IMG/VR virus record: IMGVR_UViG_3300025759_000164 | Span: 1 to 46,111 of that record | DNA: 46,111 bases | Reading direction: 5' to 3' (one strand) | Source of the DNA: a virus | Part shown: positions 1 to 46,111 of the stretch, piece by piece | How positions within the stretch are numbered: the stretch's first letter is position 1 | Layout: the number at the start of each line of letters is the position of its first letter | The notes under the pieces: generated by a model | Database searches by the model: none | Seen by the model: the letters and a program-made list of their open reading frames with translations, nothing else | What the model was told of the DNA's origin: nothing | Translations under genes and position numbers: made by a program

Positions 1-3000
1 ATTTAAAGCAGGGTATTGTTTCATACGGCCCCAAATAGACCCAGCAATACTCTTAAAATACGTATTGAAATCTTTACCTTCAATTTTAACATGTCTCTTA
101 ACTAACCACTCTTGGAAATCATTTTGAACTAAACGTCTATATCTTTCTCGTTTCTGTTTATTCCAAGTACGTCTAAATGATTCATATAATAATACCTTTT
201 CAATAAAGGCTTTATTGGATCTAATAGGCGTAAAGGCTTCGTATATATCTTTAGTTAATCCTGTAATAAATTTACTAGATACTGCGGAATCAGCTATAAC
301 ACCATTTACTACTTCCTTAGGAAAGTACGTAGGTGTTTGTAACGTCTCAATTAAATTATCTCTAGCTTGAGCATCTATAGCAGTTCTATCTGGTGTAGTA
401 TCAAAGTTAATAGCTTGCTTAATAGATAAGTACTCATTAGCCTGTTTCTTATATTCCTCAAATAGATATAAATGATAAATATCACTTATTTGTTCTGGTC
501 TTTGTGTACGTATATATGTCCAGTTAGGATACATACCATTAGGCCCCACACTAACATAATCACTATTATATGATAGTAAAGTATTTACTAAAGCATCATT
601 ATTTGATTGGCCTTTATCTAAGTAACTTTGTTTCCGTTGAATAGATGGATGATTTAAAAATCTAGTAACCTCATGCAAAGGTAATCCTACCACTACAGCT
701 AAGTACTGGTAAATAGATAACGTATCTTTAGTAATATTGACAGGCGCTAAAATAGATGCAGTTGCAGCATCAATGGTAGCCTGTACTAACTGATTAAATA
801 ATTCTGACTTTAAAATACCATCTTGAGTATATAAACTATTTAAATCATAACTATCTTTAGCACGTCTAGGTGCTGATCTAAAGATATTAGTTGGAAAGAC
901 AACATCTATCTTTTCTCTTACAATTTTCTTTTTTACCGTACGCTCTATAATATAATGATCCTTTAGTTTTAAATCTTGCTTTAAGAATAACTGAATAGCT
1001 ACTGAATCTGTAGCAGAGAATCCTGTTAATTTTTGACCTGCTAATACCATTTCCATTCTTTTCTTAAGAATGGTTTCAAAATTAGTATTTCTATGTGCAG
1101 GTGGTGAATCAGGTCTCCCAGTTCTTTTTAATGTATTTGCTAAAAAGTCAGTAGTTACAGGTGTCACTAAAGAGAAAAAACGTTCAGGTTGAGTAATAGC
1201 CTGACTAGCTACATCAATCAATCTATTAGTATGGAACTTAATAGTATCCTTATGATAATTCTTAATACGTTTACGCTCTTTAAGTAACTTACTAAATTGA
1301 TTCTTATCGTACTTAAAACTTCTATTTAGTATTGTTTGTAATTTTTTATTATCTGCTGCTTGTGCTTGAAAGAAGTTCATGACTTCTTCTTTATACTCAT
1401 GAATTTCTGCTTTCTTATTTCGCCAGTAACTTAAGGTTTCATTAAAACTTAGATCAGATGCTTTAAGTGCTTTTACTTCTGATATCAATCGCATCTTATC
1501 TTTCTTAGTAGATGCTTTACTTACCTGACTTTCTAAGTCTAATAAACGTTCAAATAATTCTTTAAATCTAGATTGTAGAATATCACGAGTAGTATTAGCC
1601 TCTTCTATTAAGGTACCATACTGATCGTAATAACTTTGAGTATTTTCAAACGCCTCTTGAATAGTATTTAACTTTTCTTTAGAGAAGTCCAGTTTATTAG
1701 ACACTGCATCTAACTGCTCATCTACATTAATCAATAATGCATCAGGATTAGTTATAACGGCTGGCTTTTGTATTAATTCACCATCCTCACCAAAACTAGG
1801 AAAATAAAAGTTCTTCTTATCAATATCAAAATCCTCCCCAGCTTTTACTACAGACTCAGTAGGTACTATAATAGTATTACCAGCAGACACAGGAAGAAAT
1901 TCTTTTATTACATATGCATCCATTAAATTAATACCTGACGTAGGAATTCTATACCCAAAAATAGTAAGAGCCCTTTTATCAATACTTCCTTCTTTAATTA
2001 ACTGATTTAATGCTAATCTAAGTTGCTCTTGAGTAGGCTTTCCATATAAATCCTTCGCTCTCTTTTTCACATCCTTACGTTTAAGTAAGGTCTTAAACGT
2101 ACCTTGCATACCTATTTTAGTTTCTGCATAGGTAACCTTTCCATCCTGATACTCATAGAATTTTAAATCTGCTGATCCATAGCTAGTTTTAAGAATCAAT
2201 GCATTCCCGGGTAACTTAATACGTATTAATCTCTTCTTTATATACCCTGCTAGAATTTCAGACAACGTTTGAGACATGCCTGTATAATCAAAATTCACAT
2301 CTCCTTTCAAACCCAATAGAAACTCTACTTGAGCATCAGTTATTTCTTCATTCTTACTCCTACGTTTTAGTTCCTCTATTAAAACGCCCTTTATACTTTC
2401 TTTATCATTAACTATATACTTATCTCCTGACTTAGTAACATTAAGCTGCTGTAATAATCTTTCTTCTTCTACCTGTCTTATATCATTTAAAACTTTAAGA
2501 TACTCTTCAAATAATCTTTTTGTTCTAGGTGAATGCCATCGTTTTTCACTATCCTGAGTATCAGAAAATAATAACTTCACAAACTGTGTAGCCAGTAAGT
2601 TTTCTTTCTTTACTTTATGATTACTTTTTAATTGTTCTTTCAGGTACGGTAGGAATATGTTAAATTCTCTACCTTGTAGATCATTAAAATCTTCCCCCAT
2701 ACTCATGGCCCCTTCTTTAGCTATGGCCCCTTTCATTGCAGATTCAGTGGTTAATATTTGAGTATTGTTTCTATACATCTCAAACATAACCTTCTCCATA
2801 GGTGTACCTAATACTTCAGAAGGCGCTAAAGGAGCAAAAGAGGACTTAAGAAATACTATAGGATTATACTCCTTATATTCTTTAACATTTCCAAAGTACT
2901 GCCATTTCTCTAACTGCCAATTAGCTTGAGGTTTGTTACTTAGTATTACATGCTCTTCTTGTGTAATTTTATTCTCCTGTAATAAGGTATCCCATCTATG

Positions 3001-6000
3001 CTCTAGAAACAGATCTCGTGTTCTACCTATATCTCCAAATTCGGCTTCATCTTCTTCTGACAATACTGCACCATCTAACCTAGATAACTCATCAATTCTA
3101 TTATTAGCTAATGCTTGTAGATAAGTAGTTTCATAACTATACAAAGCATCTAAACCTTGAGTTTTCCATAAGTCTTTAGATCGCAACATAGTTTTCACTA
3201 AATCTAAAGTTATCCAAGATTGTCCATCAGTAGTATTTATTTTTTGTCTATAGGCTTCAATACCTGCTAGTAAATTATCTTTGACTATAGTATATGCTTC
3301 CTCTGATAATCCTTGTTCTTTTAAAAATAAATCTATAGAAGTGTCTATATCTTGCTTAAAAGCTTCAAAGGTTTCGTCATTATATTTATCGTTTCTATCT
3401 GCCATAGTAGTTACGGATACTTCCATACTACCTTTATGATCTCCAAATACATTAGCCATATCAGGAGTCAATGTTTCATACATATCTATACTGGTAGGAT
3501 TACCTGTACCTGTAGATACTGCTCCTTTTGCTCGCTTAAAGAATTTACCAAACCAGTTCCCATCGCCATAAAACATTAAATTAGAATAGGTTTGATGTAA
3601 TTTATAATTCAATAACAAAGAGTTCATAGATATACCTTTACCTATATCTCCCTCATATCCTTTAATAGCACTCTTGCCACTTTCTATAGATTTTCTTAAT
3701 TCAGTCGCTACTAATTTTTCAACCCCTTGCCACAATACTTGTAAATCTGCATCTGCATTTTTGATTAACTTAGCCTGTGTTTCTAATGGTAGAAAGCCAA
3801 AGATTTGAAAAGGTAAATAATCACCCGGTATAGGGTCATTAGATAACTGTTGCTTAACTATTTCTATTCTACCTTCTAGATTAGGTACACCTAATGCCTG
3901 TTGTTTTTCTAAACTATTTAACGTTCTAATAAGATTATTATACTTCTTAGTCTTCATATTACCAATAGCACCAAAAGGCTTATTTGGTAAAGCCATAATA
4001 GAACGAAGTTTTAAAATTTCTCCTTCAAATAACTCCTTATAACGAGGCATTATTTGGTCTATCGCAGATTGTTCTTGTAATAAGTTATAAATATAAGGAG
4101 TCTTATTAGGCTTATTATTACTCACAAATCTAAAGCCCCATGCAGAACTTCCTGTTTCAGTTCTTTGAAATTCAAATGTCTGCATCCTCTTCCAAAAGAT
4201 AGCCTGTTGATTAATGTACTTATAGTTAGTGATATCAGATGTAGATTCATTCTCGTCTTTCTTATACCCTTCTAAGTTAAATATCTCTATCTGAATTTCA
4301 CCTGATAACAACTTCTCTCGTAAAGACGCTGGAAATTTAACATCAGTAATATTACCTAATAATCGCTCTACTATTTGACCTAATGCTGAGTCTAAAAATT
4401 CTTCTGCCCCTAACTTCTCTCTAAATTCATTCAGAAGGTTTCTTTGGAGTAATGCAGTATTAGGTAATGAATACACATTAATTAAATCCCCTTTTGCGTT
4501 CCGTGTCATAATGGAACGTCTGTATGGAGAATATTCAGCTTCTAAAGTCTCTAGTAATGCATAATAACCCGTTCCTTTAAACAGTGCTGTAGCACTGTCT
4601 ATAGAATCTGTACCTCCAAAGTCTTTAAACCTATTTAGAATACCAGAAGTATTAGGCAATCGTTCAATAGCTTTTTGAATCTGTGCCTTCAATACTGGAT
4701 CTCCATTAATAGCTTTTAAAGTAGTAGGAGATAAAACAATACCAAATGCTTTAGCTACAGTATATGCTTCTTGTAAGGTTGGGGCTTTTTCTCTGCCTTT
4801 TCCTACAGGTGTATATAAAGCTATTACTTGTTTCTTTCTAGCATCATTTAATTGTTCTCCTACAAAATTATCATCATAATTCTCTTTAAAATTAGAATTC
4901 CATTTAGCTAAAATCTTAGGTTTATTTTCTCCACTTTCTGTATACACATTTTCATTACCATCTTGACTAACAGCCTTTAATACTTTTAACTCAGTATTCT
5001 GCATCATAGAATAAAACGACATAGCTAAGTCACTATATGGATTATTCTTAAAGTCCATAAATTTATAAAAGGCTCCAAACATAGGATTAGCATATCTACT
5101 CCTACCATCTTTTCCTCGTATTTTTCTAGCTAAAAATTGAAGCTTTCTTTGTATTTCTTCTACTGATGCAACTCCTGAAATCTCTCCATATATTTCTTGA
5201 ATGACTTCATTCAAAGGCATTAACTGTGGAAGTCCTGTCTTAGTATTCCTAACTATATTCTTAGAGTAATCAATCTTAGGTAATAGCCTAAAGACTTGTC
5301 TAAGTCTACTTGATAGTAACTCTTGTATTCTTGTTGCAGTACCTCTTTCTTTTTCATACGCAGTCCCTTCTTCCTTCTTCTCTATATCTTCTAAGTCTAG
5401 TTCAGTACTATCTTCCTCTGTAAATCTAAATTGAGAATCAGAGTCATTAAACCATTCCTCAATGTTTATATCAAATTTAAACTTCTTAGTTTTATCTAAC
5501 CAGTTTTTAAAACGTACTTTAGTATTTATATCATATACCTTACCTAATTCAGTAAAAGATACTCCACTATCTTTATGTGCAATAAATAAAGTAAAGAGAT
5601 AATCTAAACTATCTCTAACATCAGCTTTAGTTAAATCCTCAGGTAGTTTAGTATATGAATATAATCCTCCTAAATCATCATCACTATCTAAGTCAAAATC
5701 TTTCTTCTCTATCAATCTTACATTATGAGCTACTAATAATGAATAATAATCACTATCAATACCTAAGATTTTATTGACAACATCTAATATAGCATCTACG
5801 AAAATATTAAATAGATTTTGATCTACTTTAAAATTAGTACTTTTTAATTCTGCTATTAATTCAGGATAAGTAGTACCACGAGCAATTAACTCATTTAACA
5901 TCTGCCCTTCTGTAGGTTGATTAAATATATCATCCCATATAGCTTTGTTCTTGGAATTCTTTGTCTTTTCCTTTATAGTCTTAGCTATGGCTCTTAGATG

Positions 6001-7857
6001 TTGTATTTCAGGGCCATCTTCTTTTAATTCTTCATTTATCTTATGACTTACTAATGCATGTATCTTTTCTTCCAATAACACATAAGGACGCCCTTCTCGT
6101 GCATCCATATGAATAACATTATCTCTATACCAATTTACACCATAGCCAGATGCAGTAGTAGGTGCAATTTCTCCAAAGTCATTTAAATGTGCTTTATTTA
6201 ATTCTTCTATGCTAGTATAATAACGTACTTCTACACCTAATGATTCAAATGCAGTATTAACAGTAGTTTCAAAATTATTTAATGCTACTGTTTTTATATC
6301 AAAGATTTGAGGCGTAGATAGATATGCATACTTATTTACAGCTTTATAGGTAGATTGAACACCTTCCTGTGTTTGCATTTGTGTAGGCAAATACCGTGGA
6401 TAAAAATCTAAACCTACATAATCAATTAAAGGATTATCTAGCCCTACACCTACTGTCTCTAATAGGTAGGTATTTAATAATGTTTTAGGTATACCTGATT
6501 CTCTAAGTAAATAATCACTAGCTTCTCTAATAGTTACTGTCCCTTCTCCTGCAAATCTATTGGATAAGGTAATAGAATAGTTCTTAAATATAACAGTATT
6601 AAAACGATCTCTAAGTCTCGACAATGTTTCAGGAGATACCTTACTGCCTTCTGCAATATAAAACTTAGTCTTCTCTAATGTAAATCTAAGTGCAAATTTA
6701 CCATCCTTATATCTTATACCAAACTCGTCTCTAGATGGTTTATTACCTAATACAAATTGTAGTACTGGTAATATTTCTGGATTAAAAGTACCATCCTCTA
6801 AAGTAAAGTTATCAAATATGAAATCTAATTGAGTATTTGTAAATTTCTTAGGAATCATTTGTACGTCTACAGTCACAAACTTTCCATCTATTTTCTCTTC
6901 CATTTGTACCATAGTCTCTCCTGTAGGTAATACTTCTACCCCAGGAAGAAATTTAGCATGAGAAAAATGCTCACTAGGTATTGGCTTTTGATCTGCATTA
7001 TATTTTCCACCTACTCCTTTACTTATTTCTTCTATTTGATATACTGCATACTTATTAGACTCTTTTACTAACTTCTTAGTAGATTGTACCTCATTGAATT
7101 CTTGAATAAAAAGTTCTTTTACCACTGCTTCTTCTTTCCCACTCTCCTCTGCACGTATTGTTATTCGTTTTTCATGCGCACGTTTGCCATGAGCAGTATT
7201 ACTATGTTTAACAGCATCATGACTATACTCTAAACTTATAGGGAAAGGTCTATTATCCCATTTAGCAAAATCAGGTACATGAGATAGAATGTCTTCTAAG
7301 GTCATACCGTCTTTTACTTCAGACGCAGGAATAGCTACTAATATAGTATGATATTCTTTTGGCTTATACCCCTCTGGATAAAAGTCTGGAGAATCTGGAA
7401 TATTGACTAATACATAAGAAGCGTCTAAATTCTTAAGTACTTCTTCTCTAGTTTTAGTTTTTAAATCATTCTTTATGATATCATTGCCATCTGTACTTCT
7501 GGTTGAAGTCTTACGTCCACTCTTATACGCAATTATTTCATTACCATCCTCTTTTATGGGCTGTATATCTTCTGGCTTAATAGGATCTATTTGAGTAGGC
7601 AGTGTCCAAATCCCATCAAATTCAGTTAACTCTGTACCTGTATCTTCTTGAGATAGTACTAAAGACATTAGTTGGCTTTGTCCATCTACATCTTTTAATC
7701 CAAGATTTAACGATACCTCTAAATTATCCAACTTATATACTAAGTCAGAAGTATTAAAGGTTTCAATAAAATCTTGAACATTATCAATTAATCCATTAGG
7801 ATCTAATGTCTTTGCAAAGCTATCTAAAATAGGATTTGTAAATTTTATTTTGCACAT
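1..7857 (-). CDS. Giant virion RNA polymerase protein, crAss-like (partial, runs off left edge)
   Basis: I translated the minus strand from the ATG at 7857 and found 2619 codons without a stop, so the C-terminus lies beyond the window. The DFDID motif at residues 2009-2013 (1819-1833) is the DFDxD metal-binding site of crAss-like virion RNA polymerases. It is preceded near residue 1970 by RIPTSG, matching the RAPT segment before NADFDGD in cellular beta-prime. Further on, AGQKLTGFSA (about 2270-2280) and a QATIDAATASILAPVN helix (about 2357-2372) resemble trigger-loop and bridge-helix regions of this family. The family is packaged in the virion, ejected, and transcribes early genes. The first ~1400 residues are unrecognised apart from a degenerate zincin-like patch near residue 595. 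The start overlaps the upstream ORF by 13 nt and has no Shine-Dalgarno. The polymerase call is firm; the exact start is less so. Confidence 0.92.
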   Translation of the reverse strand, partial: MCKIKFTNPILDSFAKTLDPNGLIDNVQDFIETFNTSDLVYKLDNLEVSLNLGLKDVDGQSQLMSLVLSQEDTGTELTEFDGIWTLPTQIDPIKPEDIQPIKEDGNEIIAYKSGRKTSTRSTDGNDIIKNDLKTKTREEVLKNLDASYVLVNIPDSPDFYPEGYKPKEYHTILVAIPASEVKDGMTLEDILSHVPDFAKWDNRPFPISLEYSHDAVKHSNTAHGKRAHEKRITIRAEESGKEEAVVKELFIQEFNEVQSTKKLVKESNKYAVYQIEEISKGVGGKYNADQKPIPSEHFSHAKFLPGVEVLPTGETMVQMEEKIDGKFVTVDVQMIPKKFTNTQLDFIFDNFTLEDGTFNPEILPVLQFVLGNKPSRDEFGIRYKDGKFALRFTLEKTKFYIAEGSKVSPETLSRLRDRFNTVIFKNYSITLSNRFAGEGTVTIREASDYLLRESGIPKTLLNTYLLETVGVGLDNPLIDYVGLDFYPRYLPTQMQTQEGVQSTYKAVNKYAYLSTPQIFDIKTVALNNFETTVNTAFESLGVEVRYYTSIEELNKAHLNDFGEIAPTTASGYGVNWYRDNVIHMDAREGRPYVLLEEKIHALVSHKINEELKEDGPEIQHLRAIAKTIKEKTKNSKNKAIWDDIFNQPTEGQMLNELIARGTTYPELIAELKSTNFKVDQNLFNIFVDAILDVVNKILGIDSDYYSLLVAHNVRLIEKKDFDLDSDDDLGGLYSYTKLPEDLTKADVRDSLDYLFTLFIAHKDSGVSFTELGKVYDINTKVRFKNWLDKTKKFKFDINIEEWFNDSDSQFRFTEEDSTELDLEDIEKKEEGTAYEKERGTATRIQELLSSRLRQVFRLLPKIDYSKNIVRNTKTGLPQLMPLNEVIQEIYGEISGVASVEEIQRKLQFLARKIRGKDGRSRYANPMFGAFYKFMDFKNNPYSDLAMSFYSMMQNTELKVLKAVSQDGNENVYTESGENKPKILAKWNSNFKENYDDNFVGEQLNDARKKQVIALYTPVGKGREKAPTLQEAYTVAKAFGIVLSPTTLKAINGDPVLKAQIQKAIERLPNTSGILNRFKDFGGTDSIDSATALFKGTGYYALLETLEAEYSPYRRSIMTRNAKGDLINVYSLPNTALLQRNLLNEFREKLGAEEFLDSALGQIVERLLGNITDVKFPASLREKLLSGEIQIEIFNLEGYKKDENESTSDITNYKYINQQAIFWKRMQTFEFQRTETGSSAWGFRFVSNNKPNKTPYIYNLLQEQSAIDQIMPRYKELFEGEILKLRSIMALPNKPFGAIGNMKTKKYNNLIRTLNSLEKQQALGVPNLEGRIEIVKQQLSNDPIPGDYLPFQIFGFLPLETQAKLIKNADADLQVLWQGVEKLVATELRKSIESGKSAIKGYEGDIGKGISMNSLLLNYKLHQTYSNLMFYGDGNWFGKFFKRAKGAVSTGTGNPTSIDMYETLTPDMANVFGDHKGSMEVSVTTMADRNDKYNDETFEAFKQDIDTSIDLFLKEQGLSEEAYTIVKDNLLAGIEAYRQKINTTDGQSWITLDLVKTMLRSKDLWKTQGLDALYSYETTYLQALANNRIDELSRLDGAVLSEEDEAEFGDIGRTRDLFLEHRWDTLLQENKITQEEHVILSNKPQANWQLEKWQYFGNVKEYKEYNPIVFLKSSFAPLAPSEVLGTPMEKVMFEMYRNNTQILTTESAMKGAIAKEGAMSMGEDFNDLQGREFNIFLPYLKEQLKSNHKVKKENLLATQFVKLLFSDTQDSEKRWHSPRTKRLFEEYLKVLNDIRQVEEERLLQQLNVTKSGDKYIVNDKESIKGVLIEELKRRSKNEEITDAQVEFLLGLKGDVNFDYTGMSQTLSEILAGYIKKRLIRIKLPGNALILKTSYGSADLKFYEYQDGKVTYAETKIGMQGTFKTLLKRKDVKKRAKDLYGKPTQEQLRLALNQLIKEGSIDKRALTIFGYRIPTSGINLMDAYVIKEFLPVSAGNTIIVPTESVVKAGEDFDIDKKNFYFPSFGEDGELIQKPAVITNPDALLINVDEQLDAVSNKLDFSKEKLNTIQEAFENTQSYYDQYGTLIEEANTTRDILQSRFKELFERLLDLESQVSKASTKKDKMRLISEVKALKASDLSFNETLSYWRNKKAEIHEYKEEVMNFFQAQAADNKKLQTILNRSFKYDKNQFSKLLKERKRIKNYHKDTIKFHTNRLIDVASQAITQPERFFSLVTPVTTDFLANTLKRTGRPDSPPAHRNTNFETILKKRMEMVLAGQKLTGFSATDSVAIQLFLKQDLKLKDHYIIERTVKKKIVREKIDVVFPTNIFRSAPRRAKDSYDLNSLYTQDGILKSELFNQLVQATIDAATASILAPVNITKDTLSIYQYLAVVVGLPLHEVTRFLNHPSIQRKQSYLDKGQSNNDALVNTLLSYNSDYVSVGPNGMYPNWTYIRTQRPEQISDIYHLYLFEEYKKQANEYLSIKQAINFDTTPDRTAIDAQARDNLIETLQTPTYFPKEVVNGVIADSAVSSKFITGLTKDIYEAFTPIRSNKAFIEKVLLYESFRRTWNKQKRERYRRLVQNDFQEWLVKRHVKIEGKDFNTYFKSIAGSIWGRMKQYPALN

Positions 7858-8234
7858 AGTATCAATGTATAATCAAAATTGTCTTCACCATCAAATACTG
7901 TTCGTATGAATAGATTATTGGTAGTGGTTACTATATTATAAAGTTTACCCTTATACTTATTACTTCTAGTCTTTGGGATTTCTAGACAAATATCTGGCTG
8001 CCACAAACAATCTTCAGGGTATAATATTTTACCTTGTAGAAAATGTTTACTTTTGGAATAAGGTAACATCCCATCTAAATAGTAAGAGTTGTATTCTGTA
8101 ACTATTGTTTCTACTATTTTATTCTTTTTAACTCCTAAACAAGATTTAATAAACCTTAAATTTTTGATAGGCACCCATCCGCCTGGTGTATACACCTCTG
8201 TATTTTCTGATACCCAAGTTCTATTCTCTAGCAT
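7845..8234 (-). CDS. Orphan Hint (intein/hedgehog-like) domain protein, degenerate
   Basis: A 129-residue ORF. Its N-terminus (SENTEVYTPGGWVPIKNL, about residues 9-26) matches Hint block A, where a sequence such as Cys-x-x-x-x-T-x-V-x-T-x-x-G-W-x-x-I is usual. The C-terminal part (GKLYNIVTTTNNLFIRT) resembles block F, and the ORF ends ILCAK. The position where the nucleophilic Cys is expected is Trp (W7), so self-splicing by the usual chemistry looks impossible. No endonuclease insert is visible. The ORF overlaps the upstream gene by 7 nt (ATGCTAG) and the polymerase gene by 13 nt, so it sits between two virion genes. It could be a decayed intein, a fixed Hint-fold structural domain, or an unrelated beta-rich protein. 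The ORF looks real; the Hint assignment is from motif resemblance only. Confidence 0.6.
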   Translation of the reverse strand: MLENRTWVSENTEVYTPGGWVPIKNLRFIKSCLGVKKNKIVETIVTEYNSYYLDGMLPYSKSKHFLQGKILYPEDCLWQPDICLEIPKTRSNKYKGKLYNIVTTTNNLFIRTVFDGEDNFDYTLILCAK

Positions 8235-9073
8235 ATAATTTCAATCTGTTTATTATTGTATAACGAAGTGACCAATGTTTTATAGTCTTCATCCTCAAAG
8301 GTACTTAAATAATTATTTAAATCATTCATCTCAGTTTTACTTGCTTGAAGTTTACTAAAGGCTCTACTTAAAGGATCTGAATCATGTTTTGAAGTAGGGT
8401 CTCCAAATTCTATATTTGTATCATTATCAATCATAGCTTGAATAAACGCTATAGTTGCATCTGTATCAAATCCTTTGGGACTACCATAGCCCCTATCTCT
8501 TAACGTATCAAAAATTTGACTAGCAGTTTGTCCTGCTTTTATTAAACTTTTTACTTGTTTATTGACTAAGATATAATCTTCTTTAGTAAGTGGCTCCCTA
8601 GCTTTTCCTTTATGTATTTTTGCTAATTTATTATGTATTACTCCTTTTATCATAAAGGAAGGTTCATTAGTCTCTAGTGCTTCTTGTTCTACTTCTTCCT
8701 CTAATTCATTTAATCGTTTATCTTCATTAGGATCATCTCTATAGTCCCGTTCCCTATCTAAGATACCTTCTTTATACATGTGCTCTTTAAGAGCTTCCCT
8801 ATCTTGAAACTGTCGATTAGACCTCTCTAATTGAGGTAATTGATCTATAGGTACCAAATTATCCTTCTCCTCTGTAGTAAGGAAAGGATATGTTTTAAGT
8901 AATACATCAGGCACTACTTGATAAATATTTATCTTTTGTTCTATATTGTCTGTAGTATCTAACAATTGTTTTATAGCCACTACTGGATCCACTTTACCCT
9001 CATTAGCTAATGCAGTAAAGTATTTAATCATTTCCAGGATAGCCTCTTTACCTAATACACCACATGCTAACAT
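8228..9073 (-). CDS. Conserved-type cargo/tail protein, unknown function
   Basis: A 281-residue mostly helical, acidic protein with a charged Glu/Asp-rich stretch near residues 115-135 and no signal peptide or membrane segment. I do not recognise a family. It overlaps the 906-residue protein upstream by 7 nt (ATGTTAG) and the Hint-like ORF downstream by 7 nt (ATGCTAG), so translation is probably coupled by termination and reinitiation. Because it lies inside the run of cargo genes before the virion polymerase, a virion-internal role is likely but inferred. It could once have been joined to its neighbours as a longer polypeptide. Confidence 0.75.
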   Translation of the reverse strand: MLACGVLGKEAILEMIKYFTALANEGKVDPVVAIKQLLDTTDNIEQKINIYQVVPDVLLKTYPFLTTEEKDNLVPIDQLPQLERSNRQFQDREALKEHMYKEGILDRERDYRDDPNEDKRLNELEEEVEQEALETNEPSFMIKGVIHNKLAKIHKGKAREPLTKEDYILVNKQVKSLIKAGQTASQIFDTLRDRGYGSPKGFDTDATIAFIQAMIDNDTNIEFGDPTSKHDSDPLSRAFSKLQASKTEMNDLNNYLSTFEDEDYKTLVTSLYNNKQIEIIC

Positions 9074-11787
9074 TCTACTTTATTTTTAAAGGCATTTAAA
9101 AAAGTTGCAGAGCTTCCAGTTCTACCTGCTGTAGTAGCTTCTGCTATACTATTTGCATCTAAACTTTCTACTTTCTCTTTATTTTGAGTTGCCATTTTAT
9201 TATTTGTTTTTGCGTTTCTTACTTTATTTACTTGTGTTTCAACAGCTTTAGTACTTTTTGCAGTATCTCCTTTCTTTGGAGGAGTCTTTGCTGTAGCTGT
9301 TTTAGCTGCTGCTGGTTTTGTTGGAGTAGTTTGAGCTTTAGTCGTAGCTTTGGCTGTAGGTTGACCTGTAGCTTTAGCTGCTTTAAGATCCTCTTTTTCT
9401 TTTATCTTAGCTTCATCCTCCTCTAATGTATTCACTACATATTCTAAATATTGTTGAATTTCATTAAAAATTTTTCTTTGTTCAGATGGTGTATTAAATC
9501 CCTCTATCTCATTTTCAAATAATTTCTTAGAATTATAAGTACTAATGTATTCTTTTATCTTTTCTGCTGAATCTTCACTTACTTTATAATGCTGAAGAAT
9601 AGTTGCTAATTTAGTATAAATATTAGTACTATCCAACTTCTCTAGCTTTTCTATTAGTTTCTTAGTTGACGCATCAAATAAAACTTTGCCCCCTTTTATT
9701 GTAGAGGGTAATGTTGCTGATTCTTGTAATTGTGTAATGAAAGAATCTATACTTTTCTGCAAATTAGAAGGGTCAGATAAGATAGTTGAAAATAGATTAG
9801 GAATAGATACTATAAGATCAGTGCCGTCTATTGTAGTATGTAAACTAATTTCATCTTGTAACTCTGTTAATCGAGTACCTAGTGATTTATTTTTTAGAAT
9901 AGCATCTACATAAATATTCTTGAACGTAGAAAAAAGTTGATTAGATAAGCCCATCTTAGTACCTGTAGTATTATTCATAAGCTTCTTATACGCTCTATTC
10001 AACCACTTCTCTTCTAAAGGATTAACTCTAAATACTGTATTTACATCTCTCATAGTTTGAATAGTAAAGTCAAACTGTTCAAGCATGTTATCTATTAATG
10101 TATCCCGTTCTGCTTCTGTTACTTCTATACCTAGTTCTTCTTGAAGATTTTCTATACTAAGTTTCTTTAAGTCTTCTAAATAAGCACGTCTGTTTTCATC
10201 AGTCCCCATCTCATAACTAACCTTAGCTATGTTTGAAATTTTTTCATCAATAATATTATCAATTTCTTTTGGGTCATCCGTAGATTGTAACTTCTTATTC
10301 GTATCTATTTCAGTACGTAGATATTCTACTACCTTTTCTGTATTAAGATTGAAACCTTCTAATAATAAACTACGTTGCTCTTTAGCTTTAAGAGAGGCAG
10401 GTATATTCTTAATTAAAGATGTACCCCCACCTAACACTGCTCCAATAAGAAATTCTCTAAAGGCACCTTCTTCTGGTTGGAAAGTAGACTTTAAAAACTC
10501 TTCTAGATAGTTTCGATTCTCTTTGTTTAATTTCTTTTTAAAATAAGATTGAGTAGATGAGTCAACAACCGATTGAAAATATTCTTCTCCACCCTCTGAT
10601 AAACCTGACACAAAGAAATCTTTGGCTACTATACTCTTTATACTTTTAGCTACCGCCTTTCCATCTACTATCTTAAATAGACTTCCCGCAGAAAAAGTAT
10701 TAGTTACTTTACCTTTCATTAATGCTGGAAATTGCATTAACGTACTAGCGCCTACCAGAACCATGTTTAAACCATACGTTGAATTCTCTACTTGAGACGC
10801 CGCAGCATGTATATCTTCTAAATCTTTACCTGATGCTTGTACTCCATTTTTAGTTTTATATTCTTCTAAGGCTTTTTCTAAGAAGTCCCTTTTATTTAAT
10901 TCTGCCTGTAACGATGCTTCACCTGTGATAGTTAAATGTGTAGTAAGTGCTGTTCTACCTAAATCAGAAAGGCCTTTTATTTTACGGGCTCTAGTTAATT
11001 GTTCACTAGCTGTTCTCATGCCTTTAATAGCCTTTTTAAACTGATACGCATTTTTAACTTTTGATGCTAACCCAGCTAAACCTATTTCAGGACTTCCTAC
11101 AGCACTACCTGCTAAAGTAACTAAAGCAGATGATGCTAAACCATCTACTATACTAGATACAACTGATCCAGATGCAGCTACTGTATCTAATGCAAATCGT
11201 TTTACAGCCCCATCGTCTTTAGAATAGTACAAAGGGTTTTCTGTTTCAGCTTTTAAAAAAGCATCAGCCATACCTTTAGCTTCTTCATTACCAAATAAAG
11301 AAGGAAGTTCTCCTGATCCTAATCGTTTAATATTTTGGATAGTATTATTTAATCCATAAAATAATGTAGCTTTTCCTGTTTCATAAGCCTTAGCTACAGC
11401 TCTACTAAGTGTAGCAGGATGCGCTGCTGCATATATCTCTTCCATATCTGCATTAGGCATAAACTTGATATTAGGATCATTATATCGTTGAAGCTCATAC
11501 AAAGAGACTGAACCTGCTCTATTATTACCTTCTTCTTTCTGTCGTTTCTGTTGTATAGACGCCCATGCTCTCTTTAAATATTCATCCCTAGGCATCTTTG
11601 TTTCAGCAGAGTCTTTAGTTAATGCTTCTAATTCTTCTTTAACTAAACTAGTCTTAGATAGATCTAAATCTTTCATTACAAACTTAGCTCGTTTTGTAGC
11701 TTCTTCTAAAAACAAGGCATCCTCTTGAATTTGAGGCGCTATTAATAAATCTAAGTGTAAATTATTTAGATTGATTTGTTCCTCCAT
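9067..11787 (-). CDS. Large internal virion (ejection/cargo) protein with hydrophobic segments
   Basis: A 906-residue protein. The N-terminal ~180 residues are charged and helical. Hydrophobic Ala/Gly/Val-rich segments follow near residues 200-240 (ASSALVTLAGSAVGSPEIGL), 340-355 and 450-465 (EFLIGAVLGGGTSLI), which could be amphipathic or membrane-inserting. A long helical region follows. Near residues 800-870 there is a Lys/Ala/Thr/Pro-rich low-complexity linker (repeats of TAKA, TPTKPAAAKT), then a short C-terminal tail. Phage proteins of this build beside a virion polymerase are commonly packaged and ejected to help DNA or protein cross the envelope. That role is inferred from context and composition. 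The start overlaps the upstream gene by 26 nt. Confidence 0.8.
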   Translation of the reverse strand: MEEQINLNNLHLDLLIAPQIQEDALFLEEATKRAKFVMKDLDLSKTSLVKEELEALTKDSAETKMPRDEYLKRAWASIQQKRQKEEGNNRAGSVSLYELQRYNDPNIKFMPNADMEEIYAAAHPATLSRAVAKAYETGKATLFYGLNNTIQNIKRLGSGELPSLFGNEEAKGMADAFLKAETENPLYYSKDDGAVKRFALDTVAASGSVVSSIVDGLASSALVTLAGSAVGSPEIGLAGLASKVKNAYQFKKAIKGMRTASEQLTRARKIKGLSDLGRTALTTHLTITGEASLQAELNKRDFLEKALEEYKTKNGVQASGKDLEDIHAAASQVENSTYGLNMVLVGASTLMQFPALMKGKVTNTFSAGSLFKIVDGKAVAKSIKSIVAKDFFVSGLSEGGEEYFQSVVDSSTQSYFKKKLNKENRNYLEEFLKSTFQPEEGAFREFLIGAVLGGGTSLIKNIPASLKAKEQRSLLLEGFNLNTEKVVEYLRTEIDTNKKLQSTDDPKEIDNIIDEKISNIAKVSYEMGTDENRRAYLEDLKKLSIENLQEELGIEVTEAERDTLIDNMLEQFDFTIQTMRDVNTVFRVNPLEEKWLNRAYKKLMNNTTGTKMGLSNQLFSTFKNIYVDAILKNKSLGTRLTELQDEISLHTTIDGTDLIVSIPNLFSTILSDPSNLQKSIDSFITQLQESATLPSTIKGGKVLFDASTKKLIEKLEKLDSTNIYTKLATILQHYKVSEDSAEKIKEYISTYNSKKLFENEIEGFNTPSEQRKIFNEIQQYLEYVVNTLEEDEAKIKEKEDLKAAKATGQPTAKATTKAQTTPTKPAAAKTATAKTPPKKGDTAKSTKAVETQVNKVRNAKTNNKMATQNKEKVESLDANSIAEATTAGRTGSSATFLNAFKNKVEC

Positions 11788-14209
11788 AAGCTTTATCGAA
11801 TGATATTAAATTGGTTATATCTTCTTGCAAAGATTTAGAATTAGCATTTGCATCTACTCTTTCTATAAATGTAGAACCATCAGGTCTAGTTATATGCACT
11901 TTAATTCTACCGTGAATGGGTTCGTTTACTGTATATTTGTAATCCCCTACTATATGTTCTTTAGTACTATCAAGACTATCAATGCTTTTTAGATAATCAT
12001 CTAATATATAAGATTTTTTATTAAAAAAAGTAACTTGTCCTGACTCACTTATATTTACAGGTACAGGAATACCTTCTCTATTTTTTACCTCTACGATTAA
12101 AGGTCTGTCTGCTTTCTTAGCCTTTTGTATAAAAGTATCATCAAAGACTATAGTAGTCTGTCCGTTTTCATGATATTGTACCTGAGCTAAATCAGATGGC
12201 TTAAGGCCTCCTATATTTAATGTAGTAGCTTCTCCCTGAACTAGACTATTAGTTAATAAGTTTTTAGCTGTAGCTTGATTTAATTTATCTTTGTCTGTAG
12301 TACCTTGTAAATCTACTGTTTCACCTGTAAATAAATGATGTCTAGTATTAGGGTTGTTAAACATTTCTTTTATACGAGAGTCAAGATATTCATCATTAAT
12401 ATCAATGGCACCCAATTCTTTTTCAAATACGGCATAATAGCGTTCTAATTTCTGTTTCTGTAAACTATAATCAGATTGAGGATCTTCTTTAATTTTTTGT
12501 GCTTCTTTTTCTATATCTTCTGGTAGAAGAGTTTTACGACTGCCCCCTCTTTGTAAATCTGCAATAGCTTCTTTATAAGCCAGAATATCTGCATTATTAG
12601 ACAATACAGGATCATTATCAAAAATACTAGGATTCTTCTGCAAAGATTCTAAAACTCTTTCTTTAGTTAAAGGTGCCTCTATCAAAGCATCTATTTTTTT
12701 TATTTCCTCCAAGAGCCTTATGTCTTCAGCATCAGTCTTACGTATAGTTGTTCCACTAGTACCTGCTACTACAGTATTAGAAAACTTTCTATCTTTTCGC
12801 TTAAGATATAATTCTTGTCTTTTTTCTTCTAATTTTTTAGCATAAGTAGTACCTTCTAACTTAAGTCCACCCTTATCAAAATCATGATTAGCTATAATAA
12901 TATTAATAGCTTCTGATGCCAGAGCATCTGTATAGTTTTTAATTTGATCAGGTGTAAATACAGAGGTTGCTTCTGTAGTAGGTACTGCTCCTATAAAGTC
13001 TCCTGTCTTCCCAGTAGCAGATACTATCTTCCCATCTTGTGCTATCTTAAGTCCTTTTAATTGTAATTCAGCTTTAGCTAATGTATTTGAAATTTCATCC
13101 TGGTCTTGTTGATGTTGAAACTTAGCTGATGCAAGTGCAAACTCTCTTCCAAACTTATATACACTATCCAGTTCAGTAGTAACTGATTTGGACTGTGGAG
13201 CAAAAGCTCGTACTGACCCTTGAATAACTTCACTAGAAAGATTATTACTGATAATTCCAATCATTTGATCTTCATCTAAATCTTCTAAGTTGTAAGTTTT
13301 TAGAGCCGCTTTTTTATTCTCTATCTGTTGATTTCTAGTATAATATTCGTCATCTTTCTTCTTGTCTTTATACGACAGATTTAACTTTTCTCTTTGATTA
13401 TCTAATGCCTGTCGTTGTCCTAAAATACTATTATTGTACTGTGTTAACTGGCCTTGCAATACCTCTGGGCTTTCTAATGCTCCTGATGCATATAGATATT
13501 TAGCTTGTACTTTATATTGAGCATAATTATCTCTATTAATTTGTTGTGATATTTGAGCGGCAGCTTTCTGATCTCTACCTTTTAACTTTGTAATAGTCTT
13601 TTGTCCAGTAGCAGAATCTGTCTCTTCCCATTCTGTTTCTATCTCAGGTATTTTTAATAAAGCCTCTTGTTGCATTTTACCTATATCTACATAAGGTACA
13701 TAACTATCCACAGTAGCATTTCTAGCATCTTCTAATGAAAGCTTAGAGTACTTCTCCAAATCTAATCTATATACCATTTCATTCATGATATGGTATCCAG
13801 CTTCTCCTGGCTTCTTAGCTTTTTTCCTCTTATTAATATCTTTTAGAGTAGCATCATAAGTACTTTCTTTTTTATATAATGAAACTAAGTCTTCATCTTG
13901 GAATTTAGTAAACATCTGATTATATCTCTGAGCTAAATTATTGTCAGATAAATCACCAAAATCTCCATTCAACGTATCAAAATTGTTTGAGATCTCTTCA
14001 TTAAATGAATCAATCTTCCCCTTTGCCTCTTTATTAATAAACTGAATATTCAACGCTTCTGCCTTGAGATTTTGTAAATGCTTATAATTTCTATTATAAG
14101 TAGATTGCTTATGTTGTAATACTTGAAGCTCCAACTCTAGATTATACTTAGGTGGTTTTATATACCCAAATCTAGGTATCTGCTTCATGTATGGTGAAAT
14201 CTTAGTCAT
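11762..14209 (-). CDS. Large helical internal virion/cargo protein
   Basis: An 815-residue protein rich in Lys, Glu, Gln and Asn with long predicted helices and coiled-coil-like stretches (roughly residues 25-110 and 250-320). It has no signal peptide or membrane segment. The last ~150 residues look more beta-rich (GEATTLNIGGLKPSDL, then HGRIKVHITRPDGSTF). I do not recognise an enzymatic motif. It overlaps the 537-residue gene by 8 nt and the 906-residue gene by 26 nt, part of the coupled run between the muzzle-type protein and the polymerase. In crAss-like phages that interval encodes proteins stored inside the tail or capsid, so cargo is the best guess. Confidence 0.78.
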   Translation of the reverse strand: MTKISPYMKQIPRFGYIKPPKYNLELELQVLQHKQSTYNRNYKHLQNLKAEALNIQFINKEAKGKIDSFNEEISNNFDTLNGDFGDLSDNNLAQRYNQMFTKFQDEDLVSLYKKESTYDATLKDINKRKKAKKPGEAGYHIMNEMVYRLDLEKYSKLSLEDARNATVDSYVPYVDIGKMQQEALLKIPEIETEWEETDSATGQKTITKLKGRDQKAAAQISQQINRDNYAQYKVQAKYLYASGALESPEVLQGQLTQYNNSILGQRQALDNQREKLNLSYKDKKKDDEYYTRNQQIENKKAALKTYNLEDLDEDQMIGIISNNLSSEVIQGSVRAFAPQSKSVTTELDSVYKFGREFALASAKFQHQQDQDEISNTLAKAELQLKGLKIAQDGKIVSATGKTGDFIGAVPTTEATSVFTPDQIKNYTDALASEAINIIIANHDFDKGGLKLEGTTYAKKLEEKRQELYLKRKDRKFSNTVVAGTSGTTIRKTDAEDIRLLEEIKKIDALIEAPLTKERVLESLQKNPSIFDNDPVLSNNADILAYKEAIADLQRGGSRKTLLPEDIEKEAQKIKEDPQSDYSLQKQKLERYYAVFEKELGAIDINDEYLDSRIKEMFNNPNTRHHLFTGETVDLQGTTDKDKLNQATAKNLLTNSLVQGEATTLNIGGLKPSDLAQVQYHENGQTTIVFDDTFIQKAKKADRPLIVEVKNREGIPVPVNISESGQVTFFNKKSYILDDYLKSIDSLDSTKEHIVGDYKYTVNEPIHGRIKVHITRPDGSTFIERVDANANSKSLQEDITNLISFDKAYGGTNQSK

Positions 14210-15815
14210 TTTCTAATATTTTATTTAAAGCTAATTGTAACTGAGCTTTAGACATACTAGCTACTGCATCCTTATCTATACGTTCATATCCTTTTAACGG
14301 GGTACTTAAACTGGCATCTGCTTTGCTACCTGGCGTATATCGTACTCTACCTCTTTTATCTATTTCAAAATTAGGAGACATAGCACCCATTAGTTCTCTG
14401 GAATATTGCCTATAATTTTTATCATCTTGTACAGTAAATAATCTATCCAAGAGTTCTTGTCTTGTAAGATCGTAGTTGTTGTCCCGTATTGCGGATTCTT
14501 GTACATATTGATAATTCGCTTGATTACGTCTATCAGCATTCTGATTGTAAGCAGCAATAATAGCAGAAGTATTAGCATTGTCAATTTGATTATCTCCTTG
14601 ATAATTAGATAGTGCAACTTGATTTACTCCATCTTGAAACTTAGCTTGTCCCTGTGTCAATAACGCTTGTTTTACATGTTCAGGTACGCCACTAGATTCT
14701 AAGTTTTCTTTTTGTACATTGTACGCTCTTTCATTCCCTAATGTATTAATAGGATTAAAGCGTTGTAAAGGAGCTTGTATACCACTATATGCATAATAAG
14801 GATTCTCTTTCTGCAAAGATAACAATTCTGATAAACCTAGTCCAGTTTTCATAGCATCTGATAATGCCATAGGATCTATACCTACAGGAGCCGTCTTTTG
14901 AGTCTCTTCCATAGGAATCTGTGCTAACTCTCTTTGGAAATCCCATTGTTCGTTAATCTCAAAAGGCTTAGTTTCTAAACTTTCTAGTTTTCCTGGAATT
15001 GGCAAGTCTCTATCTGGTAACGTAGTTCTAGAGGTAGCTTCTCCGAACTTACCATCTTCTACTAATTTCATAGACTTCACTAATTCAGGATTATCTCCAT
15101 AGCGTCGTTCTAATTCCTTATTATACGTCTGCTGATAGTTTAATACTGATTCAAAGTTAGTAACGTCAAAATGAGGTCTATCCTTAAAATACCATTGATT
15201 ATATTGTTGGAATTCTTTAACGTCTCTAGTTCTTCCATACGTACCTACTTTATTACGATGTTGTACAGAAGGGATATTAATAGGGTCTAAAGCACCTTGA
15301 TCAAACTCATATCCAAATTGATCAAATAAAGTTTGAGCCTCATTAGGAATTGGAAAGGTATGCTTAGGCTTGCCTACAGTACCTCCTGGTTGAAAACTTA
15401 AATTCTTTGTATCATTAGGCAATCCCTTTTGGGCCTTCAAAGACTCTTGCGCATAAAAGATATTATCCAACTGACCATTTATTTTATTAAACATTAATTC
15501 AGCAGTACGTGCTGTGAGTTCATCATCACTCTCCATTAATTTCTTATAAGGATTTGGATCATACATCTTAGAGAGTTCTGCAAAAGATTTCTCTGATCTA
15601 TGTTTTTTACCTGTAATTTTACTAGCTAAGTCTTTATCAGCTTTTAAGTGGGCAGAAAATATTCTAGTACCATCTGGTGCATATACATCTTCTCCACCTT
15701 GTTTGTGAGTCTTACCTGTTACTTCAAATAATTCTCCAATAGATAATAAGATAGTTTCTTTATCTTCTACTTCAATATTATCTATACCCATATTTTTTAA
15801 AGGATACTTTTCCAT
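14202..15815 (-). CDS. crAss-like tail/cargo structural protein
   Basis: A 537-residue soluble protein. Near residues 28-60 it has a 'TGKTHKQGGEDVYAPDGTRI' segment followed by FSAHLKADK. I recall this kind of His-x-Gln-Gly-Gly module from large structural proteins of crAss-like and other Bacteroidota phages, and it is probably beta-rich. The rest is Gln/Asn/Tyr-rich and helical (for example ANTSAIIAAYNQNADRRNQA). There are no catalytic motifs. It lies 5 nt after the 641-residue gene and overlaps the 815-residue gene by 8 nt. A virion-internal or tail-assembly role is inferred from position. Confidence 0.75.
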   Translation of the reverse strand: MEKYPLKNMGIDNIEVEDKETILLSIGELFEVTGKTHKQGGEDVYAPDGTRIFSAHLKADKDLASKITGKKHRSEKSFAELSKMYDPNPYKKLMESDDELTARTAELMFNKINGQLDNIFYAQESLKAQKGLPNDTKNLSFQPGGTVGKPKHTFPIPNEAQTLFDQFGYEFDQGALDPINIPSVQHRNKVGTYGRTRDVKEFQQYNQWYFKDRPHFDVTNFESVLNYQQTYNKELERRYGDNPELVKSMKLVEDGKFGEATSRTTLPDRDLPIPGKLESLETKPFEINEQWDFQRELAQIPMEETQKTAPVGIDPMALSDAMKTGLGLSELLSLQKENPYYAYSGIQAPLQRFNPINTLGNERAYNVQKENLESSGVPEHVKQALLTQGQAKFQDGVNQVALSNYQGDNQIDNANTSAIIAAYNQNADRRNQANYQYVQESAIRDNNYDLTRQELLDRLFTVQDDKNYRQYSRELMGAMSPNFEIDKRGRVRYTPGSKADASLSTPLKGYERIDKDAVASMSKAQLQLALNKILEND

Positions 15816-15820
15816 ATTTT

Positions 15821-17746
15821 TTATTTATAAGGGTTTTTAAACATACCGCCATAGTTAAACATACCGCCAAAGTCATCACGTCTTGCTCCTACTTCCATTT
15901 TATGTTTCAAAAAGTCATCATAGGTGCCTGTAAATTCTCCCTTTCTTTTTAGTACATTAAACTCTTGTCGAGCTTCACCTTTGCTTAGTCCATATTTACT
16001 TGCAAAATCTCTATCGTTAATAGAACTCTCTATAAACCTTTCTGACTTCTTAACGCCTTTATTCCATTCTTGTCTATTGGCACTTCGTACTTCAGGTGTT
16101 TCTAGATGTCTTGTCTGTGGAGTATAGTACGGTGACATAGGTGTTGGATTAGGATCTACATATCTTTCTCCATCCATAGGAATAGAACGTCTAGGTCTTG
16201 GTGGTGGTAAATTTAAACCAGAACTTCCTGTACCTAAATTATTAGTAGGATAAGCTGGATACATTCTAGTTTTGTATGGAACACTTCCAGCTCCTAAGGT
16301 ACCTAATGAAGCACCCATACCTCCCACAAAGAATGATAATGGGTCTATCTCTGCCTGCATACCTATTTTCTCTAAAAAACTAGCTTCTTGATACATAGGA
16401 CTTGCATATAATCGTTCCAGAGATTTACTAACTCTATCAGAATAGGAACCTTCTTGTACATCAGGAGTAACAGTATTACCAATAACACCTGAAATACCCG
16501 ATTCTTTTAACTCTCTAGCTATATCTCTACCTTGTTCAGGTTGGCCATCTCTAGACATTCCATTAGATAAATCCATAGCAGGGTCACCATATCCAGCATA
16601 ATTTGCAGTTCTATCACCTTCTACCGACTGTCCATTAGGAGACATTGCAGGAGCTTGTGATCCAAGTTGATTATAGAACCATTCTTCTTGTGCTTTTCTT
16701 AAAGCCTGTTGCTGTTTAAATTCTGGTGGAATATAATCAGTATTATCAGACATAGGATCTGAAAAAGGATCTTCTATAATAGGTTGATTCTTAGATGCTT
16801 CATATGCTTTCGCAGCCTTTGCTGTTATAGGTCCTAGTAAACCATCCCATTTTCCATTCTTAGTATTACCTTTTTTAGGTAAAAATCCTGCCTTATGTAA
16901 CTTTTCTTGTAACGCTTTTACATGAGCACCACTATCAGTAATAACTCCTTTAGTTGATGCTTTAGTTGTAGCCTTAGCTTTAGGAGTATCAGTTGATTTA
17001 GCTTCAGTACTTTTAGAAGATGCTGTATTAGAAGGACTTGAAGCAGTTCCTCTAGGGTTTGCAATAGTTGCAGTTCTTCTAAACTTACCTCCTGGAATTG
17101 ATCGCCATTCTTTAGGATCTACTTTCTCTCCTACTTTACCATTTCTAACTACATAACCTTCTCCTGAATCATCAAAAAATATTTCAGCTTCTTCGCCATC
17201 TCCAGAATTTCTAGGTCTTTTATTATATCTACCTGTTTCAGTTGCATCCCTCTCTCCTCCATATTGATACTTATAAGTATCTCTAAAATCTTCTGTATCT
17301 TCCTTATCTCTAACTCTAGGTGCAGTAACAGAAGGGGGTGGATGTTGGTAATCTTCTATTTGTTTATTAAAATAGTCTTTACTTCCTTCTTTTTTTTCTT
17401 TTAGCCATTTTTGTCTCCTATCATATTGTTCAAGAAACCACAATCGTTCTGCTTCTTGCTGTAGGCGTCCTATTGAATCAGAATGGTGTATAAGGTCTTT
17501 AATCTTACCAAATACACCTCCTCCATTTTGGTAGTTATCTTTTTCTCCTCCATACATAAACTCTACTTGAGGCTCCTGTTGCATAAGTAAGTCTTTATAC
17601 TTAGGCATAGTAGTAGCAAGATTATGAAGAATTAAATTTTTCTTTTCATTATCCAATGTCTGATACTTCTGCATGAATGCAGATTGATCAGTAGGAGACA
17701 ATTGCATAAGGTAATCTTCTAGAATTTCATCTTGATATTTAATCAT
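15821..17746 (-). CDS. Tail/cargo protein with peptidoglycan-binding-like domain
   Basis: A 641-residue protein. Residues about 272-320 (VKALQEKLHKAGFLPKK, then GKWDGLLGPITAKAAKAYE) match the PG_binding_1 three-helix cell-wall-binding pattern, including the typical W-D-G-x-x-G-P-x-T turn. A Ser/Thr/Lys/Ala-rich linker precedes it (about 230-265). YGG motifs recur (MYGGEKDN near 64, YQYGGERD near 162, FNYGGMFKNPYK at the C-terminus). I see no lytic-enzyme residues, so this looks like a binding module on a virion protein, suited to contact with the host cell wall during entry. It overlaps the 275-residue gene by 4 nt (ATGA). The domain call is moderately sure; the virion role is inferred. Confidence 0.75.
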   Translation of the reverse strand: MIKYQDEILEDYLMQLSPTDQSAFMQKYQTLDNEKKNLILHNLATTMPKYKDLLMQQEPQVEFMYGGEKDNYQNGGGVFGKIKDLIHHSDSIGRLQQEAERLWFLEQYDRRQKWLKEKKEGSKDYFNKQIEDYQHPPPSVTAPRVRDKEDTEDFRDTYKYQYGGERDATETGRYNKRPRNSGDGEEAEIFFDDSGEGYVVRNGKVGEKVDPKEWRSIPGGKFRRTATIANPRGTASSPSNTASSKSTEAKSTDTPKAKATTKASTKGVITDSGAHVKALQEKLHKAGFLPKKGNTKNGKWDGLLGPITAKAAKAYEASKNQPIIEDPFSDPMSDNTDYIPPEFKQQQALRKAQEEWFYNQLGSQAPAMSPNGQSVEGDRTANYAGYGDPAMDLSNGMSRDGQPEQGRDIARELKESGISGVIGNTVTPDVQEGSYSDRVSKSLERLYASPMYQEASFLEKIGMQAEIDPLSFFVGGMGASLGTLGAGSVPYKTRMYPAYPTNNLGTGSSGLNLPPPRPRRSIPMDGERYVDPNPTPMSPYYTPQTRHLETPEVRSANRQEWNKGVKKSERFIESSINDRDFASKYGLSKGEARQEFNVLKRKGEFTGTYDDFLKHKMEVGARRDDFGGMFNYGGMFKNPYK

Positions 17747-18570
17747 TTTCTTTTTGCTTTAAATTTTCCAGTTAATTTTTTAAGAGGCTTTTCAAATACC
17801 ATTTTAGTATTTTCAAAAAAATAATCTTCATTAGGCATCATTAGTTTAGTTTCTCCTGTATCTACTGACATACCTAACATAGCCTCTGGTACATCTCTCA
17901 TAGTTATAGAACCATCGGTAGGTACCATATAAGAATCAGCAGAAGGATTATCATGGTATCCTCTAGGAGATATTTCTGTAGTATATTTATTAGGACTTTG
18001 AGAGTCATATTTATAATATCTATACTCAGTACTTCTATCCTCTTTTGGATACTTACTATTTTTAAAAGGCTTTACTTTTATGTCTGATTTATTTCTAGCC
18101 TCTAAAACTTCTTGTGCAGGTTGAAAGCCAAATAAATTTGCAAAGTCCCTATTATCACTAGAATTCTTTAGTGGCTGATTATGTTCATATATAGGCTTAA
18201 GCGCTTGAATTATCTTATTAGATTTATTAGGATTTAATTTACCCCCATATTTAAACATGTCAGTTTGTTTGGCAGTTAAGTGAGGATTATAAGTATCATA
18301 ATAATCATAATCAACATTTTGATATGAATCTAATTCTGTTTGTCTCTGTCTAGCAATTTCTTCTTCTCGCCTACGTCTTTCATTCAAATGTTTAGCTCCA
18401 AACCGCATAGTATTGTTCAAGAGTTCTATTGTACCTAGTCTCTTTTGACTTTCTTCATTATAACCTAGTGATTCACCCATTTCTATACCAGTAGCATAAG
18501 AAATAGGTAGAGCTAATGCATCCTGTGCATACTCCATAAAGTCATAAGGATTTTTATATCTATAAGCCAT
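17743..18570 (-). CDS. Tail-associated protein, unknown, YGG-type
   Basis: A 275-residue protein, Tyr/Asn/Lys-rich, with a basic end (KKLTGKFKAKRK). It contains an FKYGGKLNPNKSN segment near residue 106 like the YGG motifs in the next gene. It also has an SDNRDFANLFGFQ segment resembling NDRDFASKYGLSK in the neighbouring 641-residue protein, suggesting a shared module. The C-terminal MPNEDYFFENTKMVFEKP fits a motif I associate with Bacteroidota-phage tail proteins. It starts 2 nt after the muzzle-type gene. I cannot assign a function. Confidence 0.7.
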   Translation of the reverse strand: MAYRYKNPYDFMEYAQDALALPISYATGIEMGESLGYNEESQKRLGTIELLNNTMRFGAKHLNERRRREEEIARQRQTELDSYQNVDYDYYDTYNPHLTAKQTDMFKYGGKLNPNKSNKIIQALKPIYEHNQPLKNSSDNRDFANLFGFQPAQEVLEARNKSDIKVKPFKNSKYPKEDRSTEYRYYKYDSQSPNKYTTEISPRGYHDNPSADSYMVPTDGSITMRDVPEAMLGMSVDTGETKLMMPNEDYFFENTKMVFEKPLKKLTGKFKAKRK

Positions 18571-18571
18571 A

Positions 18572-21500
18572 TTAATTAGAATCTAATTTATTTAAAGTAA
18601 TCTCCACAAGTTTTTTAAGGTCAGGATAATTATTACTTCGTAAATGTATTTTAAACCAACGTCCATCTAATGTAGCATCTCTTTTAATATCTTCTGTATC
18701 TGCATAGTCCCATCCATTAGATAATCGTTCCACAAATGGCTGTTTACTATGGTTATCTGTTAATTTATTAATACGCCATTCATCACAATTTACCAACGAA
18801 GCTGTAACACCCTCTTTAAGGGCATTATTAGTCTGAACTACTAATGGCTGTATATTAGTAGAGCTGCAATTATTATATACTAAAAGCTCATCAAAGAACT
18901 TATCCCTATGATATACTTTAGCATCATAGCCTTTATTCTGATACCATTCAGAAAATACTCTAATATCTTGAAGCTTTTGGTCACCCTCTGCTTTTACTAA
19001 GATACCTACTTCAAATCTGTGAACGTCTCCATAAAAGGTTTGGTAACTATATTTTTTATTATGTTTCCAAATACCTTTTGAATTAGTAGTCATAAACGTA
19101 TTAGGTTGTACTATATAATCTTGAGGTATCCAAGAGTGATAGCTAACCCAATCTTTAATCATAGGTTTATAAGATAATGTCCAATCCTCTGATGAGAAGT
19201 AATAGTTTTCTGAAAAGTTATCCCATACGCCTATAATAGGACTATTCATAAATTCTTGAGACCATGTTGCATGTTTGCCTGTAATATCTGTAAGTTGACC
19301 ACTGTACATTAACCACTTCTTTCTTTTTCTATCTGGATAAATAAGTCCAAATCTAGACATTATAACAGCATCAGGATCAATAACTCCTCCATATCCAGTG
19401 CTATCAGTACTAATCTTTTTAAGCCTTCGTTGGAATGCATTAGGACTACCTATAATTAAATTACCATCACTAGTTAGTAATCCTTCATCTTGTTGAGTTA
19501 CATAAGCAGCATCCTCAAATCCTACAAATAAGTTATAGTCGTTAATCTCTTTGATAACTGTTAACTTACCATTATTGTTAGAGAAGCTTTGATAATTTAA
19601 TGGTGGATAATTTAACCACTCATCTCCTAATTGTTCTTCGTTATTTTTATTAGAATAAGCAAGATAATCCAAAAAAGTCTCCTCACAAAAGTCTGTGACT
19701 GTTGTAGTTTGTTTAGATAAACCTTGCCAGTTATATTGTAAGTTATATAAAAACTGTTCTGGTAAATGAAATTCTGAAGCATCACTTAATTCTTCTAAGT
19801 CAAGTTCAGGATAGAATTTAGACTGATTTAGTTGATTACATTCTCTATATGAGGATTGAAATTCACTTTCGCACCAGAAACTAGCAATACCTGTTACATG
19901 GGTATAGAAAATACCATTTAATTTTATAGGATTAATAAAAGGATTACTAGGATTACCTATTAACAATAACGAAGTCATTAACTGTAGCGTAGGATTAAAT
20001 ACACCGCCTGCAACATCACCTATTTGTAATAAAGTTTCTTGTAGTCCCGTATAACACTCTCCTAAACCTTCTACCAAATCTAAAGAGTAATCTCTTAATT
20101 GTCCTGAGAATGCTGGTAAGACTATTTCTAAAATGTCCTCCATTACACTTTCTTGAGAAGAGTTTAACCAATATGTAGGGAAGGCTACATTTCTGTAGTC
20201 TCTCATATCCCATTCTACATTATTAGGTAATCCTAAAGGAAGTTTACTAAATAAAGGCATTTTTCTTTTGACACTCATCTTAGTGATAAATACATCACCA
20301 GCGAATATAACGTCACTATCTGTATTTGTTTGTAAACAAGAGGTTGCTTTAGATGAATAATCATTTAGTTGCCCATACTGACTAGGTAAATAACGTACTA
20401 GTCCTGTATAGTAAGAAACTGCTTGTATTGTATTCCCCCCTACTGATGTATTATAAGGAAATTGAACATTATTTTCACAATCTGAAGTGCCATCACAGCC
20501 TACCTCTGAATGAAGTACAGAGGTGAAATCAGTATTAGTAGGCCTTGCTAAATCTTCTCCTAATAGTAAATAGTTAGAAGATTCTCTAGACCAGTTATTA
20601 ATATACTCACCATTAATTTTTTGTTTAATTGGGGTAAGATATACTTGAGATGTTATTTCTCGTCGTTTATTTTCTACTGTGTTATTACATACATGATGAT
20701 CATACTCTGCTTCGGCTGTATATTGCACTGCATAATTAGTAGGCTTAAGTAATGCTTTTAGAAAATCATTAACAGCAGATTGTCCTTGCATATAGTAATA
20801 CATAGTCGCAGGGAGTCTACTAAAGTCAGGTAGTTTATTTATAAAGTCTATACGTGTTTCACAGTTAACTGTTTCAGTCTTTGTTGTAGTTTTAGTATCT
20901 CCAGTACAGTCACATTGAGGATCAAATGTAAACATATCCTGAGTAAGTCCAGGTATATCATCACAATCTGTAGGGATTTTTATAGTAAATTTATTATTTT
21001 TTACAAGAGCAGATTTACATTTTTGAGTAGACCCTGAGGAGGTGCCTTCTGTATAACAAAAAGTAATACTGGTTCCATCAGGTACTGTACCTAAGGTTTC
21101 TCCTTCAATAAAACATTTAGTACCTTCTCCATATGGATTAGCTAAATCAAATGCAGGTAATGAATCCTGAAAACCTTCGTGTAATGTTGTAGCACCTACA
21201 CCTAAATCTACTTCATATGTAGTTGTACATTCCGCATCTTTTGCTTCTGTTTGAGTATAATCTTTTAAATCTATACTAGTATTAATACTAGTATTAATAA
21301 CACTAGTACCAGGACTATTGATAGTATTAATAGTAGCGCCTCCAGTAATATTAGGTACCGGAAAGTCTGTTACATCTGTAATCCTTTCTACTTTCTTATT
21401 ACATTCTTTTTCTACTACTACTGTTTCACATTCTTCTCCATTTAATAATATAGTAGCTTCTACAAAGCCTGCTATTTGAGTTATTAAGTTTCCAAAGGAA

Positions 21501-23341
21501 GATAGGATCTGAAACTTAGGATAGTCTTCAGTATAATGATAAATACCTTGAGTCTTTCCAATTGCTTCTGTGTATATTTTTAATACTTCTCCTTGTTGTC
21601 CTTTTACATAATGAATATCAGGCGAATGATAGGTAAACTGATTATCTGAATACGTATCTAAAGTAGATTTAGTATTAAATAAACCTCGCTCCCATTGAGT
21701 AGCTAAAAATTTATTTTTGTTTAAGTCATTAAATGGAAAGTTAGGATATAAGATGTTTTCACAATCTGTTTCATGAACCCCCATATTATATACTAATCCC
21801 TTATGTAAAATAGATTTATGATTAGTTCTATCTCCTACTAATATTCTATACCCTAGCATAGGTATCTCATTACCATCACAATCTAAAGGAGGTTGTACAT
21901 TCTTTGCTCTAATAGTAAGGATATTTACACATCCATTCTCTATAATAGGAGCTATACAGTCATCAGGCATCTTATGGTACTTAATAGGCGTGCAGCCTAA
22001 ATCAGGATAATCATCAGGATATACTTCCTGACTTTCCCAATAAGACATAGTTCCTGTACCTACTTCTATAATAGTACAATCTGCACAGTTATCTGTATTA
22101 AAGGTTATAGTACCATTATTGTATATTTCAAATACTTTTTTAAAGTCAGTATTACATTCTATAGAATTTCGTTCGTAATGATCTAAATTATCTGGTGCTA
22201 GTACTGTAGCATTAAAAGACGTTCCATAAATATCAAATACATCCGAAACTATGTTTGGAATATGCGTTTTATGGGAAGTCTGTCCATCAGGATATACCCA
22301 CTCTATATCAAATGGATATACTTCATCCCTTAATAATGATGGATAAAGATGAGCATCTTCTTTTCGTACAGACATTATAACAGGCTCTATCTCTATTTGA
22401 TTAGCTAAACTTCTATAATCAAAAGACTTTCGTGTACATGGAGCCCCTAGAATTAATGATTCATTATTTTCAGCTATAAACTTAAAGCCTTGATAATAAG
22501 AGCCCCTAGATAATAACGTTTGTATATCTAAAGGTGTATATTTAGGAGAGTCTAGTTCTGTAACCGCATAAGATTTTACAGAGGTATTTAAATATTCTAG
22601 ACGTTGATATGTTTGTCCTGAATCTCTATTTGCAATAAGTACTAATTCAAACTCATCAAAATACGTAGTAAAGCATTCGTTAAAAGATATATTAATACCT
22701 CCAGGTCTATTGTCCTTATCAAATAATTTAATTACTTGAGGTAATATAAAATACTCTGTCTGTGTAGACTTTTCATCAGAAAAGCCTATAGCAAACTGAT
22801 ATGACCCATTAGGCATATTACCTGATATTTCAGATAACTCTACACAAGGTATATTAATATGTCGATTGATATTTAATGCATCACAATCTATACAGTTCTC
22901 ATATTCATCTAAACATTCTTGACAGTCATTTTTTCTTTTCTTTGGAGGACAGTCGATATTAAGAAAATTAAATCTATTTTTATTCCCAAAATAAATTACT
23001 CGACCTTCACTAGTCTTCCTATACTTGCCTTTTATAGTTGCCTGAAAATTAAGACATGGATCTTTTGCTATAAGCTTAAATTTACACGTCTCTGTATTTA
23101 GTAGAATAATTTTGGAATCATCACCAGTACCTTCAAATAATACTACATCAGTACCATCCAGAGGTATAGCGCCCATAAACTCTTTAGTGAATCTATAGCA
23201 TAATTCATTAGATAAGGTATTCTGAACAAATCCTGTCTGTTCAGCCGCATCATGACTAGATATATCGCCATTAAGCAAATATATCATACTGCCTTTATTT
23301 AGAAATAAAGGATGTAAATCATTATTTAACGTCTTATCCAT
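18572..23341 (-). CDS. Muzzle-type tail/stabilisation protein, crAss-like
   Basis: A 1589-residue, beta-rich, Cys-rich soluble protein. In crAss001 a protein of this size follows the first ring/adaptor gene and forms the tail muzzle. Here it directly follows the 305-residue connector-type gene with an 8-nt overlap, the same arrangement. Visible details are two CxxC pairs close together (C140/C143 and C150/C153, with C131 before them), a second Cys-rich region near residues 690-850, and Gly/Thr/Ser-rich linkers. The C-terminal third is rich in Trp and Tyr. There are no catalytic motifs. Size, position and composition support the call; it was not tested by alignment. Confidence 0.75.
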   Translation of the reverse strand: MDKTLNNDLHPLFLNKGSMIYLLNGDISSHDAAEQTGFVQNTLSNELCYRFTKEFMGAIPLDGTDVVLFEGTGDDSKIILLNTETCKFKLIAKDPCLNFQATIKGKYRKTSEGRVIYFGNKNRFNFLNIDCPPKKRKNDCQECLDEYENCIDCDALNINRHINIPCVELSEISGNMPNGSYQFAIGFSDEKSTQTEYFILPQVIKLFDKDNRPGGINISFNECFTTYFDEFELVLIANRDSGQTYQRLEYLNTSVKSYAVTELDSPKYTPLDIQTLLSRGSYYQGFKFIAENNESLILGAPCTRKSFDYRSLANQIEIEPVIMSVRKEDAHLYPSLLRDEVYPFDIEWVYPDGQTSHKTHIPNIVSDVFDIYGTSFNATVLAPDNLDHYERNSIECNTDFKKVFEIYNNGTITFNTDNCADCTIIEVGTGTMSYWESQEVYPDDYPDLGCTPIKYHKMPDDCIAPIIENGCVNILTIRAKNVQPPLDCDGNEIPMLGYRILVGDRTNHKSILHKGLVYNMGVHETDCENILYPNFPFNDLNKNKFLATQWERGLFNTKSTLDTYSDNQFTYHSPDIHYVKGQQGEVLKIYTEAIGKTQGIYHYTEDYPKFQILSSFGNLITQIAGFVEATILLNGEECETVVVEKECNKKVERITDVTDFPVPNITGGATINTINSPGTSVINTSINTSIDLKDYTQTEAKDAECTTTYEVDLGVGATTLHEGFQDSLPAFDLANPYGEGTKCFIEGETLGTVPDGTSITFCYTEGTSSGSTQKCKSALVKNNKFTIKIPTDCDDIPGLTQDMFTFDPQCDCTGDTKTTTKTETVNCETRIDFINKLPDFSRLPATMYYYMQGQSAVNDFLKALLKPTNYAVQYTAEAEYDHHVCNNTVENKRREITSQVYLTPIKQKINGEYINNWSRESSNYLLLGEDLARPTNTDFTSVLHSEVGCDGTSDCENNVQFPYNTSVGGNTIQAVSYYTGLVRYLPSQYGQLNDYSSKATSCLQTNTDSDVIFAGDVFITKMSVKRKMPLFSKLPLGLPNNVEWDMRDYRNVAFPTYWLNSSQESVMEDILEIVLPAFSGQLRDYSLDLVEGLGECYTGLQETLLQIGDVAGGVFNPTLQLMTSLLLIGNPSNPFINPIKLNGIFYTHVTGIASFWCESEFQSSYRECNQLNQSKFYPELDLEELSDASEFHLPEQFLYNLQYNWQGLSKQTTTVTDFCEETFLDYLAYSNKNNEEQLGDEWLNYPPLNYQSFSNNNGKLTVIKEINDYNLFVGFEDAAYVTQQDEGLLTSDGNLIIGSPNAFQRRLKKISTDSTGYGGVIDPDAVIMSRFGLIYPDRKRKKWLMYSGQLTDITGKHATWSQEFMNSPIIGVWDNFSENYYFSSEDWTLSYKPMIKDWVSYHSWIPQDYIVQPNTFMTTNSKGIWKHNKKYSYQTFYGDVHRFEVGILVKAEGDQKLQDIRVFSEWYQNKGYDAKVYHRDKFFDELLVYNNCSSTNIQPLVVQTNNALKEGVTASLVNCDEWRINKLTDNHSKQPFVERLSNGWDYADTEDIKRDATLDGRWFKIHLRSNNYPDLKKLVEITLNKLDSN

Positions 23342-24251
23342 TCCAACTCTTATTTATTGGTGCTATAGTACTATTAGGAGAATTAGCCACTTCTGAATTA
23401 TATAAGTAATAACTCTTACTATGAATAGTGTCGTCCCAAATATTATATCTTATTCTATTATATCGTTCTATCAATGCGTTTGAAATACCATATAACTCAG
23501 TAAACTCTGGAGTTTTTAATATTGATTTAGCTGACCAGTAATCTCTATTAGCATTTACTTTTGCATTTTGATATCGTTGTACAATATTTTCAAGTCCATT
23601 GTAATATAATGTTTCAAATATCTCTAAGATAAATTCACTTTCCAACCATTGTACTACTTTTGGATGATATGGTATTTCATAATCTGTACCTATATCTAAA
23701 TCTTTAAAATATTCTACATAAATTAATCCTTCTTCAAATTCTGTTGTAATTTTACCATGATTAATAGTAATAGTATTACCACTTTTAGAAGAATTATTTA
23801 TACAAATATCACTGCAAAAATTAGTCATATTTTGACCTAAACTTAATAAATCAAATTTTTGATACACTCTAGGAGCATATCTATTGAATTTTTGCACTAA
23901 GTTAATCAAATTTCCACATTCATCCTTACATGCATTGACATTACAGCTATATTCACATATATCTATTTTCTCCTCATCTACTGTCCAAGTACCTGTATAT
24001 CCTTCATCTACTGTATATTCATAACAGCCTAAAATTAAACATGCTTTATAAAAATCCTCAGGTAATGTAGCTTGAGAGTTTTCAACTACTAAAACATCAG
24101 AGGTTAAAATGTAATCATTTAGCCTGAAATTAGATTTTAAATTGTCAAACTTATTATAAAGAATAGCATCATCTATACTGTCATTTTCAAAATATACAGA
24201 TAATTTCTCTTTAACCTTATCAATTATAGTGGATACTAGTATAGTCTTCAT
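23334..24251 (-). CDS. Head-tail connector/ring protein (R1-like by position)
   Basis: A 305-residue protein with an N-terminal helical region, a central Cys-rich patch around residues 105-155 (CEYSCNVNACKDECGN, then CSDICINN), and a helical C-terminal part ending in RYNRIRYNIWDDTIHSKSYYLYN. In crAss001 the protein encoded just before the muzzle is a ring/adaptor protein, and size and position agree here. It lies 2 nt after the 197-residue gene and overlaps the muzzle-type gene by 8 nt. The Cys cluster may bind metal or form disulfides. The specific ring number is inferred from synteny. Confidence 0.65.
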   Translation of the reverse strand: MKTILVSTIIDKVKEKLSVYFENDSIDDAILYNKFDNLKSNFRLNDYILTSDVLVVENSQATLPEDFYKACLILGCYEYTVDEGYTGTWTVDEEKIDICEYSCNVNACKDECGNLINLVQKFNRYAPRVYQKFDLLSLGQNMTNFCSDICINNSSKSGNTITINHGKITTEFEEGLIYVEYFKDLDIGTDYEIPYHPKVVQWLESEFILEIFETLYYNGLENIVQRYQNAKVNANRDYWSAKSILKTPEFTELYGISNALIERYNRIRYNIWDDTIHSKSYYLYNSEVANSPNSTIAPINKSWNG

Positions 24252-24253
24252 AC

Positions 24254-24847
24254 TTAATTTTTATCAGATGTTCTATCTACTGGTTTCTGTAAACTAGGAG
24301 CTAAATCTTGAATAGCGCCTTTAATACTTATATCTAATAGATAGTCAGGAATATTTAACGCATTATCTAACTTGCAACACGATGTAGTAACACCATCTTT
24401 AGCTAAGTAGCTAATCTTGATACAAGGATAACATTTGTTAAAATAAAGATACTCTCCCTCTAGAAATGCATAATGTGTATTCCCTTTAGTTTTATCCGCT
24501 TTTTTTGTAAATAGTTTAGGACTTACTAACTTAAACGGAATAGATCTATCTGGAGTTGTAATGTATCTAAATACCATACCATGTTTTGTCTCTAAAACAT
24601 CTTCTACTTTAATTCTACAGCCCCAACAATCTAAAGGTACACAAGTATTCTCTAATAAATTTACCGACTCTGTATCTACATCTATAGTAGTAAATACATC
24701 TAAACTGTGTATATTAGGCTTTTGATTTAAGAATCTAATATAATTAGTTAATAATGTATTCCACAATAATCTATTGGTATAATAAGAATCTCTACTTACT
24801 TCTTTAATTCCATTCCTTACTCTAGAAATAGCAGTGCCTATAGTCAT
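24254..24847 (-). CDS. Connector/ring-type structural protein
   Basis: A 197-residue protein with a helical N-terminus (TIGTAISRVRNGIKEVSRD) and a beta-rich core with paired cysteines (CVPLDCWGC, CYPC, SCCKLD). The pattern of an N-terminal helix pair followed by a beta region occurs in other small genes here, for example the 212-residue protein at 28952-29590, suggesting related adaptor or tail-completion folds. It sits 3 nt after the 140-residue gene. The role is inferred from gene order. Confidence 0.6.
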   Translation of the reverse strand: MTIGTAISRVRNGIKEVSRDSYYTNRLLWNTLLTNYIRFLNQKPNIHSLDVFTTIDVDTESVNLLENTCVPLDCWGCRIKVEDVLETKHGMVFRYITTPDRSIPFKLVSPKLFTKKADKTKGNTHYAFLEGEYLYFNKCYPCIKISYLAKDGVTTSCCKLDNALNIPDYLLDISIKGAIQDLAPSLQKPVDRTSDKN

Positions 24848-24850
24848 AAT

Positions 24851-25273
24851 TTAAAATATTCTGTAGTTTAAGTATTCCATAGTTTGAGCAATATCATATT
24901 GAACTTTCTTTAAAGGTTTATACCACTCTACTTTAAAAAGCCTAATAAAAGCCGCAGAATAATATTTACCATTACTTTTGTCTCTAGCATGGTTATATGC
25001 ATTAGTTACAAACCAAGCTCTAGTAGTTATGATAGCACCATCTGTATTATCATTAGTAAATTTATAAGACTTACCATACTTCTTCTTTACTGTGGCATTA
25101 TTAGAAGAACGCAGTCTACGTACTATCTGAACAAACCCTAATGGAAGTTGAACGCCATCAGGATTAGCTCTTAATTCTTTTACTACTTCTTTAGCAAATT
25201 CTCTTAAAATCTTAAAATTACTCGGGTATTCTTTATCTGCTAAGAAGGTATATTTTGTAGAAGGTCTATTCAT
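24851..25273 (-). CDS. Small structural protein of the connector block
   Basis: A 140-residue basic protein with no Cys and no recognised domain; Tyr and Lys are frequent (KYTFLADKEYPSNF, then KKYGKSYKFTND). It is the first gene after the tRNA island and its terminator, and leads the unit that continues into the ring-type and muzzle-type genes. The start follows an AT-rich leader with a near-palindromic AATAATAAATATTATT core and no Shine-Dalgarno. It corresponds by position to one of the small tail-assembly proteins of crAss-like phages. Confidence 0.65.
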   Translation of the reverse strand: MNRPSTKYTFLADKEYPSNFKILREFAKEVVKELRANPDGVQLPLGFVQIVRRLRSSNNATVKKKYGKSYKFTNDNTDGAIITTRAWFVTNAYNHARDKSNGKYYSAAFIRLFKVEWYKPLKKVQYDIAQTMEYLNYRIF

Positions 25274-25324
25274 AATAATATTTATTATTACTTTTTACTG
25301 GAAAACTCTATAGATAAGATACGC

Positions 25325-25362
25325 AAAAAAATAAGGAATAACAAATTAATGTTATTCCTTAT
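25325..25362 (-). terminator. Rho-independent terminator after the tRNA cluster
   Basis: On the minus strand a 12-bp stem (ATAAGGAATAAC / GTTATTCCTTAT) encloses the loop ATTAATTT and is followed by a run of seven T with one leading A/T step (25325-25330). It lies 19 nt after the end of tRNA-Trp, so it would end the tRNA transcript. Confidence 0.85.
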
Positions 25363-25380
25363 CAAATATTAGAGTATATG

Positions 25381-25454
25381 CGACTCACGGAAGAATCGAA
25401 CTTCCTAAAACAACTGGTTTGGAATCAGTTTGCAACCCCACTTGCTGATGAGCC
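25381..25454 (-). tRNA. tRNA-Trp(CCA)
   Basis: A 74-nt cloverleaf. The acceptor GGCTCAT/GTGAGTC pairs fully (two G-U). The D stem is GCAA/TTGC with a GG-containing loop. The T arm GGAAG-TTCGATT-CTTCC is canonical and the discriminator is G, as in bacterial tRNA-Trp. The anticodon loop reads TTCCAAA (U33, CCA, A37), but the closing pair 31-39 is an A-C mismatch. Read as a larger 9-nt loop, the alternative TCC (Gly) is possible but less likely. CCA is not encoded. Confidence 0.7.
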
Positions 25455-25460
25455 AATTTG

Positions 25461-25543
25461 CAGAGAGCAGAGAACTCGAATCCCATAGTTTTACCTACAA
25501 TCATCTTAGCAGGATGTTCTTACACCTTGTAAGTTTACTCTCT
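25461..25543 (-). tRNA. tRNA-Ser(GCT)
   Basis: An 83-nt class II tRNA ending 6 nt before tRNA-Trp. The acceptor AGAGAGT/GCTCTCT pairs over 7 bp. The D stem is CTTA/TAAG with GG in the loop. The anticodon loop CTGCTAA gives GCT with U33 and A37. The 15-nt variable region can form a short stem (TAG/CTA), as expected for Ser. The T loop is TTCGAGT. Weak points are an A-A at the base of the anticodon stem, a T-T at the base of the T stem, and AA at positions 8-9. Confidence 0.7.
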
Positions 25544-25570
25544 ATTAAAAACTTTCTAATATAAATGTCT

Positions 25571-25804
25571 TTAAGTAGTTTTTAATAATTTTTCAATTAC
25601 TGAATAAGGACTTCCATCAGTCATAGTAATATTTTTACAGGTCTTTTCTGTAATAATAGAATCGTCAGGATGAATTGCTCCTCCTTTTGGTTTATCTGAT
25701 TCTTTTAAACCATTATTCCAATCTGCATTTCTATATGCATGTTCAGAAATAGGCTCTACAATGAATTTTCTTCCTGTTTTTAAATCTGTAATAAATTGTC
25801 TCAT
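25571..25804 (-). CDS. Small hypothetical protein among the tRNAs
   Basis: A 77-residue ORF between tRNA-His and tRNA-Ser. It has no Trp cluster, membrane segment or known domain; the central KGGAIHPDDSIITEK segment is the most distinctive part and resembles short motifs I have seen in Bacteroidota phage and conjugative-element proteins without a known role. It shares the transcript of the tRNA cluster, downstream of the candidate attenuator. The codon pattern is phage-like. Confidence 0.6.
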   Translation of the reverse strand: MRQFITDLKTGRKFIVEPISEHAYRNADWNNGLKESDKPKGGAIHPDDSIITEKTCKNITMTDGSPYSVIEKLLKTT

Positions 25805-25857
25805 TTTTTAGTATTTAGTAAAAAGAAAAGTGTACTCTCTATGTATTAGTCCTAATG

Positions 25858-25929
25858 TTCCAAAGAGTAGATTTGAACTACTTACTTCTGCTCCACAAAC
25901 AGATGTTTTACCAATTAAACTACTTTGGA
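25858..25929 (-). tRNA. tRNA-His(GTG), atypical acceptor end
   Basis: A 72-nt cloverleaf. The acceptor TCCAAAG/CTTTGGA is a perfect 7 bp, followed by T8 A9. The D stem is GTTT/AAAC with a GG loop. The anticodon stem TCTGT/GCAGA encloses TTGTGGA, so the anticodon is GTG. The T arm is AGTAG-TTCAAAT-CTACT. The -1 base is T and base 73 is A, not the G-1:C73 pair that marks bacterial tRNA-His. Confidence 0.8.
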
Positions 25930-25931
25930 AT

Positions 25932-25967
25932 AAAAAAAGCCCCTTACAAAATTAATCGTAAGGGACT
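25932..25967 (-). terminator. Terminator just upstream of tRNA-His (candidate attenuator)
   Basis: On the minus strand AGTCCCTTAC / GTAAGGGGCT forms a 10-bp stem (one G-U) with a loop containing ATTAATTTT, followed by seven T (25932-25938). It lies 3 nt before tRNA-His, so it would stop transcription before the tRNA cluster unless read through. Its 5' arm can instead pair with an upstream copy of the 3' arm at 25997-26005. Confidence 0.8.
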
Positions 25968-26058
25968 TTATAGTATTGTAAATATAACATACCAAATCCC
26001 TTACGTGTTTGACCACGATAAAGAACTATGCTGGTATGTAAGTCTTAGTTTCACAATA
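25968..26058 (-). ncRNA. Structured RNA with possible antiterminator arm
   Basis: Nested pairings are visible on the minus strand: an outer 9-bp stem (26050-26058 with 25974-25982), an 8-bp stem ACATACCA/TGGTATGT (26032-26039 with 25987-25994), a 7-bp stem TTCTTTA/TAAGGGA with G-U pairs, and an apical CGTG/CACG hairpin. The segment CGTAAGGGA (25997-26005) is also complementary over 9 nt to the 5' arm of the following terminator (25957-25965). The RNA could thus either keep or break that terminator. It is not a cloverleaf and I match it to no known riboswitch. Function is inference. Confidence 0.4.
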
Positions 26059-26092
26059 TAAAGATAGAATTAAAAATTAATATTTCAAAAAA

Positions 26093-27694
26093 TTAGTAAA
26101 TATAATTTAATTCCAGTTCACTAAACTGGAAGGCAGTTTTTTGTACCGTAGCCCCTTCTGGGCCATCTACTCCATTATCATAGTTAAAGTCACAAAGGAA
26201 AGAACTATATAATTGATAAGTACCTACTGCTAAAGTGGCAGGTTCTACTGCATCATATATATGTGTAGATGCGGCTGATGTAGATCCTGATACTGTAAGT
26301 GTGAGAGGTGTAGTTATTGGAATGCCTCCTATTGAATTAAAATGAGTCTTAGCTTCTATAGTAGTTTCATCCCAATGAGCTTCTTGGAAATAGCATCTGA
26401 ATAATAAGTCAATATTATAATTAGCAGCTTCTTCCTGTTTTGTAAAGCTATCTATTAAATGTAATATAGTAAAGTCATAACCAGATGCTTCAAATCCTCT
26501 AGATGTAAAGGCATGTCCCAAATCTGTAGTACCATTTAAATCATATCTATTTAAAGTAGTAGGTACAGTTCCAAAAGGAGCTACTGTATAAGTAGTTTCT
26601 ATTTGGGTAGGCGTAACAGTAGTAGTAGTTAAAGGAATTGCTGTAGCTGGTATTTCAGTTGCTACACTTACAGTATGTGTTGCAAAAACTGGAGATACAA
26701 GTGTATTTCCTGTCTGTAATACATACCTCAAAATACCTGGCGTTGTTCCATTATCGTATAATGAATAAGCAGCTCCTAACATAGCTCCAACTACTCTGTT
26801 TACAGTAGTAGTGCCGGTCTCTACATCACAGTTAGGTTTCTCAATTGAAAATTCAAAGATTAATTGTGTAGCATCTGTGTCTTCATTGGAATTGTATGTG
26901 TATCCATTATCTATAGCCCATTGTTCTTTGTCAAACGTAAAGCTAATTCCCATATTAAGATTAGCAGCATTTAAAACAATAGCAGATAAATACTGATCAA
27001 AATTATTCCAATTTGTAGCATCTATTTGATTTCCTACTAGTGTAATATCTCCAGGACTTGTTTCTATTTCTGCTACTAAAGTAGTATCAGGTAAAGTAAC
27101 TTTAATTCTATAAATAGAATCTTCTGGAAATGGAGACGTTAAGGTAAAGTCAAATATATCAGTCTGACTATTGTAAGCATTTGCTATAGTAATAGATTCA
27201 GGACATAATCCCACACAATCTACAACATTTAAGGTAATCAATTGCCCATTAAAACAAGGGTCAAACTGACTAAATTGAAATAGATATGTACCTACTATAG
27301 TAGGCGTGAATACATCTGAACCTACAAACTCTGGCGTTAAGATAGGATGAACAATACCTTCTGTAAGAGTAGGGTTACTATCTAACCAAATCTGCATAAC
27401 ATCTGCTTCTTCATTTTGGCAGACATTTATAACAGGAGCTTCTCCAAACGTTCTACATCCTGGAATAGCATTACAATCCTCATCAAATAACTCATCTATA
27501 ACTTCTTCTAACGTGCCACACCTAGTTACTACACATTCATCTTGAACAAGTTCTACACATCCATCAGAACAATACTCCACTACCTCACATCCATCTAATG
27601 GTATAGCTGTAGTAGAGATAGTATCTGGACATGTACAACATGTAGTACATTCATTACAGGTAGTACATTCTATAGTTTTAGTGCAATTACACAT
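26093..27694 (-). CDS. Cys-rich virion surface/fibre protein with Ig-like features
   Basis: A 533-residue protein. The first 22 residues hold eight cysteines (2, 4, 10, 13, 16, 19, 20, 22), and several Cys pairs follow to about residue 115. Residues ~90-155 (PEFVGSDVFTPTIVGTYLFQ) look like an Ig-like beta-sandwich. The rest is Thr/Ile/Asn-rich and beta, typical of exposed phage fibres or decoration proteins, with low charge. There is no signal peptide. It lies 19 nt after the helical-repeat fibre-like gene and ends just before the tRNA island. Attachment or head-fibre function is inferred from composition and position. Confidence 0.65.
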   Translation of the reverse strand: MCNCTKTIECTTCNECTTCCTCPDTISTTAIPLDGCEVVEYCSDGCVELVQDECVVTRCGTLEEVIDELFDEDCNAIPGCRTFGEAPVINVCQNEEADVMQIWLDSNPTLTEGIVHPILTPEFVGSDVFTPTIVGTYLFQFSQFDPCFNGQLITLNVVDCVGLCPESITIANAYNSQTDIFDFTLTSPFPEDSIYRIKVTLPDTTLVAEIETSPGDITLVGNQIDATNWNNFDQYLSAIVLNAANLNMGISFTFDKEQWAIDNGYTYNSNEDTDATQLIFEFSIEKPNCDVETGTTTVNRVVGAMLGAAYSLYDNGTTPGILRYVLQTGNTLVSPVFATHTVSVATEIPATAIPLTTTTVTPTQIETTYTVAPFGTVPTTLNRYDLNGTTDLGHAFTSRGFEASGYDFTILHLIDSFTKQEEAANYNIDLLFRCYFQEAHWDETTIEAKTHFNSIGGIPITTPLTLTVSGSTSAASTHIYDAVEPATLAVGTYQLYSSFLCDFNYDNGVDGPEGATVQKTAFQFSELELNYIY

Positions 27695-27713
27695 TTAGTT
27701 TTATTTTAAAGCA

Positions 27714-28232
27714 TTAAGGACAACAGTTAATAGCTGCAATATCAGCTTCTGCCTGTGTTAATCTATTCTCTAAATCAGCAATTAAATCACAATTAGTCTG
27801 AACCTGTACTGATAAATCTATTACTCTAGATACTAGGGCTTGTATGATCTCTTCATTAGTTGCTCCTGTAGGAACAATAGGATTTAATTCACCGCAGGCC
27901 CAGGTAGAACCTAGTGCTAAATTAACAGTAGATAAATCTAAAGGGGTAGAAGGTTCAATATACGCTTCTGTGAGTACACATACCTGATCAACTAAGGCTT
28001 GAATTACACTGTCATATGTTTGAGATGCTGTTAAACATCCCAAATCAAAATTAGGTGTACCACATACCTTATCAATTAGAGCTTGTAATAATGGGTTCAA
28101 GCCACCACATGTCAAATCTATTGTAGGTAGGCATTGTAGATCTACATCCAGATCCACAAGCTGATTCACACTCACAGGATTGCTGAACAGCGCACTTGAT
28201 GAAATCTTGTTTGAGTTGTTTAAGGTTGCCAT
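27714..28232 (-). CDS. Fibre-like virion protein with helical repeats
   Basis: A 172-residue acidic protein with three related repeats: LNPLLQALIDKVC near residue 46, YDSVIQALVDQVC near 73 and NEEIIQALVSRVI near 126. A C-terminal coiled-coil-like segment (NCDLIADLENRLTQAEADIAAINCC) follows. Such I/V-x-x-L-V-D-x-x-C repeats occur in trimeric fibre-type proteins of Bacteroidota phages. Its first ~53 codons overlap another open frame (28072-28293), and the codons there are unusually rich in GTG, CTG and GCG for this genome, which fits two-frame constraint. A fibre role is inferred. Confidence 0.7.
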   Translation of the reverse strand: MATLNNSNKISSSALFSNPVSVNQLVDLDVDLQCLPTIDLTCGGLNPLLQALIDKVCGTPNFDLGCLTASQTYDSVIQALVDQVCVLTEAYIEPSTPLDLSTVNLALGSTWACGELNPIVPTGATNEEIIQALVSRVIDLSVQVQTNCDLIADLENRLTQAEADIAAINCCP

Positions 28233-28293
28233 ATTTATTCTTTACACCGTAATACTCAGCTATAATAGCTTTAGAGTGATTTAAATAATTCAT
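28072..28293 (-). CDS. Small Cys-rich ORF overlapping the fibre-like gene
   Basis: A 73-residue ORF whose start overlaps the end of the upstream gene by 23 nt and whose last ~53 codons overlap the fibre-like gene in another frame. The non-overlapping start (MNYLNHSKAIIAEYYGVKNK) looks protein-like, and the overlapped part is Cys-rich (CAVQQSCECESACGSGC). If real, it is a genuine dual-coding arrangement; otherwise it is a chance frame. Moderate evidence only. Confidence 0.4.
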   Translation of the reverse strand: MNYLNHSKAIIAEYYGVKNKYGNLKQLKQDFIKCAVQQSCECESACGSGCRSTMPTYNRFDMWWLEPIITSSN

Positions 28294-28492
28294 CTATCTT
28301 AGTATTAAACCTATTGCAATCTGCATTATAAATATTAATCTGACTAGTCAAATATGGATCAGTTACCTGAAGAGCTAATCGCTGTAATTCTTCTAGTGTA
28401 TATTTACACTCTTGATATTTTCTACTTTTAACCTTTCGTACAAGATTTCTAGTAGAAGGAGACTGTCTCTTTAGCATACATGGTAAACACAT
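28271..28492 (-). CDS. Small basic Cys-containing protein
   Basis: A 73-residue protein with an N-terminal MCLPCML motif (CxxC), a basic Ser/Arg/Lys stretch (RQSPSTRNLVRKVKSRK) and a helical C-terminal part with two further Cys (K-Y-Q-E-C, N-A-D-C). Short CxxC-led proteins next to the fibre genes are common in this phage group, but I know no function. It lies 1 nt after the 152-residue gene. Confidence 0.6.
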   Translation of the reverse strand: MCLPCMLKRQSPSTRNLVRKVKSRKYQECKYTLEELQRLALQVTDPYLTSQINIYNADCNRFNTKIDELFKSL

Positions 28493-28493
28493 A

Positions 28494-28952
28494 CTAACAA
28501 GTTTTTAATTTTATAATACCCTGTCTTACTATGTTAAGTAATTCAGTTGCTTTATTAGGACATTCGGATACTACGCCTTGTGCTATATCTAAAGTATATA
28601 ATAACTCAGTAAGTTCTTCTATATCTTTATCATCACAAATTAATTTTTTAATGTCTTCGCGTTCCTTACATACTTGTAAGTAACAACTCTCTACTTCAGT
28701 GTCTTCATTTGGACAAATAGATTGAACAAATTTATAGATACCAGATGGTAAAGATGAAAACTTAATTAATTCAGGTCTAATTAAAGTAGTAGCACTTTGG
28801 TTGTATTGTAGATTCACATACTGATTCAAATCAGGAGGAAATACTCTTAATACTGGATTAGTAATATCTCCTTCATATTTAGAAGTATCTAAAACTGCTA
28901 TAATATTACAGTCACATTGTTCCAATATAGTATAGGTTAATTCACTAGCCAT
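28494..28952 (-). CDS. Small connector/tail-completion-type protein
   Basis: A 152-residue protein with a beta-rich N-terminal half (TYTILEQCDCNIIAVLDTSKY, then LRVFPPDLNQYVNLQY) and a helical C-terminal half containing Cys. Its start ATG overlaps the last base of the preceding gene. Order (adaptor-like gene, then this small protein) is compatible with ring or tail-completion proteins of crAss001, but the match is by position only. Confidence 0.6.
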   Translation of the reverse strand: MASELTYTILEQCDCNIIAVLDTSKYEGDITNPVLRVFPPDLNQYVNLQYNQSATTLIRPELIKFSSLPSGIYKFVQSICPNEDTEVESCYLQVCKEREDIKKLICDDKDIEELTELLYTLDIAQGVVSECPNKATELLNIVRQGIIKLKTC

Positions 28953-29590
28953 TAGTTAAATTGTTGAATGTGATTCATAATAGTCTGATATCTTGGATTA
29001 GACGTATCGCCAGATACTAGTAATGCAGTAAGGTCTATTACTTCTTCTAAATTAGTTTTAGTAAGTTCAGGATCAATATTAGAACCTCCTACATCTTCCA
29101 TATCAACTACCACGGGACATCTGTAATAAATTAAAGTAATAGTAGAGCAATCAAAATCTGCATAAAAATGTAACGTATTTCCTTTTAATGTAAAAAAGGT
29201 TTCTGCCCATTCAAATGAAGGACGTTGAAGATCATCTTGTAATAATCTACCAGCATTACCTTCCTCTCTTGGGTAGGCATGAACAACTTGTTCACAATCC
29301 TTACTACATTCCCCATATACTCTAGAATACCTAAAGTAATCCGTAGGTAAGTTTAATACTAAACTATCTCCTACTTTTTGAGCTCCGTTACTAAAAGTTT
29401 CAATAAATGGTTGAATTTCTTCTTGACGTACTTGATTAGCTTCCGCTACTTTTATACGTTCTTCTAACCAATGTAATTGTACTTTATTAAATGCATTAAT
29501 AAAAGCTCTCTCACTAACATGTTGATTCACATTAGTATTTAACTCATTTACTCTGTCTAATACTGTTTGGTATGTTTCTTTTATAGTCAT
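28952..29590 (-). CDS. Head-tail adaptor/ring-type protein
   Basis: A 212-residue protein. The N-terminal ~65 residues are helical (TYQTVLDRVNELNTNVNQHV), followed by a beta-rich core (DSLVLNLPTDYFRYSRVYG and LKGNTLHFYADFDCSTITLI) and a final helix. This layout fits small connector proteins below a portal. It is the first gene after the strong terminator, whose T-run ends 3 nt before this ATG, leaving no room for a separate promoter between them. Expression probably depends on read-through. The ring assignment is inferred. Confidence 0.65.
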   Translation of the reverse strand: MTIKETYQTVLDRVNELNTNVNQHVSERAFINAFNKVQLHWLEERIKVAEANQVRQEEIQPFIETFSNGAQKVGDSLVLNLPTDYFRYSRVYGECSKDCEQVVHAYPREEGNAGRLLQDDLQRPSFEWAETFFTLKGNTLHFYADFDCSTITLIYYRCPVVVDMEDVGGSNIDPELTKTNLEEVIDLTALLVSGDTSNPRYQTIMNHIQQFN

Positions 29591-29592
29591 AA

Positions 29593-29628
29593 TAAAAAAA
29601 AGGGCAGGCAGAAATGCCTACCCCTTTA
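29593..29628 (-). terminator. Strong terminator abutting the next start codon
   Basis: On the minus strand AAAGGGGTAGGCA / TGCCTGCCCTTTT forms a ~13-bp stem with a TTTC loop, then eight T (29594-29601) and ATT before the ATG at 29590. It closes the capsid unit downstream of the 711-residue virion gene. Confidence 0.88.
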
Positions 29629-29648
29629 AAACAAAAAATTAAACAAGC

Positions 29649-31784
29649 TTATAACAATTTTACGCTACCTTGACTCAATAGAGTCTTATTGAAGAAATCT
29701 TTCAATTCCTCCATAAAAGTAACATTATCTTTCTCCACAAAAATCTTAATACACTCTCTAGTATGAGAGGTTGAATTGTGGACTCTATTTCTGTTAGAGT
29801 TATGGAATAATGTAAGGTGATTGTAGAATTTATCAGGTCTAGCTGTATACTCAAAACCACTACGTTGAGACATTAGATTTCCTAATTCCTCTTTAGGGTT
29901 ATAGTATGAATACAACTCATAGCCTCTAGAAACTACTTCATCACGATTTACATATCGTCCATCTCCTTGTACTGTACGTCCTTCTTGAACAACTGTCCAA
30001 TCAATATTGATAGGAGCACATAATGTATTGACATCTGGATTGTTTGAATTAGGTACTAAGCTAATTTCTAATGTGATAGGTTCTCTTTCGATATTATCAT
30101 CAATTGCAAAAGTACATTCCAAAATTTCAGAGTCAATTAAACCTCCTGTAAATTTAACACCTGCTCTACAATCTTCAGTAGTTGTAACTGGTGCAACAGG
30201 ACATCCATCTCCATCTACTGTCCAACCTTCACATGCACACATAGTCCATGTTGCAGTTTTAAATGTAGGGAGTTTATCAAATTTAGCGCCATCTTTACCA
30301 TACGTATCACACCCATCTTCCAAACATGCATTGTTTCTTTGAGTAACAGTGTACTCAGTAATACAGTTATTAGTAGATGTAATAGCAATACTGTCTAAGT
30401 TGACATTTTCGACATCACCTAATTCAGCTTGAATTTCAGCTAAGAAATCATTACCACATTCATCATCAGCAATGATCATACACATGGTACGCTCAATCTT
30501 ATATTTGTCGTCTTTAGCACACCATTCGACAGTTGAAGAACCTGAACAGTATCCAGCAGTTTGACCTAAGCTTACCCATTGCAAATTAGCAATAGTAGTA
30601 GGATCTGGAATTGCAACACTAGTTACTACTTGAATAGTAACAGTACTACCTTCAGATGCGATAAACTGAGCAGAATTGACTACATAATCAGGAATACTTA
30701 AAGCTACTGCGAGTGCTTCAGTATTACCTACCCAATCATCAGTATTGTCTTCATTAAGAACACTTACTACATATTTAAAACCAGCAGGAACTTTTGTGAA
30801 GCCAGCAGGGCAATCAGGACACTCATCACATTCTAATGCTTTCACATTAGTCATGGTAAAGTCAGCAGGTGCATTAGCTACTGTTGCATTTGTAATTGCG
30901 GTAGCTACAGTAGCTTCCCATGTAGCAAGTGCAGCATCATAGTCGTTAGTACCTGGAGTCTCAGCATCCAAAAGTGCTTTATCAGCATCAACTAATGCTT
31001 GATCTTCTTCTGAAAAAGGATTCTCAATACATACTTCATAAGTACTGTAAGGGTTATCTCTTTTTACACGGAAGACATCAGCAGTAGGATATTGTGCCTG
31101 TACTGAAGCCATTGCTCTTGAAGAACCATCATCACATACCTCTAATTGATAAGTCTTAAAGTAGATTTTATCAAAAGGTGCAAGTACTGGACAACAAGAA
31201 AGAACTTTCTCTGCTTTAAAATAATTCTTAGTATAGAAAGGCCCATCTTGGATAGCTTCGATAATTGCATCCGCAATAGTCTCTGCTTTAGTTTCCGCAG
31301 TACAATCTTCACAACATGGTAAAGTGAAAGGAACCAATTGACTCAAGTTACGATTAAAAGTATTACGCACTACTTCACTTCTTACAGTGATATCCAATGC
31401 ATAATCTTCACCACACGTCAAATCTAAATTCTTACAATCACTTAATCCATCATAACCTAGATAGGCAACAAATGGTTGTTGTACATCAGACGCACTATCA
31501 AATACATGTACTTTATCAATCAAATTGATAGGTAGAGATCTAATAGGTAGTTTAGTACCAAATTGATCTGGGAACATTGAATTACTCATCCCTTTAGAAG
31601 GAGACTTGTAAACAATCTCATATGTTTTATCTGGAGCAAAAGAAGCCACATCTACAGATAAACCTGTATCACAATCAAATACCCCAATTTCAAAGGGCTT
31701 CAATTCATGCGCTCTTTTACCAGCCCCTACGATACTCTGTGGGAGCATCACTGTAGGCAAGCTTCTGTTAAAACTAGTATTCAT
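29649..31784 (-). CDS. Large Cys-rich virion protein downstream of the capsid gene
   Basis: A 711-residue protein of beta-rich, low-charge composition with recurrent Cys groups (CCEDC, ECDECPDC, CACEGW) and an Ala-rich helical stretch near residues 265-305. There is no signal peptide. It follows the 278-residue gene by 17 nt in the MCP unit and is followed by a strong terminator. In crAss-like phages genes at this place encode abundant virion proteins (auxiliary capsid or fibre), so a capsid-surface role is likely, though I cannot name the exact homologue. Confidence 0.7.
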   Translation of the reverse strand: MNTSFNRSLPTVMLPQSIVGAGKRAHELKPFEIGVFDCDTGLSVDVASFAPDKTYEIVYKSPSKGMSNSMFPDQFGTKLPIRSLPINLIDKVHVFDSASDVQQPFVAYLGYDGLSDCKNLDLTCGEDYALDITVRSEVVRNTFNRNLSQLVPFTLPCCEDCTAETKAETIADAIIEAIQDGPFYTKNYFKAEKVLSCCPVLAPFDKIYFKTYQLEVCDDGSSRAMASVQAQYPTADVFRVKRDNPYSTYEVCIENPFSEEDQALVDADKALLDAETPGTNDYDAALATWEATVATAITNATVANAPADFTMTNVKALECDECPDCPAGFTKVPAGFKYVVSVLNEDNTDDWVGNTEALAVALSIPDYVVNSAQFIASEGSTVTIQVVTSVAIPDPTTIANLQWVSLGQTAGYCSGSSTVEWCAKDDKYKIERTMCMIIADDECGNDFLAEIQAELGDVENVNLDSIAITSTNNCITEYTVTQRNNACLEDGCDTYGKDGAKFDKLPTFKTATWTMCACEGWTVDGDGCPVAPVTTTEDCRAGVKFTGGLIDSEILECTFAIDDNIEREPITLEISLVPNSNNPDVNTLCAPINIDWTVVQEGRTVQGDGRYVNRDEVVSRGYELYSYYNPKEELGNLMSQRSGFEYTARPDKFYNHLTLFHNSNRNRVHNSTSHTRECIKIFVEKDNVTFMEELKDFFNKTLLSQGSVKLL

Positions 31785-31801
31785 CTTTTATATTTAAAAG
31801 G

Positions 31802-32638
31802 TTATTTATTCATAAGTTGATACCTTATACTATAAGGCTTATCACTTTTTCCACCTGCTCCAATCTCCTCTTGATTACTAGGTTGCATTAAATACATAAT
31901 AGATTGTTTGGAAGTCTTTCCATATTCAGTACCTGTTAAAGGATTATGAAATTTTCCATCAGCATTCTTGCGAATAATATTTTTACGTAATGCCTCATTA
32001 AAATCGACTGTAACATATAACTCATCTTTAGGTAAGTCACAGGCGTTATTAAATTGACGAATAGCTTCATTAGACCCTTTGATAATTTTACCATCTAAGA
32101 ATTGACGTATTTTAGTATACGCATCATCTAAGGTGGAAATCTTGATTGAACCTGGCAATAGAAACTTTGCAATACCTATACAATACTTAGTAGATTGTTT
32201 AACCTGTATCAATTTAGCAATAGCTAAATCTCTCTTTTCATATAAGGTTGCTTCTAATTCAGTTTCCTTAGATTCATCTGTCAACATAAAATCTGATGTG
32301 CTATCACCGCTTATAATATCATTAAAATTACCTAGCGATTTCAAAGCTTGGAACGCTCTTACTTTTAAGAGGTCAGGTGGATTTTCCATGTCTACAGGTT
32401 CCACATCATGTTTAATCTCAAAATTTATGTTCGACCAGAATTCTAAATCATTAGGATTTTCAAAGGATCTGCCATAATGAGCTTCAACACGTTCCTGTTC
32501 TTCTTTACTTAGACCATGATTAAATTTCTTTCGTCCAGCATCATAGAAAATTTCAAATCTTGATGTACAATTTTCAAATCTTCTCAATTTATGTCCAAGT
32601 TTTTCAGATGTTATAGGCGCTTGCTTAATCTTTTGCAT
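31802..32638 (-). CDS. Conserved-type protein encoded after the major capsid gene
   Basis: A 278-residue soluble, charged protein starting 5 nt after the MCP gene. It is predominantly helical with a C-terminal segment (GKFHNPLTGTEYGKTSKQSI) and no recognised motif. Its place between MCP and the large Cys-rich virion protein suggests a capsid-assembly or minor capsid role. No catalytic residues are apparent. Confidence 0.65.
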   Translation of the reverse strand: MQKIKQAPITSEKLGHKLRRFENCTSRFEIFYDAGRKKFNHGLSKEEQERVEAHYGRSFENPNDLEFWSNINFEIKHDVEPVDMENPPDLLKVRAFQALKSLGNFNDIISGDSTSDFMLTDESKETELEATLYEKRDLAIAKLIQVKQSTKYCIGIAKFLLPGSIKISTLDDAYTKIRQFLDGKIIKGSNEAIRQFNNACDLPKDELYVTVDFNEALRKNIIRKNADGKFHNPLTGTEYGKTSKQSIMYLMQPSNQEEIGAGGKSDKPYSIRYQLMNK

Positions 32639-32643
32639 AATTA

Positions 32644-34347
32644 TTATTTATAAAATCCATCATAGATAGGTGTACCTGTCAATGGATTAATTGGCTTAAT
32701 TAGTAATGATTTAGTAATATCCTTAACCCAGTATGCTTTGTTCTTTTTCTCCATGAACATTTGATATCCAGGGTGGTGACTAGCAGAGTTAAACATACCG
32801 TTGTTATAGGTAGGTGCTCCTAAGTAGTTCAATTTACCAGTAATAACTCGTTTTTGAACATCCCAGTCATGAGAACATACTAGCTCGCAAATATTATTTT
32901 GAGCATTTGAAGTAATATCTTCAATGATAATCATATAAGAAGACAATCTGTGTCCACCAATACCTCCTGCTACCGCTACCTTAGGATTGATTTGCTCATT
33001 CGCATCAGTAGGATCCAAACCTGGTACTAATTCCATTTGAATTTTACCATAGCCGTTTAGCATATTCCAAGAAGTAACTTGGATAGGATTGTATGTTACA
33101 CTTGTATTGTCTTTACCATAATTAGATAGTACATCTTTAGCATGGAATTGAACGCCCATTTCTCCTGGCAACTTACTCAATTGGTTACGTAACAAAGTGT
33201 ACATTCCAATACCTACTCTAATAGTAGTAGTGTAAGAACTTGCAAAAGGCTCTACTCGATCTTTAAGACGCTCTGCAATGATGTTTTCTAATTTAGCATA
33301 TGTGAAGTTGTATAAGTTGAAATTATACTGATTCCCCATATTCAATTGGTGGAACAAACCTACACTTCGATTAGCTTTAGTTTTTCCATCATAAGAAACT
33401 TGACCGCCTGCACCAAAAATAGCTTCAACTTCATGCAAATAGTTCAAGTAACCCATACCCAATGCTTCAATCTTAGGAATCCAAGCACGTTGTACAGTAT
33501 CATACTGCATTTGTTGCATAGCTTTAGACCCATACTCTTTAGTATACGCTTTAGCTAATTTACGAGGATCCTGTCCTGTCAAAGACATATCATGCCCTTT
33601 TGAACCAGGTTTAAATACATACATCTCAATAACCTCTCGGTGAGCATCCAATGATGCTAAACATTTTCTATTTACCATAGAGAATGCTGCCTTTCTAGTT
33701 ACTTCGTAATGTAATTGAGTATTAGTTTCTCCTACTGTTTGGAAGTACTCTCTCATTCCACCTGAGAATTGTGGAATTGAACTGTACATTTGAGAATATT
33801 CAGTGGCTACAGTAGTAATAGGGAAGAGTTTTGTGTTAGGCTTTAAGTATTGTTTTGGGAACCAACGATTAGCTGGGTCTACACCTGCATATTTTACAGT
33901 AAGAATCCATCCATCACCATCTTGGTAAATTTCATCCTCTGTAATTAATAGTTGCTCTGGTGAATGTTGATCAGCAGCAAGTACATATCCATTGTCATAC
34001 TTGTTTTGATTAACTTTAATTTGAAATTTCTCACCAGCAACACCTGGTTTTGAATGTGTAGATAAATCCTCTACAATATATAAAGGTTCATCGTGAATAG
34101 GATATCTCCACTTAAATAAACCATCGTCTACATAAACTCGCTGTGAGTTTACATTAAATGATCCATATAGGTAAGGCGCATTCAAAAAGCCTGAAGTTAC
34201 AAATGGTTCAATAATCCCCATGTCTGTAGCCTTCTTATTACCTTGATTCAAGTGCATTAGATGCGCGGAATCTAAGTGACTCTTATGATTGTGCTCAGTA
34301 GTTTGGAGATAAACTCCGTTATTCAATACTAAAGGTTGTATTTTCAT
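32644..34347 (-). CDS. Major capsid protein, crAss-like HK97 fold
   Basis: A 567-residue protein two genes after the portal. The C-terminal SASHHPGYQMFMEKKNKAYW and ITKSLLIKPINPLTGTPIY segments match what I recall of crAss-like MCPs, as do the NRSVGLFHQL and YTTTIRVGIGMYTLLRNQL regions. The family forms the icosahedral shell. The length is at the upper end for the family, leaving room for an N-terminal or surface insertion. There is 1 nt between it and the acidic assembly protein upstream. The start lacks a Shine-Dalgarno. Confident from motif memory plus gene order. Confidence 0.88.
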   Translation of the reverse strand: MKIQPLVLNNGVYLQTTEHNHKSHLDSAHLMHLNQGNKKATDMGIIEPFVTSGFLNAPYLYGSFNVNSQRVYVDDGLFKWRYPIHDEPLYIVEDLSTHSKPGVAGEKFQIKVNQNKYDNGYVLAADQHSPEQLLITEDEIYQDGDGWILTVKYAGVDPANRWFPKQYLKPNTKLFPITTVATEYSQMYSSIPQFSGGMREYFQTVGETNTQLHYEVTRKAAFSMVNRKCLASLDAHREVIEMYVFKPGSKGHDMSLTGQDPRKLAKAYTKEYGSKAMQQMQYDTVQRAWIPKIEALGMGYLNYLHEVEAIFGAGGQVSYDGKTKANRSVGLFHQLNMGNQYNFNLYNFTYAKLENIIAERLKDRVEPFASSYTTTIRVGIGMYTLLRNQLSKLPGEMGVQFHAKDVLSNYGKDNTSVTYNPIQVTSWNMLNGYGKIQMELVPGLDPTDANEQINPKVAVAGGIGGHRLSSYMIIIEDITSNAQNNICELVCSHDWDVQKRVITGKLNYLGAPTYNNGMFNSASHHPGYQMFMEKKNKAYWVKDITKSLLIKPINPLTGTPIYDGFYK

Positions 34348-34348
34348 C

Positions 34349-35518
34349 TTAGAATCTTATAGTGAAAGGCGCATCCTCCTCTTTACTCACGGGTCGTGAA
34401 CTTGTAGAACTCGTCTTTCTTTTATTTGAAAATTTAAATTGTTTAACTGCTTTTTCTGTTTCTTTAGTGATAACTCTTTTAGAGAGATGTTTATTCAATT
34501 CTTCTACACCATCCTTAAGTACAATAGCAGCTAATGCTACTCTTTCCAAAGCCTCTGGTTCTTTAGAATATTTATTATTCATGACCAGTGCTTCTAATGC
34601 ACCCATCTCTACTCTCTTTCCTTTAATATCTACTGGCACTTCATTATTCATTAGTGTAGTATATAAAAAAGAACTTAATTCCCTTGATAAAGGAATACCA
34701 CTTATTGCCCCTGAATTCAAAAGTTTAGTAGTTCTCTGATGTAATTCTGTCTGTCTTTGCACTTCAAAGTCAGCTATCTTACGAGCATGTTCTTCTTGTG
34801 CTTGAACTATAGACTGTGCTCTAGCATCCAATTTAGGCTTAAGAATCTCTGCTTCTCGTGTCAACTTATCTAATTGAATCAGATCCGCTACCTTCTCATT
34901 AATTTGAGTAGGTTTATAGCCTTCAGCTTTGTATGCTTCTCGAACTATTTCTTCTGCATTCTTGTCAGGCGTTAGGTTTGTAATCTTACCTGCATTTTGT
35001 ATCCCTTGAAGATAACTGATTAGCTCACTATCTTCCATGTTAGGATTCTGCAAATTCTGAATTACTGCCTTTTGTAAAGTAGTACTTAATTTGCCTACTA
35101 TTCTAGTTTGAGCTGCTTTAGCTCCTTCTAGTCTAGCTTCCTCTACAAGTTTGTTATCCCTAAATTTCAAAATTTCTTTAGCTGCATTAGCATCAATATT
35201 TTCTTGATCTATCTCCTCAGGAATTTCAGTAATCATCCCAAGTTGCGCTAAAGCATTCAATATTTCTGGAGCCTGCTCATCTGTAAGTTCCCATTTATCA
35301 GTATCAGTATTATCTTCTTCTACAGCAGCATCGGTGTCTACTTCTTCTGATGTATCTGTAGATAATTCCTCATCTGATTCTAAAGGCATTACTTCTTCTG
35401 AAGTATCTGTATCTTTTTCATCTGAGCTTAACTCTAAATTATCCTCTTCGCCTTCAGTCGTTTCCAAATTCTGAAAAGGATTATTGAAATCAATGTTTGC
35501 AAAACCTTCTAGTTGCAT
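34349..35518 (-). CDS. Acidic coiled-coil protein, probable scaffold/assembly protein
   Basis: A 389-residue protein between portal and MCP, the usual place of a scaffold. Residues about 1-80 are extremely acidic (Asp/Glu/Ser/Thr repeats such as TDTSEEV occurring twice). Residues 100-260 are helical with coiled-coil character (EAEILKPKLDARAQSIVQAQ), and the C-terminus is basic (KQFKFSNKRKTSSTSSR). An acidic helical body with a basic capsid-binding end is typical of phage scaffolds. No protease motif is seen. The role is inferred from build and position. Confidence 0.7.
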   Translation of the reverse strand: MQLEGFANIDFNNPFQNLETTEGEEDNLELSSDEKDTDTSEEVMPLESDEELSTDTSEEVDTDAAVEEDNTDTDKWELTDEQAPEILNALAQLGMITEIPEEIDQENIDANAAKEILKFRDNKLVEEARLEGAKAAQTRIVGKLSTTLQKAVIQNLQNPNMEDSELISYLQGIQNAGKITNLTPDKNAEEIVREAYKAEGYKPTQINEKVADLIQLDKLTREAEILKPKLDARAQSIVQAQEEHARKIADFEVQRQTELHQRTTKLLNSGAISGIPLSRELSSFLYTTLMNNEVPVDIKGKRVEMGALEALVMNNKYSKEPEALERVALAAIVLKDGVEELNKHLSKRVITKETEKAVKQFKFSNKRKTSSTSSRPVSKEEDAPFTIRF

Positions 35519-35580
35519 AAGCTTGTTTTAAAAATTTTATTATTTATAATTTAGAACAAATAGTTCACAATACCAAATTA

Positions 35581-38172
35581 TTATAAAACTTTTGTTCTTT
35601 TGTTCCTAGCTATTATCTCTTTTTCCCTTAATTCTAGCTCTTTATCCTTTTGTTGAGCTGCTTTTAATTTTAATTGTCTATCTAATAAAAGACGTTCTTT
35701 ACTAGTCTCAATCCCTGCTTTAGTCTGTGCATCTTTACTCTTAGCTAAACTTTCTTTATACTCAAATTCTCTGTTCTTATCTTTTAAAGCTTCTGATTGT
35801 GATCTTAATTTTTCTATTTGTGCTACTATCTCATCTACCTCATCATTAGCATATCCTAACGCTACAATACCAGCTTTGTCTAATTCTGTTTCTCTATCTT
35901 TAGCATTTTCAGATGCTTCAAATTGTAAAGCTTTCTCTTGAGCTTCTCTAGCTGCTTGTAAACTTTCTTCATGTTTCTTCATATCTAACTGCTGCTGTTT
36001 TTCTAATTCTTCTTTCTTCTCTTCATGCAGTTTCTTTAAAACTCCCATCAATTCAGGTGTAGAAGTACTAGTTTGTATTATACCTAGTTCATACGCATCT
36101 GCGCCTAAAGTATTTGTTTGAAGGGTATATTGTTTAATACGTTCTAGTGTATCTATATCAGATAATGATGATTCTATAAAGATATCTAATTGATGTAATA
36201 AAAAGCCTTCCGTAGCAGTTGAAAATATGTGTCTAGTACCATCACTGGTTAAATACGCTACTTGACTAGTTGGATTTTGACTTTCAATATATTGGGCAGT
36301 CTGTAACATACCTGCTCTTAAACGTCTCAAAACTTGATGCAATCTAGTAAATAAATATTGTACTTGATTAGATGAACGCTGCATACCTTGAATAACAGAG
36401 GTAGCTGTTTGCTTAGGTGATATATCCCCAAATAAATATTCAGGGGTCATTCCTATAATCTGGAAGCATTCATTCTTAACAATAGACGCTAATTTAGATT
36501 TCTCTAAAATATCTGCTGTTCTATTTAAATCTACTACTTGACCAATACCTCCTGCCATTTGCATAGCATTTTGTCCCATATTACTCATAGACAAATCTAA
36601 AGGTGCTAATGAAGTATCCCTACCAGTAAGAGCCCATTTTAAGATATTATTCTTACCCCATGATTCACCCATAGATTCACTTGGGATAGCTAATTGATTG
36701 AAGGCAAAAAATCGTCCTACTTCTGTTGCTAATAATTGTGCGTTTCTATTCCAAATCCAATTATAAAATATCTGCCAGGATGCACATTTAGATACTAAAC
36801 TTTGTGATTCATTATATCTATTAGATATAGAGCCTCCATATACAGGAATTAAAACGCCATATCTATATTTAGGATCTGTATACTGAATATCATGTTTCTG
36901 TAACTCTATCCAAATAGACTCTCCATCAGGCGTAGAGGTAGAATAATTTTCATTACTTGTTTCTATATCTAATTTAATACCTCTCCATAATTCATTATAG
37001 TAAAACCATTCTACATGCTCCCCTTCAATAAGGTTATCTAGGTGTTTCTTTCCGTCATACTTAGGAAGAAATGTAGGGACAAAAGTTTCATCAACAATAG
37101 TTTTAAATTCTTCACCTCTACTCTTATACGTTAAGTATCCTGCCTTTCTAGGTAATAGAAAATAAATAGTAGTTTCTCTAAATAAATCTTGACTTATATC
37201 ATCATAACGTCTATCACCTCGTTCTAAACTCTTAAAGGTAGTCCAGTTTTGAATAGAATCTTTATCTTGATTCCTGTTTCCAGTCAGATTATCATACATA
37301 CCATTTACAGTAAAGCCATTAGCATAATACTTTGATAACCATGTTTCCAAATGAAGAATTTGATCCTCACTTAATTTATCTGCATATTTATTTAAGATCG
37401 ACGCTATATTTAACGCCCCAAATTTACCTACCATTAAACTTTCTGAATAACAATCTAAATCAGTACTCTTTAAAGAAAATACATCTTTTTCATTCCATCG
37501 TTCTGGAAAATAGTCTCCATTATGGTAGTTACAATGCACTACAGGATCCTCAGTAATAATACATTGATCTAAAATACCACGTTCAATATCTTTCATATCA
37601 AACTTCATATCCTCTTTCTTCATAGTATGTATAGCCCACTTCTCAATTTCAGTCCTATATTCTAGCTTATACATTCTTTTTATTTCCTCACTATTCTTAA
37701 ACGCTTCTATTTGATCTTCATCAGGATTAGGATTCTCTGCTAAAAAAGCTTTCTCTGCTTGTCTTATTAAATTATCTCGTAAATCCGCATCCATACGTTC
37801 TATAACCTGATTAGTATTTTCAGGATTTACAGCCCTAGAACTATATTTAATATATTTTTTATCATACTCTCCTAAAATTGCATTTCTAAATACAGGAATA
37901 ATAGGATAAAAATTCAATCCCACATCATCAAGATTAGCATCCTGATAATTAAACTCTAATTCCTTAGGGACTGATTCTTTTATATAATCTTCCTTATTAA
38001 TCTTACCATGAGCAAGATTATGCAACTTTGTATATTTTGTACTCTTTGCTGATGTTTGTTCAAACCCATGTGATTCATAATACTCAAATATTGCCTTTAC
38101 TGCATCACTAGCTGTGCCATCTTTATTAAATTTTTCCGATTGTTTTAATATAAATTTTACATCACTTTTCAT
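35581..38172 (-). CDS. Portal protein, crAss-like
   Basis: An 863-residue protein directly after TerL with a 1-nt overlap. The central region carries portal-like features: QIIGMTPEYLFGDISPKQTATSVIQ, split here as the GMTPEYLFG motif followed by SVIQGMQRSSNQVQYLF, typical of the wing-to-stem transition. The last ~160 residues are a long Lys/Glu/Gln coiled coil, consistent with the barrel extension of podovirus-like portals. It would form the dodecameric DNA-entry ring. A 62-nt gap without a clear promoter separates it from the acidic assembly gene. Confident from size, motif and neighbours. Confidence 0.85.
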   Translation of the reverse strand: MKSDVKFILKQSEKFNKDGTASDAVKAIFEYYESHGFEQTSAKSTKYTKLHNLAHGKINKEDYIKESVPKELEFNYQDANLDDVGLNFYPIIPVFRNAILGEYDKKYIKYSSRAVNPENTNQVIERMDADLRDNLIRQAEKAFLAENPNPDEDQIEAFKNSEEIKRMYKLEYRTEIEKWAIHTMKKEDMKFDMKDIERGILDQCIITEDPVVHCNYHNGDYFPERWNEKDVFSLKSTDLDCYSESLMVGKFGALNIASILNKYADKLSEDQILHLETWLSKYYANGFTVNGMYDNLTGNRNQDKDSIQNWTTFKSLERGDRRYDDISQDLFRETTIYFLLPRKAGYLTYKSRGEEFKTIVDETFVPTFLPKYDGKKHLDNLIEGEHVEWFYYNELWRGIKLDIETSNENYSTSTPDGESIWIELQKHDIQYTDPKYRYGVLIPVYGGSISNRYNESQSLVSKCASWQIFYNWIWNRNAQLLATEVGRFFAFNQLAIPSESMGESWGKNNILKWALTGRDTSLAPLDLSMSNMGQNAMQMAGGIGQVVDLNRTADILEKSKLASIVKNECFQIIGMTPEYLFGDISPKQTATSVIQGMQRSSNQVQYLFTRLHQVLRRLRAGMLQTAQYIESQNPTSQVAYLTSDGTRHIFSTATEGFLLHQLDIFIESSLSDIDTLERIKQYTLQTNTLGADAYELGIIQTSTSTPELMGVLKKLHEEKKEELEKQQQLDMKKHEESLQAAREAQEKALQFEASENAKDRETELDKAGIVALGYANDEVDEIVAQIEKLRSQSEALKDKNREFEYKESLAKSKDAQTKAGIETSKERLLLDRQLKLKAAQQKDKELELREKEIIARNKRTKVL

Positions 38173-40289
38173 TAGAATCCTAATTTTACATTATGAAAGC
38201 CTCTATTTAGTAAAGAACTTTTTGCGAGTTCTTCTCTATAATTTACAACTTTTTTGTTATCTTCTCTAATTTTAGACTTAACTATTATGCCTCGGTTAGT
38301 ATTAGACTTAGATGCAAAAATGGATAAACCATATGAAATTAATCTATCACAGTTAAATTTAGGATGAGGATTAAAGTCCAACATCTCTCTTAAAACCATC
38401 TCGTCTTTTATTCTTGTAACCCCAAATATCGGCACTTCAGTACCATCCTCTTTAAATTCATAGCCTATAATCTCCCTACAATATTCTACTAGTATATTAA
38501 ATAGATCCTTCTTAAATTCAGTTGTAGTTGTAATACCATAATCAGAAGTATCTGTAGAAGCTCTAACTACCATATCTTTAATTAAAGGCATCTGATTCTT
38601 TTTCATCATATACCCCGTTTTCTTTCTGCCTATCATCCATTGTATAAAGTTTCTATTATTATTCTCTATACATGCTCTAGCATTATACCACTCAATTAAA
38701 TCTAGTGTTATTTGATATGTTTCATAAGGATCCTCACAACGTCCTGTATACCAAGCTACTAATTTATCTTGATCATATTCTCCATCAATCTCATGAGACG
38801 CTTTATAAATATGAATAGACTGTAGAGATACCGATGAAGTAGTTTTAATAGGCGTTACAGTATCCACTCCTGCATAATATAAACCAAAAGGAGGATTAGA
38901 TAATGGAGGTTCTACTACACATACGGCACCATGCGTTATTGTCCTACGCTTTACAGGAAAATCTTTTACTACAGGATATTTACTTCCTAACTTATGAAAT
39001 ACTTTTATTTCATTACGATGTAAAGTAACTGCATTGGGCTCATAGTTTTGTGTTAACCATTCATAATGAGGTTCAATAAGTTCTGTTGGAAATATATTCT
39101 CTAATCGTGTTTTGAACATATCCTCTAATGTTTGAGGATACTGGGCCTTAAAAATCTGATAATCAGCAAAGGATTTTAACTTCTCCTTTTGAGCCTGTTC
39201 TTCTAGTGCTATCTTAGCTTCTTCAATTAAGCTATTTCCAAACTCATCTTTACAACTACCATATGAATAATATGCAGGTACAAATATACCTACTTTTTGA
39301 TGTGGTTTATTACCCCATACATTAGGTAACGCCAACATATTATAAGCTTCAGGATTATAAATAATACTTTTTAATTGTTGACTCTCAGATACATTACCTG
39401 CTGCACCCCCTACATGTACACAACCTGTAACTATATTTCCATCCATTAAGGCAGGTGTTAAAAGACCTAGTACTTCACCTAAGTTTTTACTAATTCCTGC
39501 TTCATCTATAAAAGCCTCTGATGTAGCTCCTGATACTATTTGAGAGGCTTTGTTCTTTGTATTTACAGTTTTAAGTGTAGAGAAGTTTCCTAAGTAAGAC
39601 TTATCAGGCATCTGTAAACGTTGCTGCCAATATCCTTTTCCAGAAGGATCTAAGTTTCTATGCCACCCGGTATTTGCATTTAAGAAATCTCTATATCCCT
39701 CTAATACTTGCCATCCTGATGTCAAATATTCATCATCAGACGCAGAAAATTTTCCCTTAAATTTATGCTCAAACCAGAATCGTTTTAATAATTTAGATAA
39801 CAGTTTTAAAGAAAATCCAAACTGACGTACCTTAGCTGTAACTGTAAATTCTTTTTGTAACTCCGCCTTTTCTATTAACTGAAAAAACCAGATATCCGTA
39901 TCTCGAATTTCTGGTTGCATAGTAATACCGCCCTTAAACGTAATTTCAGCAAAATTCAAATACCAATAAGTATCTCCTGTAATATAATATTCATCATCTA
40001 TTAAAAGCCCTCCATATATGAGTGCCTTTTGAGTATCCCAGTATATCTTATAATCTCTAGAACCTGGTACTCTATCACAGAAGTAACCATTATTTTGAAA
40101 ATCCCTAGCTTCTTTGTTTGCCCTAGAAATTCTCTCATCTAAATTCATTTCTCCTGGTAACCTATATACCCTATCAATAAGTGCTAGTCTTTCTTCAGGT
40201 GTAATAGATTCTTTAGTAAGTATTTTACTCTTACTATCCCATTTAAAAATATTTGATTTAAGGTCTTGGACATTTGCTCTTCTTGCCAT
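38172..40289 (-). CDS. terL: Terminase large subunit
   Basis: A 705-residue packaging ATPase-nuclease. The Walker A region is KVRQFGFSLK (about residues 153-163), the K-x-R-Q-x-G-x-S variant of crAss-like and related terminases. Walker B is EAFIDEAG (about 258-265). The coupling motif region CVHVGGAAG follows. The C-terminal nuclease begins at YYAGVDTVTP with its first catalytic Asp, and further acidic residues appear in DLIEWYNARACIENNNRN. The start at 40289 is forced: an in-frame TAA lies four codons upstream. It overlaps the portal gene by 1 nt. No intein or intron interrupts it. Confidence 0.93.
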   Translation of the reverse strand: MARRANVQDLKSNIFKWDSKSKILTKESITPEERLALIDRVYRLPGEMNLDERISRANKEARDFQNNGYFCDRVPGSRDYKIYWDTQKALIYGGLLIDDEYYITGDTYWYLNFAEITFKGGITMQPEIRDTDIWFFQLIEKAELQKEFTVTAKVRQFGFSLKLLSKLLKRFWFEHKFKGKFSASDDEYLTSGWQVLEGYRDFLNANTGWHRNLDPSGKGYWQQRLQMPDKSYLGNFSTLKTVNTKNKASQIVSGATSEAFIDEAGISKNLGEVLGLLTPALMDGNIVTGCVHVGGAAGNVSESQQLKSIIYNPEAYNMLALPNVWGNKPHQKVGIFVPAYYSYGSCKDEFGNSLIEEAKIALEEQAQKEKLKSFADYQIFKAQYPQTLEDMFKTRLENIFPTELIEPHYEWLTQNYEPNAVTLHRNEIKVFHKLGSKYPVVKDFPVKRRTITHGAVCVVEPPLSNPPFGLYYAGVDTVTPIKTTSSVSLQSIHIYKASHEIDGEYDQDKLVAWYTGRCEDPYETYQITLDLIEWYNARACIENNNRNFIQWMIGRKKTGYMMKKNQMPLIKDMVVRASTDTSDYGITTTTEFKKDLFNILVEYCREIIGYEFKEDGTEVPIFGVTRIKDEMVLREMLDFNPHPKFNCDRLISYGLSIFASKSNTNRGIIVKSKIREDNKKVVNYREELAKSSLLNRGFHNVKLGF

Positions 40290-40411
40290 GCTTCTAGTTT
40301 ACTTACTGTAGCTTCTAAATTATCTATCTTTTTACTTTGCTCTTCTAATACAGATTCTAGAATTTTTATCCTAGTAGTATTAACGCTCTGAATTAAATTA
40401 GATTTGATCAT
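40184..40411 (-). CDS. Small coiled-coil ORF overlapping the terL start
   Basis: A 75-residue ORF filling the 108-nt gap between the 167-residue gene and terL, then running 106 nt into terL in another frame. Residues 14-45 (RIKILESVLEEQSKKIDNLE onward) form a good heptad coiled coil, which argues for a real protein because the gap is otherwise unexplained in this compact genome. Its start overlaps the preceding gene by 14 nt. It could be a small packaging cofactor; no match to known TerS proteins is claimed. Confidence 0.45.
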   Translation of the reverse strand: MIKSNLIQSVNTTRIKILESVLEEQSKKIDNLEATVSKLEAWQEEQMSKTLNQIFLNGIVRVKYLLKNLLHLKKD

Positions 40412-40901
40412 ATGCTAATTTTGTATTACCTCTACCTTTACGTTCAGCCTCTTTAGCTTTTTCTGCACTATCAAAACTGCTTAGTATCTTATCTCCTTTC
40501 TCAAATAACTTTATAACCTTATCAAAATTACCATCTTGATTATCATCATCCAAGGGTGTATTTTTTAAATAAGCAGCTAACCTATCTAACATAACCTTTT
40601 GGCCCTCATAGTAACGTAACTTAGGGGTAGAATAAATATCTGTCACTTTTATTATCGCTCTTACTATTTCAACATCATCAGGCTTATAATCTCCTTTATG
40701 ATCTTTCTTTACCTCCTCTTGTTTCTTATCCTCTTCATAATTTCTATAAGGAGATTCAGGATGTGCCATGTAATATACATAGTTAATCCCTGGAATTCCA
40801 TATTTAGTATATACTTCTTTTAGTTCAGGTATATTTATAACATGAGGATTTAATACCACCTTATCATTGACAAGATCAAAAAAGTGATCAGACTGTGCCA
40901 T
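40398..40901 (-). CDS. Conserved-type protein upstream of terL, unknown
   Basis: A 167-residue charged protein. N-terminal INIPELKEVYTKYGIPGINY and YYMAHPESPYRN segments are distinctive, followed by a Lys/Glu-rich linker (EEDKKQEEVKKDHKGDY) and a helical C-terminal half ending in a basic stretch. Its position shortly before terL invites comparison with a small terminase subunit, but I see no helix-turn-helix and make no such claim. It overlaps the downstream coiled-coil ORF by 14 nt and the upstream gene by 14 nt. Confidence 0.65.
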   Translation of the reverse strand: MAQSDHFFDLVNDKVVLNPHVINIPELKEVYTKYGIPGINYVYYMAHPESPYRNYEEDKKQEEVKKDHKGDYKPDDVEIVRAIIKVTDIYSTPKLRYYEGQKVMLDRLAAYLKNTPLDDDNQDGNFDKVIKLFEKGDKILSSFDSAEKAKEAERKGRGNTKLAYDQI

Positions 40902-41181
40902 ATCTTAATTTTAAAAGTTTATCTAATGCTAATATACCATACTCTTCAATAGGGATATGAGTAGTTTTAATTGCTATACCTCCTATATCAAAGTACTGTC
41001 CCTCATATTCAAAAATAGCATGATCTATATTGTATAAAATCTTTCCTTTAGGATATTGATGTTGTAAAAGTAATGCAAACCTAATGCAAGACCCTTGTGT
41101 ACAAATCTGTTCAGCATTAGGAAAGCACTCTTTTATTAATTCTATAAATCGTAGAATTTCAATATGATTCACTTCCAACAT
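40888..41181 (-). CDS. Small protein with possible Cys-His-Asp hydrolase triad
   Basis: A 97-residue protein with the order GSCIRFALLL (C32), DHAIFEYEGQYFDI (H54 and D65). A Cys at a helix start, then a His leading a beta-strand, then Asp after the next strand is the layout of papain/NlpC-like hydrolases, here in a very small form. I recall similar short proteins in Bacteroidota phages and elements with no established function. It overlaps both neighbours slightly. The ORF is likely real; the enzymatic idea is tentative. Confidence 0.6.
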   Translation of the reverse strand: MLEVNHIEILRFIELIKECFPNAEQICTQGSCIRFALLLQHQYPKGKILYNIDHAIFEYEGQYFDIGGIAIKTTHIPIEEYGILALDKLLKLRYGTV

Positions 41182-41516
41182 TACTGCTGATATGTAGTAA
41201 TTACATTACGTTTACTTCGATTCTTACTACGCTTCTCTAAACGTAATAATGCTGTCTCTAATGAATCTACTGCTAATAGTGTATCACGAGTTGATAAAAT
41301 ACCCTGATTTACACTCATTAAATGGTCAATACAAAGTTCTATCAAATTCTCAACTATTATACCCTTTTGTTTTGATTCATCATTCTCTTCATTATTTTTA
41401 GATCCCTTTACTATTTTCAATGGAATCTCTCCAATACTAACAAGTCCCTCTGATGTAATATCATATACAGGGACTTTATAATCGTGACTCTTAACTTTTT
41501 TAATAGCTTGCTTCAT
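41181..41516 (-). CDS. Candidate Acb2/Tad1-type hairpin protein (anti-defence)
   Basis: A 111-residue protein. After a ~50-residue N-terminal extension, residues 52-111 form two helices (VENLIELCIDHLMSVNQG and RDTLLAVDSLETALLRLEKR) followed by a KNRSKRNV tail. This helical hairpin with an R-x-x-L-x-A-x-x-x-L-E-x-A-L second helix and the E/N-K-R-T/S-x-x-R-x-K-R end resembles the Acb2/Tad1 hairpin domain. Those phage proteins sequester cyclic nucleotide or ADP-ribose signals of CBASS and Thoeris. The assignment is from pattern memory. It could also be a structural helper with the same fold. Confidence 0.5.
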   Translation of the reverse strand: MKQAIKKVKSHDYKVPVYDITSEGLVSIGEIPLKIVKGSKNNEENDESKQKGIIVENLIELCIDHLMSVNQGILSTRDTLLAVDSLETALLRLEKRSKNRSKRNVITTYQQ

Positions 41517-41523
41517 TGTTTAT

Positions 41524-42390
41524 TTAAATTAATTGCGAACGTTTATACTTAAGTATAGTCCTAGCTTCTTCTTCTAAAAAAGGTAGTTCTATAGGTATAA
41601 CCTCAGTTACAATCCTAACTTTATTTATCTCTTCATCAGTGTCTATTACAAAATGATTTGTAACATCCTCCTCTTTAACCCATTCAGTCTTAACTTGATC
41701 TATAATAAGTTCTTCAGGTGGAAACCCAATATCAGATAACATTACACCATACAAAGACAGTTGTACAGCATACTCCCAGTAGGAAGAATGTTTAAGATGC
41801 TTCAAAGGTGATTTGAAAGTAGGAGCTACTTTTTTACGTAATTGAGGCTTATAATAAGCTTTTACATCAGGTACTAAGTCTTTATTTACTGTCTTATAAT
41901 CTCGAACCTTAGAGCTGACTTCTTTAAGAACAGTCTTATCAGCTTGTCCTGCTAATCTACTAGCATGGTCTCTAAGTATAGGCTCTAAGTAAGTAGTATT
42001 AGGTTTCATACTTTCTGGATTAAAACTTTTAATCCCATCATACATAGGTATTAATACTGTATTAGGCATCTTTGCATCCTGAATCTCTTTCCAGTTGTGC
42101 CAATTAGACCCTCCAGTAGTAGCCCTAGTTCCAGCAGCTTTCCATATACCCCTTAATTTTTCTGGCGTAAAAGTATCCCCAAACTTAGTAATGATATCGT
42201 CTGTAGATAATCCCCACTTAGTCGCTAAATCTAGTACTACCTGTGCATTTGTTCTTTTCTTCAAATACACTTCTGACATCTTAACCCAATCTACTACAGG
42301 TACAAATTCTTTTATAACAGTAGTAACAGAGGTGTACATATCTCCATAGCTGTTCTTATAAGTATGGTCATCATCTTTATATATAATCAT
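41524..42390 (-). CDS. PD-(D/E)XK nuclease, Cas4/RecB-like
   Basis: A 288-residue protein with the nuclease core in order: H98 (GGSNWHNW), E136 (YLEPILRD), D151 (LAGQADK), D164-x-K166 (VRDYKT), then Q210 and Y214 (VQLSLYGVML). About 40 residues of basic insert (KAYYKPQLRKKVAPTFK) separate the DYK motif from the Q-x-x-x-Y helix. This family cleaves DNA with Mg ions; in phages it serves recombination, host DNA breakdown or packaging-linked processing. There is no Cys set for an Fe-S cluster as in Cas4. It sits three genes upstream of the terL region, which suggests a replication-to-packaging role. Confidence 0.85.
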   Translation of the reverse strand: MIIYKDDDHTYKNSYGDMYTSVTTVIKEFVPVVDWVKMSEVYLKKRTNAQVVLDLATKWGLSTDDIITKFGDTFTPEKLRGIWKAAGTRATTGGSNWHNWKEIQDAKMPNTVLIPMYDGIKSFNPESMKPNTTYLEPILRDHASRLAGQADKTVLKEVSSKVRDYKTVNKDLVPDVKAYYKPQLRKKVAPTFKSPLKHLKHSSYWEYAVQLSLYGVMLSDIGFPPEELIIDQVKTEWVKEEDVTNHFVIDTDEEINKVRIVTEVIPIELPFLEEEARTILKYKRSQLI

Positions 42391-42587
42391 ATAAGTCCTA
42401 TTAAAAATAACTGGTTATTTCTCTTCTCTAACTTAAAATATACTTTCTTTCCTGACTTAACGATCTTTAGCCTATACTCAGGTAGTAAAGGATTAATGCC
42501 TTGTCTATTGAGATATTTTAAATTTTTATTGATTCGCTCATAATATTTAAGATACCTCTTCATTTGTTTTCTTGTCTTGATTTTCAT
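42387..42587 (-). CDS. Small basic protein, unknown
   Basis: A 66-residue very basic protein (many Lys and Arg in the first 35 residues), with a short beta-like C-terminus. It overlaps the nuclease start by 4 nt (ATGA), so translation is coupled to the nuclease. It may bind nucleic acid; that is only a suggestion from charge. Confidence 0.55.
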   Translation of the reverse strand: MKIKTRKQMKRYLKYYERINKNLKYLNRQGINPLLPEYRLKIVKSGKKVYFKLEKRNNQLFLIGLI

Positions 42588-42616
42588 CTAAGCATTATTT
42601 AATCTTTATCTAATCT

Positions 42617-42895
42617 TTATTTGATAGTATACTTTAAGGTAATTACATGTACTTCAGGTTGTCTAACTGATATTTTCTTTTCTCCAGACATAGACCGTCC
42701 ACTAATAGTACCTTTAATCTTAAACGCTGATTGAGGCTTTACTTTAATGTTACTCACACTAGTACATCCACAACTAGGTTTAATCTCTAGATCCAATTCC
42801 TTATCAGATATAGATTTACCAGGTACTTCAAAATGTATAACAGTAGACTTAGGAAATACTCCCAAATCTACTGTAGTGTTTTCAAACTGTAACAT
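42617..42895 (-). CDS. DUF1573-like small Ig-type protein
   Basis: A 92-residue beta-rich protein with the hallmark PSCGCTSVS segment (residues about 43-51) preceded by LDLEIK and followed by a strand pair, as in DUF1573 domains of Bacteroidota. Family members are usually exported, but here there is no signal peptide, so this copy is probably cytoplasmic or virion-associated. The function of the family is not established. It touches the upstream gene with a 1-nt overlap. Confidence 0.75.
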   Translation of the reverse strand: MLQFENTTVDLGVFPKSTVIHFEVPGKSISDKELDLEIKPSCGCTSVSNIKVKPQSAFKIKGTISGRSMSGEKKISVRQPEVHVITLKYTIK

Positions 42896-43125
42896 TATGC
42901 TCCAATTAAATATTTAAAGAAAGAATCTGCACATTTCTCTACTTCGGCAGGTGCTACACCTGTCCCATTATATACAGACGTTGCCAATACTAAAGACTGC
43001 ACTCTAAACATTTGTGTAGCTCTAGCCATAGCATCCTGAGCAGGATCTACATTAGGCATTTGATTTGCCGTTGGATTAGGCACTTGATTAGGTTGAGTCA
43101 TTCCAATTACTTTACTCATTGTCAT
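42895..43125 (-). CDS. Small Pro/Asn/Gln-rich protein, unknown
   Basis: A 76-residue protein with a Pro/Asn/Gln-rich start (TQPNQVPNPTANQMPNVDP) and a helical C-terminal half (MARATQMFRVQSLVLATSVY). It overlaps the upstream Cys-rich gene by 14 nt and the DUF1573-like gene by 1 nt. I recall small proteins of this build in crAss-like phages, without a role. Confidence 0.6.
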   Translation of the reverse strand: MTMSKVIGMTQPNQVPNPTANQMPNVDPAQDAMARATQMFRVQSLVLATSVYNGTGVAPAEVEKCADSFFKYLIGA

Positions 43126-43483
43126 TAATTGTTATAAGGTTGATAAATTCTAATCTCTGTGTTTCGTCCTTCAATGTCTGAAGAACTTCCCACTCATGGC
43201 GAGTTAGCCATCGTGGATAACACTTCTTATCACAAGGTTCTTGCTCATAATGCTTTTTATCTGCCCATTCACAGCCACATTGTATACAAAACCCTTTTTC
43301 AATACATACAGGTGAAAATTTAGTTACTTGTTCTAAACGCCAATTAGCTTGGTCATCTCTCCAAGAACTACCTAATACCTGTTTCGTTAATTGAGATAGA
43401 AGTGAATTATACTTTGCAAAAAGATAATTAATTACCTTTTCTCTAGTAATCTCCAATTCTATCCCATTAAACTTTAAATTCAT
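43112..43483 (-). CDS. Small Cys-rich, probably zinc-binding protein
   Basis: A 123-residue protein. A helical N-terminal half is followed by a Cys cluster (C60, C66, C69, C71, C84, C88 and H78) in the form FCIQCGC then EPCDKKCYPRW, a likely zinc-binding knuckle. Similar short proteins with a 'C-x-x-C-G-C ... P-C-x-x-x-C-Y-P' pattern are familiar from crAss-like phages but unassigned. A regulatory or structural zinc protein is plausible. Confidence 0.65.
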   Translation of the reverse strand: MNLKFNGIELEITREKVINYLFAKYNSLLSQLTKQVLGSSWRDDQANWRLEQVTKFSPVCIEKGFCIQCGCEWADKKHYEQEPCDKKCYPRWLTRHEWEVLQTLKDETQRLEFINLITINDNE

Positions 43484-43492
43484 AATTAATTC

Positions 43493-43828
43493 TTAATTTT
43501 TAATAATGAATTTTACTACTGTCTCCAATAAATTAGCAGATGCAGAATCTCCAAATTCTATCTCTACTTGTTTACCTAGACATTCACTATAAGATTCTTC
43601 AATCTTACCCCAAAGCAAACGAATCAAATTAATAGCATCATCCCCTTTAATTTTTACCTTTTCTTCTGTTACATCATAAAAGGTATCATCAAATGTTTGG
43701 ATGACTTCACCAGCATTCTCAATGAAGCAACCTGCTACACCTAAGTCTGATTTGAAACTTTCTGTTCTAAGGCCTTGAGTCTTACCAATTTTAGACTCGA
43801 AAAAGTCTGATTTTTTACTAGTTGCCAT
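43493..43828 (-). CDS. Hypothetical protein
   Basis: A 111-residue soluble protein with mixed helix and strand and a basic start (MATSKKSDFFESK). No motif is recognised. It overlaps the winged-helix candidate upstream by 11 nt, so the two are probably translated together. Confidence 0.6.
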   Translation of the reverse strand: MATSKKSDFFESKIGKTQGLRTESFKSDLGVAGCFIENAGEVIQTFDDTFYDVTEEKVKIKGDDAINLIRLLWGKIEESYSECLGKQVEIEFGDSASANLLETVVKFIIKN

Positions 43829-44180
43829 TTAACCTAAATTTAATTGTGAAATCAATGTCAGATAAGGTAGGAGTTATACCTGGATGCAGACGTGTTGATT
43901 GTCCCTTTCCTTGAATAAGTCCTCTCTTTCTAAATTTACTCATAACATTCTCAATAGACTTCTCTCTTTTGATATGTCCATCTCGAACTAACATTAAGGG
44001 GGCTTTTTCCTGATATAAGAACACGTAAGATAGAGTTAGTAATTGAGTATTATTTATCTCTACATGAGAATTACTCAAAATCCATTCCAATTGGAATTTA
44101 ATTAACTCTATCTTACTGACACTTCTAACAGTGCTCATTCTTATATTGTCTTGTTTAATTTCTTGTTCTAACTGTTCCAT
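43818..44180 (-). CDS. Probable winged helix DNA-binding protein
   Basis: A 120-residue protein. Residues 20-60 form helices. A recognition-helix-like segment follows (KSIENVMSKFRKRGLIQGKG, about residues 77-96), then a beta-wing-like stretch (STRLHPGITPTLSDIDFTIKF). This matches the winged-helix layout of small phage transcription or replication regulators. It is preceded by an AT-rich leader of ~30 nt after the 108-residue gene. DNA-binding is likely from pattern; targets are unknown. Confidence 0.6.
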   Translation of the reverse strand: MEQLEQEIKQDNIRMSTVRSVSKIELIKFQLEWILSNSHVEINNTQLLTLSYVFLYQEKAPLMLVRDGHIKREKSIENVMSKFRKRGLIQGKGQSTRLHPGITPTLSDIDFTIKFRLNGN

Positions 44181-44211
44181 ACTAATAATATAATACTAAA
44201 TATTATTATTT

Positions 44212-44538
44212 TCAAATATTTTCTAGATAATTTTTCAAAACTAACGTCTTTTCTGTATAAGGCCCCTTCCACGCTTTAATTTGTTTCAATAACAACGCTT
44301 CAAAGTCTTTTGTATACAAATTCACTAAATACACATCATTACCTATAGTTAACTGTGTCATTGAATTTGCATTATCTTCTTCTAAAAAAGTATGAGATGA
44401 CTCTTCATTCTTTAACTCCGCCCAATTAGATATCATTTCTGTAAATACCTTAAGTATAGACGTATAATCATCTACATGAGTTGGAGCCTCTGAGGTTATG
44501 TCATACTTCATTACATAAATAGGAATCTCGAAGATCAT
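44212..44538 (-). CDS. Hypothetical protein
   Basis: A 108-residue acidic protein without recognised motifs. It contains an LTIGNDVYLVNLYTKDFEAL segment of strand-then-helix type. It overlaps the 76-residue gene by 4 nt (ATGA). Confidence 0.6.
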   Translation of the reverse strand: MIFEIPIYVMKYDITSEAPTHVDDYTSILKVFTEMISNWAELKNEESSHTFLEEDNANSMTQLTIGNDVYLVNLYTKDFEALLLKQIKAWKGPYTEKTLVLKNYLENI

Positions 44539-44765
44539 ACCGTAATATTAGTGGTTAATTTTTTAGCCTCTGATAGAATGAAATCAATATAGTCATCCTC
44601 CTTTACAGCTATAACTTTAACTTCTTCTTTCTCATAGCTCCAATCATTTAACATAGTAAAATCTTCTTGCGAAAGTTCATACATAGTACTAAATGTTAAA
44701 GTCGCAGAGTCATCAGCTTTTAATCTAGGCTGCTTTGATAATGCATCAAGCTTTAGAAATTTCAT
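44535..44765 (-). CDS. Hypothetical protein
   Basis: A 76-residue acidic protein, unrecognised. It overlaps the metalloprotease gene by 20 nt and the next gene by 4 nt, so it is translated as part of the same small-gene operon. Confidence 0.55.
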   Translation of the reverse strand: MKFLKLDALSKQPRLKADDSATLTFSTMYELSQEDFTMLNDWSYEKEEVKVIAVKEDDYIDFILSEAKKLTTNITV

Positions 44766-45567
44766 GTTTAATATTTTTAATTACTTCTTGTTCTCTACCT
44801 TCATATGATGCCCCTAAAATATTAGCAACAGCAGTATGAGTAGATTTTAATAAGTCTACAATATTTTTATCAGCATAAACCCGTTGAAGAGCTTCTTTAT
44901 ACTTATCTTTTTTAGGATAAATATTACTCCAGAATTTCCTGTCTTCCTGAGACCAATCAGTATTCACCTTAGTACTGATTCCTTCCTTATTCCATCGAGC
45001 AGGAAAGGCATAAAGCATTATACTATTTAAATCTAAATCTTCTGTAGTATCTACTTTACTTGGATCAGACTGTCTAATTATATTATTAATTATATCTTGA
45101 TCTGTCCAATGCTGTAGATCTTTCTTAATCTCTTCTAAAATAAAAGTAATACCATTAGGAAACTGATGCTCATGATTAGCACCAATCATATGCGTTAACT
45201 CATGCTTAACAGTACCTATGTCTGTAGGAGTACTAGGGTGTAACCATCCAAAATTCATTGTAGGACTACTTTTAGGTACATACTTAGCATCAGTACCCAA
45301 GTAACTCCAAGAACCCCCTCCTTCTACAAATGATATTCTAATGTCTCCATGATCTACCACATATACAAAACGTAAATTAATGAACCCCATTAATTGACTA
45401 ATACCTTGTTTAACTAAATCTATCTGTGGTTGGGTACCTCCCATAAAACTTACAGATATAGTGCGACCCTCTTGCCAATATTTAGATCTAGTGCCTATAG
45501 CTCTAGCTATCTTAGAATTATCAGGCTTTAAAGTCTTTACTGTACATTCTGAATAATCTTTTAACAT
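44746..45567 (-). CDS. Astacin-like zinc metalloprotease (metzincin)
   Basis: A 273-residue protein. The catalytic motif is HELTHMIGANHEH with H122, E123, H126 and H132. The Glu straight after the third His is the astacin-type feature. The Met-turn is SIMLYAF with M184 and Y186, about 50 residues later as expected for metzincins. The N-terminal part (ISVSFMGGTQPQIDLVKQGI) matches the usual strand-helix of this fold. There is no signal peptide or propeptide, so it would act in the infected cell or as a virion component. It is likely regulated from the leader upstream, which holds a GTTTTGTCAAAAC inverted repeat. Its substrate is unknown; capsid maturation or host-wall processing are possibilities. 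Confidence 0.88.
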   Translation of the reverse strand: MLKDYSECTVKTLKPDNSKIARAIGTRSKYWQEGRTISVSFMGGTQPQIDLVKQGISQLMGFINLRFVYVVDHGDIRISFVEGGGSWSYLGTDAKYVPKSSPTMNFGWLHPSTPTDIGTVKHELTHMIGANHEHQFPNGITFILEEIKKDLQHWTDQDIINNIIRQSDPSKVDTTEDLDLNSIMLYAFPARWNKEGISTKVNTDWSQEDRKFWSNIYPKKDKYKEALQRVYADKNIVDLLKSTHTAVANILGASYEGREQEVIKNIKHEISKA

Positions 45568-45577
45568 ACTTCTATTT

Positions 45578-45592
45578 GTTTTGACAAAACTA
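45578..45592 (-). promoter_or_regulatory. Candidate promoter/operator of the metalloprotease operon
   Basis: Upstream of the ATG at 45567 there is a perfect inverted repeat GTTTTGACAAAAC (45578-45590). Overlapping it, TAGTTTTG (minus strand, 45585-45592) matches the Bacteroidota -7 consensus TAnnTTTG. No good -33 box is seen at the expected distance. This is a pattern match only. Confidence 0.3.
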
Positions 45593-45630
45593 CTACTATA
45601 ATTGAATTATAAGTAATAATAAATATTATT

Positions 45631-45639
45631 TGTGGATAA
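45631..45639 (-). promoter_or_regulatory. Perfect DnaA-box match
   Basis: TTATCCACA on the minus strand, in the 75-nt gap between the IHF-like and metalloprotease genes, next to an AT-rich near-palindrome. A single box may be chance; no iteron cluster accompanies it. Confidence 0.3.
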
Positions 45640-45642
45640 CTT

Positions 45643-45987
45643 TCATTTAAATGGATTAAACTGTCCTTTGACTTTCCATCGTCCCTTTTTCATTAAAGCC
45701 TCCCAACGTTCAAAGAAATTAAAGAAAACATCTTGCCTCTCCTTTTCTATCTTAGATGGTTTATAATGTTCCCTATAATACGTATGTTTATTATAAAACT
45801 CATTGACACGTTTAGAAGAAGGTTTTAATTTTCCTACCATATAGAAGTCAAAGTCTACTTTCTTTAACTTTCTTATCCCTTCTCTTAAATGTTTTGTATA
45901 CTCTTTAATCTCATCTATAACCTCCTTCTCTGGTATATCTAAATTCTTAGCTACTCTCTTAGCGATCTCTTGCCATTCTGTTTTCAT
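45643..45987 (-). CDS. Possible IHF/HU-like DNA-binding protein
   Basis: A 114-residue basic protein. Residues 1-45 form two helices (EIAKRVAKNLDIPEKEVIDE), followed by a strand and turn (FDFYMVGKLKPSS). This is the order of an IHF/HU monomer, whose genes are known in crAss-like structural regions. The C-terminal ~60 residues are strongly basic and helical rather than the usual beta-arm. It is the first gene after a terminator and a triple direct repeat. Plausible but not certain; it could be another small DNA-binding protein. Confidence 0.55.
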   Translation of the reverse strand: MKTEWQEIAKRVAKNLDIPEKEVIDEIKEYTKHLREGIRKLKKVDFDFYMVGKLKPSSKRVNEFYNKHTYYREHYKPSKIEKERQDVFFNFFERWEALMKKGRWKVKGQFNPFK

Positions 45988-45989
45988 AT

Positions 45990-46025
45990 CTACTTGTTTA
46001 ACTACTTGTTTATAACTACTTGTTT
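45990..46025 (-). repeat. Three direct repeats AAACAAGTAG before the first gene
   Basis: The minus strand reads AAACAAGTAG three times (45990-45999, 46002-46011, 46016-46025), with starts 12 and 14 nt apart. The last copy ends 2 nt before the ATG at 45987. They lie between the upstream terminator and the gene, where the promoter should be, so they may be an operator or part of the promoter. Confidence 0.6.
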
Positions 46026-46034
46026 AATTTAAAT

Positions 46035-46067
46035 AAAAAAAGCAACCTTAAATTAATAAAGTTGCTT
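46035..46067 (-). terminator. Terminator upstream of the operon
   Basis: On the minus strand AAGCAACTTT / AAGGTTGCTT (10 bp with one G-U) encloses the loop ATTAATTT and is followed by a run of seven T. It ends transcription from beyond the right edge. The last 44 nt of the window (46068-46111) hold no gene I can support. Confidence 0.82.
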
Positions 46068-46111
46068 AAATAATATAGCTCGGGTGTTAGCATTAATTCT
46101 TATATACTTTA

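What the first reader, a model, noticed from the sequence alone, without database searches (positions are those of the whole stretch)
41181..41516. Acb2/Tad1-like hairpin protein: possible signal sponge against CBASS or Thoeris
The C-terminal 60 residues form a two-helix hairpin with the R-x-x-L-x-A-x-x-x-L-E-x-A-L and terminal K-R-S-x-x-R-x-K-R features of phage Acb2/Tad1 hairpin proteins. An additional ~50-residue basic N-terminal part is unusual. In an abundant gut phage group this would be a relevant anti-defence factor.
Basis: partly seen in the sequence, partly recalled or inferred. Interest (0 to 1): 0.65.

Follow-up and report, generated by a model that had tools for sequence, protein, structure and literature searches.

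The report
Divergent Tad1 signal-sponge in crAss-like phage
A crAss-like phage carries a 111-residue relative of Tad1, a phage protein that soaks up bacterial alarm molecules; it belongs to a known family, but it is unusually divergent exactly where relatives are thought to grip the Thoeris alarm signal.

Summary
The ORF at 41181-41516 (-) is real and is a distant homologue of Tad1 (Thoeris anti-defence 1), not merely an Acb2/Tad1-like hairpin. It aligns over residues 11-108 with Clostridium botulinum prophage Tad1 (E 1e-7), matches PHROG 2428 (2e-10), and is found in the window by a Tad1 profile that excludes it (8e-10). The AlphaFold2 model (two strands, then a helical hairpin) has CbTad1 and CmTad1 as its top PDB hits. 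So the 'unusual' N-terminus is the normal Tad1 strand region. Two arginines nearly invariant in 92 relatives are kept (R96, R100 = CbTad1 R109, R113; by my recollection the cyclic-trinucleotide site). Positions that I recall as the gcADPR/dinucleotide pocket, plus other nearly invariant ones, are changed (F82 to V, N92 to T, W105 to R, Q53 to V). Most likely it is a late-expressed sponge, more probably anti-CBASS than anti-Thoeris, possibly packaged like phiKZ gp184 (PMC10449902). No ligand binding was tested. It is a new, very divergent member of a known family; Tad1 was not found in seven Crassvirales reference genomes. Modest interest.

The parts
41181..41516 (-). Tad1-family gene, 111 aa: N-terminal strand pair (residues 11-35) plus C-terminal helical hairpin (55-70, 77-102)
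41184..41354 (-). C-terminal hairpin region (residues 55-111) with the conserved R96/R100/R103 set and the divergent V69, T79, R92
   Evidence: alignment with 91 relatives; hairpin rmsd 0.9-2.3 A over 51-63 residues to solved Tad1
40888..41181 (-). Downstream gene whose start overlaps the Tad1 stop (shared base 41181); YunG-like protein, 97 aa, Pfam PF24591; context only, role unknown
41524..42390 (-). Upstream gene, PHROG 298 exonuclease, 288 aa; the same family lies next to Tad1 and TerL on contig L018
38172..40289 (-). Terminase large subunit (PHROG 6681), downstream in the same cluster; the same TerL family follows Tad1 in Cellulophaga phage phi17:2 and contig L018

Best explanation
The gene encodes a Tad1-family sponge. 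Shown: homology to solved Tad1 proteins, the predicted Tad1-like fold, conservation of the family's arginine pair, loss of several nearly invariant residues, and a tight position in the packaging-gene cluster. Inferred: like CbTad1 and phiKZ gp184 it assembles into a hexamer and sequesters nucleotide second messengers without degrading them, so the effectors of abortive-infection systems are not switched on. Inferred with less confidence: because the R109/R113 equivalents are kept and the F82/N92 equivalents are lost, its main ligands are cyclic trinucleotides (CBASS, and any type III CRISPR output sharing them), with weak or altered binding of gcADPR and cyclic dinucleotides. Speculative: its position among late packaging genes suggests late expression and possible carriage in the virion for injection, as reported for phiKZ gp184.
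For: phmmer against PDB: only Tad1 entries, E 1e-7, residues 11-108. PHROG 2428 E 2.4e-10; Cellulophaga phi17:2 gp072 and L018, members of the same PHROG, sit in comparable TerL clusters. Profile without the window protein finds it, E 8e-10. AlphaFold2 helices above pLDDT 90; Foldseek top 20 all Tad1; the eight best VIA-align rows are all Tad1. R96 and R100 match columns that are R in 91 of 92 sequences, while V69, T79, R92, V36 replace F (85/92), N (87/92), W (87/92), Q (89/92). Tad1 binds gcADPR and dinucleotides in one pocket and trinucleotides at a separate trimer interface (PMC12043709). Solved CbTad1-cA3 and CmTad1-cAAA/cAAG complexes exist. phiKZ gp184 was shown to be injected (PMC10449902), and phiKZ Tad1 is described as injected and blocking CBASS and Thoeris (PMC13282480).
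Against: Identity to characterised Tad1 is only about 28-36%, and the window protein has the longest end branch of 92, so function may have drifted. Loss of nearly invariant residues could equally mean loss of all ligand binding. Residue-to-ligand assignments (F82/N92 gcADPR; R109/R113 trinucleotides) are from memory; the primary papers were not held. Whole-chain superposition is mediocre (TM 0.45-0.55, rmsd 5.6-6.6 A for CbTad1) apart from the hairpin. No hexamer could be modelled. Host and its defence systems are unknown.
Confidence: 0.7

Rival explanations
1. It is a Tad1 homologue that still binds gcADPR or another TIR-made cADPR isomer as its main ligand, with a rebuilt pocket, and so acts mainly against a Thoeris variant of its Bacteroidota-type host.
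For: The founding Tad1 function is anti-Thoeris and homologues are reported to keep CTN and gcADPR binding (PMC12043709). Related phages also vary at the N92 position (S in phi17:2, G in L018), which would fit adaptation to a shared different ligand.
Against: Loss of F82, N92, W105 and Q53 equivalents, nearly invariant elsewhere. No known alternative ligand.
Confidence: 0.15
2. The Tad1 fold has been reused as a virion or packaging component in this lineage and no longer binds signals; its position beside TerL reflects that role.
For: Tad1 relatives lie close to TerL in several unrelated contigs. Some are annotated as structural proteins, and a solved phage chain named gp184 matches the family. 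Conserved residues are lost.
Against: phiKZ gp184 is both injected and credited with sponge activity, so virion carriage does not exclude function (PMC13282480). The arginine pair is retained. In other phages the neighbours are recombination or endonuclease-subunit genes, not packaging genes.
Confidence: 0.1
3. It is an Acb2 protein (CBASS-only sponge) that has gained an unrelated N-terminal extension.
For: Acb2 and Tad1 share a Pfam hairpin domain (PF24729), and the hairpin is the best-conserved part here.
Against: The PDB match covers the Tad1 N-terminal region too; strands predicted at 11-21 and 24-35; no Acb2 chain appears in the sequence or fold searches.
Confidence: 0.04

Closest known systems
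CbTad1, Clostridium botulinum prophage Tad1 (PDB 7uav, 7uaw, 8smd, 8kbe, 8kbf)
   Same: Aligns over residues 11-108; same order of strand region then helical hairpin; R109/R113 equivalents, HxY motif and R90 kept
   Different: About 33% identical; F82, N92, W105, Q53 replaced; N-terminus shorter, lacking the GG upstream of HxY; four-residue insertion after the R57-K58 equivalents
Cellulophaga phage phi17:2 gp072 (hypothetical protein)
   Same: PHROG 2428, 31% identical over the length, also upstream of a PHROG 6681 TerL, in a Bacteroidota phage
   Different: Keeps the W and the GT near the C-terminus; S instead of N92; different small genes between it and TerL; not placed in Crassvirales in its record
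phiKZ gp184 (phiKZ Tad1)
   Same: Tad1 C-terminal region with both arginines; missed by Pfam like the window protein
   Different: 230 aa with a long extra N-terminal region; keeps N92 and has Y at the F82 position; known injected virion protein (PMC10449902)
SBSphiJ7 Tad1 (founding member, UPI13470.1)
   Same: Family member by alignment
   Different: 142 aa, canonical F, N and W at the changed positions, no packaging gene beside it in the stretch read
Acb2 (anti-CBASS 2)
   Same: Shares the hairpin domain in Pfam and a hexameric sponge principle
   Different: Short N-terminal helix instead of the strand region (PMC12043709); no sequence match found here

Membership tests
Tad1 family | Significant sequence homology over most of the length to a characterised Tad1 | tested here: met
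   phmmer E 1e-7, residues 11-108 of 111; profile excluding the window, E 8e-10 over the C-terminal half; PHROG 2428 E 2.4e-10 over 26-110
Tad1 family | Two long C-terminal helices forming the conserved hairpin | tested here: met
   Helices 55-70 and 77-102, pLDDT above 90 for most; rmsd 0.9-2.3 A over 51-63 residues to CbTad1/CmTad1
Tad1 family | N-terminal antiparallel beta-sheet (beta1-beta4) | tested here: inconclusive
   Two long strands predicted (11-21, 24-35), pLDDT about 60-86; four strands not resolved; whole-chain TM 0.45-0.55
Tad1 family | Conserved C-terminal arginine pair (R109/R113 in CbTad1) | tested here: met
   R96 and R100; columns are R in 91 of 92 sequences. Link to trinucleotide binding is from memory
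Tad1 family | Hexamer of three dimers | not testable with these tools
   Only monomer prediction was available
Tad1 family | Binds gcADPR and/or cyclic oligonucleotides without degrading them | not testable with these tools
   Needs biochemistry
Tad1 with CbTad1-type gcADPR/dinucleotide pocket (a subset, not the family) | F82 and N92 (recalled from the CbTad1 work), with W105 and Q53 nearly invariant | tested here: not met
   V69, T79, R92 and V36 at these positions; phi17:2 has S and L018 has G at N92, so this is not required for family membership
Pfam PF24729 Acb2_Tad1_hairpin | Score above the curated cut-off | tested here: not met
   No hit for the window; phiKZ gp184 and the OLIVR5 homologue also miss, phi17:2 falls below the cut-off, so the model is insensitive
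Acb2 | Short N-terminal helix plus two helices, no N-terminal strand region | tested here: not met
   Strands predicted in the N-terminus

The most novel reading that the evidence does not exclude
A Tad1 variant in a crAss-like phage has given up the gcADPR/dinucleotide pocket and kept only the central trinucleotide sites, or rebuilt the pocket for a different TIR- or CD-NTase-made signal, and is delivered from the virion.
Probability: 0.25. Interest if true: 0.5.

Novelty: new member of a known kind. Interest (0 to 1): 0.33.

Why it matters
Tad1 proteins block two major abortive-infection systems, yet the characterised ones named here come from Bacillus, Clostridium and Pseudomonas phages or prophages. 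A Tad1 in a crAss-like phage extends the family to a major group of Bacteroidota phages. Its changed positions make a direct test of which residues set ligand choice. It also shows that the Pfam model misses such members.

Tried and rejected
Pfam and NCBIfam gave nothing useful for the window protein; the Pfam Tad1 model also misses Tad1 from phiKZ, so this was not taken as negative evidence. The weak Pfam hit to Rad4 BHD_2 (E 0.28) was dismissed. BFVD fold search gave only weak hits, though the best named ones were Acb2/Tad1 hairpin proteins and the Klebsiella N1M2 homologue. VIA-align rows 9 and below (LINE-1 ORF2p, IcmR, ribosomal proteins) are generic helical hairpins; Acb2 was not listed there. 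A tree could not place the protein: very long branch, biased composition. Profile search of seven Crassvirales reference genomes and four IMG/VR TerL relatives found no Tad1 (that profile includes the window, phi17:2 and L018, so its hits in their contigs are by construction). Homology of the 167-aa gene before TerL with phi17:2 gp070 was not supported. An alternative genetic code for the ORF-poor left end was considered and rejected: a single standard-code ORF runs off the window's end. The primary Tad1 structure papers were not held.

Full report
WHAT IS THERE. The ORF at 41181-41516 on the minus strand encodes 111 aa with an ATG start. It sits in a tight minus-strand cluster: PHROG 298 exonuclease (41524-42390), this gene, a YunG-like gene (PF24591, E 6e-12; 40888-41181, its ATG overlapping this gene's stop), a 167-aa gene, then TerL (38172-40289) and portal (35581-38172). 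A second IMG/VR contig (L001), 99.85% identical over 9.9 kb, keeps the ORF with one synonymous difference.

THE PHAGE. The record is a 46-kb virus fragment. TerL matches PHROG 6681 (6e-68) and portal PHROG 6547 (6e-48). The best TerL relatives among phage records are Crassvirales: Azobacteroides phage ProJPt-Bp1 and cr1_1, at 26-27% identity. The window's left end is filled by one standard-code ORF of at least 2619 aa containing DFDID, as in crAss-like giant RNA polymerases (my reading; not tested with a profile). So the phage is crAss-like, but far from named species; its host and habitat are not known here.

FAMILY. phmmer against all PDB chains returns only Tad1 entries (E about 1e-7), aligned from residue 11 to 108. 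PHROG 2428 matches at 2.4e-10, and Cellulophaga phi17:2 gp072 belongs to the same PHROG at 7e-32. To avoid circularity, a profile of six other Tad1 relatives (A4, without the window, phi17:2 or CbTad1) was run on the window: E 8.2e-10 at this place and nowhere else; hhalign gave 94.5% probability, E 8e-8. AlphaFold2 on a 49-row alignment gave strands 11-21 and 24-35 and helices 55-70 and 77-102 (mean pLDDT 75, helices mostly above 90). The twenty best Foldseek PDB hits are all Tad1 chains, with whole-chain TM of about 0.45-0.55 on the query. In the hairpin alone the fit is 0.9-2.3 A over 51-63 residues. Helical hairpins are common, so the fold match is supporting evidence; the sequence matches carry the argument. 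No Acb2 chain appeared in these searches, and the N-terminal strands fit Tad1, not Acb2, whose protomer has a short N-terminal helix (PMC12043709).

RESIDUES. 92 Tad1-family proteins (including CbTad1, SBSphiJ7 Tad1, phiKZ gp184 and 80 IMG/VR relatives from a scan that confirmed 374) were aligned. The window keeps R96 and R100 (CbTad1 R109 and R113; R in 91 of 92), R77 (R90), H11, Y13 and G52. It replaces F82 by V69 (F in 85), N92 by T79 (N in 87), W105 by R92 (W in 87), Q53 by V36 (Q in 89) and G120 by T107 (G in 88). The review PMC12043709 states that Tad1 binds gcADPR and cyclic dinucleotides in one set of pockets and trinucleotides at separate trimer interfaces; solved complexes with gcADPR, cADPR, cA3, cAAA and cAAG exist. 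That F82/N92 belong to the first site and R109/R113 to the second is my recollection of the CbTad1 papers, which were not held; it was not verified. If right, the protein is better suited to trinucleotides (CBASS) than to gcADPR (Thoeris).

CONTEXT. Tad1 and PHROG 6681 TerL lie near each other in the window, phi17:2 (about 0.7 kb) and contig L018 (2.8 kb); L018 also has a PHROG 298 exonuclease homologous to the window's (24% identity, E 2e-8). In other relatives the gene after Tad1 is sometimes a terminase (up to four of 44 neighbours for one TerL family), but also an endolysin, a phosphatase or others, so the linkage is a tendency, not a rule. phiKZ gp184 was identified as an injected virion protein (PMC10449902) and a later review describes Tad1 as injected by phiKZ to block CBASS and Thoeris (PMC13282480). 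Virion carriage is therefore a reasonable, untested idea here.

SPREAD. The window protein finds few relatives by simple tblastn: Aeromonas D3/D6/D9/LAh10 phages at 32% identity, and none among crAss-like records. A profile search of seven Crassvirales reference genomes found no Tad1. So Tad1 looks sporadic in this order, on a small sample. The protein has the longest branch in the tree and cannot be placed.

VERDICT. Observation confirmed; interpretation right in kind, and sharpened to Tad1. A new, very divergent member of a known family. Function as a sponge is inferred; ligand preference is a testable guess.

Noticed in passing
window 1-7857 (-): A single ORF of at least 2619 aa runs off the window end and contains DFDID (VKAGEDFDIDKKNF), as in giant crAss-like phage RNA polymerases. 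It is open in the standard code.
   Followed up: partly
window 7845-8234 (-): 129-aa ORF between the giant ORF and a 281-aa gene resembles a Hint/intein-like domain by eye (TEVYTPGGWVPIKNL ... KLYNIVTTTNN). Not tested with profiles.
   Followed up: no
window 44746-45567 (-): 273-aa protein with the zinc-protease signature HELTHMIGANHE (HExxHxxGxxHE, astacin-like metzincin) close to the packaging genes. No PHROG match.
   Followed up: no
window 42617-42895 (-), compared with L012 2282-2902: DUF1573-like protein upstream of Tad1 (below the Pfam cut-off); phi17:2 gp073, directly upstream of its Tad1, has a similar GSCGC segment by eye, which may be further synteny.
   Followed up: partly
L019 891-1211 and 1221-2774: A Tad1-family gene ends about 10 bases before a terminase large subunit of a different family (PHROG 38), showing Tad1-TerL adjacency in an unrelated phage.
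   Followed up: partly
Pfam PF24729 against L013 (phiKZ gp184) and L014 (OLIVR5): The Pfam Acb2/Tad1 hairpin model misses phiKZ gp184 and the OLIVR5 homologue, so Tad1 counts based on it are too low.
   Followed up: yes
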